Shown: positions 1 to 64,000 of the stretch, piece by piece | Layout: each line of letters starts with the position of its first letter | Numbering within the stretch: the first letter of the stretch is position 1 | Source of the DNA: Candidatus Endolissoclinum faulkneri L5 | GTDB taxonomy: Bacteria > Pseudomonadota > Alphaproteobacteria > Thalassobaculales > Thalassobaculaceae | NCBI RefSeq assembly: GCF_000510265.1 | Contig: NZ_CP006745.1 | Location: 615,444-679,443 of the forward strand | DNA: 64,000 nt | Direction of reading: 5' to 3' | Made by a program: the position numbers and the translations under genes | The notes under the pieces: model-generated | What the model saw: the letters and a program-made list of their open reading frames with translations, nothing else | Databases searched by the model: none | What the model was told of the DNA's origin: nothing

Positions 1-178
1 ATTTATTGTTTCATTGATGATTAAAAATAACGTTTTGCTTGTAGGTTTATTGAAGTTGCTTCTATTGTTGCAACTTGATTTCTGGACATTCTCGATTGAT
101 TTTTAGTTAGGATAATATAGCCTAAGTATAAAAAATTTCTCTATCATTATAAACTAGATTTAGCTATTCAGCTAAACT

Positions 179-211
179 ATAGTTACATAACATAAACATA
201 GTTACATAACA
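179..211. repeat. Short direct repeat, 14 bp twice
   Basis: The sequence ATAGTTACATAACA occurs at 179-192 and again at 198-211, separated by 5 bases. It is one of many two-copy duplications in the spacers of this window. Confidence 0.8.
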
Positions 212-252
212 AATTGTTTTATTTAGAATTATAGCTCCTGACTCAATATTTC

Positions 253-282
253 TTGTATAAAGTTGCTTTTATACAATTTTTT
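253..282 (+). terminator. Orphan intrinsic-terminator-like hairpin
   Basis: TTGTATAAA (253-261) pairs perfectly with TTTATACAA (268-276) around a 6-nt loop, and six T residues follow directly (277-282). This is the classic shape of a rho-independent terminator on the plus strand, although the stem is A+T-rich. No gene lies upstream inside the window, so it would end a transcript entering from the left or be a relic. Confidence 0.45.
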
Positions 283-1081
283 CAAAACTATATGCGTACT
301 TTACGCACTTTGTAGTAGTCAAATAATATAAGCTGTACGATTAAAATCAAATTTGTGTTCGGATACTGCTTATCACTAATTCTTAATTATCTTTGATAAG
401 CTAAATCAACTACATACGACTTTATAACAAGAGCAACTTAGGATGAATTAAGTTGGTATTGATTGAATAATTGGCGTTGAGTTAAGCAGTGAATGATGAT
501 CAAAATATGCTAATAGATTATTTTTGACTTTAGATATTAAGTAAGCTATTCAGCTTGGAGTACATTTTAAATCATTACTGATTTGTTTCTACAATTATCT
601 GGCACTTAGTTTTGCTTCCGAAAAAACAATTTACACTAGAGTTAACTTTCTTGCGTTGCTGTAATTACTTAATTTGGTTACAGCATACTTGTATATTTTT
701 AGATTTTGACGAATTAGTCCTAATTAATAAACTAAATTAAGTCTTTCTAAAGTAAATATTTATCGATTGTAGATGAAGAGAGCCAGTATACATCGATTCC
801 TACGAATCGCTTGGACATTTTAACATCCTTGGCTATTAAGTTAATTATTAAGCCTGGCTTTAATTATTACTCAAAGAGATATTTAGAAGGGCTAATAGCT
901 GACTAACAACTAAAATGCACTGTACTAGGTTAGTGGTTTCATTAAAAATTTTAAATTAATTAAGTATACTTCTTTGCCTACATAAAGTGAGAAACATATA
1001 TACTAAATATCGTACATACAAAAGCGCATAAAATTAACATGATGCTATGTGTACAGAGTAGCATAATAATCCATTTACTAT

Positions 1082-1119
1082 CTTTTGGTTTATTTATTGA
1101 AGTACTAGTAAACCAAAAG
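1082..1119. repeat. Inverted repeat, 11-bp arms
   Basis: CTTTTGGTTTA at 1082-1092 is the exact reverse complement of TAAACCAAAAG at 1109-1119, with a 16-nt loop. It has no T-tract and no adjacent gene. Confidence 0.7.
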
Positions 1120-1145
1120 TTAAACATAAAATGAACAATCACTAA

Positions 1146-1182
1146 ATTAATTATCTATTTCGTTAATCAATAGATAATTAAT
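1146..1182. repeat. Inverted repeat, 14-bp arms
   Basis: ATTAATTATCTATT at 1146-1159 pairs perfectly with AATAGATAATTAAT at 1169-1182 around a 9-nt loop. It lies only 26 bases after the 1082-1119 hairpin, and no gene is nearby. Confidence 0.75.
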
Positions 1183-1927
1183 CATTGATTACCTGTTACG
1201 ATTGAGAAAAATTTTCTTTAGCTAATTAAAATTAGATAAATAACGTTAATGAAGTTAGCAAAAACTAATTACCAAATGATTATTAATGACTGCAGTGTTC
1301 TTCATTCTTAATACAGGTATGCGTTTAACATAAAATAGATAGCTTTAAAAATTAAAAGGTATTATTTTTTAAGTCTACAACAACCGAATAGGGAATATAT
1401 TTAGCAGACAGTGTTGTATTCCTTATAGCTAAAACTTTTCACAATTATCGCTAATAAAATAAGTTGTATTGAGGGGCGTATAGGCAAGGATTTCAACAAA
1501 ATTGCGAGTAGTTAGCTAGTTATTCTTGCAGATATGATGAATATCAATAGCAATGAATGGCTAGCATGGATTTAAGTTTTTGGCGCGAAAAGTGAATAAA
1601 TAATCGCTCGTAACTTGGCGATAAAAATACAATTCAAATTGCTTATTGTTTGCTTATAGATTAATACCATTGTTAGTTCATTATCATAAAACCTATAAAT
1701 TTCTAATGTATTATTGTTTAAATTGATGCATTTAGAGACGATATTTTTTAAATTAAGAAAACTTCTGAAGTTAACAAGAGATAAATTAATCGTAAGTTAT
1801 TAAACTTTAAATATTAGTTTATAAGTATATTCTATTAGGTGCAATCTAAGGAAGAAAATAAAATCATTGGATTACTTAAAGAATCATGAAATATATGAAT
1901 TTGTAGTATAAAATTTTCGTAGACAAT

Positions 1928-1958
1928 TAATAGTTTAACATAATATTTTAAACTATTA
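1928..1958. repeat. Inverted repeat, 11-bp arms
   Basis: TAATAGTTTAA (1928-1938) pairs perfectly with TTAAACTATTA (1948-1958). A partial third copy (ATAGTTTAAT) follows near 1971. Function unknown; it lies about 320 bp upstream of trcR. Confidence 0.65.
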
Positions 1959-2276
1959 CATGGGAGTAAAATAGTTTAATATTATCATTTCAATAGGTTT
2001 TTTGACTTTGTTTAATTTTTATTACAGTAACTTATTCAGTTTTATTTTTGATAAATGGCAATAGGAGTTGTTATTTAGCTGTGCTGTTTTAAGTTTGAAA
2101 TGTTTTTATGCTTAATAATATGAGAGATACTTTTGTTGTGAAAGACTGTCGCTCTTGGCGAATATATTCTAAAAGTATCAAATTATATTAGTACGCATAT
2201 AAAACTGCAATAGACTACTTTTACTGCAGCCAGCTCAAATGGAAGATAAACCCAAGAGAGTAGGGAGAAAGTATTA

Positions 2277-2843
2277 ATGATGCAGCCGCTGATGCCTAAG
2301 GCTACCGCTGTCTGGTTGATTGACAATACTGTACTTACTTTTGAGCAAATTGCCAACTTTTGTGAATTACATAAGCTGGAAGTTCAAGCGATTGCTGATG
2401 GAGAAGTGAGTGTTGGGATTAATGGTTTTGATCCAGTTTTGAATGGTCAACTAACACGCGCGGAAATTGAACGCTGCGAGAAGGATCCAAAGACTAGATT
2501 GACAGTAACTCAGTCTGTGCTGCCTAAGTTTTTTGATCCGATTTACCGACCAAAATATGTACCACGTGCGAAGCGAGGCGATAAGCCGGATGCCATTGCT
2601 TGGCTTTTAAAGCATGTTGAGCATTTAAAGGATGCGCAGATTGCTAAGCTGATTGGGACTACAAAGGATACAATTAATAAAGTGCGTGATCGTACTCATT
2701 GGAATGCAAATAATATTGAAGCTCGTCACCCTGTATTTTTAGGTCTTTGTACCCAGCGTGACCTCGACGCTGCTATTGAGAAAGCTGGGGGAAATAAGGT
2801 ACCGCCTGAACAGCAACTTGCATCTATTAGTGAATTGCCTTAA
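2277..2843 (+). CDS. trcR: Cell cycle transcriptional regulator TrcR (DUF1013 family)
   Basis: A 188-residue soluble protein that I recognise as the DUF1013/COG3820 family, which is nearly confined to Alphaproteobacteria. Caulobacter TrcR, of this family, is reported to bind DNA and to help control cell-cycle transcription. The N-terminal part carries the family segment around LMPKATAVWLIDN (residues 5-17). A predicted helix-turn-helix lies at about residues 118-140, where DAQIAKLIGTTKDTI reads like a DNA-recognition pair. Length matches the family, so the gene looks intact. The start is one of two adjacent ATG codons; AGGGAG sits about 9 nt upstream of the first. The neighbouring tag gene is 925 bp away, so this is probably a single-gene transcript. 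The stop codon lies inside a 34-nt palindrome that may end the transcript. The family call is firm; its regulatory targets cannot be read from the sequence. Confidence 0.93.
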   Translation: MMQPLMPKATAVWLIDNTVLTFEQIANFCELHKLEVQAIADGEVSVGINGFDPVLNGQLTRAEIERCEKDPKTRLTVTQSVLPKFFDPIYRPKYVPRAKRGDKPDAIAWLLKHVEHLKDAQIAKLIGTTKDTINKVRDRTHWNANNIEARHPVFLGLCTQRDLDAAIEKAGGNKVPPEQQLASISELP

Positions 2844-2871
2844 ATTTTATATCAAGATATAAAATTTAAGG
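2838..2871 (+). terminator. Near-perfect palindrome across the trcR stop codon
   Basis: Two 16-nt arms (starting CCTTAAATTTTATATC and ending in its exact reverse complement) flank a 2-nt centre AA. The trcR stop TAA (2841-2843) lies within the left arm. No T-run follows on the plus strand, so it is not a textbook terminator. It could act in 3'-end processing or simply be one of the spacer palindromes. Confidence 0.55.
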
Positions 2872-3768
2872 GGCTGAGGGCATTTACAAATCCAGTTATT
2901 TGTTGCAGTTTGGTTATAATGTGTAATGTTTTGACAAAAAAACGAAGATTAATTGATAAAAATTATAGCCTAACAAGGACATTGTAGTGACAAAACACTG
3001 AATAATTTTTGGAGCCTATGATGGTTTTCTGATTCAGTTCACAGTAAGAATTTTAATAATTTTTTAAATTTATTAAGGCACAGCTTATTTAATAATCTAA
3101 CTATTTATTTTCTGACGTGATAACTTTGTTATGGAGTGTATTTGCTTTATTCTTTTTTTTGCTACTTGTTAGCGAATTGATTGAGGCTCAATATAAGAGT
3201 CTTACACGAGGATGATATTTTAATCTTTCTTAAATCTATAAATTTTAGCTTAATTTTCGATATTATGTAATTTATTTTGTAGTTCGAAGTACGACAGTTC
3301 TCATTTTAAGAACGTTGAAAATTTGCTATCACTTGCTTAGGCATTTTTACGATAATTATAGTGATGTGCGTTAGTTTAATAAATAAAATATTTGCTTAAT
3401 CATTTGTTTAGTAAGCCTTGGTCGATATTTTTGTCTTAGATTAAATCCTTTAATCGATGATTTTGTTTATACAAAACTAGCAAATAAAAATTAATTCCTT
3501 AAAATATTGTTTTGTTTAATATAACGATTATTATACGACGAGGTGTTTATAAAGTGTACAAGTAAACTACAATAAACATAATCTAAAAATTACTGGCTAC
3601 TTAATGTAAATTAACCCATTTAAGAATCATTAGCTTGTATTTTATGATAGGGATGGTGTTTAAAAAAACAAGCAAAAACTTTTATCATTATTACTATGAT
3701 GGCGTTATAGTTATGAAAATAATACAGGATTTAGATGCTGTTTGCTTAGTTATAAATCGAGTTAAACA
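2844..3768. other. Gene-free spacer trcR-tag
   Basis: Apart from the right side of the palindrome at the trcR stop codon, I see no gene, RNA structure or convincing promoter in this 925-bp A+T-rich spacer. Confidence 0.6.
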
Positions 3769-4392
3769 ATGATAATTGATGAAACGGTTTTATGTTGTTC
3801 TCTGCTAGGTGCGCATTCTGATTATATAGCATATCATAATGATGAATGGGGACGTCCAGTGTGCGAAGACAATCTGTTGTTTGAAATGATATGCTTGGAA
3901 AGCTTCCAATCAGGATTATCATGGTTAACTGTCTTGCGCAAGCGTGACGCCTTTCGTTCAAGTTTTGTCGGGTTTGATTTTTACAATGTAGCAAAATTTA
4001 GCGATGTTGAAATAAAAAAAATTCTAGAAGATAGGAAAATAATAAGACATCATGGAAAAATTCGCTCTGTTGTTAATAATGCCCAGCGTGCCGTGCAGCT
4101 TGTGGAGGAAGCTGGTTCACTCAGCGCTTTTATGTGGAGCTTTGAGCCGAATAGAAATTTAGAACAAGCGCAATTGGGTGAGGATGATATCTTAGTTCCT
4201 AATAAGAATGATGAGAAGTGGGCAGCATCTATTTCCCTATCAAAAGCGTTAAAAAAACGCGGATGGCAATTTCTTGGTCCAAAAAATGTATATTCTTTTA
4301 TGCAGTCGGTAGGTATCATTAATGATCACTTGAGGAAATGCGCATTTTGGGATGTTTGCCAACAAGAAAGAGCGCTATTTAAAAGGCCTTAG
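3769..4392 (+). CDS. tag: DNA-3-methyladenine glycosylase I
   Basis: Removes 3-methyladenine from alkylated DNA as the first step of base excision repair. The 207-residue protein aligns over its length with E. coli Tag (187 residues). The zinc site typical of Tag is visible: Cys10 and His23 near the N-terminus (DYIAYHNDEWG) and the His/Cys pair in NDHLRKC near the C-terminus. The active-site segment FEMICLESFQSGLSW (about residues 38-52) includes the family Glu and Trp. The start ATG has only a weak ribosome binding site, but no other start would keep Cys10 close to the N-terminus. It stands alone between trcR and the convergent petABC operon. An intact repair glycosylase in such a reduced region suggests alkylation repair is still selected. 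Confidence 0.95.
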   Translation: MIIDETVLCCSLLGAHSDYIAYHNDEWGRPVCEDNLLFEMICLESFQSGLSWLTVLRKRDAFRSSFVGFDFYNVAKFSDVEIKKILEDRKIIRHHGKIRSVVNNAQRAVQLVEEAGSLSAFMWSFEPNRNLEQAQLGEDDILVPNKNDEKWAASISLSKALKKRGWQFLGPKNVYSFMQSVGIINDHLRKCAFWDVCQQERALFKRP

Positions 4393-4680
4393 CACAAGAT
4401 GTAGAATATTCAGAATAGATTATTGTATGATTCAATGGTTGTTGCTTTTTATTAAAATTTATTCAGAACAAACAAGACGAATCACAGTAACAATGTCTTT
4501 CTTAATCGGGGAATTTCAATTAAACAAGATAACCATTTAACTGTGCTGTTATGTATTTATCAGCATATTTGAACCAAAAATGTTCGTAGTTTTTTTTTAC
4601 AAAGAGGTCTTCTTTTTTTTAAATGTATTGTTTATTATCTTTACAAAAAACAAACAATTAACTTAATCATTCATAACATA

Positions 4681-5466
4681 TTATTTGACATTTTTCCAGA
4701 TTCTCCTTTTAGTTGCATAGAGCAATAATGTAAAAATTACAAGAAAAATCATAGTGATGACACCTATACGTTTACGCTCTTCCATTTCCGGCATAGCAGC
4801 CCAAGCAAGAAAAGTAACAACATCCTCAGCTTCTTGCTCGATTGAGCTCGGCGTGCCATCTTCAAAAGTAACATCATCACCATAAAGTGGCTGCGGCATG
4901 GCAATTTGGTGACCAGGAAAGTAGGTGTTGTAGTGTAAACCAGACATCAAATTAAATTTCATAGGAGTTGATTCATAGCCAAGTAGTAGAGCTCTAACAT
5001 AATCTAAACCATTGGGCCTAGCCTTAATAATTAAAGACAGATCTGGTGGCAAAGACCCCCCATTAGCATCACGAGCCGCTTGCTCATTAGGAAAAGGCGA
5101 GGTAAACTTATCAGACGGCAATGCAGGGCGCTCATATAGCTCAAGTCCTCCATTTTTATTATACAATACCTTAGCTTCAGAAGCGATTGATTTAATCTTA
5201 TTCTCGCTATAGCCAAGATCTGCAAGATTACGGTAAGCTAAACGTTGAATACCGTGGCAAGTAGAACAAACATTTTGGAATATAAGAAATCCCCGGCGCA
5301 AAGCAGCCTTATCAAAATTATCAAAAGGACCAGTATGTGACCAAGAATGATGCGGTATATTTATATGTTCATCAACAGCACTTTCCCCAGACATAGGCAA
5401 GGCGATAAGTACAAAAAAAGATGTAATAGCCGCAGAAATAGTAATTTTAATTTGAGATATGATCAG
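4681..5466 (-). CDS. petC: Cytochrome c1 subunit of the bc1 complex, non-standard start
   Basis: Haem-carrying subunit of ubiquinol:cytochrome c reductase, anchored to the inner membrane with its haem domain in the periplasm. The haem motif CSTCH and the later methionine-ligand region (HQIAMPQPLYG) are present, and the C-terminus has a membrane anchor (GVITMIFLVIFTLLLY) followed by basic residues. From the first standard start codon (TTG, 5400) the protein would lack a signal peptide. The same frame stays open upstream and encodes a good one (basic residue, then about 20 hydrophobic residues ending near ALPMSGESA). That extension begins at CTG (5466-5464), 5 nt after a perfect AAGGAG. ATT at 5469-5467 is the alternative. 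The preceding in-frame stop is TAA just upstream of the GGAG. I therefore annotate CTG as the start (261 residues); the exact start codon is inferred. It lies 28 nt after petB in the petABC operon. Confidence 0.9.
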   Translation of the reverse strand: MIISQIKITISAAITSFFVLIALPMSGESAVDEHINIPHHSWSHTGPFDNFDKAALRRGFLIFQNVCSTCHGIQRLAYRNLADLGYSENKIKSIASEAKVLYNKNGGLELYERPALPSDKFTSPFPNEQAARDANGGSLPPDLSLIIKARPNGLDYVRALLLGYESTPMKFNLMSGLHYNTYFPGHQIAMPQPLYGDDVTFEDGTPSSIEQEAEDVVTFLAWAAMPEMEERKRIGVITMIFLVIFTLLLYATKRRIWKNVK

Positions 5467-5471
5467 AATTG

Positions 5472-5477
5472 CTCCTT
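5472..5477 (-). promoter_or_regulatory. Shine-Dalgarno sequence of petC
   Basis: AAGGAG on the minus strand, between the petB stop and the signal-peptide coding region of petC. Five bases separate it from CTG (5466). It fixes the translation start upstream of the first ATG/GTG/TTG. Confidence 0.7.
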
Positions 5478-5494
5478 ATTGGAAAAGTTTTGTA

Positions 5495-6715
5495 TTATTC
5501 TATTCCGTTTACTTCTGGCATCGGCGTACTGATTGACTTAGGGAGTAATCTAGAAGAATCAAATTTACTTAGCACTGGCAAAATTACTAAAAAATAAGCA
5601 AAATAGTAAGCAGTAGCAAGACGAGAAAAAATCACATACATTCCTCTACTAGGCTTACCACCAAGATAACCCAGCGCTACTATATCTATCAGCAAAATCC
5701 CAAAAAATATCTTAAATACGCCTCGAAAATGACCACTACGCACTGGAGAACGATCAAGCCAAGGTAATAACAAAAGAACAACAATAGAGCCGAACATACT
5801 AATCACACCGCCGAGCTTGTCAGGGATAGAGCGTAGAATAGCATAAAATGGGAGAAAATACCATTCAGGCACTATATGCAATGGTGTAGACAACGGGTTT
5901 GACGGAATATAATTGTCAGGTTCGCCAAAAAAATTTGGCGCAAAAAAGACAACTCCCGCAAATAAAATTAGAAATACACCCAAGCCATATGCGTCTTTAA
6001 TAGTGTAGTACGGATGAAAGGGTATAGTATCATTCGGATATTTTATGTCTATTCCAAGTGGATTGTTTGATCCAAAACGGTGTAAAGCTACAATATGTAG
6101 CAACACAATGCTCACGATAATGAATGGGAATAGATAGTGCAAAACAAAGAATCGATTAAGTGTGGGGTTATCGATAGAAAATCCTCCCCACAGCCAAGTA
6201 ACAAGCGATTCACCGATAAGTGGAACAGCAGAGAATAAATTAGTAATAACGGTCGCCCCCCAAAAACTCATCTGCCCCCAAGGTAAAACATAACCCATGA
6301 AAGCGGTCGCCATCATAAGTAATAAGATAATTACACCAAGAATCCACAGCAGTTCACGCGGCGATTTGTATGAACCAAAATAAACTCCACGGAAAATATG
6401 TATATAAACTACTATAAAAAAGAAACTTGCCCCGTTCATATGAATATAGCGTATCAGCCAACCGTAATTCACATCACGCATTATGCGTTCAACGCTATCA
6501 AAGGCGTGATTCACATGTGGCGTATAGTTCATCGCTAAAGCTATGCCGCTAACAATCATAATTGCTAGAGATATTCCAGCCAATGAACCAAAATTCCACC
6601 AGTAATTTAGATTTTTTGGGGTTGGATAATCGTACGCTGCATGGCGTAAATAACTAAAAACCGGTAATCGATGATCAATCCACCGCACCAAAGAATTAGA
6701 AAAATTTGCAGCCAT
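5495..6715 (-). CDS. petB: Cytochrome b subunit of the bc1 complex
   Basis: Integral membrane core of ubiquinol:cytochrome c reductase, carrying the two b haems and both quinone sites. The 406-residue protein has the alphaproteobacterial length and about eight hydrophobic segments. The family marks are present: the haem-ligand histidines in [12 protein letters not shown]...YIHIFRG and in the segment around [10 protein letters not shown]...[10 protein letters not shown], and the PEWY motif of the Qo site ([14 protein letters not shown]). The start ATG lies 19 nt after the petA stop. It is the middle gene of the petA-petB-petC (fbcFBC) operon. No missing key residue was noticed. Confidence 0.97.
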
Positions 6716-6734
6716 TATTTAAGTACTACCTCAT

Positions 6735-7259
6735 TTAACCGATACGTACGACAGTATCGGAAACGTAGCGATATTTCGGCACTGGTAAATTAGTTGGCGC
6801 CGGACCTTTACGAATGCGTCCGGAAGTATCGTACTGTGATCCGTGGCAAGGACAAAACCAACCCTCGTATTCGCCTTTTGGCTCATTTGGATTTTGGCCC
6901 AGCGGTACGCAACCAAGATGCGTGCATATACCCACAACAATTAAATACTCAGGCCTTTGTGCTCGACTAGAATCGTCTTCAGGATCTGGCAGATCAGCCA
7001 GCTTCACTAAATTAGCTTTTTCAATTTCTTGTGCTGTTCGATGACGCACAAAAATTGGTTTTCCTCTCCAAATCAATGTGGCTGATTGGCCTGCTGTGAT
7101 TTTTGACAAATCGCAGTCAACTTTTGCCAAAGCTAACATGTCAGCAGCTGGATTCATTTGATCAATAAATGGCCAAGCGAAACAAGCTACTCCCACTATA
7201 CCAAAGGCATTTGTGGTTGTTATTAAAAAATCCCTGCGGGAGGTATTTTTGTTATTCAT
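6735..7259 (-). CDS. petA: Rieske iron-sulfur subunit of the bc1 complex
   Basis: Carries the 2Fe-2S cluster that takes the first electron from ubiquinol at the Qo site. The 174-residue protein begins with a Tat-type leader (SRRDFL at residues 8-13) and an uncleaved membrane anchor, followed by the soluble Rieske fold. Both cluster-binding motifs are intact: CTHLGC and CPCHGS, each supplying one Cys and one His ligand plus the stabilising disulfide cysteines. It is the first gene of petABC, so the operon promoter should lie in the 7260-8625 spacer; the ribosome binding site before this ATG is weak. Retention of the Tat motif implies a working Tat system elsewhere in the genome. Confidence 0.97.
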
Positions 7260-7586
7260 GGATCATAGAACTCAACAATCTTTAATAAAATAACTCGTTA
7301 ATTCTTTAACAACAGATAACGTGAAATAGGCTGCAATTTAGAAAATAAAACCCAATGCACATTTTGAAGAACATAGCGTAAGCAACTGTGCGCTATAGCC
7401 TACTAGAGTTATAGTCTTGGCAATAGGAATTCAAGAACTGAATTATGATATCTTTATTACCTTAGCTAAAATAACCCAGAGGTATCTGGGAATATTTTAT
7501 CATTAATGTCAAACGAATATATTATAGTATATCATCATGCAATCCGGATATGATGAGAAATATTCACTAAAAATATCCGATCTCTC

Positions 7587-7611
7587 TAGCCTAACTTGAC
7601 AAGTTAGGCTA
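7587..7611. repeat. Palindrome, 12-bp arms with one central base
   Basis: TAGCCTAACTTG (7587-7598), A, CAAGTTAGGCTA (7600-7611). Perfect pairing, 1-nt centre. It lies about 330 bp upstream of petA and could be an operator or a relic. Confidence 0.75.
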
Positions 7612-8097
7612 AAATGCTTTCACAATTTTTATTTTACTAGAAGCTTAGCTTCTTAGATTAATTATTTCTATAACTTAGTGCTACTGCATTGGGAAAAACA
7701 AATTACAAACTTACGACTAAAGTGATCACAAATGATCACATGTAAAACATCAAAAATTAATATCTGGAAACTAATTTTGTATTCCTCAACACATTAGTTT
7801 TTATAGTTTTTAGAGGATTAATACAGTATTTTAGATGATTTACAGTATTAATTCATAAACTTACTATAGTTTTAATAATATGTTTAAGTAATTAAAAGAA
7901 CAATTGTTTCTGCCTTGACTTAATTACATTTAAGCAAACGATTAATACACAAAATATATTCTTAGTATTTAGCTATTTTATATATTTAGCTATTTTTATG
8001 CTTAATGCTATATCAGAAGGATTGCTTCTAGTTGTTTATTTCACGCATTTTTAGTGTACTCAGATTGATATGCAAAATTAGAAATTATTGTATATGT

Positions 8098-8121
8098 TGG
8101 ACAATGGAATGGACAATGGAA
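8098..8121. repeat. Tandem duplication, 12 bp twice
   Basis: TGGACAATGGAA at 8098-8109 is followed directly by an identical copy at 8110-8121. Confidence 0.85.
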
Positions 8122-8206
8122 AAAAATCAATTGAACAATATTCCTTAATATACAGAATTCTATACAATGGATGAGCTTTGTCTCTTAGAATGATGTGAAT
8201 TATCAA

Positions 8207-8246
8207 TTTGCAATAATATGCTAAGTTTGCAATAATATGCTAAGTT
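8207..8246. repeat. Tandem duplication, 19 bp twice
   Basis: TTTGCAATAATATGCTAAG at 8207-8225 is followed directly by an identical copy at 8226-8244; identity continues two bases into the next copy. Confidence 0.9.
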
Positions 8247-8625
8247 ATAAAAGCACATTATTTTTATCATGTTGCCGTATTGAGCAAACTAAGTGAATAG
8301 ACTCATTAATTATAAATCAATTTAGTTATTTCATTAGAAATTATATCAGCGTGCGCAAGTTTATTAAGCATTCGGATAGATATGCTATGTTTTGATCAAA
8401 TCTTCGAACAAAATTTTTTTTCATAAAGCGTGAAGCTGAGTATATAACGAAGATTATTCAGCATAATCATCTTTAATTTCCTTTACCTAAACTTTAAAAA
8501 AGTTAATAACATCCGATTCATACAGTGCGATCTCCCAGTGCTGCAATTTGAGTATATAATCTTGGCTGGAAATGAGAGAGTGAATTATAGTTCGCTTACC
8601 TTTCAGGAGCACAGTGCGGGTTATT

Positions 8626-10335
8626 CTACACTTTCATACGACGCATTATTACCCATTGCTGTATAATCGATAATAAGTTATTCCAAGTCCAGTAAATTAC
8701 TAAGCCGGCAGCGAAATTAGATAGTAAAAAAGTAAAAATTAACGGAAGAAACATAAATACTTTTGCTTGCACTGGATCAGTTGGCTGAGGATTCATTCTC
8801 TGTTGTAGAAACATAGTTATGCCCATAAGGAGAGGCCAAACTCCTATCATAAGCATTGTCGGTGGATCCCATGGAATCAGGCCAAATAAATTAAATATCG
8901 TAGTGGGATCGGGAGCCGATAAGTCATGAATCCAGCCAAAAAATGGCGCATGGCGCATTTCAATATTAACAAATAAAACTTTATACAATGAGAAAAATAC
9001 TGGAATTTGCACAATTACTGGCAAACAGCCGGCTGCAGGATTAACTTTCTCTGATCTGTACATCTCTATAATGTCTTTATTTATAAGCTGACGATTTGCC
9101 CCATACTTATTCCTCATTTCTTGCAGTCTTGGAGCTAGTTCCTTCAGCTTTGCCATTGACCGATAAGATTTGTTAGCCAGAGGGAAGAAAAGTAATTTTA
9201 TGCAGACTGTTAGCGTAAGGATTGCTAGGCCAAAATTGCCTAGGATGCTATGAAACCAAGTTAACACGATAAAGAACGGCTTGGTTAGGAAATAGAACCA
9301 ACCGAAATCTATAGCTAAGTCAAATTTGGGTACGCCTATTTGATCTTCGTATTTGTCTAGCAGATCAAGCCTCTTGGCTCCAGCGAATAAGCGTAATCGA
9401 TTGGTAATCTTATCACCTACGTGTAATGTTTGAGCAGCTCCCATATAATCAACCTGAAATCGTTCACTGCGATCTGCCATGAAGTGGCGAAACTTATAAT
9501 TCAACCTGGTGTTTTGGTCTGGAATTAAGGCTGTTAGCCAATATTTATCAGTAAAGCCTATCCAACCGCCCTTAGAATGTACCTCCATATCATTTTGATC
9601 CTGGAGATCACCATAGTCAATTTCCATCAGGCTATCGTCAAATACTCCAAGCGGACCTTCATGAAGAATATAAAATCCTCTAATGCTTGCTGGAATACTA
9701 CGACTTATTAGAGCATAAGGAAATAATTTTCGCGTTATTCTGCCTTCGTTGCTTATAGTATCAGTGATACTGAACATATAATCATTATCGACTTCTATTG
9801 TGCGCTTAAATGTAAGATAATTTTGACTTTTCCAGGTTAAAGTTACTGGTGAATTCGGGGTTAACGCTACTCCGTCAGACTCCCACCGGGTGTTTGAATT
9901 AGGTAGATCTACGTCATTGACTGTTTCGGATATCCAGCCAAACTCAGCATAATACGGCCGCAAGTAACCTTTAGGCTCTAGTAAGTGAATAGGCCCGCTA
10001 GCTGGATCAAGCGTAACTTGGTAATTATCCAGAACTATGTCGTCAATACGAGCGCCTATCAAAGAAATTGAGCCGTTAATAGTCGGAGTCTTAATCTTAA
10101 TCCTTTTAGTAGCAGCCAATGCCAGAGTTCGTTTAGCATATGGAACCGTTGCTTTATCCGACGAAGGCTTTATGTTCTCAGCTCTATAATGCGAATCATT
10201 ATCTAAACTATGTTCAATAGATCGCTGGGGAGTAGTGATTGCTGACGGCCAAAAGTGTGCAACCAGCAACTGAAACCCTAATAAGATCGCCAAAGAAAGG
10301 GCGATGGCAATGATTACTTTCTTCTGTTCGTTCAT
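8626..10335 (-). CDS. yidC: Membrane protein insertase YidC
   Basis: Inserts and folds inner-membrane proteins such as respiratory and ATP synthase subunits, with or without SecYEG. The 569-residue protein has the Gram-negative layout: an N-terminal membrane segment (about residues 5-31, KVIIAIALSLAILLGFQLL), a large periplasmic domain, and a C-terminal core of five membrane segments from about residue 350. A basic cytosolic loop (SYRSMAKLKELAPRLQ) precedes the second core helix, as usual. The C-terminus is short and basic (RRMKV). It follows rnpA on the same strand, as in most bacteria, but yidD, normally between them, is not visible in the 359-bp gap. Full length; no defect noticed. Confidence 0.97.
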   Translation of the reverse strand: MNEQKKVIIAIALSLAILLGFQLLVAHFWPSAITTPQRSIEHSLDNDSHYRAENIKPSSDKATVPYAKRTLALAATKRIKIKTPTINGSISLIGARIDDIVLDNYQVTLDPASGPIHLLEPKGYLRPYYAEFGWISETVNDVDLPNSNTRWESDGVALTPNSPVTLTWKSQNYLTFKRTIEVDNDYMFSITDTISNEGRITRKLFPYALISRSIPASIRGFYILHEGPLGVFDDSLMEIDYGDLQDQNDMEVHSKGGWIGFTDKYWLTALIPDQNTRLNYKFRHFMADRSERFQVDYMGAAQTLHVGDKITNRLRLFAGAKRLDLLDKYEDQIGVPKFDLAIDFGWFYFLTKPFFIVLTWFHSILGNFGLAILTLTVCIKLLFFPLANKSYRSMAKLKELAPRLQEMRNKYGANRQLINKDIIEMYRSEKVNPAAGCLPVIVQIPVFFSLYKVLFVNIEMRHAPFFGWIHDLSAPDPTTIFNLFGLIPWDPPTMLMIGVWPLLMGITMFLQQRMNPQPTDPVQAKVFMFLPLIFTFLLSNFAAGLVIYWTWNNLLSIIQQWVIMRRMKV

Positions 10336-10444
10336 CGAACGCTTCTATAACATGGTTGAATAACATGAAAATTCAGTTGATTATGTGAGAATTTATGAAG
10401 ATAAGCGGATTAAAGATACATAAAAACAAAGCTACTATTTTTTA

Positions 10445-10470
10445 CTTACCCTAAAAATCTTACCCTAAAA
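10445..10470. repeat. Direct repeat, 12 bp twice
   Basis: CTTACCCTAAAA at 10445-10456 and at 10459-10470, 2 bases apart. Confidence 0.8.
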
Positions 10471-10489
10471 TACGGTCTATCTGTTCAGG

Positions 10490-10515
10490 GTCTAGTAGAA
10501 AATCAAATACTAGAC
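10490..10515. repeat. Hairpin, 8-bp arms
   Basis: GTCTAGTA (10490-10497) pairs with TACTAGAC (10508-10515) around a 10-nt loop, between rnpA and yidC. Confidence 0.6.
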
Positions 10516-10694
10516 AATCAAATATAAAATTTTCCTCGCAGCTGAACAGTTTAAAATTTTTACTCCCAGTCTAAAATCTTAATATGCTGAGTCAATTGCA
10601 AATGCAAAGAGTTGATGCAGATGATAAGTAGCTTCTTTATCAGTTAGGTCAGGATAGCACAGGACATTTAGTATTAACTTACAATCTTGTACTT

Positions 10695-11078
10695 TCATGC
10701 AATATTATCATTCTTCGACTTCATCACTATTTTTTCCATTCGATCTAGAGCACTGGCTAAGTCATTCAGTAGATTACTATACGTACGTTTTGCAGTTGCG
10801 GCACGAGCTATTAGTACGTAGTCACATCCTGGTTGCGCTCGGCGCACGAGTACATCGTTAACTATTGCTCTGAGACGACGGCGTGAGCGATTGCGCTTTA
10901 CTGCGTTACCAACCTTACAGCTAGCGGTGTATCCTACACGAGATAAAGAATAAACCCCTTTACGTATTCTCATTTGTAAGACCAAGCCCACTGCTACAAC
11001 TTTATAAGCACGCGCGGTAGCAAGAAAATCATTACGGCTAGGCAACTTCTCCAGATTAATTGAGTTCGAAAACTTCAT
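10695..11078 (-). CDS. rnpA: Ribonuclease P protein component
   Basis: Protein partner of the RNase P RNA; it helps cleave 5' leaders from precursor tRNAs. The 127-residue basic protein has the RnpA signature KVGNAVKRNRSRRRLR (about residues 56-71) and the usual N-terminal region (KLPSRNDF) and C-terminal ARAAT segment. Length is normal. It sits upstream of yidC on the same strand, the standard rnpA-yidC arrangement, but rpmH, which normally precedes it, is absent from the 11079-11654 spacer. The start codon lies within a recent 16-bp duplication, so a second ATG occurs 19 bases upstream and out of frame. That upstream ATG opens a frame of four codons plus stop. No strong ribosome binding site is visible before either ATG. 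Confidence 0.93.
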   Translation of the reverse strand: MKFSNSINLEKLPSRNDFLATARAYKVVAVGLVLQMRIRKGVYSLSRVGYTASCKVGNAVKRNRSRRRLRAIVNDVLVRRAQPGCDYVLIARAATAKRTYSNLLNDLASALDRMEKIVMKSKNDNIA

Positions 11079-11108
11079 GCTATCACTGTCTTTTCATGCT
11101 ATCACTGT
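11074..11108. repeat. Duplication across the rnpA start codon
   Basis: TTCATGCTATCACTGT occurs at 11074-11089 and 11093-11108 (period 19). The first copy contains the rnpA start codon (11076-11078, minus strand). The second therefore carries a decoy ATG (11095-11097) that opens ATG AAA AGA CAG TGA, ending 4 bases before the rnpA ATG. Confidence 0.85.
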
Positions 11109-11120
11109 GCTGATAGATCT

Positions 11121-11180
11121 AGTGTTACTTTAAATTAATAGCTACTTTAAAGTGTTACTTTAAATTAATAGCTACTTTAA
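11121..11180. repeat. Tandem duplication, 30 bp twice
   Basis: A 30-bp unit beginning AGTGTTACTTTAAATTAATA occupies 11121-11150 and is repeated exactly, head to tail, at 11151-11180. It lies about 40 bp upstream of rnpA, so it alters the 5' region or promoter spacing of that gene. Confidence 0.92.
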
Positions 11181-11556
11181 CTTTATCATTATCAGGCTAT
11201 TGTCATTTATGGACAAGAAATCTATAGTTTATAAGTTTCGTTTACAAGTGATAAAATTCTTAGAGTTTGCGTTTTTTAAGGCAATTCCATTAAGATACAA
11301 AATTAGCCTAAAGTAAATTCTCCGTATTTAAGGTTATACGGTATTGTGCTTTGGTAAAATAAGCGAAGCACATGCTTTCTAACCAACTAAATTTGTCTAA
11401 TGCCAAACATTAAGTTCTTACTTAAAGACATTTTCAGTTCTCTTAAAAAATAAATAATTTATTAAGGTCTTAATAACAGGGTAATTTAACAGGGTATATT
11501 ATAGAATGTTTCAGGATATTATAGATAATATAAATATATAGATTTACTATAATATT

Positions 11557-11588
11557 TTGTACTAGACAATAATTGTACTAGACAATAA
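11557..11588. repeat. Tandem duplication, 16 bp twice
   Basis: TTGTACTAGACAATAA at 11557-11572 and again at 11573-11588, exact and head to tail, about 70 bp upstream of argG. Confidence 0.9.
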
Positions 11589-11654
11589 TGTTTTATTGCT
11601 ATTGCGCAAGTAATTAATTCGTTAAGTCATGAGCTGGAAAAGGAGTGTTTAGAA

Positions 11655-12878
11655 GTGATGTCTCATGAACAGTCTGTTAAAAAAATTGTTCTTGCCTACT
11701 CTGGCGGGCTAGACACTTCTATTATTCTGCGTTGGCTGCAGAATAATTACAAATGCGAAATTGTCACTTTCACTGCTAACATCGGCCAGGGGAAAGATAT
11801 CGAGATGGCTCGAGAGAAAGCTAAATTCATGGGCGCTAAGGAGGTATACGTAGAAAATTTATGCGAGGAGTTTGTACGCGATTTTGTATTCCCGATGTTA
11901 CGTGCTAACACACTTTACGAAGGGACTTACATGTTAGGCACACCAATTGCTCGTCCGCTTATCGCTAAACGCCAAATTGAGATTGCTGAGGAAACTGGGG
12001 CGGATGCTGTAGCTCATGGAGCTACTAGTAAGGGGAATGATCAGTTGCGTTTCGAGTTGAGTTATTACGCATTAAAACCAGACATTAAAATTATTGCTCC
12101 CTGGCGTGAATGGAACTTAAAATCGCGAACATCATTGATGGATTATGCAAAAAAACACCATATTACAGTACCAATGGATAAGTGCGGTGCAACGCCATTT
12201 TCTGTAGATGCCAACATGTTGCACGTTTCCTCTGAAGGAAAGGTGTTGGAGTATCCTGAGGTACAGGCTGCAGAGTACATTTGGTCTAATAGCATTTCAC
12301 CGGAAGAGGCGCCAGATGAGCCGACTGTGCTAGATATTGATTTCGAAAACGGTGATCCTGTATCTATAGACGGCGAACGATTGAGCCCGGCGGGCATATT
12401 GCTAAAACTGAATGAATTAGGCAGCATGAATGGCATTGGACGCCTTGACCTTGTGGAAAATCGTTTTGTTGGATTAAAGAACCGCGGACTTTATGAGACT
12501 CCGGGCGGTACTATTTTGCATATTGCACATCGAGCCATTGAGAGCATTACTCTGGATCGTGAAATGGGACATTTGAAAGATGAGCTTATGCCTCGTTACG
12601 CTAAGCTTATTTATAACGGATTTTGGTTTGCTCCAGAACGAGAAATGCTACAGTCTGCCATTGATTTTAGTCAATATGCGGTGTCTGGCACAGTTACAAT
12701 GAAACTTTACAAAGGCAATGCATTGGTTGTTAGCCGCAAATCGGTTAATAGCTTATTCTCTGCTGACTGGGTAACATTCGAAGATAGTAGTTTGAATGAT
12801 TATAACGATAAAGATGCAACCGGCTTTATAAAATTAAACGCCTTGCGTTTACGTCTAAAAAAGATACTGCAAGCATGA
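11655..12878 (+). CDS. argG: Argininosuccinate synthase
   Basis: Joins citrulline and aspartate with ATP in the penultimate step of arginine synthesis. The 407-residue protein has the N-type ATP pyrophosphatase loop AYSGGLDTS (about residues 14-22) close to the N-terminus. It also has the family segments [17 protein letters not shown] and [14 protein letters not shown], and is full length. Translation can start at GTG 11655 or the adjacent ATG 11658; AAGGAG lies about 9 nt before the GTG and 12 before the ATG. It is a single gene, divergent from rnpA. Its presence suggests that at least the end of the arginine pathway is kept; whether arginine is made from scratch cannot be told from this window. 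Confidence 0.97.
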
Positions 12879-13020
12879 TCTAGCTATTAACAAAATCGAT
12901 GGTATTTTTACTCACTTCGGTTTTTTTACATTATGTTATGAGGAGCGCATTTAACATGGGGTATGTAGTAAGTTTTGTGCAAAGTTGCAGCTTTGATTAA
13001 TAATCGATACTGAAACTATA

Positions 13021-13060
13021 AACTTTAGCAAATAATAAAAAACTTTAGCAAATAATAAAA
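13021..13060. repeat. Tandem duplication, 20 bp twice
   Basis: AACTTTAGCAAATAATAAAA at 13021-13040 is followed by an identical copy at 13041-13060. Confidence 0.92.
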
Positions 13061-13553
13061 TTTATTACTTTCTGTGGGTTAGGCTTGTTATTTTGTTTTC
13101 GCTAATACCGATTACTACAGCAAATTGCTTTAGTGAGCAGTATTTAGTGCCATAGTAAGTCTATGGTCAATATCGATATACTTTGTTGATAATTAGCAAG
13201 ATCTAATACTCTGGCTTAGAAGTAAATAACCGGTTGATTAATTATCTATAAATTCTTTTTCAACAAGGGCTGAATTTTTGAATGATTTAGGACTGAACAG
13301 CAGGGGTTTTTAATTCTAGAAAAATTATCGCAATTACAGTTTAGCAGCTGTCGATGCTTATTTTTACGTAGCTTAGAATTTAATGGATGATTATCTTGCT
13401 TTCACTAATTTTTTTAAAACTATACCATTTGTAATTATCGCAGAGTGCATTCAAATCTAGGATTTGATAGTATTTTTGCTTCTTTAATTTCAGAAAAGAA
13501 TTATTTTATCACCTTAAATTTGTCGAGAACCATATCGCCTATAATTGCAATGA

Positions 13554-13604
13554 TTTTAATATTTAGGTAGTTTTGTTGTTTTAATATTTTAGGTAGTTTT
13601 GTTG
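13554..13604. repeat. Tandem duplication, 25/26 bp
   Basis: A unit starting TTTTAATATT and ending TAGGTAGTTTTGTTG occurs at 13554-13578 and 13579-13604. The copies differ only by one extra T in a T-run, as expected for a recent duplication plus slippage. It lies about 60 bp upstream of atpH. Confidence 0.88.
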
Positions 13605-13667
13605 GCTAATTAATTAATTTTAATGCGTTGTGTTGCGCTAGTTAAATGAGAGGAATGGGCATTTCAC

Positions 13668-14219
13668 GTGGTTTCACAATTAAAGGATATTGCTGCTCGC
13701 TACGCTTTGGCGCTGTATGAGTTAGCTAACGAGCAAAAATCTTTGCATGCTTTAGCCGAAGATCTTACTTTTTTACGTCAACTGATTGCAGAGAGTCGGG
13801 CATTTGGTTATTTGATTTACTCTCCGATTTTGTCTCGTAGCGATCGGACTAAAGGGATGCTTGCAATTTGTGAGAAATTCTTTACTGAACAGCTAACGTT
13901 AAATTTTTTGGGAGCATTAACCTATAACCGTAGATTATTCGTTTTACCTGAAATTATAAACCTTTACATTGAAAAACTGGCACAAGAGCGTGGTGAGTTA
14001 GCTGCAACAGTTATTTCTGCTGTGCCTTTGTCCGTGGAGGATATAGATGCGCTGGCTAAGGCTTTGTACAAAACAATTGGACAAAAAATATTCTTTGATC
14101 TTAAGGTTGATCCATCACTTATAGGTGGTTTGATAGTGCGAGTCGGGTCGCGTATGATTGATAGTTCGCTTCGTACTAAACTGCGTCGTTTGCGCTTTGC
14201 TATGAAAGGGTTTAGCTGA
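13668..14219 (+). CDS. atpH: ATP synthase F1 delta subunit
   Basis: Links the top of the F1 head to the peripheral stalk of the ATP synthase. The 183-residue protein shows the family N-terminus ([14 protein letters not shown]) and the C-terminal segment [28 protein letters not shown]. The only usable in-frame start is GTG at 13668, because an in-frame TGA lies at 13647-13649; AGAGGA lies about 14 nt upstream. The stop TGA overlaps the atpA ATG by one base (TGATG), implying translational coupling. First gene of atpHAGDC; the Fo genes are elsewhere, as is usual in Alphaproteobacteria. Confidence 0.95.
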
Positions 14220-15754
14220 TGGGAATTCGTGCTTCCGAGATCTCTTCTATTCTAAAGGATCAGATCGCAAACTTTGATGTGAATGCCGAAATAGCGGAAG
14301 TAGGTAGTGTTTTGTCTGTTGGCAATGGAATTGCGCGCATATACGGTCTTGATCAGGTTCAAGCCGGTGAAATGGTTGAGTTTCCAGATGGCGTCAAAGG
14401 GATGGCTTTGAGTCTCGAGTCCGATAATGTCGGTGTTGTGATTTTTGCTGATGACAGTAAAATCAAAGAAGGTGATACGGTAAAGCGTACCGGCAGTATA
14501 CTGGATGTGCCGGTTGGCAAGGGTTTAATTGGTCGCGTTGTTGACGGCTTGGGTAATCCGATCGACGGCAATGGTCCTCTGGTGGATGTTGAACGTAAGC
14601 GCGTTGAAGTGAAGGCACCTGGAATTATGTCGCGTAAATCTGTACATGAGCCAATGCAAACCGGATTGAAGGCGATTGATATTATGGTACCAATTGGCCG
14701 TGGCCAGCGTGAATTGATTATAGGTGATCGACAAACTGGAAAAACCGCTATCGCTATCGATACTTTCATCAATCAAAAAAGTATTAATGATGCAGCCGGT
14801 GAGTGCCAAAGCAAAAAAATGTTTTGTATATATGTAGCTATTGGTCAGAAGCGTTCTACGGTTGCTCATATTGTGAAAACTCTAGAGGATCATGGCGCAA
14901 TGGAGTATTCTATCGTTGTAGCCGCCACCGCTTCCGAGCCAGCACCACTTCAGTTCTTGGCTCCTTATGCAGGTTGTACTATGGGGGAATTTTTCCGCGA
15001 TCATGGGATGCATGCTTTAATTGTCTATGATGATTTATCTAAACAGGCTGTTGCTTATCGACAAATGTCTTTGTTGTTAAGGCGACCGCCAGGACGTGAG
15101 GCTTATCCGGGGGACGTGTTTTATCTTCATTCTCGATTACTTGAACGTGCTGCAAAATTGAATGATGCCAACGGAGCTGGTTCATTAACCGCTTTGCCAA
15201 TTATTGAAACTCAATCAGGTGATGTGTCAGCGTATATCCCAACTAATGTTATATCAATAACTGATGGTCAAATTTTCCTTGAGACTGAGTTGTTTTATAA
15301 AGGAATACGGCCTGCGGTTAATGTTGGTTTATCGGTTTCCCGTGTCGGTTCTTCAGCTCAAATCAAGGCAATTCGGCAAATTGCTGGATCTGTTAGGTTG
15401 GAGTTAGCCCAATATCGCGAGATGGCTGCATTTGCACAGTTTGCTTCTGACCTAGATGCTTCCACTCAACGTCTTCTTGCTCGTGGAGCTCGCTTGACTG
15501 AAATACTAAAACAAACACAGTTTGATCCCATGCCAGTAGAGAAGCAGGTAATATCTATTTTTGCTGGCGTTAAAGGATTTCTTGATAATATCCATATTGC
15601 TGATATTAGACGGTTTGAGCAATTACTTTTATTTGAAATAAATAGCAAGATGCCAAGCATTTTAGAAACTATACGAATTGAGAATGCATTGTCTGACGAT
15701 ACATCAGATAAGCTTGTTTCTTTTATAGGTAAATTTGCTGATAATTTTGTTTAA
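14219..15754 (+). CDS. atpA: ATP synthase F1 alpha subunit
   Basis: Non-catalytic nucleotide-binding subunit of the F1 head (three copies). The 511-residue protein has normal length and an intact Walker A motif, GDRQTGKT (residues 169-176). The arginine-rich segment [15 protein letters not shown] and the SRVGSSAQ region carrying the arginine finger (about residue 374) are also present. It starts on ATG overlapping the atpH stop and precedes atpG by 49 nt. Confidence 0.98.
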
Positions 15755-15803
15755 ACGAAAGTTTACTTTGCTTAAAAAGTTTAAATTATAAGCGGAAGAG
15801 GTT

Positions 15804-16688
15804 ATGCCTAATCTTAAGGAGCTAAAAGTTCGGATTAATAGTGTTAAATCGACACAAAAGATTACTTCAGCTATGAAGCTTGTTGCGGCAGCAAAACTCA
15901 AGCGTGCTCAAAAATCTGTCGAAGCTGCACGTCCTTATGTAGAGCGTATGGAACGTATGATTGCTATATTGGGATCTAGTTTGTCTAACAATTACACTTC
16001 TAAGTTGTTAACTGGCACTGGTCATGAAGAAGTTCATCTTATTGTGGTTTTTACCGCTGATAATGGCTTATGTGGGGGGTTTAATTCATCAATTACGCGT
16101 GCAGTAAGGCTCAAGATTGATGAATTAATTGCCAACGGCAAAACCGTTAAGGTTGTAATTATAGGTCGAAAAGGGTATGATCACCTTTGTCGTACTCATG
16201 GTGATAAAATTATCACCTTTAATAAAAATTTGCTCCGTCCTGCGTCTAATTTTAAACTGGCCGAAAATATTTGTCAGGAGCTAATTAAGCTTTACGAAGA
16301 AGATAATTTTGATGTAGTTACTTTGTTTTTTAATAGATTTCATTCGGTGATAACTCAAATAGTTACTGAACAGAGAATAATCCCAATTAACTTGTCTGGT
16401 TACAATAATCAAAAAGAAATCAATGCACTTAAGGCTATGTATAAGTTTGAAATAGATGAAGAGTCAATTATGTCGGTCATTTTGCCTCGTTACTTAGCTG
16501 CTCAAATATTTAATTGTTTGCTTGAAAATGCTGCTAGTGAGTATGGCGCGCGAATGACAGCGATGGATGAGGCTGCCAGCAATGCTAAAGATATGCTTAG
16601 TAAGTTGACACTTAAATATAACCGTACACGACAGACCTGCATCACTAATGAATTGATCGAGATTATTTCGGGCGCTGAGGCTCTTTAG
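15804..16688 (+). CDS. atpG: ATP synthase F1 gamma subunit
   Basis: Central rotor shaft of the ATP synthase. The 294-residue protein shows both conserved ends that form the coiled coil: an N-terminal helix with STQKITSAMKLVAAAKL and a C-terminal helix ending ITNELIEIISGAEAL. The middle contains the DNGLCGGFN motif. GGAAGAGG precedes the ATG. It lies between atpA and atpD with 49-nt gaps on each side. Confidence 0.97.
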   Translation: MPNLKELKVRINSVKSTQKITSAMKLVAAAKLKRAQKSVEAARPYVERMERMIAILGSSLSNNYTSKLLTGTGHEEVHLIVVFTADNGLCGGFNSSITRAVRLKIDELIANGKTVKVVIIGRKGYDHLCRTHGDKIITFNKNLLRPASNFKLAENICQELIKLYEEDNFDVVTLFFNRFHSVITQIVTEQRIIPINLSGYNNQKEINALKAMYKFEIDEESIMSVILPRYLAAQIFNCLLENAASEYGARMTAMDEAASNAKDMLSKLTLKYNRTRQTCITNELIEIISGAEAL

Positions 16689-16725
16689 TGATCTTGAAAA
16701 CTTGCACTCGCATTTTAAAAGCTAA

Positions 16726-18153
<1,428 letters not shown>

Positions 18154-18225
18154 ATATGTTCAATAAAAGACTATGTTATTCTAATACCAGTATGATTTTT
18201 GATGAGATAAAGAAGGATACTTGGT

Positions 18226-18513
18226 ATGGCTGATACTACGCAATTTGAGCTTATTGCTCCTGAGCAATTAATTTTTAGCTGCTTAGCGGAGATGGTTGTT
18301 ATTCCTGGAACAGCTGGTTATTTTGGTGTTTTACCACGTCATATATCAATGATTTCTACTCTGAATGCTGGTGTGATTGATGTATACGAACATGGTTCTG
18401 TGTTTAAGCGTATCTTTATCACTGGTGGTTTGGCGGAGGTAACACAGAAACGCTGTACAGTATTAGCAGAGAGCGCTACACCACTTAATGACAGCAATTC
18501 TGTGTTAAAATAA
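18226..18513 (+). CDS. atpC: ATP synthase F1 epsilon subunit, beta-sandwich domain only
   Basis: Rotor subunit that joins gamma to the c-ring. Only 95 residues are encoded; the family usually has about 130-140, made of an N-terminal beta-sandwich and a C-terminal pair of helices that can inhibit ATP hydrolysis. The sandwich is complete (GYFGVLPRHISMISTLNAGV, then GGLAEVTQKRCTVLAESA). The protein stops about 10 residues after it (NDSNSVLK). I looked in the other frames downstream and see no remains of the helices, so this is a true truncation rather than a simple frameshift. AGAAGGA lies before the ATG. The remaining domain should still couple the rotor, while epsilon-type inhibition would be lost; that is inference. 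Confidence 0.92.
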   Translation: MADTTQFELIAPEQLIFSCLAEMVVIPGTAGYFGVLPRHISMISTLNAGVIDVYEHGSVFKRIFITGGLAEVTQKRCTVLAESATPLNDSNSVLK

Positions 18514-18848
18514 AAAAATTTAGTACCCAGATTACTATGTATTTAGGTAAAGCTTTAGTAATGAAGAATAAATTAGTTTGAAGAGTAGGCTTACTAAAAT
18601 ATAATTCAATGATTTTTATATCACTTAATAAATTTTTAAAATTAAGATTTCTTGTGTTGATAAATATTCCATTTGATTCTATAACCAGCTTATAGCCTAC
18701 GATAACATAAATCAACTTAATAATAAATAGCAGTTAAGGTTTTTTACAATTAATTTTATTATTTTTAAGGTTTATTATTATTTGCAATGATAAACTTGAC
18801 TTGTTATACTGATTTTAATAAACAACAAAAATTTGATGCCTTAGAGCT

Positions 18849-18892
18849 AAAAACATAGTGTTGATTGCAAGCTCAATAAACACTATGTTTTT
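18849..18892 (+). terminator. Likely terminator of the atp operon
   Basis: AAAAACATAGTGTT (18849-18862) pairs perfectly with AACACTATGTTTTT (18879-18892). Inside, ATTG/CAAT extends the stem across a single G/A mismatch. The right arm ends in five T residues, giving a bidirectional terminator shape. It lies 336 bp after the atpC stop, rather far, but it is the only such structure there. Confidence 0.6.
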
Positions 18893-18991
18893 CTAGTTGA
18901 TTCGACTGCATTATCTCTTAAATGAATAATTTTTACCCTATCCATAATGTCAACTTATTTGCTGAATCATTTTTAAGCCAGGAGAGCCTTG

Positions 18992-19017
18992 CTTGTTCTT
19001 TTATCTTGTTCTTTTAT
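18992..19017. repeat. Tandem duplication, 13 bp twice
   Basis: CTTGTTCTTTTAT at 18992-19004 is repeated exactly at 19005-19017. Confidence 0.85.
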
Positions 19018-20474
19018 ATAATTTCTTGCACCAAGAATAATCGTTTTGATTTAGCTAAGCAATTGCAGTCTCGCAATTACCAATGACCAGTAGATATCTG
19101 CTTTCTTCTGCACGTTAGGTATATCTTTAAGGCCTGTTGTCCTAATGAAAATTTAGATTTTTAATGTTTTTTAGATAAATTTTTACTTGAAATTTCAATA
19201 AAAGTAATTTTGTCAATCTTATTGAGCTGAAGTACTATTTCGTAATTCTTTTTTAATTAGGCATGTTAAATATTATAGTCCATAATGTAAAGATAGTTCG
19301 ATCTTTATGATGAATTGTTTAATGAGGTTAAAGGGATTGTCAAATAATAAGTTATTACTTTTTAATGAGTTAGGCAAGGTATTTTATTGTTTCTTTATGA
19401 TGAAAATTTATTATTAGAGTATCTTAAGTTAAATCACAATATCTTGTGTAGGATATAAGACAAATTTTTTATTTTAAATTACCAATTAGAAGAGTATTGG
19501 CAAAATTATTAAATGAGTTTAAAAAAACTGACTTGTAAATATAGTTCAAAACTACCATTCTGGATCATGTACTTGAATTAATAAAGATAGTTGCTTTAGT
19601 ACTATTTTATTTGCTGAGCGAACATAACGTAAATATTTTTAGTGATAGTAATCATAAGATTGAAGTAATTTTCATCAGATTAAAGCGTCAAAAAAAAGAA
19701 GAAGAGGTAAAAGTCCAGTCAATTTTGATTATTATGTTTCTTCGTTCTCCTTTCACCGTGCGTTAAAAGAAACTATTGCTTTATTTTAATTGATACTCAT
19801 GCTTTATAAAAATACTAAAGCCTTTCTCAGGATAGATTATAGGCAAATAGTAAAAAAAGAAATGTCTAATTATATCAAAATATTAGCAACATATGATATG
19901 ATAAAAAATGCTATTTTTGTATTTATATACAACAAGAAAAACAAGCCAGCGCCCTTAAATTGATAAACTTACTTACTGTTATAGCTCAAGTTTTTCGGTG
20001 AAAATCAATTAATTTCATGTTCTTAAGAATTAACTAAGAATCTTGAAAAAAATAATCATATAGTTTCTTCCTTAAAAAAACTTATTTAGTCGCACGGTTA
20101 GGATAAAAATGATCAACTTATTTTTGTATCATGAAGGCGATCTGCATAAAATCTACTATTCGTGAAGTATTAAATTATTCTTTCCTAATTTATTCATAAA
20201 TAGTATAAACCTATCTCATACCTAGACAGCATAAAATACAATAAGAAATTATTCTAAATGTAATCGTATTTAAGTGTATTATAGCCTGAAAAATACGGCT
20301 ATATTGTTTAGTATTTTAAGTACGCCTATAGTATTAGCTAAATAGGGTATATTTCGGTAAATTTTATAATTCAAAACAGCGCTTTATAAACAAAAATACC
20401 GCACAGAGTGTTAATTTCATTTTTTATTAGGATACACATTTATTTACAATACAGTATATTTTTTAAAAATTTAA

Positions 20475-20963
20475 TCATCCTTCTGTAAAACTTGTATGAT
20501 AAATCACCGGAGTAAGCTCATTCATGACTTGTCGGTAAGCTGTGCGCTTGAATGGTACAATCAATTCAGTAACGCAGTTGATATCGACCCATTGCCAATC
20601 ATCAAACTCTGGATATTCAGTTTGAAGGTTTATATCAAATGTCGTACCAGTAAACTTACAAGCTAACCATTTTTGTGTTTGACCTCGCCATTTTTTACGG
20701 ATTGTGCTTGTTAAATTAGCTGGAAATTCGTAGGTTATCCAGCTTGCGGTTTCAGCAACAATCTCAACTTGGTTGGTGCCTATTTCCTCCTCAAGTTCAC
20801 GTAGTCCAGCTTGGTAGGGAGTTTCACCTTTATCTATTCCACCTTGAGGCATCTGCCAAGCGTTATCAATGTTGATACGTTTTCCAAGGAAAATCTTTTT
20901 TTTATCATTAAATAGTACAATACCAACACATAAACGAAAACCAAGATCTGTCTTCTCCAACAT
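20475..20963 (-). CDS. rppH: RNA pyrophosphohydrolase (Nudix)
   Basis: Removes pyrophosphate from the 5' end of transcripts and so starts RNase E-dependent decay. The 162-residue protein contains a complete Nudix box at about residues 41-63, beginning GGIDKGETPY and including the metal-binding RELEEEIG. The N-terminal segment GFRLCVGIVLFN and the WQMPQGG motif are typical of the RppH/NudH branch rather than of MutT. It stands alone, with long empty flanks; in relatives it lies near ctpA and gpmI, which are not adjacent here. The start ATG is followed by LEKTDLG and has only a weak ribosome binding site. Confidence 0.93.
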   Translation of the reverse strand: MLEKTDLGFRLCVGIVLFNDKKKIFLGKRINIDNAWQMPQGGIDKGETPYQAGLRELEEEIGTNQVEIVAETASWITYEFPANLTSTIRKKWRGQTQKWLACKFTGTTFDINLQTEYPEFDDWQWVDINCVTELIVPFKRTAYRQVMNELTPVIYHTSFTEG

Positions 20964-21711
20964 AAATTACCTAATCTAATCATGAGAGTTAATGCAGGTG
21001 CTAATAAAAAGTAACTTATGGATTTTTGTATGCGAGTGTACCTCTAATAGTACGTGTGATTTAGTAGTATAGAATTTATTTTGAGATAATGGTGTGGCAA
21101 TCAGTCATTTTTAAACACTAACGCGCATTCGGTGGAATATCTATTTTCATCTTATCGCGTAATTTTTTAGAAATGATTTTTTATTGATACAGGAGCTTAA
21201 GATTGTCAATCATTGCATGATTTTTACTCTTGCTTGATAAGACAAAGAAATAAAAGTAGCTTAGACACACTAAGCTAGACATTAAACTTGACAAACTAAC
21301 ACGCTGCAATCTAAGCTATTATTTGTTTTACAAGCTGCATGTGCTTAACTGTAATTTTTAAATTAACTAGATACCATCGTAAAATTTTTGCTTAATGTAG
21401 AGATATATGGGTTATACATATTCAGGTAATTCTTATTAAGTTTCTTATGTTGATTTATAATACAATAGATTATCAGTTAGTTTTAAGCATTCCAAATTGT
21501 TATGGAATAGCTTTAGTAGCATGGGTTTTGGATTAATTTTTGTTCTTCATAATAAACATCAAATTGCATAAACCAAACCACAGGATTTTCATCCTGGGTA
21601 ATGAATTGAATAAACGAAGGCTAGAGAAACTAGGATACTCTAGAATGCATGTGTTAATATGGCTAATATCGAATATTTTTAGTAGTAAAGCAGCAGTTAG
21701 TCTTTCTTAAA

Positions 21712-21753
21712 TAATACTAACTAAATATAACTTACTATGTTTAGTTAGTATTA
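21712..21753. repeat. Inverted repeat, 14-bp arms
   Basis: TAATACTAACTAAA (21712-21725) pairs perfectly with TTTAGTTAGTATTA (21740-21753) around a 14-nt loop. Confidence 0.75.
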
Positions 21754-22488
21754 CGCCACTATTGAGATCAGTTTTTCGTACTTCCATAAACTTAATAGTA
21801 CATCTACAACCTAATTTTTGTTTGACTTTAAAATAAATCGGCATTCTAAACCACATCGTTAAATATACTTGGTATTTTTATCAATAGCAAGGTGCAATGG
21901 TAATAAAATTACACTAAAACAACAAATAATCCCAGTAATTATTTTTGAAAGTTATTTTACAGGGCTGATGTTCAAAAGTTAGTGAATGCAGATAATCTAT
22001 TCTTAATTATCTTTATCGGCGTTCTCAAAAAATTGTTTGCTTAATTACTGTAAGATAATAGCATATATTGCTATGAAATTTTCTTATTTTTATAAGGTTA
22101 TCTATGTATGTCTAATCGTAATGAGATACTTTGTGCTGCTCACGATCCGATAGTAATACTGATCAATTGGACATTAAACTGTTGCTTATAGCAACTATCT
22201 ATGCTCAATAATAATTGAGTTTATTGACATTTTATTCTTAATACCTAGTTAGAAATTATCTTAAGACATTATACCTTTGTATGGCATCTTAATATGATTT
22301 CTTAGTTTCACAAAAAAAATTATATCAACTTCCTGAGTAATTCTAATTGATGAAAAGAATTTTATAGAGCTATTTTACTCAAATTATGTAGGTATTCTCA
22401 GAATGCTCTTTAAACCGAGATTGGGTGGTAAATCTTACACTATTCCTAGTTAAGATAATTTCTAAATTTTGCATGGTGTTATATTTGT

Positions 22489-22513
22489 CTTAGCTATCTT
22501 GGCAATAGCTAAG
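22489..22513. repeat. Hairpin, 9-bp arms
   Basis: CTTAGCTAT (22489-22497) pairs with ATAGCTAAG (22505-22513) around a 7-nt loop; TTGTCT just before and AGACAA just after could extend the fold. Confidence 0.6.
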
Positions 22514-22588
22514 TAAGCTTAGACAATTTAAGTATCTACATAAAAGAAAGTTGACAGATTAACATGGTAAAGTTTTACATAAATTTTT

Positions 22589-22612
22589 ATGATGATTTAT
22601 ATAAATCATCAT
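22589..22612. repeat. Perfect 24-bp palindrome
   Basis: ATGATGATTTAT (22589-22600) is followed directly by its reverse complement ATAAATCATCAT (22601-22612), with no loop. Confidence 0.75.
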
Positions 22613-22714
22613 CATTGTAAATTTTTTATTGCAAAACTAAGAATAAATATTCTATTCATCTTCACGTTGCAAAATGGTACAACTATTTAGGTTTATATTA
22701 TGGTTAATTATCTG

Positions 22715-22748
22715 CTATAGAGATTAATTAAAAAGGTAATCTCTATAG
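22715..22748. repeat. Inverted repeat, 12-bp arms
   Basis: CTATAGAGATTA (22715-22726) pairs with TAATCTCTATAG (22737-22748) around a 10-nt loop. Confidence 0.7.
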
Positions 22749-24799
22749 GGCTAGTTTCTAGCACATAGCTTCTAAATTATGGCGCATTTTGTTTTTGATG
22801 ATGAATACTTGCACTGCATATCTATATTCCTTAGTTCAATTATATTGGAGTTTTTATTTATGGGAATTCTTTATATCTTCCGATTACCTACGAAGTATTA
22901 TTTATTCTTTACTACCGATATAGTATAGAATACTAAGCTTAATTTTTTAACATGCTCAATTTTTACGTTAACGAATATTTAATTATGAGATTACTTTCAG
23001 TATACTAAAAATATCTAAGCTTGTATTTATCAAATTTGTATTGAATTGTATATTCTTTCGCAATATCCATAGAGTAATTGATTTTTAATCAACGATAGTT
23101 GATAGCCAAACCTTTACTCAACAAGAATATCATTATAGCTATGTTTCAAGACGATTATGACGTACATCACTTTGTATCTAACAGATGCTAATCTTAAAAA
23201 TTAATGGTATTAAATTTTACATTACCTTTTTGATTTACTAACAAAATTTATCCTAACAAGCATTAGATAAACATTCAAATATTAAATAGTAGCACTACAC
23301 TGCAAGCATAAAATACTTAATTACTTAAAATTTGTCGAGTGAATTATTTATCTTATTCTAATGATTTCTGGACGTTGGAGAGTATTTTTGTTGTGTAATC
23401 GCATTTCTGATTAAAGCTACATACAAATTGTTTGCTGTTAATTGCATCTTTCTAGCAGAATAGGCTGGTTTACAGCATAAATTACTGTGCTATTTAGACA
23501 ATCTAGCCAAACTTATTGGGCTGGATTTAAAATATATTTATTCTTAATACTAAAATCATTGCCTTATTAGTATTGAACTGTAGCGTGGCTGAATTGATGT
23601 TAATTTGACATTGATAATCGCATAAGATGCAAGGTGAAGTAGAAAAATATTATTGGTATTTTCTTCTTTACTTCAGACTACCATTTACATTCTAAAAAAT
23701 AAGGTAAGCTTGATATTTTAACTTGATGCTAAATACACTAGTTTTGTTGTTCGTGGTTTATGCCTTAGGCATAACGGCTCTAATTAATGGTTTGCTTTCT
23801 GCTTAATATACCTCTAATAAGATAGAGATAAGCTAAGGCGAACAAAAATATTTTTGTTGGTAAGTGGCAGAGCGTCATTAAAAATAATAATACTAGTGAT
23901 TTTTACTAAAAGATTTTTAAAATGTGGAGATGTAATAGATCTTACATTCAGTAATAATGAATATTGATTACAAAGAGTGCAAAATAATTTACCAAATAAA
24001 AAATGACCAATCATATCATTAGCTTACTTTCTAAACAAAATTTACTTAATTGTTTTCATCGAAAGTTATAACCAAAAGATATAAAAACAATAAAATGATC
24101 ATATATATGTTGGTAATAAAAGAGCAATACTTTATACGAAATTGATCTTCAATGGAGAATAAATAGTAATTAAATACTTGATATTTTTCTATGCAGATAA
24201 TCTTGATGATTGTTGTAGAGTATTGTGAGTTAGTAACAAATATAACTCTTCAGGTTGAGGTAACTATGCTGAGTTTATAATCAACGATTACTTAAATATC
24301 GTTGATAGAATTGCAGTTGGCTATTGTTAGCTGTTATATTGCAGTCAATTTGCAAAGACTAAAACAATATCTGTAGCTATATATTGTTTTCTGATCATGC
24401 CAATACTACAAGAACTATATCCAGATATGATTCTTGTATTATAGCAAAAAAATTTTTTAGGCTATTAATTTTTCATTATTTGGTTTTAGTAAATAATGAT
24501 TTTTATATCAGCTCTAACAAAGTTGGCTAATTACTACTGTGATTAATTATCCATTAAAACAATATCCTAGATTAGTATCCATTTATTCGAGTAATTGCCT
24601 TGCCTAATGTATAAATAATACAAGACGATAGATATTTTATTGGCTATAAATATTATCGGTTTATTGATATGAACTATGATTTGATAAAAAGCTGTTAATA
24701 TATAATGAAATGTATTGATAAATTCGTTGATAATGGGCCTATTGGGTATGTCGTCTGCTTCTTTGTTGTGCTTTAAAAGCTAACGTAAATGGGAAAATT

Positions 24800-25540
24800 A
24801 TGTTTGATTTAAGCGACAAGATTGCTTTGGTAACTGGAGCTACCGGCGGTATTGGTTTTGCTGTTGCCGAAAATCTGCATAGACAAGGTGCTCATGTAGT
24901 ATTGTCTGGTACTCGTCAGATGGTACTAGAGGAAAAAGCAGCCATGCTAGGTGATCGGGTATCTATAGTCTTCTGTAATCTGGGCGACAAGGATTCTGTG
25001 AAAAGTTTGCCAAAGACAGTTGAAGCAAGTATCGGCGCTCCAGTAGATATTTTGATAAATAATGCTGGTATTACTCGTGATCAAATGCTTGTACGTATGA
25101 AGGATGAAGATTGGGACCAAGTAATTTCCATCAATTTAACTTCTTGCTTTCTTTTGTCCAGAAGTTTAATCCGCAGTATGATAAGAAAGCGTTGGGGTCG
25201 TATTATTAGTATTTCTTCAATTGTCGGTACAACAGGAAACCCTGGCCAGACAAATTACGCTGCTGCTAAAGCGGGCTTGGTTGGTTTTTCTAAGGCACTA
25301 GCTGCAGAAGTGGCAAGTCGAGGTATAACTGTAAACGTTATAGCTCCAGGACTTATTGCTACTGCAATGACTGATGCGCTTCCATATGAACAAAAGGAGA
25401 AACTTTTGGAAAACGTTCCTGCTAGACGATTAGGTACAACAGATGACATTGCTGCTTCTGTGCTTTATTTAGCTAGCGAAGAGGCTGGTTATGTTACAGG
25501 TGCTACCATTCATGTCAATGGCGGAATGGCGATGCTGTAA
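24800..25540 (+). CDS. fabG: 3-oxoacyl-[acyl-carrier-protein] reductase
   Basis: NADPH-dependent reduction of 3-oxoacyl-ACP in fatty-acid elongation. The 246-residue short-chain dehydrogenase has the cofactor loop TGATGGIG (residues 12-19) and the NNAG motif (87-90). The catalytic set is intact: Ser140, Tyr153 and Lys157 (NYAAAKAG). The length is exactly typical for FabG. It starts on ATG after GGGAAAAT. It leads the fabG-acpP-fabF-mltG group, 169 bp before acpP; the context supports FabG rather than another dehydrogenase of the fold. Confidence 0.96.
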   Translation: MFDLSDKIALVTGATGGIGFAVAENLHRQGAHVVLSGTRQMVLEEKAAMLGDRVSIVFCNLGDKDSVKSLPKTVEASIGAPVDILINNAGITRDQMLVRMKDEDWDQVISINLTSCFLLSRSLIRSMIRKRWGRIISISSIVGTTGNPGQTNYAAAKAGLVGFSKALAAEVASRGITVNVIAPGLIATAMTDALPYEQKEKLLENVPARRLGTTDDIAASVLYLASEEAGYVTGATIHVNGGMAML

Positions 25541-25709
25541 AGTAGAGCAAATACAGTTGCCTTGTTAAAAATTGAGTTTTTGGTCTTAGCAAAAAAACTT
25601 ATCTTACAAACGACTGATCCAAATAATCGCTGGTTGCGGATTTCACGGTAGGTCGGATAAATAATTGATAAAAGCGCTAGTAATATAGATAAATCAGAGG
25701 TTTATAGTT

Positions 25710-25946
25710 ATGATTGATGTTTCTCAGAGGGTTAAAAGGATCGTTGTTGAACATTTAGGTGTTGACGAGGCAAAAGTAACAGAAGATGCCAGTTTTATTG
25801 ATGATCTAGGAGCAGATAGTTTAGATACTGTTGAGCTAGTCATGGCTTTTGAGGAAGAGTTTTCTTGCGAAATTCCAGATGATGCTGCCGAAAAGATTTT
25901 AAATGTCAAAGACGCAATCGACTTCATTAAAAGCCAAGGAGGTTGA
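25710..25946 (+). CDS. acpP: Acyl carrier protein
   Basis: Carries growing acyl chains on a phosphopantetheine arm. The 78-residue acidic protein has the attachment motif [10 protein letters not shown] with Ser37 as the modified residue, and is of normal length. AGAGG lies just before the ATG. It sits between fabG and fabF as in most bacteria, which argues for the housekeeping fatty-acid ACP rather than one for a special pathway. Confidence 0.97.
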
Positions 25947-25999
25947 TTCGACTTTTAAAGCGTATGCTTTAATCGTCTACTCGCTTCACGAAGTTGTAA

Positions 26000-27277
26000 A
26001 TGAATGATGTCATGCGACGCGTCGTCATCACTGGTCTCGGGATAGTTAGTCCGCTGGGATGCGGTGTTGAAACCAACTGGGATCGTCTGATGGCCGGTAA
26101 ATCCGGCATCAGGGCAATCGACAGTTTTGACGTTTCTGATTTGTCAGCAAAGATTGCTGGTATGGTGCCTGAGGGAACTAAGGATGCTGGTGGTTTTAAT
26201 CCATTAGAGTGGATTGAACTTAAAGAACAGCGAAAGATTGATCGTTTTATTTTATTTGGTTTAGTTGCTGCACAACAAGCTATTGAAGATTCTGGTTGGC
26301 AACCAAGAGATGCAAAGAGTCAAGAACGCACAGGGGTAATGATAGGCTCTGGTATTGGAGGATTAACCACCATCGCTGATGCTGCTGTTCTATTACAAGA
26401 GCGCGGCCCGCGACGTATTAGTCCATTTTTTATTCCGGCCGCACTAATCAACTTGGTTTCTGGTCATGTCTCGATTAAATACGGCTTTAAAGGACCGAAC
26501 CATTCAGCGGTGACTGCTTGTGCCACAGGAGCTCATGCCATCGGTGATGCAGCACGGATAATTGCTTTGGATGATGCTGACGTTATGGTTGCTGGGGGAG
26601 CAGAAGCAGCGATTGGTCGACTTGGTTTAGCTGGCTTTGCAGCTGCTCGTTCCTTGTCCACTGGTTATAATGATACACCTGAAGAAGCATCACGCCCTTG
26701 GGATGAAGGGCGTGATGGTTTTGTGATGGGAGAAGGGTCTGGAGTGGTTTTGCTTGAAGAGTATGAGCACGCTAAAAAGCGTAATGCGAGTATTTATGCT
26801 GAATTGATTGGTTATGGGCTATCTGGTGATGCTTATCACATAACGGCTCCTTCTTATGCCGGAGATGGAGGATTTCGCGCTATGAAAGCCGCGCTGAAGC
26901 GAGCGAAGATGTCACCGTACCAGATTGATTACATTAATGCACATGGTACATCTACACCCTTGGGTGATGCTACCGAATTTAGAGCAGTAAAGCGTCTGCT
27001 CGGTGATGCCGCTGCTACCGTTTCTATGTCATCTACCAAATCTGCAATTGGACATTTGCTAGGTGCTGCCGGCGCCGTAGAAGCAATTTACTCGGTATTG
27101 TCCATTCGTGACCAAGCCGTACCGCCTACGCTAAACATGAACAATCCCTCCAAGGGAATTTACGGCATGGATTTAGTACCGAATGAGGCACGCGAGCGTC
27201 CAGTTCGTACTGCCTTATCAAATTCCTTTGGGTTTGGCGGCACTAATGCGTCCCTTATTTTCTCTAAAGTCTTGTGA
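26000..27277 (+). CDS. fabF: 3-oxoacyl-[acyl-carrier-protein] synthase II
   Basis: Condensing enzyme that extends acyl-ACP with malonyl-ACP. The 425-residue protein has the Cys-His-His triad: Cys174 in VTACATGAHA, His in NAHGTSTPLGD and His in SAIGHLLGAAGAVEA. The C-terminal FGFGGTNASLIF motif is present. Length is normal. It starts at ATG 26000, 53 nt after acpP, and runs into mltG with 13 nt between. The KASII assignment rather than KASI rests on the acpP-fabF order and overall sequence. Confidence 0.97.
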   Translation: MNDVMRRVVITGLGIVSPLGCGVETNWDRLMAGKSGIRAIDSFDVSDLSAKIAGMVPEGTKDAGGFNPLEWIELKEQRKIDRFILFGLVAAQQAIEDSGWQPRDAKSQERTGVMIGSGIGGLTTIADAAVLLQERGPRRISPFFIPAALINLVSGHVSIKYGFKGPNHSAVTACATGAHAIGDAARIIALDDADVMVAGGAEAAIGRLGLAGFAAARSLSTGYNDTPEEASRPWDEGRDGFVMGEGSGVVLLEEYEHAKKRNASIYAELIGYGLSGDAYHITAPSYAGDGGFRAMKAALKRAKMSPYQIDYINAHGTSTPLGDATEFRAVKRLLGDAAATVSMSSTKSAIGHLLGAAGAVEAIYSVLSIRDQAVPPTLNMNNPSKGIYGMDLVPNEARERPVRTALSNSFGFGGTNASLIFSKVL

Positions 27278-27290
27278 TTAAGCAAGCAAA

Positions 27291-28283
27291 ATGTATAGTA
27301 GAATATTTTTTTTGACTTTGACTTTGTTATTTTTGTTGGCATTTTTTATTACAATGGCTTGCTGCTCTTGGATTAAATTTACTCGGCCTGGCCCGCTTGT
27401 TGCTGCAACTAATCTAATTATCCCGGTTGGTTCGAATATTAAGGCAATTGCTGACCTGTTGATGGAAGCGGGGGTGATTAGCGATATTAGTGTATTTGTG
27501 TTAGGAGCTAGAGTAACCGGTAAGACTAGAACCTTAAAGGCTGGTGAATTTGCTTTTCCTGCTGCCATTAGCCAACAGGGCGTACTTAAAATTTTAGAAA
27601 AAGGAACAGTAGTTGCTCATCATTTAACTGTAGCAGAAGGACTTTCCGTTATTAATATTGTAGCCATAATAAACGCAACTCAAGGTTTGAGTGGTGAAAT
27701 TCATGATATGCCATTGGAAGGAACATTGTTACCTGAAACTTATTACTACGTTTATGGCGACAAAAGAGCTGACATTATTAATCGCATGCGCCTTGCGATG
27801 GATAGGACAGTGAATGAGTTGTGGAAAAGACGCGATCCGGCTCTACCGATAGCTACTTCTAAGGAGGCTTTAATACTGGCTTCTATTGTGGAAAAGGAGA
27901 CAAAGATAGAGGCTGAGCGTCCGCTGGTAGCAAGCGTCTTTGTCAATCGTTTAAATTTTAGGATGAAACTACAGTCAGATCCTACTGTAGTTTACGGTAT
28001 TTCGGGCGGTGAGTGTCTAAATCGTCCTCTAAATAAAACTGATTTAAGACTACACACTCCATATAATACTTATATAATCTCTGGCTTACCGCCTGGACCC
28101 ATTTCTAATCCAGGGGTAGCTTCCATAGCAGCAGTCCTGCAGCCTGCAAAAACAGATTATCTTTATTTCGTTGCAGATGGTAAAGGGGGGCATGCGTTTT
28201 CCAGTACTTTGTTTCAACACAACCACAATGTTAGTGATTGGCGAAAACAGCAAAAAAACTCAGCATACAGCTTGTATAATTAG
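27291..28283 (+). CDS. mltG: Endolytic murein transglycosylase MltG
   Basis: Cuts nascent peptidoglycan strands and so limits glycan length. The 330-residue protein starts with one membrane segment (about residues 4-25), then the YceG/MltG fold in the periplasm. The catalytic glutamate is in SIVEKET (Glu201), and the usual DPTVVYG and NTYIISGLPPGPISNPG motifs are present. It starts 13 nt after fabF, so it is probably cotranscribed with the fatty-acid genes, an order common in alphaproteobacteria. It shows that peptidoglycan synthesis is retained. Confidence 0.96.
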   Translation: MYSRIFFLTLTLLFLLAFFITMACCSWIKFTRPGPLVAATNLIIPVGSNIKAIADLLMEAGVISDISVFVLGARVTGKTRTLKAGEFAFPAAISQQGVLKILEKGTVVAHHLTVAEGLSVINIVAIINATQGLSGEIHDMPLEGTLLPETYYYVYGDKRADIINRMRLAMDRTVNELWKRRDPALPIATSKEALILASIVEKETKIEAERPLVASVFVNRLNFRMKLQSDPTVVYGISGGECLNRPLNKTDLRLHTPYNTYIISGLPPGPISNPGVASIAAVLQPAKTDYLYFVADGKGGHAFSSTLFQHNHNVSDWRKQQKNSAYSLYN

Positions 28284-29277
28284 TATTGTATAAAATTAGC
28301 TTAAGATCGATTATCGCGTGATCGCACTATTTTGAGAAAAAGAAAAACATAATAACTTTATTAATCGTTAATCAAAACTTTGAGGTTTATGTTTTACTAA
28401 AAATAAAAGATAAAGTTTTCCATAATGTGCGAAGATTTAGTTGTTTATTATTTAATTTATTATGCTTTACTGTTAGTAAAATATTCTCATTAATTGAAAT
28501 AAGTTTTACTGAGCTTGTTGTTATTTCCATCCTATTGAGCAAAAATACAATAAAGCCAATACAAATTCACTATTAGGGTTTTGGGAGATATTCTGGTAAA
28601 TAATTAATTTTTCTCACTATTATGCTAAAATAATTTAGCTTTTTTAACTAGTTAATCGTATTGTTAATTTCTTTGAGATTTTCTAAAAGTTAGTCTCCAT
28701 AAATTCGATTATATTCCTTTGGTATAATTAACAGTTCATAAGTTCTATTAGTATAGAAATGTGAAATAATTTGTTTAGGTGGTATCGATTATTATATAGA
28801 ATGAATAAAGTATAGAACTAATTTTGTTGGAGCGGAAAGATTAGCATCTTCTTTGTTACTATAACATAGTATGTTATAGTAAACTGATTGCTTCTAGATA
28901 AAAAAATTATCTATTAATAGTCCTTAATTTTACTTATTTATTTAAAAAGTAAGTTTGTGGTTTTAGCCAAAAAAAAAGATCTCTTAATTTTAAGAATTAT
29001 CGGCAATAGTGATCTTTCCAAGAAGTGCTTATATAATTTACTGATATTTTTACGCAAATGCAAAAATATAGTATAGCTTTACTGGGTTACAAAAGCATAG
29101 TTTGTCTTCTTGGATTAGTGTTGATCTAAATTTAATAATTATGCATTAATACCTGCAATTTAAGTAATAAGCTTAATATATTTTTTGTATACAATAATCA
29201 CATTTTTGCTTTGGTAGAAGTTGATCGAGCAATATAGTAAAATCTTTAATATTATTAATCCGGAGATTTTTTATTCA
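28284..29277. other. Gene-sized gap mltG-gmk
   Basis: 994 bp without a gene. Many alphaproteobacteria have yicC (about 290 codons) between mltG and gmk, so the gap has the right place and size for a fully eroded yicC; no residual similarity is visible to me. It contains a palindrome at 28856-28882 and TAGATAA/TTATCTA near 28895. Confidence 0.5.
28856..28882. repeat. Palindrome, 13-bp arms with one central base
   Basis: TTACTATAACATA (28856-28868), G, TATGTTATAGTAA (28870-28882). Perfect pairing. Confidence 0.75.
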
Positions 29278-29913
29278 ATGATCAGTAGACGCAGTTTAAT
29301 GCTCATTCTTTCTTCTCCTTCTGGAGCCGGTAAAACTTCTATTGCTCGCAAGCTTTTAAATAATACATATGACATCTCTATATCGATTTCTGTAACTACT
29401 CGATCACCACGTCCTGGTGAAGTGCATGGTCTTGATTATTTTTTTATTAGTCTTACAGAATTTCAAGTTATGCTTAGTCGTAATGATTTGCTAGAGCATG
29501 CTAAGGTGTTTGGAAATTACTACGGTACTCCACGTAAGGCGGTGGAAGGTATACTTGCGAGTGGTAAGGATATTTTGTTCGATATTGACTGGCAAGGAGC
29601 AGAACAACTTAAAGCAAATATAGGATCAGACCTTGTAAGTGTTTTTATTTTACCTCCTTCTAATAGCGAGTTGAAGAACCGGCTTCGTACTCGCTCTCAA
29701 GACAGTAAAACAGTACTTACTCAGCGGATGGCTAATGTAGCTGATGATCTCAGTCATTATCAAAAATACCAGTACATAATTATCAATGATGATATTGATG
29801 TCAGTGTGCATAATATATCTACGATTATTAGCGCCGAACGTTTAAAGCGAGAACGCTTAGTAGGACTGACAGAATTTGTCAGGATCTTGAGTGAAGAGAA
29901 GGAATTATCTTAA
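29278..29913 (+). CDS. gmk: Guanylate kinase
   Basis: Phosphorylates GMP to GDP with ATP. The frame is open back to TTG 29221, but ATG 29278 gives a 211-residue protein of normal family length whose P-loop (SSPSGAGKTS) begins at residue 12, as expected; CGGAG lies 12 nt upstream. The GMP-binding segment SVTTRSPRPGEVHGLDYFF and the lid/DIDWQGAEQL region are intact. It follows mltG at a distance, consistent with the ancestral fabF-mltG-yicC-gmk order with the middle gene lost. Confidence 0.95.
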   Translation: MISRRSLMLILSSPSGAGKTSIARKLLNNTYDISISISVTTRSPRPGEVHGLDYFFISLTEFQVMLSRNDLLEHAKVFGNYYGTPRKAVEGILASGKDILFDIDWQGAEQLKANIGSDLVSVFILPPSNSELKNRLRTRSQDSKTVLTQRMANVADDLSHYQKYQYIIINDDIDVSVHNISTIISAERLKRERLVGLTEFVRILSEEKELS

Positions 29914-30461
29914 AATACGTAAATATTAATATATGATATATAACTAAGCTAAAAGTATTTAATATTAACAAAGGAATACTTTTTTTAAAAATTAATTTTT
30001 ACAATTAAATTTATAAATTAGTATAATGTTTTGTCTAGTAAGTTATCAACTTTATAGGACATACAATGTAATGTAATGTAAAAAAGATTGTATTTAAAAA
30101 GATAATTACTCTTTTAATTATTAATGAAAACGTAATTTAGGAACTAAATTAAATAGTTATGATTGACTAACTTAATAATTATCCGAAAACGTACTTTACT
30201 AATTCATTGAATTATAGTAATTTGAAGTTAGTCACTTTTGTGATTGACTATCACTTACTAAGATATGTTTTATATTAACTGCTAATAAATTATTCACTTA
30301 TCTTATCAAATAAAGATATTTAGGATTCTAAAGTATTCAGTTTACCAATGATTATTTAATTTTATTCAATTAACTTAGAATAATTATTCCATACAAGATA
30401 GTTCGTGTAGCTTATTTTTTACTCCGATTTTAATTTTTGCTGGATGAAAAAGATCTAAAGG

Positions 30462-30506
30462 CTACTTGTAATGAGTAATATTATAGGTTTTACTCATTAC
30501 AAGTAG
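30462..30506. repeat. Stem-loop, 17-bp perfect arms
   Basis: CTACTTGTAATGAGTAA (30462-30478) pairs perfectly with TTACTCATTACAAGTAG (30490-30506) around an 11-nt loop. No T-run follows on either strand, and the nearest gene (gmk) ends 550 bp away, so it is not an obvious terminator. Confidence 0.85.
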
Positions 30507-31108
30507 GTATCTTGAATAATAACAAAATACGTATGGATAAAAATCACATTTATTGATTGACTGTTCAAGTTGTAGATTGATCGTTTTTTAATTTATGACA
30601 ATTATACAATAAGTAGAGTAATTTTTAAGGAAATGCTAAATATACTAGTAAATTAGGGGTAATTCTTAATTCTAAAATAATATGCAGAATGCCGCACATC
30701 AATAATATTTAGCTTGTTGTTTTAGATGTACAGAATTCACAAAATTATAATTTTTATTCTCGCACACATTACAAAAAATAATGATTTTGATAGCATAGTG
30801 ATGTGTGTTAATGCATAAGTTAAATTAACTTAGTATATCTATTGTATTTTAGTGTTTATGTTACTTAGCATAATTTGGCGCATTTACTCATAATTAGTAG
30901 TAATTAGTTTTTTTTCGATTAGTTAACAATAAAAATTAAAATACAGTCACTATAAACTGGATAATATACTTTTTGGTTGAATAAATTATTATTAGATGAA
31001 TTTGATTACCATTAAATTTTGTATTTTAAGTTGTATTTATAAAATTAGATATTATATGCTCTAGATAGTTAGAAATTAAAATAAATTGTTAAATTTCAAA
31101 TACTTAAT

Positions 31109-31164
31109 ATATTATTTATATCCAAGCGTTATTTTAATATTATTTATATCCAAGCGTTATTTTA
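31109..31164. repeat. Tandem duplication, 28 bp twice
   Basis: A 28-bp unit beginning ATATTATTTATATCCAAGCG at 31109-31136 is repeated exactly at 31137-31164. Confidence 0.92.
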
Positions 31165-31431
31165 TTATTAAATAATTGCCATTTATCTACTTACTAAGGA
31201 GTAGTTTTATTAAATTCGTTAAAAATATTTTTTTCTTTTGATGTAATGATAATTATTCAAGTGGCATTCAGAATATTTCGAGACTGATTAGATAAGAATA
31301 TTTTAGATACTCTACGACATATAGAAATAAAGTTATACTTAAACCATAAGTGACTATATATCAGAAGATAGATTTTAACGCAATAATTTTATTGCATAGG
31401 CTAAGATAACTTCTTATAGAGTATTAATCTA

Positions 31432-31611
31432 TTAACCTATTTTGTTTATTATATATATTTTAGAGCAGTAGGGACAAATTACTTTATTCTCTTCTTTAGC
31501 AATTTCTAGAAATATACGAGGATGACCCATTAATTCGTCACCTCCATCACATTTTACTGAGTATTCGTTTACTTCGATACTCTCGAACGCATAATTGTTT
31601 ACTTCTGTCAT
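31432..31611 (-). CDS. Small zinc-finger protein (zf-CHCC, NDUFS6-like)
   Basis: A 59-residue gene in the middle of a 3.3-kb stretch otherwise free of genes. It belongs to the zf-CHCC family (PF10276), whose mitochondrial relative is complex I subunit NDUFS6. Alphaproteobacterial members are short, as here. The four metal ligands are intact: Cys21, His30, Cys46 and Cys49, within CDGGDELMGHPRIFLE and CPYCSKIY. A good AAGGA lies 5 nt before the ATG. The coding strand is clearly richer in G+C than its surroundings. It probably acts with respiratory complex I, by analogy; the bacterial role is poorly known. The gene is easily missed because of its length. Confidence 0.93.
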   Translation of the reverse strand: MTEVNNYAFESIEVNEYSVKCDGGDELMGHPRIFLEIAKEENKVICPYCSKIYIINKIG

Positions 31612-32197
31612 CGGTCATCCTTAGCTGTTAAGTAAAAATAGTTAATCGTACTTAAGGCAAGCTTATCTTATAAAATTTTATTGCTATTTTAATAGTAAAT
31701 AAAATTTAACGGTTTTTATTAATCATTTGTATGATGTTTATGCTGCTTATCTTATTTTGCGCTAGCAATTTTTAATAAAACTTAAAATTTCTAGCGCATT
31801 TAATAAAGCGACAAATGGTAAAATGTAACTATTAATGAAAGTTTAACAATATAAACAGTAAAGCTAAATCTGGCTTTAATTTCTTTATGCGCATACGCAA
31901 ACAAATATAAATCAAATAATATTTTTATTACAGATTATCATTATTTGATTTTGATATTTTTTGCATTTGTAACTAGAGTACAATAGAGTAAAAATTATTA
32001 TACCCACAGCAGCTTATCTTATGTTTCGAACCTTAACGTGAAAGGAATTCAACTATAATTTAGTTATCACCGCATTTTTTATATTCCGTAAATTATTATC
32101 ATTTGTTTTATTTGAATCAACTTCTGCAATTAGTACTTGAGTGCCAATGAATTTGCTTTAATTGCTAATTTTATCGTATTAAAATTATCGAATCGAT

Positions 32198-32233
32198 AAA
32201 GCATAACTAGCTATTACGTGCTAGCTATGCTTT
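32198..32233. repeat. Hairpin, 14-bp arms with one mismatch
   Basis: AAAGCATAACTAGC (32198-32211) faces GCTAGCTATGCTTT (32220-32233); 13 of 14 positions pair, with an 8-nt loop. It is terminator-like (right arm ends TTT), but no gene lies near on the plus strand. Confidence 0.6.
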
Positions 32234-32329
32234 ATTTATGCCGAGAAAATTTCATTATTGAGCAACTAATAGATGAGTAAAACGATTGTGCATTACAAAT
32301 TTCAGATAAAACAGCAATAGGTTAGTAAA

Positions 32330-32358
32330 TGTAGCAATTTTTCTTAAAAAATGCTACA
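32330..32358. repeat. Hairpin, 13-bp arms with one mismatch, 3-nt loop
   Basis: TGTAGCAATTTTT (32330-32342) faces AAAAAATGCTACA (32346-32358) with one A/A mismatch and loop CTT. Confidence 0.65.
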
Positions 32359-33209
32359 CTAGGAACAAAAAATATTGTTTTTTCTAAGCAATTAAATAAA
32401 TCTAATACAGAATTCAGTTTGCTTACGCAAATACGTAACAGCCTATACATCAGTATAATAACTATCTAACCATCATCCAATGAATATGATAACTAGAAAA
32501 TATTTTATATGCTACATAGAGTATTTTATTTTATATCCTATATAGAGTATGTTTTTAAAAATATACTAATACCTTTAAATAAAGTATTCGTTATAATTAT
32601 AGCCAGTACTATTAATATTCGCTATACAAATATATTTTACTTCATACTAATGCTTGTAAATTGATCCTTAGTAGATTTTGGAGGATAAGCCTATTTATAC
32701 TTAAATGCAACCGTTTTTGGTCTATTACGTGATTAATTCTAATACTGGATAACCAGAAAATTAACGTTATCTCACATTATTCTTCTAAATTGTTAAACTA
32801 CAAGATTTGTTTATAATAGCGCTTGTGTTATTATGATTCTTATAAGCGTGTTTTATAAAGTGACAAAGATGATCGATTCCATACTAATAAATAGTATTTT
32901 ATATTCAAATAAAATTGCAGCTAATTCTGTAATTAGCAAAATAACATCTACTACATACTGAGGTATCTAGGCTAATTTTTGCAGCATGTTTAAGTCCTAG
33001 TAAGAGATATTACTCTGCTCCTCTGCTTTTGTGATAGGTATAACGATAGTAGTTAGCTTGTTTTTTACGTAGAAACTGATTGCATTTTGGCAAAATCCTG
33101 TTCTTAATAATAATAGAAATCAAGATATCAAATAATAATAAAAACACAATTACATAATGTATAGTAGAATACTGCCATTGCACCGCTTGTGCTTGTCGAT
33201 TTATTAGTA

Positions 33210-35792
33210 TTAGCCGTGTTCTCCATTAATAGTCAGTGAGCTATTATTAGCAGAAATATTCACTACGTCACCGTTTTTTATACTGCCATTAAGAATATAA
33301 TTCGCAAGCGGATTTTGCAAAGAACGTTGAATAACTCGCTTTAGGGGACGAGCACCGTAAACTAAGTCGTAGCCTGTCTCAGCTAGCCATGCTAATGCAG
33401 CTTCATCTATTTCTAGGTGAATACTGCGGTTGGCAAGCGTATTACGCAGTCGGGCAAGCTGAATATTAACGACACTCTTCATATTATCTCTTTCTAGACG
33501 CGTAAATATTATCACCTCATCAATCCTATTGAGAAACTCAGGCCGAAATGACTTTTGCACGACTTTAATCACCTCATTTCGCACAGAATCTACAGAGGAC
33601 CCATCAGGAATTTCTGCTAAATGATATGCACCCAAGTTTGAAGTCATAGTTATAATAGTATTACGAAAATCGACTGTATGACCTTGTCCATCAGTCAAGC
33701 GGCCGTCATCTAGTACTTGTAATAGTATGTTAAATACTTCAGGATGGGCTTTTTCTATTTCGTCAAATAATACGACTTGGTATGGACGTCGTCGTATAAC
33801 CTCAGTTAGGCTACCTCCTTCCAAATAACCTACATAACCTGGAGGTGCACCAATTAAACGAGCTATGGAATGTTTTTCCATATACTCAGACATGTCAAGA
33901 CGAACCATAGATTGCTCATCATCGAACAAGAATTCTGCTAGTGCTTTGGTTAATTCAGTTTTTCCTACACCGGTGGGTCCTAGAAATAGGAAAGATCCAA
34001 TTGGTCTATTTGGATCTTGTAATCCTGTGCGCGAACGGCGCACTGCATTAGAGACTGCCGATATGGCTTCGTTTTGACCAGCAACACGCTTATGCAGATT
34101 AAATTCCATTGCTAGTAGCTTGTCTCGCTCGTCTTTAAGCATCTTTTCTACAGGAATGCCAGTCCAGCGCGATACTACCAAAGCGATATCATCATCTGAT
34201 ACTTCTTCTTTTAGCATACGTGTAGAGGCTATATTCTCGCTTTGAAGTATCTTTTGCTCTAGTTGCGGAATGATTGAATATGTCAATTCTCCAGCTTTTG
34301 TTAGATCACCAGCACGTTTAGCAATTTCTAAATCATTACGAGCAACTTCAAGCATTTCTTTTATTTTTTGAACACGTGTCAGCATTTGCTTCTCTCCTTG
34401 CCAACTTGCAGTTAGCTCGGATGAACGTTTCTCCATATCACCTAGTTTATTAGTTAGAATTTCTAGACGCTTACAACTAGCCTTGTCATTCTCCTTTTTC
34501 AAAGCCTCGCGTTCAATTTTAAGTTGTATAATTCTACGATCTAATTCGTCAATTTGATCTGGTTTGCTATCAAGTTCCATACGCCGCCGACTTGCAGCTT
34601 CATCCACTAAATCAATCGCCTTATCCGGCAGAAAACGATCTGCTATATAGCGATTAGATAAGTTGGCAGCTGAAACTAGCGCGTTATCAGTGATTCGTAC
34701 TCCGTGGTGTAGCTCATACTTCTCTTTTAGACCTCGCAATATACACACCGTTTCTAATATACTAGGCTCATCTATCATTATTGGTTGGAAACGTCTAGCT
34801 AGGGCAGCGTCCTTTTCAATGTGTTTGCGGTATTCTTCAATCGTAGTTGCACCAACACAATGCAACTCACCACGTGCTAATGCTGGCTTTAACATATTTG
34901 AGGCATCCATAGAACCTTCAGCTGCACCAGCACCCACTAGAGTGTGAAGCTCGTCTATGAATAAAATAATATCACCTTGAGTCGTGCTAAGCTCCTTCAG
35001 TACTGTTTTCAAACGCTCCTCAAACTCACCGCGAAATTTTGCGCCAGCTATTATTGCAGCCAAGTCAAGCGCCAACAATTTTCTTTTTTTTAGTCCCTCT
35101 GGTACATCACCGTTAATAATGCGTTGTGCTAAGCCTTCAACTATAGCAGTTTTACCAACACCAGACTCTCCGATCATTACTGGATTATTTTTAGTTCGAC
35201 GAGATAAAACCTGTATGGTGCGACGAATTTCCTCGTCGCGTCCAATTACCGGATCTGTATTGCCATTCTGAGCTAATTTAGTAAGATCACGAGTATACTT
35301 TGTTAAAGCATCAAAATTGCTTTCTGCATTAGGACTGTCTGCAGTTTGGCTTTTACGCATATCCTGTATTACCTTCTCTAGGTTTTGTGGCAATAAATTT
35401 TCATTGATTAATGCTTGCGGTGATTCAGCATGCGAAACAATGGCAATCGCTTGTAGTAAACGCTCAACAGTAACGTATCGATCGCCCGATTTTTTCGCGA
35501 TCTCTTCTGATTTAGCCAGGACATTTACTAGTTCTGGCGATATATAGACTTTATCTTTAATATTGCTCTCTACTCGAGGTATTTTGTTAAGTGTTTCTTC
35601 TACTTGGGATAGTATAACATTTGGATGACCGCCGGCACGCTGAATCAGATTAACTGCAAATCCTTCATCATCTTCAATTAATACTTTAAGAAGGTGCGCT
35701 GGCATCAGTTGTTGATGACCAAGATAGAGCGATAATGTTTGAGCTGCATACAGTAAGGCATTGCATCGATTAGAAAATTTTTCAAAATTCAT
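33210..35792 (-). CDS. clpB: ATP-dependent disaggregase ClpB
   Basis: Hsp100 chaperone that pulls proteins out of aggregates together with DnaK. The 860-residue protein has the full layout: N-terminal Clp repeat domain (1-145), first AAA+ domain with Walker A GESGVGKT (208-215), a middle coiled-coil region (about 400-525, rich in Lys/Glu), and a second AAA+ domain with GPTGVGKT. The presence of the middle domain and the absence of a tripeptide for ClpP docking point to ClpB rather than ClpA or ClpC. I see no heat-shock sigma-32 type promoter in the first 80 bases upstream. In relatives clpB follows prmC and a DUF4167 gene on the same strand; here DUF4167 is missing. Confidence 0.97.
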
Positions 35793-36168
35793 ATTTAAAT
35801 TCCACTATAATCTATAGCTTTCTTAATAGAAATAACCTTCTATGAGCTTAAATAGCCTAATAAGCTATCTGTTGTTAATTATTTTTTAAGCTGATAATAC
35901 ATCTGTCATACTATTTTAATCAAAGCATGAGTGATAATTGTCATTTAATTTATCGTTTTGTGATAAAATGCATACTGAATTACGTTTAAAGCGTTCCTTC
36001 TTATAAGGAGAGTTATTTGCAATCTAGCTTAATTTTTAAGCCTACTTTGCATCATGATTAATAGTATAATTTAAGGATATACTTTATCATTAGCTTTAAA
36101 AACATTATTTATTGAATTTATTTATTAGCCGCGTTTAGCTTCAAAATATTAGAAAAGAAAAATGGACC

Positions 36169-36208
36169 TAGCGTTGGATCCCAACAGGAGGACAATTCTC
36201 CTCTGCTA
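36169..36208. other. G+C-rich island with two hairpins inside a closing stem
   Basis: In a very A+T-rich spacer, this 40-nt block folds as TAGC...GCTA (36169-36172 with 36205-36208) enclosing two hairpins: GTTGG/CCAAC (36173-36185, 3-nt loop) and AGGAG/CTCCT (36186-36202, 7-nt loop). On the minus strand it is followed after a few bases by TTTTTCTTTTC, so it could end the prfA-prmC transcript, or be a small RNA or part of a lost gene. Identity unknown. Confidence 0.45.
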
Positions 36209-36724
36209 TAAATTCAATAAGCTACTTGATTGAATATCAGCTATTACGATCTATCGGATGTATAGTGTATCCAAAATAATCAATAAAATAACAGCAATTT
36301 GCTATATAATTGGCGATTAGGATAGATGTTATTGCACTATAGGTTAATCAACAACAGTTCAATATTTTAAATACACAACTTTTTAGTAACCTCGTGTGTT
36401 TAAAATATTATTTAATTCAGCCTTTGCATTTATGGTTTTGTATGTACCAAGTATCTTCAATGCCTAAAGTTTTCAAAGCAGCAAGTATACCTTAATTAAA
36501 AAATTAAACCTATATCGCAAAATAATTAATAATTATTGCTAATATAAGAAATAATTGAAATCGTTATATTTTACCTAAAGATAGTCCCGGATCGATTGAT
36601 GTTAATACATAATGTAGGTTATTTAATACTTGATTATAGATTAAATTTCCTCATAACAGAAAATAAATATAGTGTTTTATTGTATAATCCATGCAATTTT
36701 AGCTAACAATATATTAGCCATTCT

Positions 36725-36756
36725 GTGTATATTAATATATGTATATTAATATACAC
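36725..36756. repeat. Palindrome, 15-bp arms with 2-nt centre
   Basis: GTGTATATTAATATA (36725-36739), TG, TATATTAATATACAC (36742-36756). Perfect pairing. It lies about 110 bp downstream of the prmC stop on the minus strand. Confidence 0.75.
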
Positions 36757-36865
36757 CTTATTATATTCTTTAGTTCGAAATAACTAAACAGTTAAGATTA
36801 TGGTAACCTCTACCTTACCCAAGGGTAATTTACTATCGTAAATTGACTTCTAAACTGTTATTGCT

Positions 36866-37699
36866 TCATTTTAAAACAAGTGCTCTAGGTATGTTGGCTA
36901 AATCAGTTTTACGATTGACTTCTTGCAAACCAGCTTGAAGCATGATATCTGCAACAGCGTTCGCTTGACCAATTCCCAATTCTACGATCGTTATTCCATT
37001 ATATGATAGAGCACGACGGAGTACAGGTGCAAGGGCACGGTAAGCATCCAGACCATCAGCTCCACCGAGAAGAGCATTAATTGGATCGTAATTGCGTACT
37101 CCATTTTCTAAAGTTAAAATTTCACCTTCAGCGATATAAGGTGGATTCGATAGGACTAAATCAAATTGATTATCTTGCAAACTGTTCCAGTTTTGACAAC
37201 GGATTTCAGCTCGATCGGACAGCCCTGTCATCCACGCATTGTGTCGGGCTACTTCTGAAGCTGCCTGCGAGTTATCAATTCCAAGACCAGTGGCTGTAGG
37301 AAATTCTGAAAGAGCGGCCAATAACAAGCAACCGGTACCAGTCCCAAGATCAAGAACACGACTGGGTGATTTGCGATTTATAAACATTTCCAGAGTAGCT
37401 TCAATGAGAGTTTCGCTATCAGGCCTAGGGTCTAATGTATCTGTTGTTACCTTTAATTCCAATGTCCAGAAGGCGCATTGGCCGGTAATTTTATTAACTG
37501 GCTCTCCTGCAATGTGACGAGAAATCAATGCTTGGAATTTCTTCAAAGTCTTAGTATCAAGTAATTCTTCTTCGTGCGACCACACTGCCCTATTCAATAA
37601 ATAACTAAGTAACAATCGTGCATTAAATCTACCATTATCGATTCCAGCGCAAGCAAAATCAGCAGCAGCAAATTTTATGACGTTGCGAATACTACTCAA
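36866..37699 (-). CDS. prmC: Release factor glutamine methyltransferase
   Basis: Methylates the glutamine of the GGQ motif in peptide chain release factors. The 277-residue protein has the SAM-binding loop DLGTGTG (residues 117-123) and the NPPY motif (185-188) that binds the substrate glutamine. Length is normal. It lies 14 nt downstream of prfA, its substrate's gene, on the same strand, which separates it from other NPPY methyltransferases. Confidence 0.96.
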   Translation of the reverse strand: MSSIRNVIKFAAADFACAGIDNGRFNARLLLSYLLNRAVWSHEEELLDTKTLKKFQALISRHIAGEPVNKITGQCAFWTLELKVTTDTLDPRPDSETLIEATLEMFINRKSPSRVLDLGTGTGCLLLAALSEFPTATGLGIDNSQAASEVARHNAWMTGLSDRAEIRCQNWNSLQDNQFDLVLSNPPYIAEGEILTLENGVRNYDPINALLGGADGLDAYRALAPVLRRALSYNGITIVELGIGQANAVADIMLQAGLQEVNRKTDLANIPRALVLK

Positions 37700-37713
37700 T
37701 TTTTGTCTTGCTC

Positions 37714-38784
37714 TTAGTTTATTTTTGCTAAACGTTCTGCTTGATCATCAGAAATCAGTGCTTCTATTACTTCATTAAGCGCTTCACCATTAATCACCTG
37801 ATTTAGCTTGTAGATAGTTAAATTGATTCGATGATCGGTTACTCGGCTTTGAGGAAAATTATAAGTGCGGATGCGTTCTGAGCGACTACCAGAACCAACC
37901 TGGCTTTTACGATGAGCGGCACGTGCATGATCAGAAGCTTGACGTTGTATATTATAAAGCCTAGATCGCATAATCCGCATAGCTTTAGCTCGGTTTTTAT
38001 GTTGAGATTTCTCATCTTGTTGAGTAACAACAACTCCAGTAGGAATATGGGTGATTCGAACTGCGCTATCGGTGGTATTCACATGCTGCCCTCCAGCCCC
38101 CCTAGAACGGTAAACATCCACCCTTATATCTTTTTCTTCAATATGAACATCGATTTCTTCTGCTTCCGGTAATACGGCAACGGTAGCAGCAGAAGTGTGT
38201 ATGCGTCCTTGATTTTCGGTAACAGGAACTCTTTGCACCCGGTGCGTACCGCTTTCAAATTTTAGGTAAGCGTAAACTCCCACTCCAGTAATGCAAGCAA
38301 TTGCTTCTTTATAACCATCCAGTTCATTTTCAGATAAATTCATGACCTCAAATCGCCAACCAGATTTTTGGGCATATCGTTGATACATGGTAAAGAGTTC
38401 AGCAGCGAATAATGCGGCTTCGTTCCCTCCAGTAGCGGCGCGTACTTCCAAGATGACGTTTTTCTTATCCGCCTCATCTTTCGGAAGCAACAAGACTTGT
38501 ACATCACGCTCTAATTGTGGCAAGCGGGATTTGATCTTTTCAATTTCTATTTCAACTAGTTTGTTCATTTCTGCGTCTTTGCTGTCCGCTAAAGCTAGGG
38601 TATCAGCAAGCTCCGCCCAAGCGCGTTTAAGATTCTCGATCTTATTAACTACTGGGGTTATTTCGGACAACTCAAGAGCTATTTTTTGAAATGCGTGAGA
38701 ATCTAGTGAGGATGGTTTAGAAATTAGCATTTCCAATTCACGCGCGCGCTGTAGCATATGCTCGAACGCCGAATTTAGATTCAC
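37714..38784 (-). CDS. prfA: Peptide chain release factor 1
   Basis: Recognises UAA and UAG stop codons and triggers peptide release. The 356-residue protein has the catalytic GGQ (231-233, in [15 protein letters not shown]) and PVT at 187-189 in the position of the codon-recognition tripeptide of RF1. It starts at GTG 38784, since the overlapping ATG just upstream is followed at once by TGA; AAGGAG lies 7 nt before the GTG. It is the first gene of a prfA-prmC pair. An intact RF1 means UAG is used as a stop codon in the ordinary way. Confidence 0.97.
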
Positions 38785-40095
38785 ATTTACTCTCCTTGCC
38801 TACTTAACCATACACTAAAAAATATCAATACTAAACGTTTGCTTGGCTAAACCACTATGTTTGATTAGTTCTAAAATACAATCACTAGCCTAATTTGCTT
38901 TTAGTGTGAGTTGTAATAATAGAACGATATTATCGCTTAATCAATAGATTAGTTAATATACTGATTTAGATATTTATTAAGATGTTATTCATCAAAATAT
39001 TTCCAAATTAATTTCATAACGCAAAACTGTTGCCCTTTTCTTTTAATACTATTGTATTCGTAGTGCTATTGTTTATTCATCAAATATTTTTATCAATAGT
39101 GCTAATTATCTGAGCTAAAGTATGTTAACGTATTTTCGGTAAACTGACTTGACATTGTGATACGAAAATATACTGTAATGAGCTAATAAGGTATTTTTGT
39201 GTGTATCATGAATGTAATCATTAAAATGCTGTTTAGAATGAATTATTAGGTAATCCCCTATTTCATTAGCCAATAGTTAAGTTATGTAGTTTGCGTATTT
39301 AACAAATACTATAACTACGCTTAAGTGTACCCAGCACAATTAATGAAATAATATAAGTTAGTATAGGGAAATGATGCATTCCAAATTCCTTATTTACTCT
39401 GGCTGTTGTCAACAGTATTAGGATTGCTAGATCTCTTTTATTCTTGAACAGATCTTAATTGATGACAGCTATTCAACCTTTGTCATTTGAGCAATTTATT
39501 GTTAATAGATAGCTTTTTTATATTTATAATGTGTTGCAACAGCTTTTTCTAGATTCAGCTTATGCAGCCCAGCGTTAAGTATAGCACCGTAAGTATCTTA
39601 GTATCACTAAAAAGTTATAAGTAACTTAAATGGATATTTAGTAAATAGCGAATACAAATAAGATAAAGCACATTATGGATGCAATAAAAACCAACAAAAA
39701 TATAAACCTCTCGCAGAAATTACCCTTTTGGAACGCAAGTTCAAATTTATGATATTTAAGTTAATGTATTATTTACATACTTCTATAAAGAACAAAGCAT
39801 ATTAATTTAAGCTCAGATATTGATTAATAAATTCGTTCTAAATGGAGTTCGTGCTTATCAGAAGATGCGCTTGTAATATATTTGAATAAAGTTTATTTAT
39901 TCTTCAGTTGAGTAACTGATTGAGTATACGGGAAAATAATCAATAAGGTTTAAGTGATACTATAGTAAAGTTGGCTATATTTAAATCTAAATAGTGTAAA
40001 TAAATCTTCTGCTGAATCCAATATATTATGATTTAATTAGAAATTTGCTTAATTTTTATTATTTTTATTATTTTTAATACTATTGCGATCAAAAT
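38785..40095. other. Gene-free spacer ispG-prfA
   Basis: 1.3 kb with no gene, structure or convincing promoter that I can support. In relatives hisS and other genes may lie near ispG; none is visible here. Confidence 0.55.
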
Positions 40096-41235
40096 CTATT
40101 CTGTCTTATCTCCAGAATGTACCATTTTTTGTGCTTTAATTTCTGATTCGATCTCAGCCGCTTTTTGTTCGATAAGTTTTACCATATAGTCGACAGTGTC
40201 TTTTCTTTTTAAGCGATGCTTTGGTTGACCAGCGGCATACACCATATGAGTACCCTTGCCGCCACCTATGATACCTATATCAGCATAGCGTGCTTCACCT
40301 GGGCCGTTCACTACGCAGCCGATTACTGCAACAGTCATCGGTGTAGTGATATGGGTTAGCCGATCTTCAAGCACTCGAACGTTTTCTATTACATCAAATT
40401 GTTGACGAGCACAAGATGGGCAAGAGATCACATTAACACCACGTTTGCGGAGGTTAAGGGATCTAAGAATGTCAAAACCAACTTTTACCTCTTCTTCAGG
40501 CGAAGCGGAGAGAGATACACGGATCGTATCACCGACACCGCTCCACAAAAGTGCACCAATACCTATGGAAGATTTTACAGTACCGATTCTCTGAGCGCCT
40601 GACTCAGTTACGCCAATGTGTAAGGGATAGTCACAAACCTGAGCTAAATCCTTATAAGCAAAGGTGGTGAGAAAAATATCAGAGGACTTTACGCTTATTT
40701 TAACGTTGTGAAAGTCATTATCTTCCAGGATGCGCAGTTGATTAAGCGCACTCTCGACCATTGCCCTTGGACAAGGCTCTCCGTACTTCTCCAATAGTTG
40801 CTTTTCTAGACTTCCAGCATTGACACCAATACGCATTGAACAGTTATTGTCTTTTGCTGCTTTCACCACCTCTCGCACGCGAGATACAGAGCCTATGTTA
40901 CCTGGGTTGATTCGTAAGCAAGCAGCCCCATTCTTAGCGGCTTCAATTGCGAGTTTATAATGGAAATGAATATCAGCTACAATGGGAACGTTTACTTGAG
41001 CGGTGATCTGTTTTAACGCTTTTGAAGATTCTTCGTTAGGACAACTTACTCGCACTATATCAGCTCCGTTAGCTTCGCAGCGCTGAATTTGTTCAATTGT
41101 TGCTTTAATGTTAGTTGTTGGAGTGTTAGTCATAGTTTGGACGGCTATCGGAGCTCCATCGCCTATTGGAACCTTTCCTACATAAATACGACGGGAGAAA
41201 CCTCGGCGGATGTCACGATAAGATCTAGTGCTCAT
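40096..41235 (-). CDS. ispG: 4-hydroxy-3-methylbut-2-enyl diphosphate synthase
   Basis: Iron-sulfur enzyme of the MEP pathway for isoprenoid precursors; it converts MEcPP to HMBPP. The 379-residue protein has the cluster ligands Cys272 and Cys275 (CPSC) and Cys307 ([10 protein letters not shown]), with the conserved Glu314, plus the N-terminal TIM-barrel segments ([21 protein letters not shown]). Length is close to that of E. coli IspG. TGAGG precedes the ATG. It stands alone, on the same strand as prfA-prmC-clpB downstream, an order seen in other alphaproteobacteria. Confidence 0.97.
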
Positions 41236-42398
41236 GTTAACCTCAGCTATCGGCTATCTATAGTCTATTTTATTTTTTAATATATGAACATAGTTGTATA
41301 GCAAAAAGTAAGTCGTGCAATTCGTTTGCAGATTTTATACTTAAATTCAGTTCTTAATATAGTAGGCAATTATCTTGTTTAATTATATGGTACTTTGTTG
41401 GTAAGGATAATTTGAAAATGCTCATTATCATGAGGATAACATGTACTATAATTCCCTATAAATGAGTTAAAGTAAAGCTAAGTCTAATTGATTTATAGTA
41501 AATTATAGTCCGAATAAAATTTATGCTAATTGTGTTCGGCAAAATTTTATAAACCATCTTATCGGCTATGAGCGCACAATTAGACAATTTATCTTTGTCT
41601 AATATAAAAGGATTATTTAAAATATTATCGCATATGCTTAGTTAAGTTAAGTTTTAATAAAAGTTCTAGAGAACTATTGTTTTTTTTTGAGTTTTTCAAG
41701 CTTCGCTGTAACGCTAGTCAATCAGCGAACTTAAATATAAACAATAAAAGTCATATTTTTAATTTAAAAATTATTTTTTGCATCAAATTATCTTAATAGA
41801 TAGAGGACTTAGTGTTTTGGTAATAAGGTATTTTAAATAATTGATGCTGCAATTGTAATATCAGTAATTATCGATCAAAAACTGAACATTGGAAAAGGAA
41901 AATACCGAAAGAAAATATTTTAGTACAAAATTATTAAAGCAGAAAATAGATATTATCATTCAACTAAACAACAAAGCCTTCGAGTAAAATTAAGCTTACT
42001 ATTATCTATATAACTAATAAATCATCTAACTAAATTTAAATGAATAGCTATTTCTATCGTTTTAATAAATCATTGATAATTTTGAATAGTTCAGTAAGTC
42101 ATATTCGGTGAAATTTTTCTTGTTTTCAATTTAAACATTACAACAAAATAAAGCATATTGCCTTAGTTAGATCGCCAATTAATGTAGAGATTACTTAGGA
42201 ATAAGGGATCTTGTATTAATTTTTTCTTGAGATACATTGCTTGATATGCTGGGAAGGTCTATAGATTTTTCGCTCTTTTTGGTAAACAATTCCATATCTG
42301 TAATTGTATCAATTATAAATTGATGCGCGGCTAATCTTTAACAATGCTTTTTAACAATTTCTCAACAGACTTATTGCTTTCTGGAATATTTTCTGTGC
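41236..42398. other. Gene-free spacer rsfS-ispG
   Basis: About 1.2 kb without a gene. It contains a hairpin with 9-bp arms (41579-41603) and is otherwise unstructured A+T-rich DNA. Confidence 0.6.
41579..41603. repeat. Hairpin, 9-bp arms
   Basis: ATTAGACAA (41579-41587) pairs perfectly with TTGTCTAAT (41595-41603) around a 7-nt loop. Confidence 0.6.
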
Positions 42399-42755
42399 TT
42401 AATGCGTCGCTTGTTCATCACTCCATAACTGATCTAACTTATAAAACTTTCGTACTTCTGGGCGGAACAAGTGAACTATTATATCACCAGTATCTAGTAT
42501 TACCCAGTTACCTTGGCAATCCCCTTCTACAGATACCTTATTTATTCCATTACTTTTGAGCATGCTGCGAATGCGATCAGCCATAGACAAAACGTGGCGT
42601 GAGGAGCGACCATTGGCTATTATCATATAATCACCAATCGGTGACTTGCTTACTAGATCGATAATCATCAAGCAATCCGCTTTATCTTCTTCTAGTAATT
42701 CTAACACCATCTTTTTGATATTTCTGTTTTGGTTATGAGTAAATTGGTTGCTTAT
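42399..42755 (-). CDS. rsfS: Ribosomal silencing factor RsfS, apparent ATA start
   Basis: Binds ribosomal protein L14 and keeps the subunits apart when nutrients are low. The core is clear: DCLMIIDLVSKSPIGDYMII, then GRSSRHVLSMADRIRSML and GDCQGNWVILDTGDIIVHLF. From the first standard start (ATG 42710) the protein would be 103 residues, short at the N-terminal helix, and no ribosome binding site precedes it. The frame is open 15 codons further up. A near-ideal AAGGAGG (42763-42769) lies exactly 7 nt before ATA (42755-42753), followed by AGC AAC CAA, as if an ATG had become ATA. I annotate ATA as the start (118 residues); the alternative is inefficient starting at the internal ATG. In relatives rsfS is codirectional with rlmH and gpmI; here it is divergent from gpmI. 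Confidence 0.85.
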   Translation of the reverse strand: MSNQFTHNQNRNIKKMVLELLEEDKADCLMIIDLVSKSPIGDYMIIANGRSSRHVLSMADRIRSMLKSNGINKVSVEGDCQGNWVILDTGDIIVHLFRPEVRKFYKLDQLWSDEQATH

Positions 42756-43573
42756 GGATAGTCCTCCTTATATCGTTAGAGCAAATTCATAATAAACGGT
42801 AATTTAACGAATATTTTATTATTATCGTAAAATCTTATTGCTATGTTAATTGATTGATAGAGGCATTTAAATGATATTTTGTATCAATCTAGTGTTAAGG
42901 GTATCTCAAGCGTCACCAATCAAATTGTTAATGGTACAGTTATATTTTAATATTTATTTACTCAAAAATTATCTATAAGGATAGGATGATAGCTTGTTCG
43001 CTTAATTCGTAATCTAACTAATTAATAGAAAACATGATATAACAAAAGTTTATTATTGTCAAAAATTACTTATTTAGCTATTAAATAGCTACAGAGCAAA
43101 CAATTAGTATTTTAAAATATTAATTGACTTTTTGATTTGGAACTTATTTATAAAACTATTATTTGCATTAGGGTTCATCGCAGTTATTAGCAAATTAAAT
43201 ACAAAGCAATCATGCTTTATCTGCTAGTGATATATTAATCTTTGTACACAATTTTGTTTGTGTGTTTCATAATATCTAACATTACTAGAGTACTAGTATT
43301 GTTCTCTCCTAAATATGCGTTTTATTTTCTATTTCTTAGGTCAATCACAGATATATGCTATAAATTTTTATTTACCCAGCAATTTACCTCTATTCCAAAA
43401 AAAAAAATATTAACTTTGCTATCTTTAAGATTATAGTGTAGGTTGCATAAGGAATAATAAATTATTTAATTGCTTACACACGTACACGTAATGGTAAAGA
43501 TAATCAAACTGCATCTCTGTGAGCATAGTATTATTAATTTTTTTCATAGCGGAAAGCTTAATTAAGCATTTTA
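42756..43573. other. Divergent spacer rsfS/gpmI
   Basis: About 820 bp. In relatives rlmH lies between rsfS and gpmI; no trace of it is visible. Both promoters must be here. The open frame at 43242-43436 has no family likeness and skewed composition, and I do not call it. Confidence 0.55.
42763..42769 (-). promoter_or_regulatory. Shine-Dalgarno sequence of rsfS
   Basis: AAGGAGG on the minus strand, 7 nt upstream of ATA (42755). No ATG, GTG or TTG in the rsfS frame lies within 40 nt of it, so it decides the annotated start. Confidence 0.75.
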
Positions 43574-45121
43574 ATGAGCTATATATACCACGTTAAGCGT
43601 CCAGTTGTTCTTTGTATCATGGACGGTTGGGGTTACCGTTCTGATCGTAACAATAACGCCATAGCACTTGCCAATACTCCAAGTGTGAAAGATCTTTTTT
43701 CCCGTTGGCCAAGTAGTTTAATCAATGCAGCCGGTAAATTTGTTGGTCTGCCGGATGGACAAATGGGTAATTCAGAGGTTGGGCATATGAACTTAGGTGC
43801 TGGCCGCGTAGTTATGCAAGATTTACCAAGGATCAATTTAGCGATCAAAGATGGTAGTCTTGTTAAACAACCTGCTATTACCGAGTTATGTGATGCATTA
43901 AAAAATTCGGGCGGCACATGTCATCTTATGGGTTTGATCTCTACTGGGGGGGTGCATAGCCACTATAGTCATGTAGTAGCTTTAGCTAAGATCATTTCCG
44001 CTAAAGGCGCAAAGGTTGTAATTCATGTTTTTACAGATGGTCGAGATTGTTTTCCCAAAAGTGCGAAAAATCACCTGCACACATTTATTAATGCTCTTGG
44101 TGGAGTAGCTGATATTGCTTCTGTTAGCGGGCGATTCTTCGCTATGGACAGAGACAATCATTGGGATAGAATCGAACATTCATGGAAAGCTGTTTGCTTA
44201 GCAGAAAGTGGAAGAAGTGCAAATGACGCTATCGCTGCGGTAGAGCAAGCATATGCTCAAGAAGAAACTGACGAGTTTATTACCCCAACTATAATAAATG
44301 GCGGTATGCCAGTACGTAACGGTGATGCCGTAGTTATGTCAAATTTTCGAGCTGACCGATCCAAAGAAATTTTAATTCCTTTTGTAGACGAGAACTTTAA
44401 CGGATTTTCCCGCTCTCGTATTCCTAGGCTCTGTATTGTTGTCGGCATGGTCCAATATTCTTCTGACTTAGCTTCAAAAATGCTAACAATATTTCCTCCA
44501 ACCAATATAGCGAATACACTTGGTGAGGTTGTAGCAAATGCAGGTAAAGCCCAGCTACGTATCGCTGAAACTGAAAAGTATCCTCACGTTACTTTTTTTT
44601 TGAACGGTGGCCGGGAAGAGATCTTTGACGGAGAGGAAAGAATCATTATTCCTTCGCCAATGGTAAAAACTTACGATTTGCAGCCTGAGATGTCAGCATT
44701 GGAATTATGCGATAAACTTGTTTCAGCGATTGATGCCGATAACTATGATCTGATTGTTGCTAATTTCGCTAATCCAGATATGGTTGGCCATACAGGAAGT
44801 TTAGATGCTGCTATCAAAGCAGTGGAAACTGTAGACAATTGTATTGGTCGAGTCGCAGATGTAGTATTAAGGGTTGGTGGAGTGATGTTTTTGACTGCTG
44901 ATCATGGAAATTGCGAGATCATGATTGATTCGGAAACTGGAGAAGCCCATACGACACATACTAACAGTCTAGTCCCTGCCATTTTAGTTGGTGCACCAGA
45001 TGATATAGCGTATCTGAATAATGGAATTCTTGCCGATGTAGCTCCTACTTTACTTTCTCTAATGGGAATACAACATCCTTCAGTAATGACCGGCAAATCA
45101 ATGCTTTTGTATAAATATTAA
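43574..45121 (+). CDS. gpmI: Phosphoglycerate mutase, cofactor-independent
   Basis: Interconverts 3- and 2-phosphoglycerate in glycolysis and gluconeogenesis, using two Mn ions. The 515-residue protein of the alkaline phosphatase superfamily has the metal-binding start CIMDGWG (residues 14-20), the phospho-acceptor Ser67 in QMGNSEVGHMNLGAG, and late metal ligands in TADHGN and THTNSLVP. Full length. It is preceded by 820 bp and followed by 2.2 kb without genes; in relatives envC and ctpA follow it. Confidence 0.96.
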   Translation: MSYIYHVKRPVVLCIMDGWGYRSDRNNNAIALANTPSVKDLFSRWPSSLINAAGKFVGLPDGQMGNSEVGHMNLGAGRVVMQDLPRINLAIKDGSLVKQPAITELCDALKNSGGTCHLMGLISTGGVHSHYSHVVALAKIISAKGAKVVIHVFTDGRDCFPKSAKNHLHTFINALGGVADIASVSGRFFAMDRDNHWDRIEHSWKAVCLAESGRSANDAIAAVEQAYAQEETDEFITPTIINGGMPVRNGDAVVMSNFRADRSKEILIPFVDENFNGFSRSRIPRLCIVVGMVQYSSDLASKMLTIFPPTNIANTLGEVVANAGKAQLRIAETEKYPHVTFFLNGGREEIFDGEERIIIPSPMVKTYDLQPEMSALELCDKLVSAIDADNYDLIVANFANPDMVGHTGSLDAAIKAVETVDNCIGRVADVVLRVGGVMFLTADHGNCEIMIDSETGEAHTTHTNSLVPAILVGAPDDIAYLNNGILADVAPTLLSLMGIQHPSVMTGKSMLLYKY

Positions 45122-47376
45122 ACAACAAGCTTGTCAATCCCAATAAGAGCCCAATACTTGTATATTGGTTACTTGATCTTAAGAATAAGGCTATTTAACT
45201 GTTTAGCTCAAAATTTTTGTATGCAGGATAATGTGTATCAAAGTTTTGCATTATTTTAATGCATTGAGCATAGTACGCAAGCAACAACCTATCTTAAATA
45301 TGTACGTGAGAAATCTAATCTGCAGCACGTTAATACCTAGATAATTATTTTTTTGCATGTATTGACTTGGCTAGTATTCTTTATTGCTAGAAGACTAGCT
45401 CTGGATAGTCTTGTTAGATAGCTAAAATTGAGAATTACCTTGATAGCCTAGAATCGACAAATTATTTGATATATTTACTTCACATAAAGTAATATTCTCC
45501 TCTTTATCCTAAAGACATTACTGTAATTAAAGTAAATTTAGCTAATCAAGATTTCTTATAAGTTATTTGAATTTTTTAATTAGCTAACACTAGAGGCTAG
45601 TATTTTATGTAAATCCTGGCAATATCATTCCTTTATTCCATTAACTATTTATTTTAGTACGGTAAAGCTTTTTGCTAAATTGTTTTTACCACATGCAGTT
45701 AAACTTTCAAGAGCAAGCAGCTTAGCTTATTAAGGATTTTATTTAATAAAGGTTTTATTTTTATAGATGAAGCAAGGAATACTTCTTATGCAGCAGGCAG
45801 TGTTTTGTAAGCCGCCTCGTAGTATCGATTTGTTTGCTTATTATTACTTATTAAGAATTTTTAACGAAGTAAATACTTCGATGATGTTCATAAGTTTAAA
45901 ATATAAAAAGTACTAACTAGTAATACAGATGGTTGTTTGATAAATTTTTATCTTATGTATTAATTTGGTATAAGACATTTTGCGTAAAATAGCTAATTGA
46001 TTTTGGATTGTTTGTTTGTATTTAATGATGCACTAAGATGCAATTTAGTTTTAAAGAAAAATTTACTTGATATAATCTCGTTATGTTGATGATAATAAAA
46101 ATATTTTATTTTAGTAGTTATTGTTTAATTTTTTTTGTGTAAAGTGCATGGTGAAGCTTCTCCAGGGTTTTTACTAACCAATTCACTTAAACTTTTACTA
46201 TTAAAATAATAAGAATTAAGATCACTTTCTTGTCATTTTAATATTAACTTTAAGTATAATCACAGGAATTATTAATCTTCTATAAGAAGATTAGCTTGGC
46301 CTAGCATCATAGCTATTTTGTACAAAAAATTATCGCTCTTGGCGATCTAAAAAGAGCAGAACTTTTGTATTGCAATTAAAGTGATTTGTATCTAATTCTA
46401 ATTTTATATTCATAAGTACACGATTTGTGGATTCATTCTAACTATTCTGCAAAAAGATATTGGATGTTTTTATTTAAGTAATAAAACTTAGACAGAATAA
46501 TAGTTCTGATTACTCCACACCTTACTTTTAGTACTTATTGCAAGTCACATGAATTTAATTAGCTATGAGTTTTAATATGGCTTGATAAAAAACTGGTGTG
46601 ATTTATTACTGAAGCCGCTAACTAGTTTATTCAATAGTATATATTCTCTAATTGAATTATTATCATTTATCTTGGGAATAATTCTTCTTAAAAATTAAAA
46701 GTATTAGTCAACTTGATAATAAATATACCATGCTAATAGAATAGCATATTTATTATATTATCGATTAAGTTATTGAATTTATCGATTAAGTTATTGAATA
46801 TAAATATAAATAATTTAAACAACTTACATAAGCCAATAAAACCTAGATTAAAAAAGTTGATCAGTTTTATTAAAATCGCTATTTTAGGCGAACTTATTAT
46901 CTGCTTTAGCTTTATATAAAGCAGTTTTGCTATTTTTTAATTTGCTGTGACACTATAATTTATGATGTAATCATTATTTTTTAATGCTAAAAAATTTTAG
47001 CCTATCGAAGGTATAACCATAATGGCTAAAATAATCGTTGTTAAATTTAGCTAGAATGTAGTTGCGTAAAATAATTTATTAATTAAAAGGTATTATTGCT
47101 TTGGTGTATGCTAGTTAATAATAAATGCTAGTTAATATTTTAGCTTTTACATAATGCCTATTGTGTTATTGATTGAATATAGGACTTAAAATTTTTAAAA
47201 ACTTTTTGCTGTATAAAAAAATAAATAAAAATTAGTTTCTAATTTGCGAATATTGAATATTAGCAAATTTAATGTAGTTTTGCCATATTAAGCACGGGCA
47301 TCCACGAACCGACTCTAGTTTTACTTCTTTAAAAATCTATGAAATATTGATAATCAACGTTAATAAATCAAAGCCA
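45122..47376. other. Gene-free spacer gpmI-dnaB (2.3 kb)
   Basis: No credible gene. In relatives envC and ctpA would follow gpmI, and the size would suit them, but I see no residual similarity. It contains a 21-bp tandem duplication (46758-46799), ATGCTAGTTAATA twice (47108-47120 and 47125-47137), and small hairpins such as CCAATA/TATTGG just after gpmI, CGAAGTA/TACTTCG near 45867, and TAATCTTCT/AGAAGATTA near 46272. Confidence 0.55.
46758..46799. repeat. Tandem duplication, 21 bp twice
   Basis: A unit starting TTATCGATTAAGTTATTGAA at 46758-46778 is repeated exactly at 46779-46799. Confidence 0.92.
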
Positions 47377-48912
47377 TTAATACTGCTCCGGTATATAGTT
47401 TTCAGCTGCGTAGTTTGTAAATTTCGTTGTAGAACCATCGAAATTCAATTTCACTACACCAGTTGGGCCATGACGTTGTTTAGAGATGATTATCTCAGCC
47501 CTGCCATGAGCTTTCTTGCAACGTTCTTTCCACTGATCGTAGCGTTCATGAAATTTTTTAGCATCTTCTTCTATTCGCTGAATTGGTTCAGATTTCTGTA
47601 GATAATATTCCTCACGGTAGATAAACATGACTATATCTGCATCTTGCTCAATCGAGCCAGATTCACGTAGATCAGCTAAAATTGGTCTCTTGTCTTCGCG
47701 TTGTTCTACTGCGCGAGATAGCTGTGATATGGCAAGGACTGGTACATCAAGTTCTTTAGCGATTGCCTTCAGCCCCTGAGAAATGGATGAGATTTCTTGC
47801 ACTCGATTATCGATGCGTCCACCTCTGGCCTGAGCAGGACGCATAAGTTGTAAATAATCTACTACTATCAGTGATAAGCCAAGCTGACGCTTTAAACGTC
47901 TAGCGCGAGTGCGCATTGTATGAATAGGAATAGCTGGGGTATCATCGATAAACATCGGCGCTCGTTCTAAATACTCACTTTCTGTTACTAATTTTTGAAA
48001 ATCTTCGTTATTAAGCTGTCCGCGACGCAGTTTGTCTGAAGCTATACCGGTACGTTCAGACAAAATACGTGTGGCAAGCTGTTCAGCCGACATCTCTAGA
48101 GAAAAAAATGCTACAGGTTTTGCTGGTATATCCGGATCATCCATCAAGCTAGTAGAAATGTGAAAAGCTATATTAGAAGCTAGAGTCGATTTACCCATAG
48201 CAGGACGAGCTGCTAGAATTAGCAAATCAGAGGCATGAAGACCGCCAAGCAAATTATCAATATCAATGAAGCCAGTAGAGTATCCAGCAATTCCTCCTTC
48301 TCGTCTATATGCGGCTTCAATTTGTGCAACTGATTCTAATAAAGCCAGTTTTAATTCTTTCATACGGTTTGTGTTTGCACCAGTCTCGGCTAAGGTGAAT
48401 AATTGATTCTCAATATTATCTATTAGTTCGTGCGCAGGAATATCAATATCGCGATCAAAAGCTTCATTAACCATTACTTCACCAATATCAATCAGTTCGC
48501 GTCGCAAGTAACATTCGCGGATCTCGCGTCCGTAGTCTGAAGCGTTAATTACAGTAACGACAGAAGCAGCAAGTTTTACCAAGTATTGAGCACCGCCAAC
48601 CGTAGACAAAGCCTCATCTTGATCAAACATACACTTAAGTGTGATTGGTGTGGCTATTTGTCCTCGATTAATTAATTTAGCACAAGCGTCAAAAATGCGT
48701 CCATGTACCGGATCAGCGAAATGCTCTTTGCTCAAAAATTCGCTGACCTTATCATATGATCGATTATTTACTAGGATTGCTCCAAGCAATGCTTGTTCTG
48801 CTTCTAAATTGTGTGGTGGTTCTCGATAGGATGATCTGTTCTTGGAAGAACTATCTGTAAACAATGGATTAGTATTAGGAAATGAAGAGATACTAGATTC
48901 GTAATTTGACAT
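47377..48912 (-). CDS. dnaB: Replicative DNA helicase
   Basis: Hexameric 5'-3' helicase of the replication fork; it loads and works with primase. The 511-residue protein has the N-terminal DnaB domain (from about residue 32, PHNLEAEQALLGAIL) and the RecA-like motor with Walker A ARPAMGKST (235-243) and Walker B VVDYLQLM. The DnaB signature ISQLSRAVEQREDKRPILADLRESG also follows, read here in two parts. It has a 30-residue Ser/Asn-rich N-terminal tail. No intein. The ribosome binding site before the ATG is weak. Isolated from other replication genes. Confidence 0.97.
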   Translation of the reverse strand: MSNYESSISSFPNTNPLFTDSSSKNRSSYREPPHNLEAEQALLGAILVNNRSYDKVSEFLSKEHFADPVHGRIFDACAKLINRGQIATPITLKCMFDQDEALSTVGGAQYLVKLAASVVTVINASDYGREIRECYLRRELIDIGEVMVNEAFDRDIDIPAHELIDNIENQLFTLAETGANTNRMKELKLALLESVAQIEAAYRREGGIAGYSTGFIDIDNLLGGLHASDLLILAARPAMGKSTLASNIAFHISTSLMDDPDIPAKPVAFFSLEMSAEQLATRILSERTGIASDKLRRGQLNNEDFQKLVTESEYLERAPMFIDDTPAIPIHTMRTRARRLKRQLGLSLIVVDYLQLMRPAQARGGRIDNRVQEISSISQGLKAIAKELDVPVLAISQLSRAVEQREDKRPILADLRESGSIEQDADIVMFIYREEYYLQKSEPIQRIEEDAKKFHERYDQWKERCKKAHGRAEIIISKQRHGPTGVVKLNFDGSTTKFTNYAAENYIPEQY

Positions 48913-49138
48913 ACCTAAATATACCGAAGTTATCTGACAAAATTTTTAATTACATTAATTTTTACGCACAATTTATTTTACAATAAGTTAGTTCTCTCTT
49001 TAGTGCTTACATTAAATAATTTAACGCACAAGAATAACATACCCAATTGTGAATTAGTTTGCTGTACTTAACTTTAATAAGTTAGCTTGATAGCTAGTTG
49101 TTTTAAATTGTCTAAGAATCACTCGGTTGTCGCTCTGC

Positions 49139-49188
49139 TGCCTTTTCTTAAAATTGACTGCTTAAGCAGTCAATTTTAAGAAAAGGCA
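49139..49188. repeat. 50-bp perfect palindrome
   Basis: A 23-nt left arm beginning TGCCTTTTCTTAAAATTG, a TTAA centre, and a right arm ending CAATTTTAAGAAAAGGCA that is its exact reverse complement. Every one of the 25 base pairs matches. No T-run follows, and no reading frame crosses it. It could form a long RNA hairpin from either strand or a DNA cruciform. It lies 226 bp upstream of dnaB. Confidence 0.95.
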
Positions 49189-49559
49189 TGATTGTCATGG
49201 TAAAGGTTTGACTATTTTAATACTAAGAAAAATTTTCTACTGAATTATTAGCTCATTCCTGGAATTCAAAACAACCCTCCTCGTTCAGTCTTCTCTGATT
49301 TACTTAAGATTATAATTTCAAGCTTCATCAACACAAAATAAACAATCATATTTGTATACTTAAACTGACTGTTATTCAACTAAAAGTTAATTATCTAGAA
49401 AGTTTAGGTAAAATATAATGCAACACGATGATTTGATATAGAAAAAGGAAGCTAACTATTTTATTTTACCTATCATTTTTAAGAATAACAGCGCTTAAAG
49501 TTTTTCATAGTTGATCTATAGCTAAAGATTATGCAAGATAATGCTGTTGATCAATAACG

Positions 49560-49597
49560 CATTATAAATAATTTACTACATTATAAATAATTTACTA
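49560..49597. repeat. Tandem duplication, 19 bp twice
   Basis: CATTATAAATAATTTACTA at 49560-49578 is repeated exactly at 49579-49597. Confidence 0.92.
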
Positions 49598-49793
49598 TTT
49601 ATTTTTATCTACCTTGCGGGGGTATAATCCTCAATTCTTATTAATTACAATAAGCGCAAAATGCAAGATTACTTTATTAAGTTGTCAAAAGATTATTCTG
49701 CGCTTTTATTAATTGACTTTTGAATAACTTAACTATCATTTTCATATGTTACATAAAATTAAGTTTTCACTTTGTTAGGTGGTTTTATACTGC

Positions 49794-49829
49794 ACTTAAG
49801 CTAGAATACAATTGTATTCTAGCTTAAGT
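49794..49829. repeat. 36-bp perfect palindrome
   Basis: ACTTAAGCTAGAATACAA (49794-49811) is followed directly by its exact reverse complement (49812-49829). No loop, no T-run, unrelated in sequence to the 50-bp palindrome 600 bp away. Confidence 0.95.
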
Positions 49830-50159
49830 ATTTGATTTAGTTATAATAATACCAGCGTGCATTGTTTATCCAATACTATTCCTATCGATTTTGACTAAAT
49901 ACTTTACAATCTTCCTTTTATCTACTTGCTAGTTTTACTTTTTGAGTTTTGCTAAAAAATCTATTGGTCAATGTCATCACAAAGTCTAATGGGTTTAAAA
50001 TACTGATCAAAACTGTTATACATCTTTTTAAGCATTAAGACAGCTGCTGGTGTTTTACAGTTCAATTTATTATTCTATGCGCTCACATAATTAATTAGCT
50101 TTAGGCTTAAAATAGCACTATAGTTAACAAAGGCAGTGTATACTTCATTATAGTTATTA

Positions 50160-50200
50160 AATCTATCGCATTACATCTATTCAATCTATCGCATTACATC
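50160..50200. repeat. Direct repeat, 18 bp twice
   Basis: AATCTATCGCATTACATC at 50160-50177 and 50183-50200, 5 bases apart. Confidence 0.9.
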
Positions 50201-50360
50201 AATCGCCGGCTATTCATATAATGAATTAAATACAGGAACTATCAAAATTACAAACATCACTCAAATCTTACTTTAAGGTGGATTTAAACCCACATTGAGC
50301 ATTATATTCATTAAATAGTCTCTGCAAAGAGAGCAAATAATTTTTCTATTTTGCATAGCC

Positions 50361-51215
50361 TTATTTACTATCATCTAAATCTCTAGTCTCTAGAGAATCA
50401 ATAATTTGGTAATATAGCTCATTCCATGACTGCTTATCAACGGTGGTGATGATTCCACCACTAAGTTTTGTTGGGCAATAAGCTGTACCGTCTATACATG
50501 CGGAATATCCTCCAGCTTCATGATGAATAAGTAAACCTGGTAGATGATCCCAGGGCATTTTTTTCCAGTAAATTCCATAGTGCCATTGCCCAGTAGCCAT
50601 TTGGATGTAGTCGTAACCTGCGCAACCTTGGCTATAATATCGATCGCACAACACAGCGTTAACTCTTTTGCGTATGTTGAAGCGTAATCTTTCTGGGATA
50701 AAACGAAAGTTAAGCGATCCCTCCATTGCATCAATAGCAACTGCCGATGCTACTTGAAGACGCTCGCGACCGTTATGGTTTAACATCCACGCCCCCTCAT
50801 TTAATCCAGCTATAGCTGTACGCTCTTGAGTAGGTTGATGAATTGCGGATGCAATGGTTTTGCCATGATAGTTTAACGCTACCATTAAACAAAATATGTC
50901 TTTGCCCTCAACGAAATTGTTCGTGCCATCTACTGGATCAACAATCCATACAGGATTATCTTCCTCGATTAACTTTATTAGTGATGGATTATTTTCAATC
51001 GATTCCTCTCCTATTACCAACGAGCCTGGATAGAGCGATGGCAATAATTTGATCAACCTACGTTCAGCAGCTTCGTCAGCTATAGTTACTAGATCACTTG
51101 GTCCTGTTTTTTCGCGAATATCACCTTCCTTTAAATTGCACCATCGAGGCATAATGTCCATCTTTGCTACCTCCGTTAAAATTGTAGCAAGACGGTCAAG
51201 ATCAACAGTCGTCAT
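50361..51215 (-). CDS. Inositol monophosphatase family protein
   Basis: Lithium-sensitive phosphatase of the IMPase/HisN superfamily, Mg-dependent. The 284-residue protein has the metal-binding motifs GEE (69-71) and DPVDGTNNF (93-101), and the C-terminal motif WDHLPGLLIHHEAGG. Members in alphaproteobacteria are annotated as SuhB, histidinol-phosphatase or 3'(2'),5'-bisphosphate nucleotidase; the sequence here does not settle the substrate. AGGGAG lies about 13 nt before the ATG. It is isolated by 1.4 kb and 2 kb of gene-free DNA, so context gives no help. Confidence 0.9.
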   Translation of the reverse strand: MTTVDLDRLATILTEVAKMDIMPRWCNLKEGDIREKTGPSDLVTIADEAAERRLIKLLPSLYPGSLVIGEESIENNPSLIKLIEEDNPVWIVDPVDGTNNFVEGKDIFCLMVALNYHGKTIASAIHQPTQERTAIAGLNEGAWMLNHNGRERLQVASAVAIDAMEGSLNFRFIPERLRFNIRKRVNAVLCDRYYSQGCAGYDYIQMATGQWHYGIYWKKMPWDHLPGLLIHHEAGGYSACIDGTAYCPTKLSGGIITTVDKQSWNELYYQIIDSLETRDLDDSK

Positions 51216-51495
51216 CTTATGTAAAATAGCTCCCTAAAAATAATCTTCTAGCTAAAACTCGTGTCATGGTGTTATTGCATGCGATTAGTGCTATGGTTAG
51301 CTAGTGGGATTAATAGCTCGTTAGATATAATAATATACATTAACTAAATATTCAAAATCTTGTGTTATTTAACTTGTAAAACCGACTAACAGTATCCGCA
51401 TTTATTACTAAATAAAGTAAAGCTAACAAAATTACTGTTAATCATAGCATTACATAATTTTTAAGTTAAGTATAATACTAATTAATTTTTTAAGC

Positions 51496-51553
51496 ATTAA
51501 TAACATTTTATTTACTGTAGCTTAATTATTAATAACATTTTATTTACTGTAGC
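51496..51553. repeat. Direct repeat, 26 bp twice
   Basis: A 26-bp unit starting ATTAATAACATTTTATTTAC occurs at 51496-51521 and again, exactly, at 51528-51553, 6 bases apart. Confidence 0.92.
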
Positions 51554-53164
51554 CTAGCGTTAATTGAGCACTTTATCTATTCCTGTTACGCTCTAGCACC
51601 CCTGCAACGATTAATAGTTATTATCGATAATTTAAAATTGACATCAATATTCTTAAAATATTCAAAATTAACAAGTGTTAATAGTCGCTAATCATCTTTA
51701 GAATTCATAATTTATAGATGATAAAATTTCAAGATATCTCCCGTTATTTCAATAATTAACTAGTTACTAAAAAATTAATTATTGCATCAATTTAAGATAA
51801 ATAATGATTTAAGATTAAATAATGATTCGGCTAATCTATAACATTAACAATGTGATTGCGTAATCAAATTTTAACATTACACAATCGATAAGATCAATTT
51901 TAGCAGCATAATTTATTTTTTTAGATAAACTACCCACTGGATGGCGAATTTGATATATTTGCTACTTTTTAAACTCTATTTACATTGACAATAAAGTTTA
52001 AGCTTGAATTGTAAAGCATTATCTAAGGCAAAATTTCCAGGAGTAGTGCTTAGACTGCCTTGAACGTAAAACTCAGTCAGTAACATGTACGTTTTCCTAA
52101 AATAATCTTAATTGTAATACAAAAACAGTTAACTCTCTTTCAATAAAAAATGTCAAATGTTTATTTGTAGCCGATAATAATTTCATACATAGGTTTCTGT
52201 TTTCACTCTTTCGCTGTATTCATTTCTCTACAATTTTTGCACTCTAGATAATTAGTAGAATAATTCTTTATTATATTTTCGTGTAGCTGATCTGCAAGCT
52301 TTGCAAAATATTTTATTCGATAAATAAACTAATCGCTTAAAATTATATATTTTCAATATGGCAAAAAGATTTTTTCTTTATTAATATAGATTAAGATTGT
52401 CTAAAATGCACTACCCTTAGCGGTAAGTAGTCCTATTGCTAAGATTTAGCTAAATTTGATGATAAATATTAATGTTTCCTAAGTTTGCTTAATGTCTGGA
52501 CTATTAACAGCTAAAGCCTTTAATATTACGCTTAATGTTAACTAATAATTAGCCAGCGCAATCTGATATCAATATCCAGATCTACTCTAAGTAAACTTTA
52601 GATTACTCTATTTACACGCATTAAAGTAAAATCCTTGTGTGCAATTATTTAATTTTATTAATTGCTAATGTTATCTTAATTATTTGGATAATACGATATG
52701 GTATTGATTTTCTTATTTTATTTTTGATTATCCGCAATCTATAAATACGAAATAATTGTAATTTTTAGCTTTAAGATAGAAAGTATTGACATTTAGGTTT
52801 GAGGATAATTGCTAGCTTTGTAATATTGTTAACGTAAAACTATACGATAAAAGAAACGACCATATGACTGTGCGAGCATGGATATTAATACAATCCCAGC
52901 CGAATATGATGATTATTTCAACTGTTTTGCAAGTTAAGTCGTTACAAATTGTATTATTAGGGTAATGCTAGCTTTGCTAGTATTCTTACAACTATCTAGA
53001 AACATACAATTCTGGGTGGTCGGACTTAAACAATTATTTATAAGCACTTCGGCACAGCCTTAGGGCAATGAGTTATCGAAAGAGTGCAGTTTTTAAGAGC
53101 ATTTGCAAAAGCATTGCAATTATATTACTAATAATAATCTAATCTAGATTAGCTCTAAAGCTTG

Positions 53165-53180
53165 GCTAGCAGGAGCTAGC
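53165..53180 (-). other. Small hairpin downstream of the aminotransferase gene
   Basis: GCTAGC (53165-53170), AGGA, GCTAGC (53175-53180). A 6-bp stem with a 4-nt loop, 54 nt past the stop of the minus-strand gene at 53234. No T-run, so only a weak terminator candidate. Confidence 0.35.
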
Positions 53181-53233
53181 GCATATCTACAAGGTAAGTA
53201 AAATCGTTTCGGCGCACTTTGTGTTTCACTCGT

Positions 53234-54097
53234 TTATATGGTACCGCCTTGCTGATTAGCATATTCTATATAACTACCTCGTAAACCAAGCGATAAAATA
53301 CCAGCCCTACCATCACCAATTAATACATCATCAATTTGGGTTACTGGAGTAACGAAAGTAGTGGCAGAGGATATAAAAGCTTCTCGTGCTGCTTTAGCTT
53401 CTTCAATAGAGAAAGATCGCTCTGTATATTTAATACCCAAGCGCTTAGCTAGCTTTAAGATTGATAATCGAGTAGTGCCGTTTAAAATATCATGATTAGC
53501 TGTTCTAGTTATCAGAGCACCACTTTGAGTCACTATCCAAGCGTTACTTGATGTACCTTCAGTGATTTTACCATTTTCATCAACTTGCCAAGCCTCGAAA
53601 GCACCTTGTTCTTTAGCTTTTTGTCTGCCTATAATATTAGGCAGCAATGCTAATGATTTAATATCACGACGTTTCCAACGAATATCTTCAATGGTTATCA
53701 CTTTCACACCGGCCTCTATAGTTTTTTGACTAGGCATGGTAATGGGTTTGGCGGTCAATACAATACTGGGTTGGGCTTTATTGGGAAATGGATGCTCGCG
53801 CTTGGCAACACCGCGGGTTACTTGTAAATAAATTAAACCGCATTTAATTTTATTCAGTCGTATTATCTCGCGTATTATAGAGCGCAGAGCTGCTCGACTA
53901 ACAGGTTGCCTTATGCATAACTCCCTCAACGAGCAATCCAGCCGATCAAGATGCATAACCTCGTCAATCATCATACCATTATACACGACAATAACTTCAT
54001 AAACGCCATCAGCAAATTGATAACCACGATCCTCAATGTGAACTGTGGCATAAGAATGCCGCAGGAAACGACCATTTACATATGCAATTCTGGACAT
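53234..54097 (-). CDS. D-amino-acid aminotransferase family protein (PLP class IV)
   Basis: Fold-type IV pyridoxal-phosphate transaminase, most like D-alanine aminotransferase, which makes D-glutamate or D-alanine for the cell wall. The 287-residue protein has the PLP lysine Lys147 (RRDIKSLALLPNI), the ITEGTSSNAWIV motif with the conserved cofactor-contact Glu, and TRTANHDILNGTTR. The N-terminal DRGYQFADGVYEVI motif is typical of D-amino-acid transaminases. I prefer ATG 54097 over TTG 54103, two codons upstream; neither has a good ribosome binding site. The start lies next to a nested duplication (54107-54238). Branched-chain aminotransferase is the main alternative. Confidence 0.9.
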   Translation of the reverse strand: MSRIAYVNGRFLRHSYATVHIEDRGYQFADGVYEVIVVYNGMMIDEVMHLDRLDCSLRELCIRQPVSRAALRSIIREIIRLNKIKCGLIYLQVTRGVAKREHPFPNKAQPSIVLTAKPITMPSQKTIEAGVKVITIEDIRWKRRDIKSLALLPNIIGRQKAKEQGAFEAWQVDENGKITEGTSSNAWIVTQSGALITRTANHDILNGTTRLSILKLAKRLGIKYTERSFSIEEAKAAREAFISSATTFVTPVTQIDDVLIGDGRAGILSLGLRGSYIEYANQQGGTI

Positions 54098-54976
54098 AAA
54101 CAACTCTAAATAAACCTAGTGTATACTAATATATTACCATTAACTATGTATATAATATTACCTGTGTATATAATATTACCTAGTAAATAAACCTAGTGTA
54201 ACTAATATATTACCTATTAACTATGTATATAATATTGCCTATGTAAATAATTACTATTACCTATATGTAAATAATTACAATAGTATTCATAATAATATCG
54301 AATAAAATACAACAACTTCATACATGGAAATTAACTATCATCAAATCAATGGCATATTTGCAGCTGAGATTATAGAAAAACAGCATCGCTATACCAAAAA
54401 TAGCTAACTATAATTTGCCCTTCCTGCAGAATTTTTTATTTTTGTCACTAGAGTATTTTATTTTTATGGTTGTTATTGTGCAACCATTTGTGACTAGCGA
54501 TGTTGGACTAAACGTAGTTATAGATTCTAAACGTAGCTATTGTAAACCTGTTTTCAAAAAATTTTATTTTTATTTGCCCTAGAATTTTAAAATTTGTCCT
54601 AAAAGAATTTTAAAAATATATTTAGCGTCTAGGTGCAAAATGATATTCTTGGCTTAGTTCCAATAATGTTTTAAATGAGCTTGTTGCGTCAATTCACCAA
54701 AATAGATTGAATTTATTAAGATTATCTAGAATATCTAGAAATTTTGAAGATTATGCTAGATTTTGCACTTAGAATTATTTGTGTGATTTTGCGGTTTTTA
54801 TTTGGTATCTAATAGTTTTACTGATTTTAAAAGCCTTAGCTGTAATTTGAGTTGATTAGTTTGTGCATTGCAACACAAGAATTTATAGATCTTGAAAATG
54901 AGAGGTTTTCCATTATTTTTCTCCGTTTAAGGTTTGGAGCGAAGTTAAAGTGCTGCCGCATATTAGGGGGTACCCA
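54098..54976. other. Divergent spacer upstream of pdhA
   Basis: About 880 bp between the minus-strand aminotransferase and pdhA. It holds a 77-bp-period duplication with smaller repeats inside (54107-54238), AATTTTAAAATTTGTCC-type partial repeats near 54580, and TATCTAGA repeats near 54725. The pdhA promoter must be here, but I cannot place it. Confidence 0.6.
54107..54238. repeat. Nested duplication, period 77 bp
   Basis: A block starting TAAATAAACCTAGTGTA (54107) recurs at 54184. The two copies then stay aligned through ACTAATATATTACC, TTAACTATGTATATAATATT and CCT, with a few small differences. Inside, GTATATAATATTACCT itself is doubled near 54148-54180, and TGTAAATAATTAC recurs twice further on (54242-54290). 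It lies 10 bp upstream of the aminotransferase start. Confidence 0.85.
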
Positions 54977-56041
54977 ATGGCCTGTGCACCAAGCAAAAAG
55001 TCTTCCTCGTCTCTTATGGCTTCTGAAAAAGAGCCAGTTGCTGACGAGGTTTCATCATTAGGATATAAGTTGCCACTTATAACTGTGCCTTCCAAGGAGG
55101 AATTAATTGCTCTTTATCGTAACATGTTGGTAATTCGACGATTTGAGGAAAAGGCCAGTCAACTCTATGGAATGGGTCTTATTGGAGGCTTTTGTCATTT
55201 GTATATCGGCCAGGAAGCAGTGGTTGTGGGTATGCAGGCATCAATTGAAGACGGTGATACTGTTGTAACTTCCTATCGCGATCATGGTCACATGTTAGCT
55301 TCTGGCATGGAGGCACGTGGTGTTATGGCCGAATTAACCGGTCGTATCGGTGGCTACTCTAAAGGCAAGGGTGGCTCGATGCATATGTTTAGTCGTGAGA
55401 AAAATTTCTTTGGCGGTCACGGAATTGTTGGCGCTCAAGTGCCGATAGGCACTGGCCTTGCTTTTAACCACCGTTATAGAAAAACTGACCGGGTTTCACT
55501 TATTTATCTAGGGGACGGCGCGGTAAATCAGGGTCAGGTTTATGAGAGCTTTAATATGGCTGCGCTCTGGAAGTTGCCAGCGATATTTATTATCGAAAAT
55601 AATGAGTACGCCATGGGTACATCGCAGCAGCGCTCTACTGCTGGTTTGTCTATGGCGCAACGTGGATGTGCCTACGGTATTCCTGGTGAAGAGATTGATG
55701 GTATGGATGTTTTGGCCGTTAGAGCAGCTGGCGAGAAGTCAGTTAAATATTGTCGCGATGGCTACGGTCCCTGCCTTCTGGAAATGAAGACATACCGTTA
55801 TCGCGGCCACTCTATGTCTGATCCAGCTAAGTATCGCAGCAAGGATGAGGTCAATGATGTGCGTCAAAAGCGTGATCCGATTGATTCTATTCGTCGACTA
55901 ATCTTGAAGCAGAGTGTGTGCGAAGATACCCTAAAAAAAGTTGACCTTGAGGTCAAGGATTTGATTACCGAAGCTGCAAACTTCTCGCAGCAAAGCCCTA
56001 GTCCTGACATTGATGAGTTGTGGACTGACGTGCTGATCTAA
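54977..56041 (+). CDS. pdhA: Pyruvate dehydrogenase E1 alpha subunit
   Basis: Thiamine-diphosphate enzyme half that decarboxylates pyruvate, as an alpha/beta heterotetramer. The frame is open to GTG 54950, but ATG 54977 is preceded by AGGGGG at 6 nt and gives a normal 354-residue protein; the first 35 residues are low complexity and Ser-rich. The TPP-binding motif GDGAVNQG...NN is intact, as are ENNEYAMGTSQQRS and the phosphorylation-loop region YRYRGHSMSDPAKYR. It leads the gene group that encodes the whole PDH complex; pdhB follows after 484 bp. Confidence 0.96.
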   Translation: MACAPSKKSSSSLMASEKEPVADEVSSLGYKLPLITVPSKEELIALYRNMLVIRRFEEKASQLYGMGLIGGFCHLYIGQEAVVVGMQASIEDGDTVVTSYRDHGHMLASGMEARGVMAELTGRIGGYSKGKGGSMHMFSREKNFFGGHGIVGAQVPIGTGLAFNHRYRKTDRVSLIYLGDGAVNQGQVYESFNMAALWKLPAIFIIENNEYAMGTSQQRSTAGLSMAQRGCAYGIPGEEIDGMDVLAVRAAGEKSVKYCRDGYGPCLLEMKTYRYRGHSMSDPAKYRSKDEVNDVRQKRDPIDSIRRLILKQSVCEDTLKKVDLEVKDLITEAANFSQQSPSPDIDELWTDVLI

Positions 56042-56525
56042 GGTTAACTTGAGCTTCACTAAAAATACTCTAAGGATAAGGTGAGTAATAATTTTATTTA
56101 GTGCATATTTTAGAGCATTTTGCTTTGCTGCTAAGCTTACGTATTGCGCTAAGAAGTGAGGATTGCGAAAATAAGATACTAACTATAGCTCTTATTTCTG
56201 GCAGGTGGTTAACTATTAGTTTGAGTACAATCTAGCAAATCTGTAATTAAGGGTCTAAATTAAGTTGATAATGACACAGTATCTGTTTAGAGGATTATTG
56301 TGAAACTGTAAAAACAAGACAATACTGATAATCGTATGTTCGATAAAGTTTTCCTTAAAGTAAAAAAGGCTTTTGGCTGAATCCAGTTATCTCCTAAACA
56401 GTCTAGAAAAAAGAAAACTATCGAACCATAGCCCTCTGAAAGAAGTCAAATAACAGACTATGTATATTGAAACCATTAAAGCCGCTACTTCCGTTTATTT
56501 TTAGTTAGTACGGGGAGTTACCTTT
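56042..56525. other. Spacer pdhA-pdhB
   Basis: 484 bp without a gene in what is usually a tight operon. I see no terminator or clear promoter; expansion of this gap is itself unusual. Confidence 0.55.
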
Positions 56526-57542
56526 GTGTCCAATGTTCAGCTTCCAAGCGAAGAAAATTTTTTTAAAGAGACTGTGCGTGAAGCTTTGCGTGATGCAATG
56601 GCTGAAGAAATGCGTAATGATAGCGAGGTTTTCCTTATTGGTGAAGAAGTTGCTGAGTATCAGGGAGCTTATAAGGTTACTCAAGGCTTACTTGATGAAT
56701 TTGGCGCTGAACGGGTCGTCGACACCCCGATCACGGAGCATGGTTTTACTGGACTTGCCATCGGCGCTGCTTTCGGAAATTTAAAGCCGATTGTAGAGTT
56801 TATGACTTTTAATTTTGCTATGCAGGCAATTGACCAAATAATCAATTCTGCTGCTAAAACTCTTTACATGTCTGGAGGGCAAATTAGCTGTTCAATTGTA
56901 TTTCGTGGTCCAAATGGAGTTGCTTCTCGTGTCGCTGCTCAACACTCCCAGTGCTACGCTAGTTGGTATGCTCATTGTCCTGGTTTAAAGGTTATCTCTC
57001 CTTGGTCTGCAGCAGATGCTAAAGGTTTATTAAAAGCTGCGATTCGCGATCCTAATCCGGTTATTTTCCTTGAAAATGAAGTAATGTATGGTCACTCCTT
57101 TAATGTTCCGGTAGATCCCGATTTTATTTTGCCGATCGGTAAGGCGGAGATCGTGCGGTTTGGCAAAGACGTTACTATCACAGCCTTTTCTATTATGGTG
57201 GGTAAAGCTCTTGAGGCGGCCGAAAAGCTAGCAGAGCTAAAGGTTGATGCTGAAGTTATCAATTTACGTACTATTCGCCCGCTCGATATAAAAACTATAG
57301 TAACTTCTGTGCAAAAAACAAATCGTTTGGTTACAGTAGAAGAGGGCTGGGCTTATTACGGCGTTGGCTCAGAGATTGCAACTCAGGTTATGGAGTTTGC
57401 TTTTGATCATCTAGATGCACCTGTTGGTCGTGTTGCTGGCGCTGATGTGCCAATGCCATACGCCGCCAATTTAGAAAAACTTGCGGTGCCGCAGGTTGAT
57501 AATATAGTTGCTGCAGTCAAGAATGCCTGCTACCGCACATAA
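56526..57542 (+). CDS. pdhB: Pyruvate dehydrogenase E1 beta subunit
   Basis: Partner of PdhA; it binds the pyrimidine end of thiamine diphosphate. The 338-residue protein starts at GTG with GGGGAG about 8 nt upstream. The family segments are present: the conserved Glu region [58 protein letters not shown], and RPLDIKTIV. It lacks the N-terminal lipoyl domain found on PdhB in several alphaproteobacteria, so the only lipoyl domain visible in this cluster is on PdhC. It lies 17 nt before pdhC. Confidence 0.96.
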
Positions 57543-57559
57543 CGGAAAAAATTTAAGCG

Positions 57560-58822
57560 ATGCCTATACCTATTACAATGCCGGCGCTATCTCCAACTAT
57601 GACCGAGGGTACTCTCGCTAAATGGATGGTAAAGGAAGGTGATACTGTATCTCCAGGCGACGTGATAGTTGAGATTGAAACTGATAAGGCTACCATGGAA
57701 GTGGAAGCAGTTGATGAGGGTATATTAGGCAGGATAATCATCAACAGCGGCACTAGAGGGGTTGCTGTTAATACGGTGATTGCTTTCCTTTTGGAGGAAG
57801 GCGAGAATATCCAGGATATTCCTGTCGAAAAAAAATTATCGCCTATATTAGAAAATGAAAAGCTTTTTAACGAAGAATTATTTTTATCTAATGTTAGTCT
57901 TACTTCAGAAAATTCTTTTAATCCAATCAATACCAGCGATAAGCGGGTATTCGCTACTCCCCTTGCTAGACGTTTAGCTAGGCAGATTGGAGTTGATTTG
58001 AATGGTATTATCGGCACTGGCCCAAATGGGCGGATTGTTAAAGCCGATGTGGAAAACGCAGGAGCTGTATTAGCACCTAAGGATATTTTGTCTGAGTCTT
58101 CTATAGATCAATCATTACCGTTTGGCCAACCTAATGTTCCAGATTACAATGAGATTACAAATACTACTATGCGTAAGATTATTGCCAAACGCTTAATCGA
58201 ATCCAAGCACTGTGCTCCGCATTTTTATCTAACTATTGATTGTGAGATCGACGAACTTCTTAGAGTTCGCAAGGAACTAAATGCTAAGTCTAATGACTAT
58301 AAACTATCGTTAAATGATCTATTAATTCGTGCTGCTGCTATTGCTTTGAGACGTGTTCCAAATGTCAATTCTTCTTGGAGGGAGGAGGCTATTCGCGTCT
58401 ATCGCCAAATCGATATTGCTGTTGCAGTAGCTATCGAGGGGGGGTTGGTTACGCCGGTGGTTCGTGATGCAGGCTCTAAGGGGTTAATTGAGATATCATA
58501 CTTGATGAAAGACTTAATCAGTCGCGCTCGTGACGGTAAGTTGCTGCCGGAAGAGTATCAAGGTGGAACATTCTCGATTTCCAACCTGGGTATGTTTGGC
58601 ATAAAAGATTTTGCTGCAATCATTAACCCACCTCAGGGGGCGATAATAGCTATTGGTAGTGGCGAAAAGCGTCCAATAGTTAAAGATGGTAAGCTTAGTA
58701 TTGCTACAATTATGAGTTGTACTTTATCTGTTGATCACCGTGTTATAGATGGTGCTGTTGCTGCAAATTTTCTAAATACTTTTAGGAATTTAATCGAATA
58801 TCCTCTTGCTATGCTTTTGTGA
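57560..58822 (+). CDS. pdhC: Dihydrolipoamide acetyltransferase (PDH E2)
   Basis: Core of the pyruvate dehydrogenase complex; it transfers the acetyl group from lipoamide to coenzyme A. The 420-residue protein has one N-terminal lipoyl domain (about 1-80) with the lipoylated Lys43 in EIETDKATMEVEA. A linker, a peripheral-subunit-binding domain (about 135-170, ATPLARRLARQIGVDL) and the catalytic domain follow, with His393 in SVDHRVIDGA. The linker (about 85-130) is short and not Ala/Pro-rich. Start ATG lies 17 nt after pdhB. The single lipoyl domain and the neighbours identify it as E2 of PDH rather than of 2-oxoglutarate dehydrogenase. Confidence 0.96.
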   Translation: MPIPITMPALSPTMTEGTLAKWMVKEGDTVSPGDVIVEIETDKATMEVEAVDEGILGRIIINSGTRGVAVNTVIAFLLEEGENIQDIPVEKKLSPILENEKLFNEELFLSNVSLTSENSFNPINTSDKRVFATPLARRLARQIGVDLNGIIGTGPNGRIVKADVENAGAVLAPKDILSESSIDQSLPFGQPNVPDYNEITNTTMRKIIAKRLIESKHCAPHFYLTIDCEIDELLRVRKELNAKSNDYKLSLNDLLIRAAAIALRRVPNVNSSWREEAIRVYRQIDIAVAVAIEGGLVTPVVRDAGSKGLIEISYLMKDLISRARDGKLLPEEYQGGTFSISNLGMFGIKDFAAIINPPQGAIIAIGSGEKRPIVKDGKLSIATIMSCTLSVDHRVIDGAVAANFLNTFRNLIEYPLAMLL

Positions 58823-58834
58823 AGGAGGATCTAT

Positions 58835-60250
58835 ATGTCTAATGATCAATTTGATCTTATCGTGATTGGAGGCGGTCCAGGTGGTTACGTCGCTGCAATA
58901 CGTGCTGCTCAGCTAGGTATGCGGGTAGCACTGATCGAGCGTGAGCACCTTGGTGGCATTTGTTTGAACTGGGGATGTATTCCGACCAAGTCGCTGTTAC
59001 GTTGTTCAGAGGTCGCCCACATCTTACACAACTTAGATCTTTATTGTTTTACTGCTAAAGATATATCGTTCGATCTTAAAGGAATAGTCAGGCGCTCACG
59101 TGACATTGCTAAGCAGCTTTCTGCTGGTATTGCCCATTTGCTGAAAAAAAATAATATCACCTTCCTTGATGGCCATGGTAAATTAGCAGGAATTTCCGGG
59201 AGTTTACGTAAAGTTGAGGTAAGTAAAAACGGTAAGTTAATAAAAAACTACTGTGCAAAGCATATAATTTTAGCTACCGGTGCGCGTGCAAACACACTTG
59301 CAGGCATTAAGCCAAACGGCAAAAATATCGTCACCTATAAAGAAGCTATGTCACCTGATACTATGCCAAAGAAGCTCTTAATTATTGGCTCTGGTGCTAT
59401 CGGCATGGAATTTGCTAGCTTTTATAGCGATATGGGTGTAGACGTTACCGTTATCGAAAGCATAGATCGTATTTTACATGCCGAAGATGCAGAGATCTCT
59501 GCTTTTGCTATGAAGCAATTTATTAAACAAGGAATCAAGATATATACTTCTGTTAATTTACATCGTCTGATTGCTATCAATCAGGGCTATAAGGCTGAAA
59601 TTGAGTTAAGTGGTAACAACAAGAAAATTATAGAAATTGACCGCGTTCTTTTAGCCATTGGTATAATAGGTAACGTGGAAAATATAGGCCTGGAAAACAC
59701 TAAGATAAAGGTAGAAAAAACTCATGTAGTCACCAACGAGTGGTTTGATACTGGGGAACCTGGCGTATATGCAATTGGTGATTTAGTCGGTCCACCATGG
59801 CTTGCCCATAAGGCAAGCCATGAGGCGGTACTCTGCGTGGAAAAAATTGCTGGCTTGGATGGCTTGTATCCTATTAATGCTAGAATGATTCCTAACTGTA
59901 CCTATACTCGGCCACAGATAGCTAGTATTGGCTTGACTGAGGGAGAAGCTAAGAAAACGGAGAGCGAGCTTAAAATTGGCCGTTTTCCTTGTATAGGTAA
60001 TGGTAAAGCAATAATATTAGGTCAGCAGGAAGGTATTGTGAAAACTATATTTAGTGCCAAGACCGGTGAATTATTGGGCGCGCATATGATTGGCGCTGAG
60101 GTAACTGAATTGATTCATAGTTATGGAATTGCGATGAATTTGGAAACTACTGAGACAGAGCTGATGCATACTATTTTCCCGCATCCTACTCTTAGTGAAA
60201 TGATACATGAGTCTATTCTTCATGCATATAGCCGAGCAATTCATTTTTAA
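58835..60250 (+). CDS. lpd: Dihydrolipoyl dehydrogenase (E3)
   Basis: FAD enzyme that reoxidises dihydrolipoamide with NAD. The 471-residue protein has the FAD loop GGGPGGYVA (12-20) and the redox disulfide Cys43/Cys48 (GGICLNWGCIPTK). The NAD loop GSGAIGMEFASFY and the C-terminal interface motif HPHPTLSE-like HPTLSEMIHE, with the catalytic His, are also intact. A strong AAGGAGG lies before the ATG, and only 12 nt separate it from pdhC, so it is translated from the same message. Confidence 0.96.
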   Translation: MSNDQFDLIVIGGGPGGYVAAIRAAQLGMRVALIEREHLGGICLNWGCIPTKSLLRCSEVAHILHNLDLYCFTAKDISFDLKGIVRRSRDIAKQLSAGIAHLLKKNNITFLDGHGKLAGISGSLRKVEVSKNGKLIKNYCAKHIILATGARANTLAGIKPNGKNIVTYKEAMSPDTMPKKLLIIGSGAIGMEFASFYSDMGVDVTVIESIDRILHAEDAEISAFAMKQFIKQGIKIYTSVNLHRLIAINQGYKAEIELSGNNKKIIEIDRVLLAIGIIGNVENIGLENTKIKVEKTHVVTNEWFDTGEPGVYAIGDLVGPPWLAHKASHEAVLCVEKIAGLDGLYPINARMIPNCTYTRPQIASIGLTEGEAKKTESELKIGRFPCIGNGKAIILGQQEGIVKTIFSAKTGELLGAHMIGAEVTELIHSYGIAMNLETTETELMHTIFPHPTLSEMIHESILHAYSRAIHF

Positions 60251-60296
60251 AATTTTAATTTTTAAATATATATTTAATGGAATAAAGGGTTAAGCA

Positions 60297-61274
60297 ATGA
60301 AAGGGTTGGCGTCAATATATAAAGATAGATTACGTGTTCGCCATCCTGAGAAAGCACATAAACCAGATAATTTGGTACAAAAGCGCAAGCCTAGTTGGTT
60401 AAGAGTAAGAGCCGCTTCTTCACAAACTTACCAGGAAACTCGTACTATAATGCGCGATTTTAATCTTCACACTGTATGTGAAGAAGCGGCTTGTCCCAAT
60501 ATAGCTGAGTGCTGGTCTAAACGTCACGCAACGATGATGATACTTGGTTCAGTTTGTACTAGAGCTTGTGCATTCTGCAACGTTGCCACGGGTAAGCCAA
60601 ATCAAGTTGATCCTAATGAACCAGAAAATGTAGCAAAATCAGTTATAAAGCTTGGGTTAAATCACGTGGTAATTACTTCAGTGGATCGCGATGATTTACC
60701 GGATGGTGGTGCAGGGCATTTTGCAGAGACCATTTTGCAAATTAGAAAGTATTCTCCTACTACGACTGTAGAAGTTTTGACACCTGATTTTAGACGTAAA
60801 ACAGATGCTTTAGCCATAGTAGTAGGAGCTAAGCCGGACGTGTTTAACCATAATCTAGAGACAGTACCGCGTTTATACACTGCTATTCGTCCTGGTGCTC
60901 GTTATTTTAATTCTCTTCATCTACTACATAGTGTTAAGGAAATGGCTCCTTTTATATCAACTAAATCCGGTATTATGGTTGGTTTGGGCGAGACTGCTGA
61001 AGAGGTTAATCAAGTGATGGATGACATGCGTTCAGCTAAAGTAGACTGTATTACTATTGGTCAATACATGCAGCCGACTCCTAAACACCATGCGGTTGAT
61101 AGATTTGTACCACCAGAAGAATTTGAAACTTACAAGAATCGTGCCTTTAGTAAAGGTTTTCTTATTGTCTCTTCTTCACCACTCACTCGCTCGTCTTATT
61201 TTGCAGGAGAGGATTTTGCTAAACTAAACGCTGCTCGTAAGGCGCGGTTAGCAGATAAAGGCGATGTTGTATAA
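60297..61274 (+). CDS. lipA: Lipoyl synthase
   Basis: Radical-SAM enzyme that inserts two sulfurs into protein-bound octanoyl chains, making the lipoyl group used by PdhC. The 325-residue protein has both iron-sulfur clusters: the auxiliary set Cys61, Cys66, Cys72 ([12 protein letters not shown]) and the radical-SAM set Cys87, Cys91, Cys94 (CTRACAFC). The conserved late serine in [12 protein letters not shown] is present. It starts 46 nt after lpd, so it is likely part of the pdh transcript. The partner octanoyltransferase (lipB) is not in this window. Confidence 0.97.
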
Positions 61275-61336
61275 TGCTATCAGCTCAATTTATAACTTTT
61301 TCATTATGCTCATATAAATTAATGCAGTTGTATTGA

Positions 61337-61813
61337 ATGCCGTTACATTCAGAAAAGCGCGTAGTTTATTATTTACCGGAACAGATGTACGCGCTTGTCG
61401 CTGACGTCGAATCTTACCCTGATTTTTTACCGTGGTGTGCTGGGGCACGCATTAATAAGCGCTATGATAATATTTTCTTTGCTGATTTGATGATTGGATA
61501 TAAGCTATTTCGCGAGAAATTTACATCTAAAGTTGGGTTATACCCGCAAGAAAACCGAATTGAGGTAACTTATACAGACGGTCCTTTTCTTTATCTTAAA
61601 AATTACTGGGGTTTTCATAAACATGGCGATTATTGCTTAATCGATTTTTATTTAGATTTCGAATTTAAGAACATCGTCATACAGCGTATGATGAGATTGT
61701 TTTTTAACGAGGCCGTGCGCCGTATGGTGCAAGCTTTTGAAGATCGAGCAGAATCATTGTATGGTGCATCGAGCATTTTTAAGTCTGCTAGCTGTTCTTC
61801 GAAGCATTTTTAG
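61337..61813 (+). CDS. Coq10/RatA-type START-domain protein
   Basis: A 158-residue protein of the polyketide-cyclase/START fold. Alphaproteobacterial members are orthologous to mitochondrial Coq10, a ubiquinone-binding protein needed for efficient respiration; E. coli RatA is a relative. The family N-terminus (VYYLPEQMYALVADVESYPDFLPWC) and the C-terminal helix (RRMVQAFEDRAESLYG) are clear. It starts with ATG 62 nt after lipA, the order found in many alphaproteobacteria. A ubiquinone role fits the bc1 operon kept in the same window. The Coq10 function is inferred from family and place. Confidence 0.92.
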   Translation: MPLHSEKRVVYYLPEQMYALVADVESYPDFLPWCAGARINKRYDNIFFADLMIGYKLFREKFTSKVGLYPQENRIEVTYTDGPFLYLKNYWGFHKHGDYCLIDFYLDFEFKNIVIQRMMRLFFNEAVRRMVQAFEDRAESLYGASSIFKSASCSSKHF

Positions 61814-62059
61814 ACTAGATAAATTTGCTTTGTTTGTGTTTGAATAAGTAACAATGCTTGATTTTACTTTCATTTGTATAGTATAATCAGTGGGTTATAT
61901 TATCTGCGTACAAGTTGAAAAAATTGATTATTACTCTGCGAAAGTAATTGTATAATTAATTTTTTATTAGTTGAATAATTTTTTCTTCATTAAAGTAGTT
62001 CGGTGAATATATTGTTATTTGTTGTGAATTTCTAAGCTAACTTGCTATTAAGCTAGATT

Positions 62060-62090
62060 TATAATTATATTCTTCAAGAATATAATTATA
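62060..62090. repeat. Palindrome, 15-bp arms with one central base
   Basis: TATAATTATATTCTT (62060-62074), C, AAGAATATAATTATA (62076-62090). Perfect pairing, about 250 bp after the last gene. Confidence 0.8.
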
Positions 62091-63394
62091 TTGCGATAAG
62101 ATTTATTGATAGTTTATTTAGAAGATTTTTGAAATTATGCGTAGAGTATATTTCATGAAAAAGAATAATTAATTTATTTAATATCTAATTGAACATCCCT
62201 TAGTGATATCTTTCAGTATAATTCAACCAATTATTTATATCAAATTGATCTATCTAATAGATAAAGTATATAATAACTAGTGTTTAACCTAAAGTTTGTT
62301 TATTTTGAACTATCTCTTTTTATAAAGAAGCAACTAATAAAATTTCCTTACTATTTTAGGAAAAAATTTACTGTAGCAAGAGTACAGGAATTAGGTAATT
62401 AAAATGATGTACTAATGTAATTAAAGTTATACAATATATCATCTTATTAAGATGAATTTATCTTTTTTTTTGTAGTACTATAACTAAAATTATTTCAGTA
62501 GCTTAGTCGAATTGTTATTCGTTAGTTCTATTAAGACATAGATTATAAGTGTCTTTAGTTAGATTAGTTGTTTAATTGCTGCAGTACGCTGACTTATTTT
62601 ATAGAATAAAATACAGCTTGTTAAGCAATGATTTATTGATTTTTTTTACTTAACACAATTTTTATATACTATGATTAATCTTGTATTAGCTTTTGCGCAA
62701 TCGATTTATAAAACGATTAGAATTATCGTAAAAAACTAGATATCACTATAAATTAGAATGCTAAGTAATTTTATAAACAATAACAAAGTGCTAGAAGTTG
62801 TTTTTATTTATTTGTGACATATTTTAAAAATTGTTTTTTGAGATTAAACACAGGATAAGTAATTTATAATTCTAAATTAGAGATTTTTGCTAAATTTCCA
62901 ATACATAAGGTAACTAATTTACTATTTTATGAGAGCAAAAGATTAATTATTAAATACTTAATTAAAATACGATGCTTATCATAAAGATAATTAACGGTTA
63001 TTTAAATAAGCATAATGTAGAATATTACATTGTAGAATTCTTCATAAATACTATTGAATTTGTTTAAAGTGTACTAATGATTTTTCTTATTCTTTGTAAT
63101 AAAACCTATAAGTTCAATGAGTACATACTGAATAAGCAGAATATAATCACAAGTATTTTTAAGGCGATTATAAGTTAGTTCAAGAAAGAAAGCTTTGCTA
63201 GATTGTACCTATTTCACAGCAATAAAAATATAAAATGATTTTATCATTCTTACGGGGTAGAGCTACTTATACAATATACTATAGATAATATCTATACGAT
63301 CTTACAGATTATTTCATTAAAAGCATCAACAATAAAAACTTGGATTATAATATAAAACTAAATTTTGATAACTACAATGAATTTAATCAGATTA

Positions 63395-63412
63395 AGTCTA
63401 TTCGTATAGACT
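63395..63412. repeat. Hairpin, 7-bp arms with a TCGT loop
   Basis: AGTCTAT, TCGT, ATAGACT. Perfect 7-bp stem; no T-run. Confidence 0.5.
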
Positions 63413-63736
63413 ATCGAGCTATAAATAATAGCAATACTCTGCTAATTATACACATCTCAAAATTCATATGAATAAAATACGCTATTTAACAATAACAATC
63501 ATATCTAACAAGCTGTTTAATTTTTGAACACCAGAACTAGATTAGTAAAATCTAACTAGTAATAATAACAAGTGTATTAAGAAACATTGTTCCTCATGGG
63601 CGTTAAATGTATTAAATTATTAAATACGAACGATTATCAAAAATAAGTTATATAAAGCTTAATTTGATATTGATTAGTCAATTATAAAAATTATTGCATG
63701 AATAATTAAACTATTTTATTGTAGATTTATGAGGCA

Positions 63737-63775
63737 ATGCAATTTAAATAATATTAATATTATTTTAAATTGCAT
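63737..63775. repeat. 39-nt near-perfect palindrome
   Basis: Left half begins ATGCAATTTAAATAATATT and the right half is its reverse complement with one extra T. The whole folds into a 19-bp stem with a single bulge. A-rich sequence follows. Confidence 0.75.
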
Positions 63776-64000
63776 AAAAAATTGCAAATTAGCTAGAAGC
63801 TATAAAGAAAAAAAATAAAGATAACAACTAAATTAGTTAATACGCTTTATTATCAGCCGATCCTTAGCCGATTATTTGTGATGGAATAATTTCCATATCA
63901 TAAAAAATAAAAATAGCAATAAATAATAACTTACCTTGATATAAGGTATTATAGAAGCACAGTAATGCAATTTTAATTTATATTATTTCGCTTTTATTGG

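Follow-up and report, generated by a model that had tools for sequence, protein, structure and literature searches.

A 50-bp perfect palindrome upstream of dnaB in Candidatus Endolissoclinum faulkneri L5 as a probable product of replication template switching

Introduction

In the spacer upstream of dnaB in Candidatus Endolissoclinum faulkneri L5, 50 consecutive bases form a perfect palindrome, which raises the question of whether the site serves a function in the cell or records a mutation. A sequence-only reading had offered three origins for it: a recently formed template-switch product, a processing hairpin in a suhB-dnaB transcript, or a protein-binding cruciform site. As a rule, template switching has been investigated as a rare event, at one hotspot at a time. 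It is already known from hotspots in E. coli, from yeast and from primates, and it has been put forward as a proposal for nematomorph mitochondria. The organism lives in the sea squirt Lissoclinum patella, and its L5 genome was described as 1.51 Mbp, 55.6% coding, with A+T-rich noncoding DNA (PMC3851785).

The window analysed here is the whole stretch of 64,000 nucleotides around the site, and coordinates without a further label refer to it. The sister genome used for comparison was Candidatus Endolissoclinum faulkneri L2 (NC_019566.1; 1,481,191 bp); the L5 genome comprises 1,518,636 bp in one contig.

Results

The palindrome and its spacer

The features of the spacer and its neighbouring genes are as follows.

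47377..48912, minus strand: dnaB, replicative helicase, downstream neighbour (NCBIfam NF006606, 672 bits)
49139..49163, plus strand: left arm, TGCCTTTTCTTAAAATTGACTGCTT, the probable inherited template, at least in its outer 17 bp (14/17 ungapped against L2)
49164..49188, plus strand: right arm, AAGCAGTCAATTTTAAGAAAAGGCA, putatively newly written as the reverse complement of the left arm (outer 17 bp 7/17 against L2)
49794..49829, no strand: second perfect palindrome in the same spacer (36 bp, 18-bp arms, loop 0)
50361..51215, minus strand: inositol-monophosphatase superfamily gene, called suhB in the sequence-only reading, upstream neighbour (best family HisN, 105 bits, under cut-off)

A recount of the base pairs bore out the earlier description of the site at 49139-49188: the arms are 25 bp long, all 25/25 positions are paired and the loop length is 0. 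The flanking bases (C and T) are unpaired. When folded as DNA, the site reached -25 kcal/mol (z = -10.1), a stability that was equalled in 0/200 shuffles, and it was by a wide margin the strongest short-spaced inverted repeat in the window. With a pairing probability of ∼0.28 per pair at the local composition, arithmetic gives an expectation of ∼1e-9 for a 25-bp arm in 64 kb. The earlier statement that chance cannot account for the palindrome agrees with the shuffles, in which 0.0 hairpins with arms of at least 16 bp were expected in 419 kb.

The palindrome is located 227 bp upstream of the dnaB start, in a spacer of 1.45 kb between two minus-strand genes, the upstream one of which (50361-51215) scores below the cut-offs of its best families. 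This position and the very stable fold would suit a functional hairpin or operator, acting either as a stem for RNA processing or termination or as a cruciform or dimer-binding site controlling dnaB. The surroundings of the site offered little to such a role. It was correctly observed before that there is no T-tract and no gene over the palindrome; a Rho-independent terminator is not indicated, given the lack of a T run and the 1172 bp that separate the site from the stop of the upstream gene. The scan for terminator-like patterns made no call at 49139, promoter-like matches in the dnaB spacer showed no excess over shuffles, and an Rfam scan across the whole window gave no match. The core of the palindrome had no second copy in the L5 genome with up to 3 mismatches allowed, and a plasmid search with the site returned no match.

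The second palindrome, 605 bp away, was absent from the earlier description, and its L2 counterpart gave no clear alignment. It is followed by a weak T-rich stretch and was called by the scan for terminator-like patterns.

Comparison with the sister strain

The L2 spacer could be aligned on either side of the palindrome, and the orthologous L2 site is non-palindromic. From the left, an ungapped alignment of 36 bases between L5 and L2 reaches the inner left arm. Over the outer 17 bp, the left arm matches L2 at 14/17 and the right arm at 7/17, a modest difference within a gapped spacer alignment (Fisher p = 0.03), and the 12 bp just beyond the right arm match at 10/12. The simplest reading of this alignment is that the right arm was probably rewritten from the left arm in the L5 lineage. 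The centre of the palindrome may have its origin in the other arm or a separate history, and more than one event is therefore possible.

Where L5 has the 50 nt of the palindrome, L2 has 46 nt, and the sequence was therefore overwritten and not inserted. This bears on the alternative of an inverted duplication, in which a second arm would have been added without existing sequence being overwritten. Some noncoding orthologous gaps do differ greatly in length between the strains, as a duplication would produce; the lengths at 49139, however, and the equal lengths of the cleanest coding cases (below) point to replacement, which makes a duplication very improbable.

The earlier suggestion to look for the same palindrome elsewhere in the genome and in a sister strain thus yielded a single copy in L5 and a non-palindromic orthologue in L2. 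According to the sequence-only reading, the latter outcome would mean misassembly, a rule that fails because a lineage-specific mutation predicts the identical outcome. The comparison also weighs on the functional readings. A regulatory site would be expected to be conserved, and the palindrome is missing from an L2 spacer that is otherwise alignable.

Census of hairpins in L5 and L2

Perfect hairpins were counted in samples of 419 kb (L5) and 420 kb (L2), comprising evenly spaced 20-kb stretches together with the region of the palindrome, or ∼28% of each genome. The sampled stretches of both strains carry the labels L012-L051, and coordinates given with a label count within that stretch. At a minimum arm length of 16 bp and a maximum loop of 10 nt, 30 hairpins were found in L5 and 30 in L2 against 0.0 in shuffles, which extrapolates from these samples to ∼105-110 per genome. 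When the minimum arm was lowered to 12 bp under the same loop limit, the count was 69 per strain sample against 1.3-1.5 in shuffles. The longest arm in the census was 36 bp. The palindrome at 49139 is ordinary within its own genome; it is the genome itself that is unusual. The window alone holds further hairpins of like kind, as listed below.

2838..2871, no strand: perfect hairpin, 16-bp arms, 2-nt loop
36725..36756, no strand: perfect hairpin, 15-bp arms, 2-nt loop
62060..62090, no strand: perfect hairpin, 15-bp arms, 1-nt loop
1146-1182, 28856-28882, 7587-7611 and 22589-22612: further perfect short-loop hairpins, arms within 12-16 bp

The density of hairpins with arms of at least 14 bp was ∼18/100 kb in noncoding and ∼2/100 kb in coding DNA, alike in both strains. 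Although loops of up to 200 nt were allowed, most were shorter than 15 nt, with a strong preference for 0-15 nt, and zero-loop hairpins formed the commonest class (17/85). A T-tract was found beside just 4/37 and 2/39 of the noncoding hairpins in the two strains, which argues further against a terminator role. An all-against-all comparison of the 85 hairpins with arms of at least 14 bp returned only short A+T-rich partial matches. With no family of similar sites, and with the palindrome absent from L2, neither the processing hairpin nor the protein-binding cruciform found support, and a function in the control of dnaB or its transcript appears very unlikely. The same comparison addresses the possibility that the palindrome belongs to a dispersed family of palindromic repeats, of the kind of the Rickettsia palindromic elements or REP/MITE-like repeats. 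The abundance of similarly sized hairpins in the genome speaks for such a family, which should include several related copies; the partial matches among the 85 hairpins and the single copy of the 49139 site leave this explanation with next to no credibility.

For most palindromes, the orthologous place in the other strain lacks equal pairing. Imperfect hairpins were also abundant: for 20-bp arms with 0, 1, 2 and 3 mismatches, the counts were 18, 8, 13 and 18 in L5 and 12, 6, 12 and 25 in L2, compared with at most 1 in shuffles. This graded series suggests that palindromes are born perfect and then decay steadily, and the class with 0 mismatches, about twice that with 1 mismatch, may reflect repeated re-conversion. 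Each arm is matched by the sister strain at ∼70-75% regardless, a level at which counts of kept stem pairs cannot reveal any seeds that may have preceded an event.

A small number of hairpins with 12-bp arms (L019 6683-6710 and L028 10282-10310) are identical in L5 and L2 and are possibly real structured elements and not products of mutation. Direct repeats of at least 16 bp at short offsets were likewise frequent in L5 and L2 (76 at offsets between 16 and 39 nt; examples in the window at 49563-49600 and 50172-50203), and slippage is a possible source of them, as the lineage has no mismatch repair.

Hairpins inside genes

Coding DNA allows the two arms to be compared with the sister strain in alignments free of gaps. 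In murD (L026 13761-13794), the right arm is identical to the sister (16/16), and the left arm agrees with it at 11/16; the two arms of a hairpin in a gcvP-like gene (L032 7826-7863) match at 16/16 and 13/16, and those of a third coding case (L041 9681-9713) at 15/15 and 12/15. In all three, one arm only is altered and the lengths equal those of the sister. Other gap-free coding cases are altered in both arms, for example L012 2698-2732.

At a different murD hairpin (L026 13621-13660), the right arm codes for Leu, whereas the corresponding residue of the motif is Pro, Ala or Ser in the sister and in ten relatives; the right arm was therefore probably overwritten with a copy of the left. The two perfect murD hairpins are separate and 100 bp apart, and a third hairpin of the same stretch (L026 10000-10028) lies in a nearby murE-like gene. 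A perfect hairpin of 43 bp with 21-bp arms (L030 16694-16736) was located in a linker-like stretch of a polyketide synthase reading frame of 4448 aa.

Control genomes and assembly

Genomes of the same class, small A+T-rich ones included, contained at most isolated hairpins, several of which were G+C-rich terminator-like stems. Given that the control genomes have little noncoding DNA, coding DNA was compared on its own: for arms of 14 bp or more, there were 10 hairpins in the E. faulkneri reading frames (462 kb) and 0 in the control coding DNA (973 kb). The amount of junk DNA alone is therefore not the source of the excess. Relaxed selection in the symbiont may be a contributor.

An assembly or sequencing artefact, which would make the palindrome a chimeric hairpin, has to be considered at this point. 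Palindromic DNA is difficult to sequence, the L5 and L2 assemblies both derive from metagenomes, and L5 was built from short reads with gaps closed by PCR (PMC3851785). A misassembly is nevertheless highly unlikely, because the density is equal in two separately assembled genomes, the palindromes in coding DNA preserve frame and length relative to the sister within conserved genes, and decayed copies form a graded series of 1-5 mismatches that is predicted by ageing and not by artefacts. The control genomes showed no comparable accumulation, although many of them are split into numerous contigs.

Repair genes

In E. coli, hairpins are cleaved by SbcCD, and template switching is aborted by exonucleases I and VII. 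We searched both E. faulkneri strains for the corresponding repair genes. No recA was found in L5 or L2. Also absent from both was mutS, of which L2 retains a relic of 47 residues with stops. The exonuclease VII gene xseA, present in 146/153 genomes of the class, is absent from both strains. No match to sbcC or sbcD was obtained in either strain, an absence that is less telling as the models are weak in this class. In contrast to these losses, recJ, polA and addA are retained in both strains. Loss of recA and mutSLH had been reported (PMC3851785).

Two single causes were rejected. The loss of xseA as the sole cause is opposed by four control genomes (G020, G105, G119 and G059) that are also without a match and show no hairpin excess, although they have little noncoding DNA. 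The loss of a RecBCD equivalent is opposed by the intact addA. Template switching in E. coli was raised in recB, lexA3 and dnaB mutants, with no rise in recA alone (PMC6357072), and the same paper cites work titled to the effect that exonuclease I aborts template switching. The repair losses of E. faulkneri would be expected to raise the rate of template switching.

Discussion

Template switching as the probable origin of the palindrome

Template switching leaves a perfect or near-perfect, short-spaced inverted repeat beyond chance, as found at 49139 and genome-wide, and the orthologous site in a relative that escaped the event is not palindromic, as found in L2. With the left arm apparently kept and the right arm apparently not, and with many unrelated sites in both strains, the first of the three earlier proposals, a recently formed template-switch product, gained support. 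We conclude that the palindrome at 49139 is very probably a neutral change specific to its lineage, produced by template switching during replication, and we observed no evidence for a function.

While the spacer was being copied, the nascent 3' end would leave its template at a pre-existing short inverted repeat. It would then copy the already replicated left arm, or the complementary strand, for ∼20-25 nt and return, so that the old right arm would be replaced by the reverse complement of the left. Both the template-switch step and its left-to-right direction are probable deductions. The zero-loop class would be poorly predicted by a simple fold-back on a loop of 3-4 nt; it would fit better with a switch to the opposite strand or with palindromic seeds. 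Such events would be frequent in the symbiont lineage, being poorly removed or poorly selected against, and the rewritten stretch would have been fixed by drift in a small, recombination-less population. Perfect hairpins would thus arise genome-wide and decay by point mutation while others take their place.

Relation to known systems

A general excess of short inverted repeats is ascribed to a mutational process; the repeats of E. faulkneri are far longer and occur in a lineage without several repair genes. A close likeness is to the quasi-palindrome mutations scored with the E. coli lacZ reporters QP5 and QP6, in which an imperfect repeat with a short spacer becomes perfect through arm copying with one-sided changes (PMC6357072, PMC7202029). 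Those are rare and were scored at engineered or single hotspots, whereas E. faulkneri carries more than 100 products per genome by extrapolation, with arms of up to 36 bp at unrelated sites. The coding palindromes of Nematomorpha mitochondria, for which conversion or template switching was proposed, resemble ours in that many perfect inverted repeats, also in genes, are gained and lost between relatives (PMC6649704). They are mitochondrial, up to 284 bp long, coding and all-or-none; ours are chromosomal, mainly noncoding and shorter, with mismatched intermediates. In template-switch RNA hairpins, a single switch likewise creates a perfect stem with one old and one new arm (Monttinen and Loytynoja 2022, PMC8794818); those belong to RNA genes under selection, unlike the E. 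faulkneri stems, which are without visible selection.

In the available literature, we found no report of template switching at such a scale in a bacterial chromosome, and the text of PMC3851785 contains neither "palindrome" nor "inverted repeat". The genome-wide prominence of template switching in E. faulkneri therefore seems unreported.

Implications

We lean, with some reserve, towards a broader reading, namely that template switching acts as a major mutational force in this bacterial lineage. More than 100 perfect palindromes per genome would be continuously born and lost, rewriting spacers as well as essential and biosynthetic genes, because RecA, MutS, ExoVII and SbcCD have been lost. 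The L5/L2 pair offers a way to ask which repair losses release template switching, and the two sister genomes provide a natural record of its footprint in terms of arm length, loop length, direction and effect on proteins. For very long perfect palindromes in degraded genomes, a regulatory site should not be the default reading.
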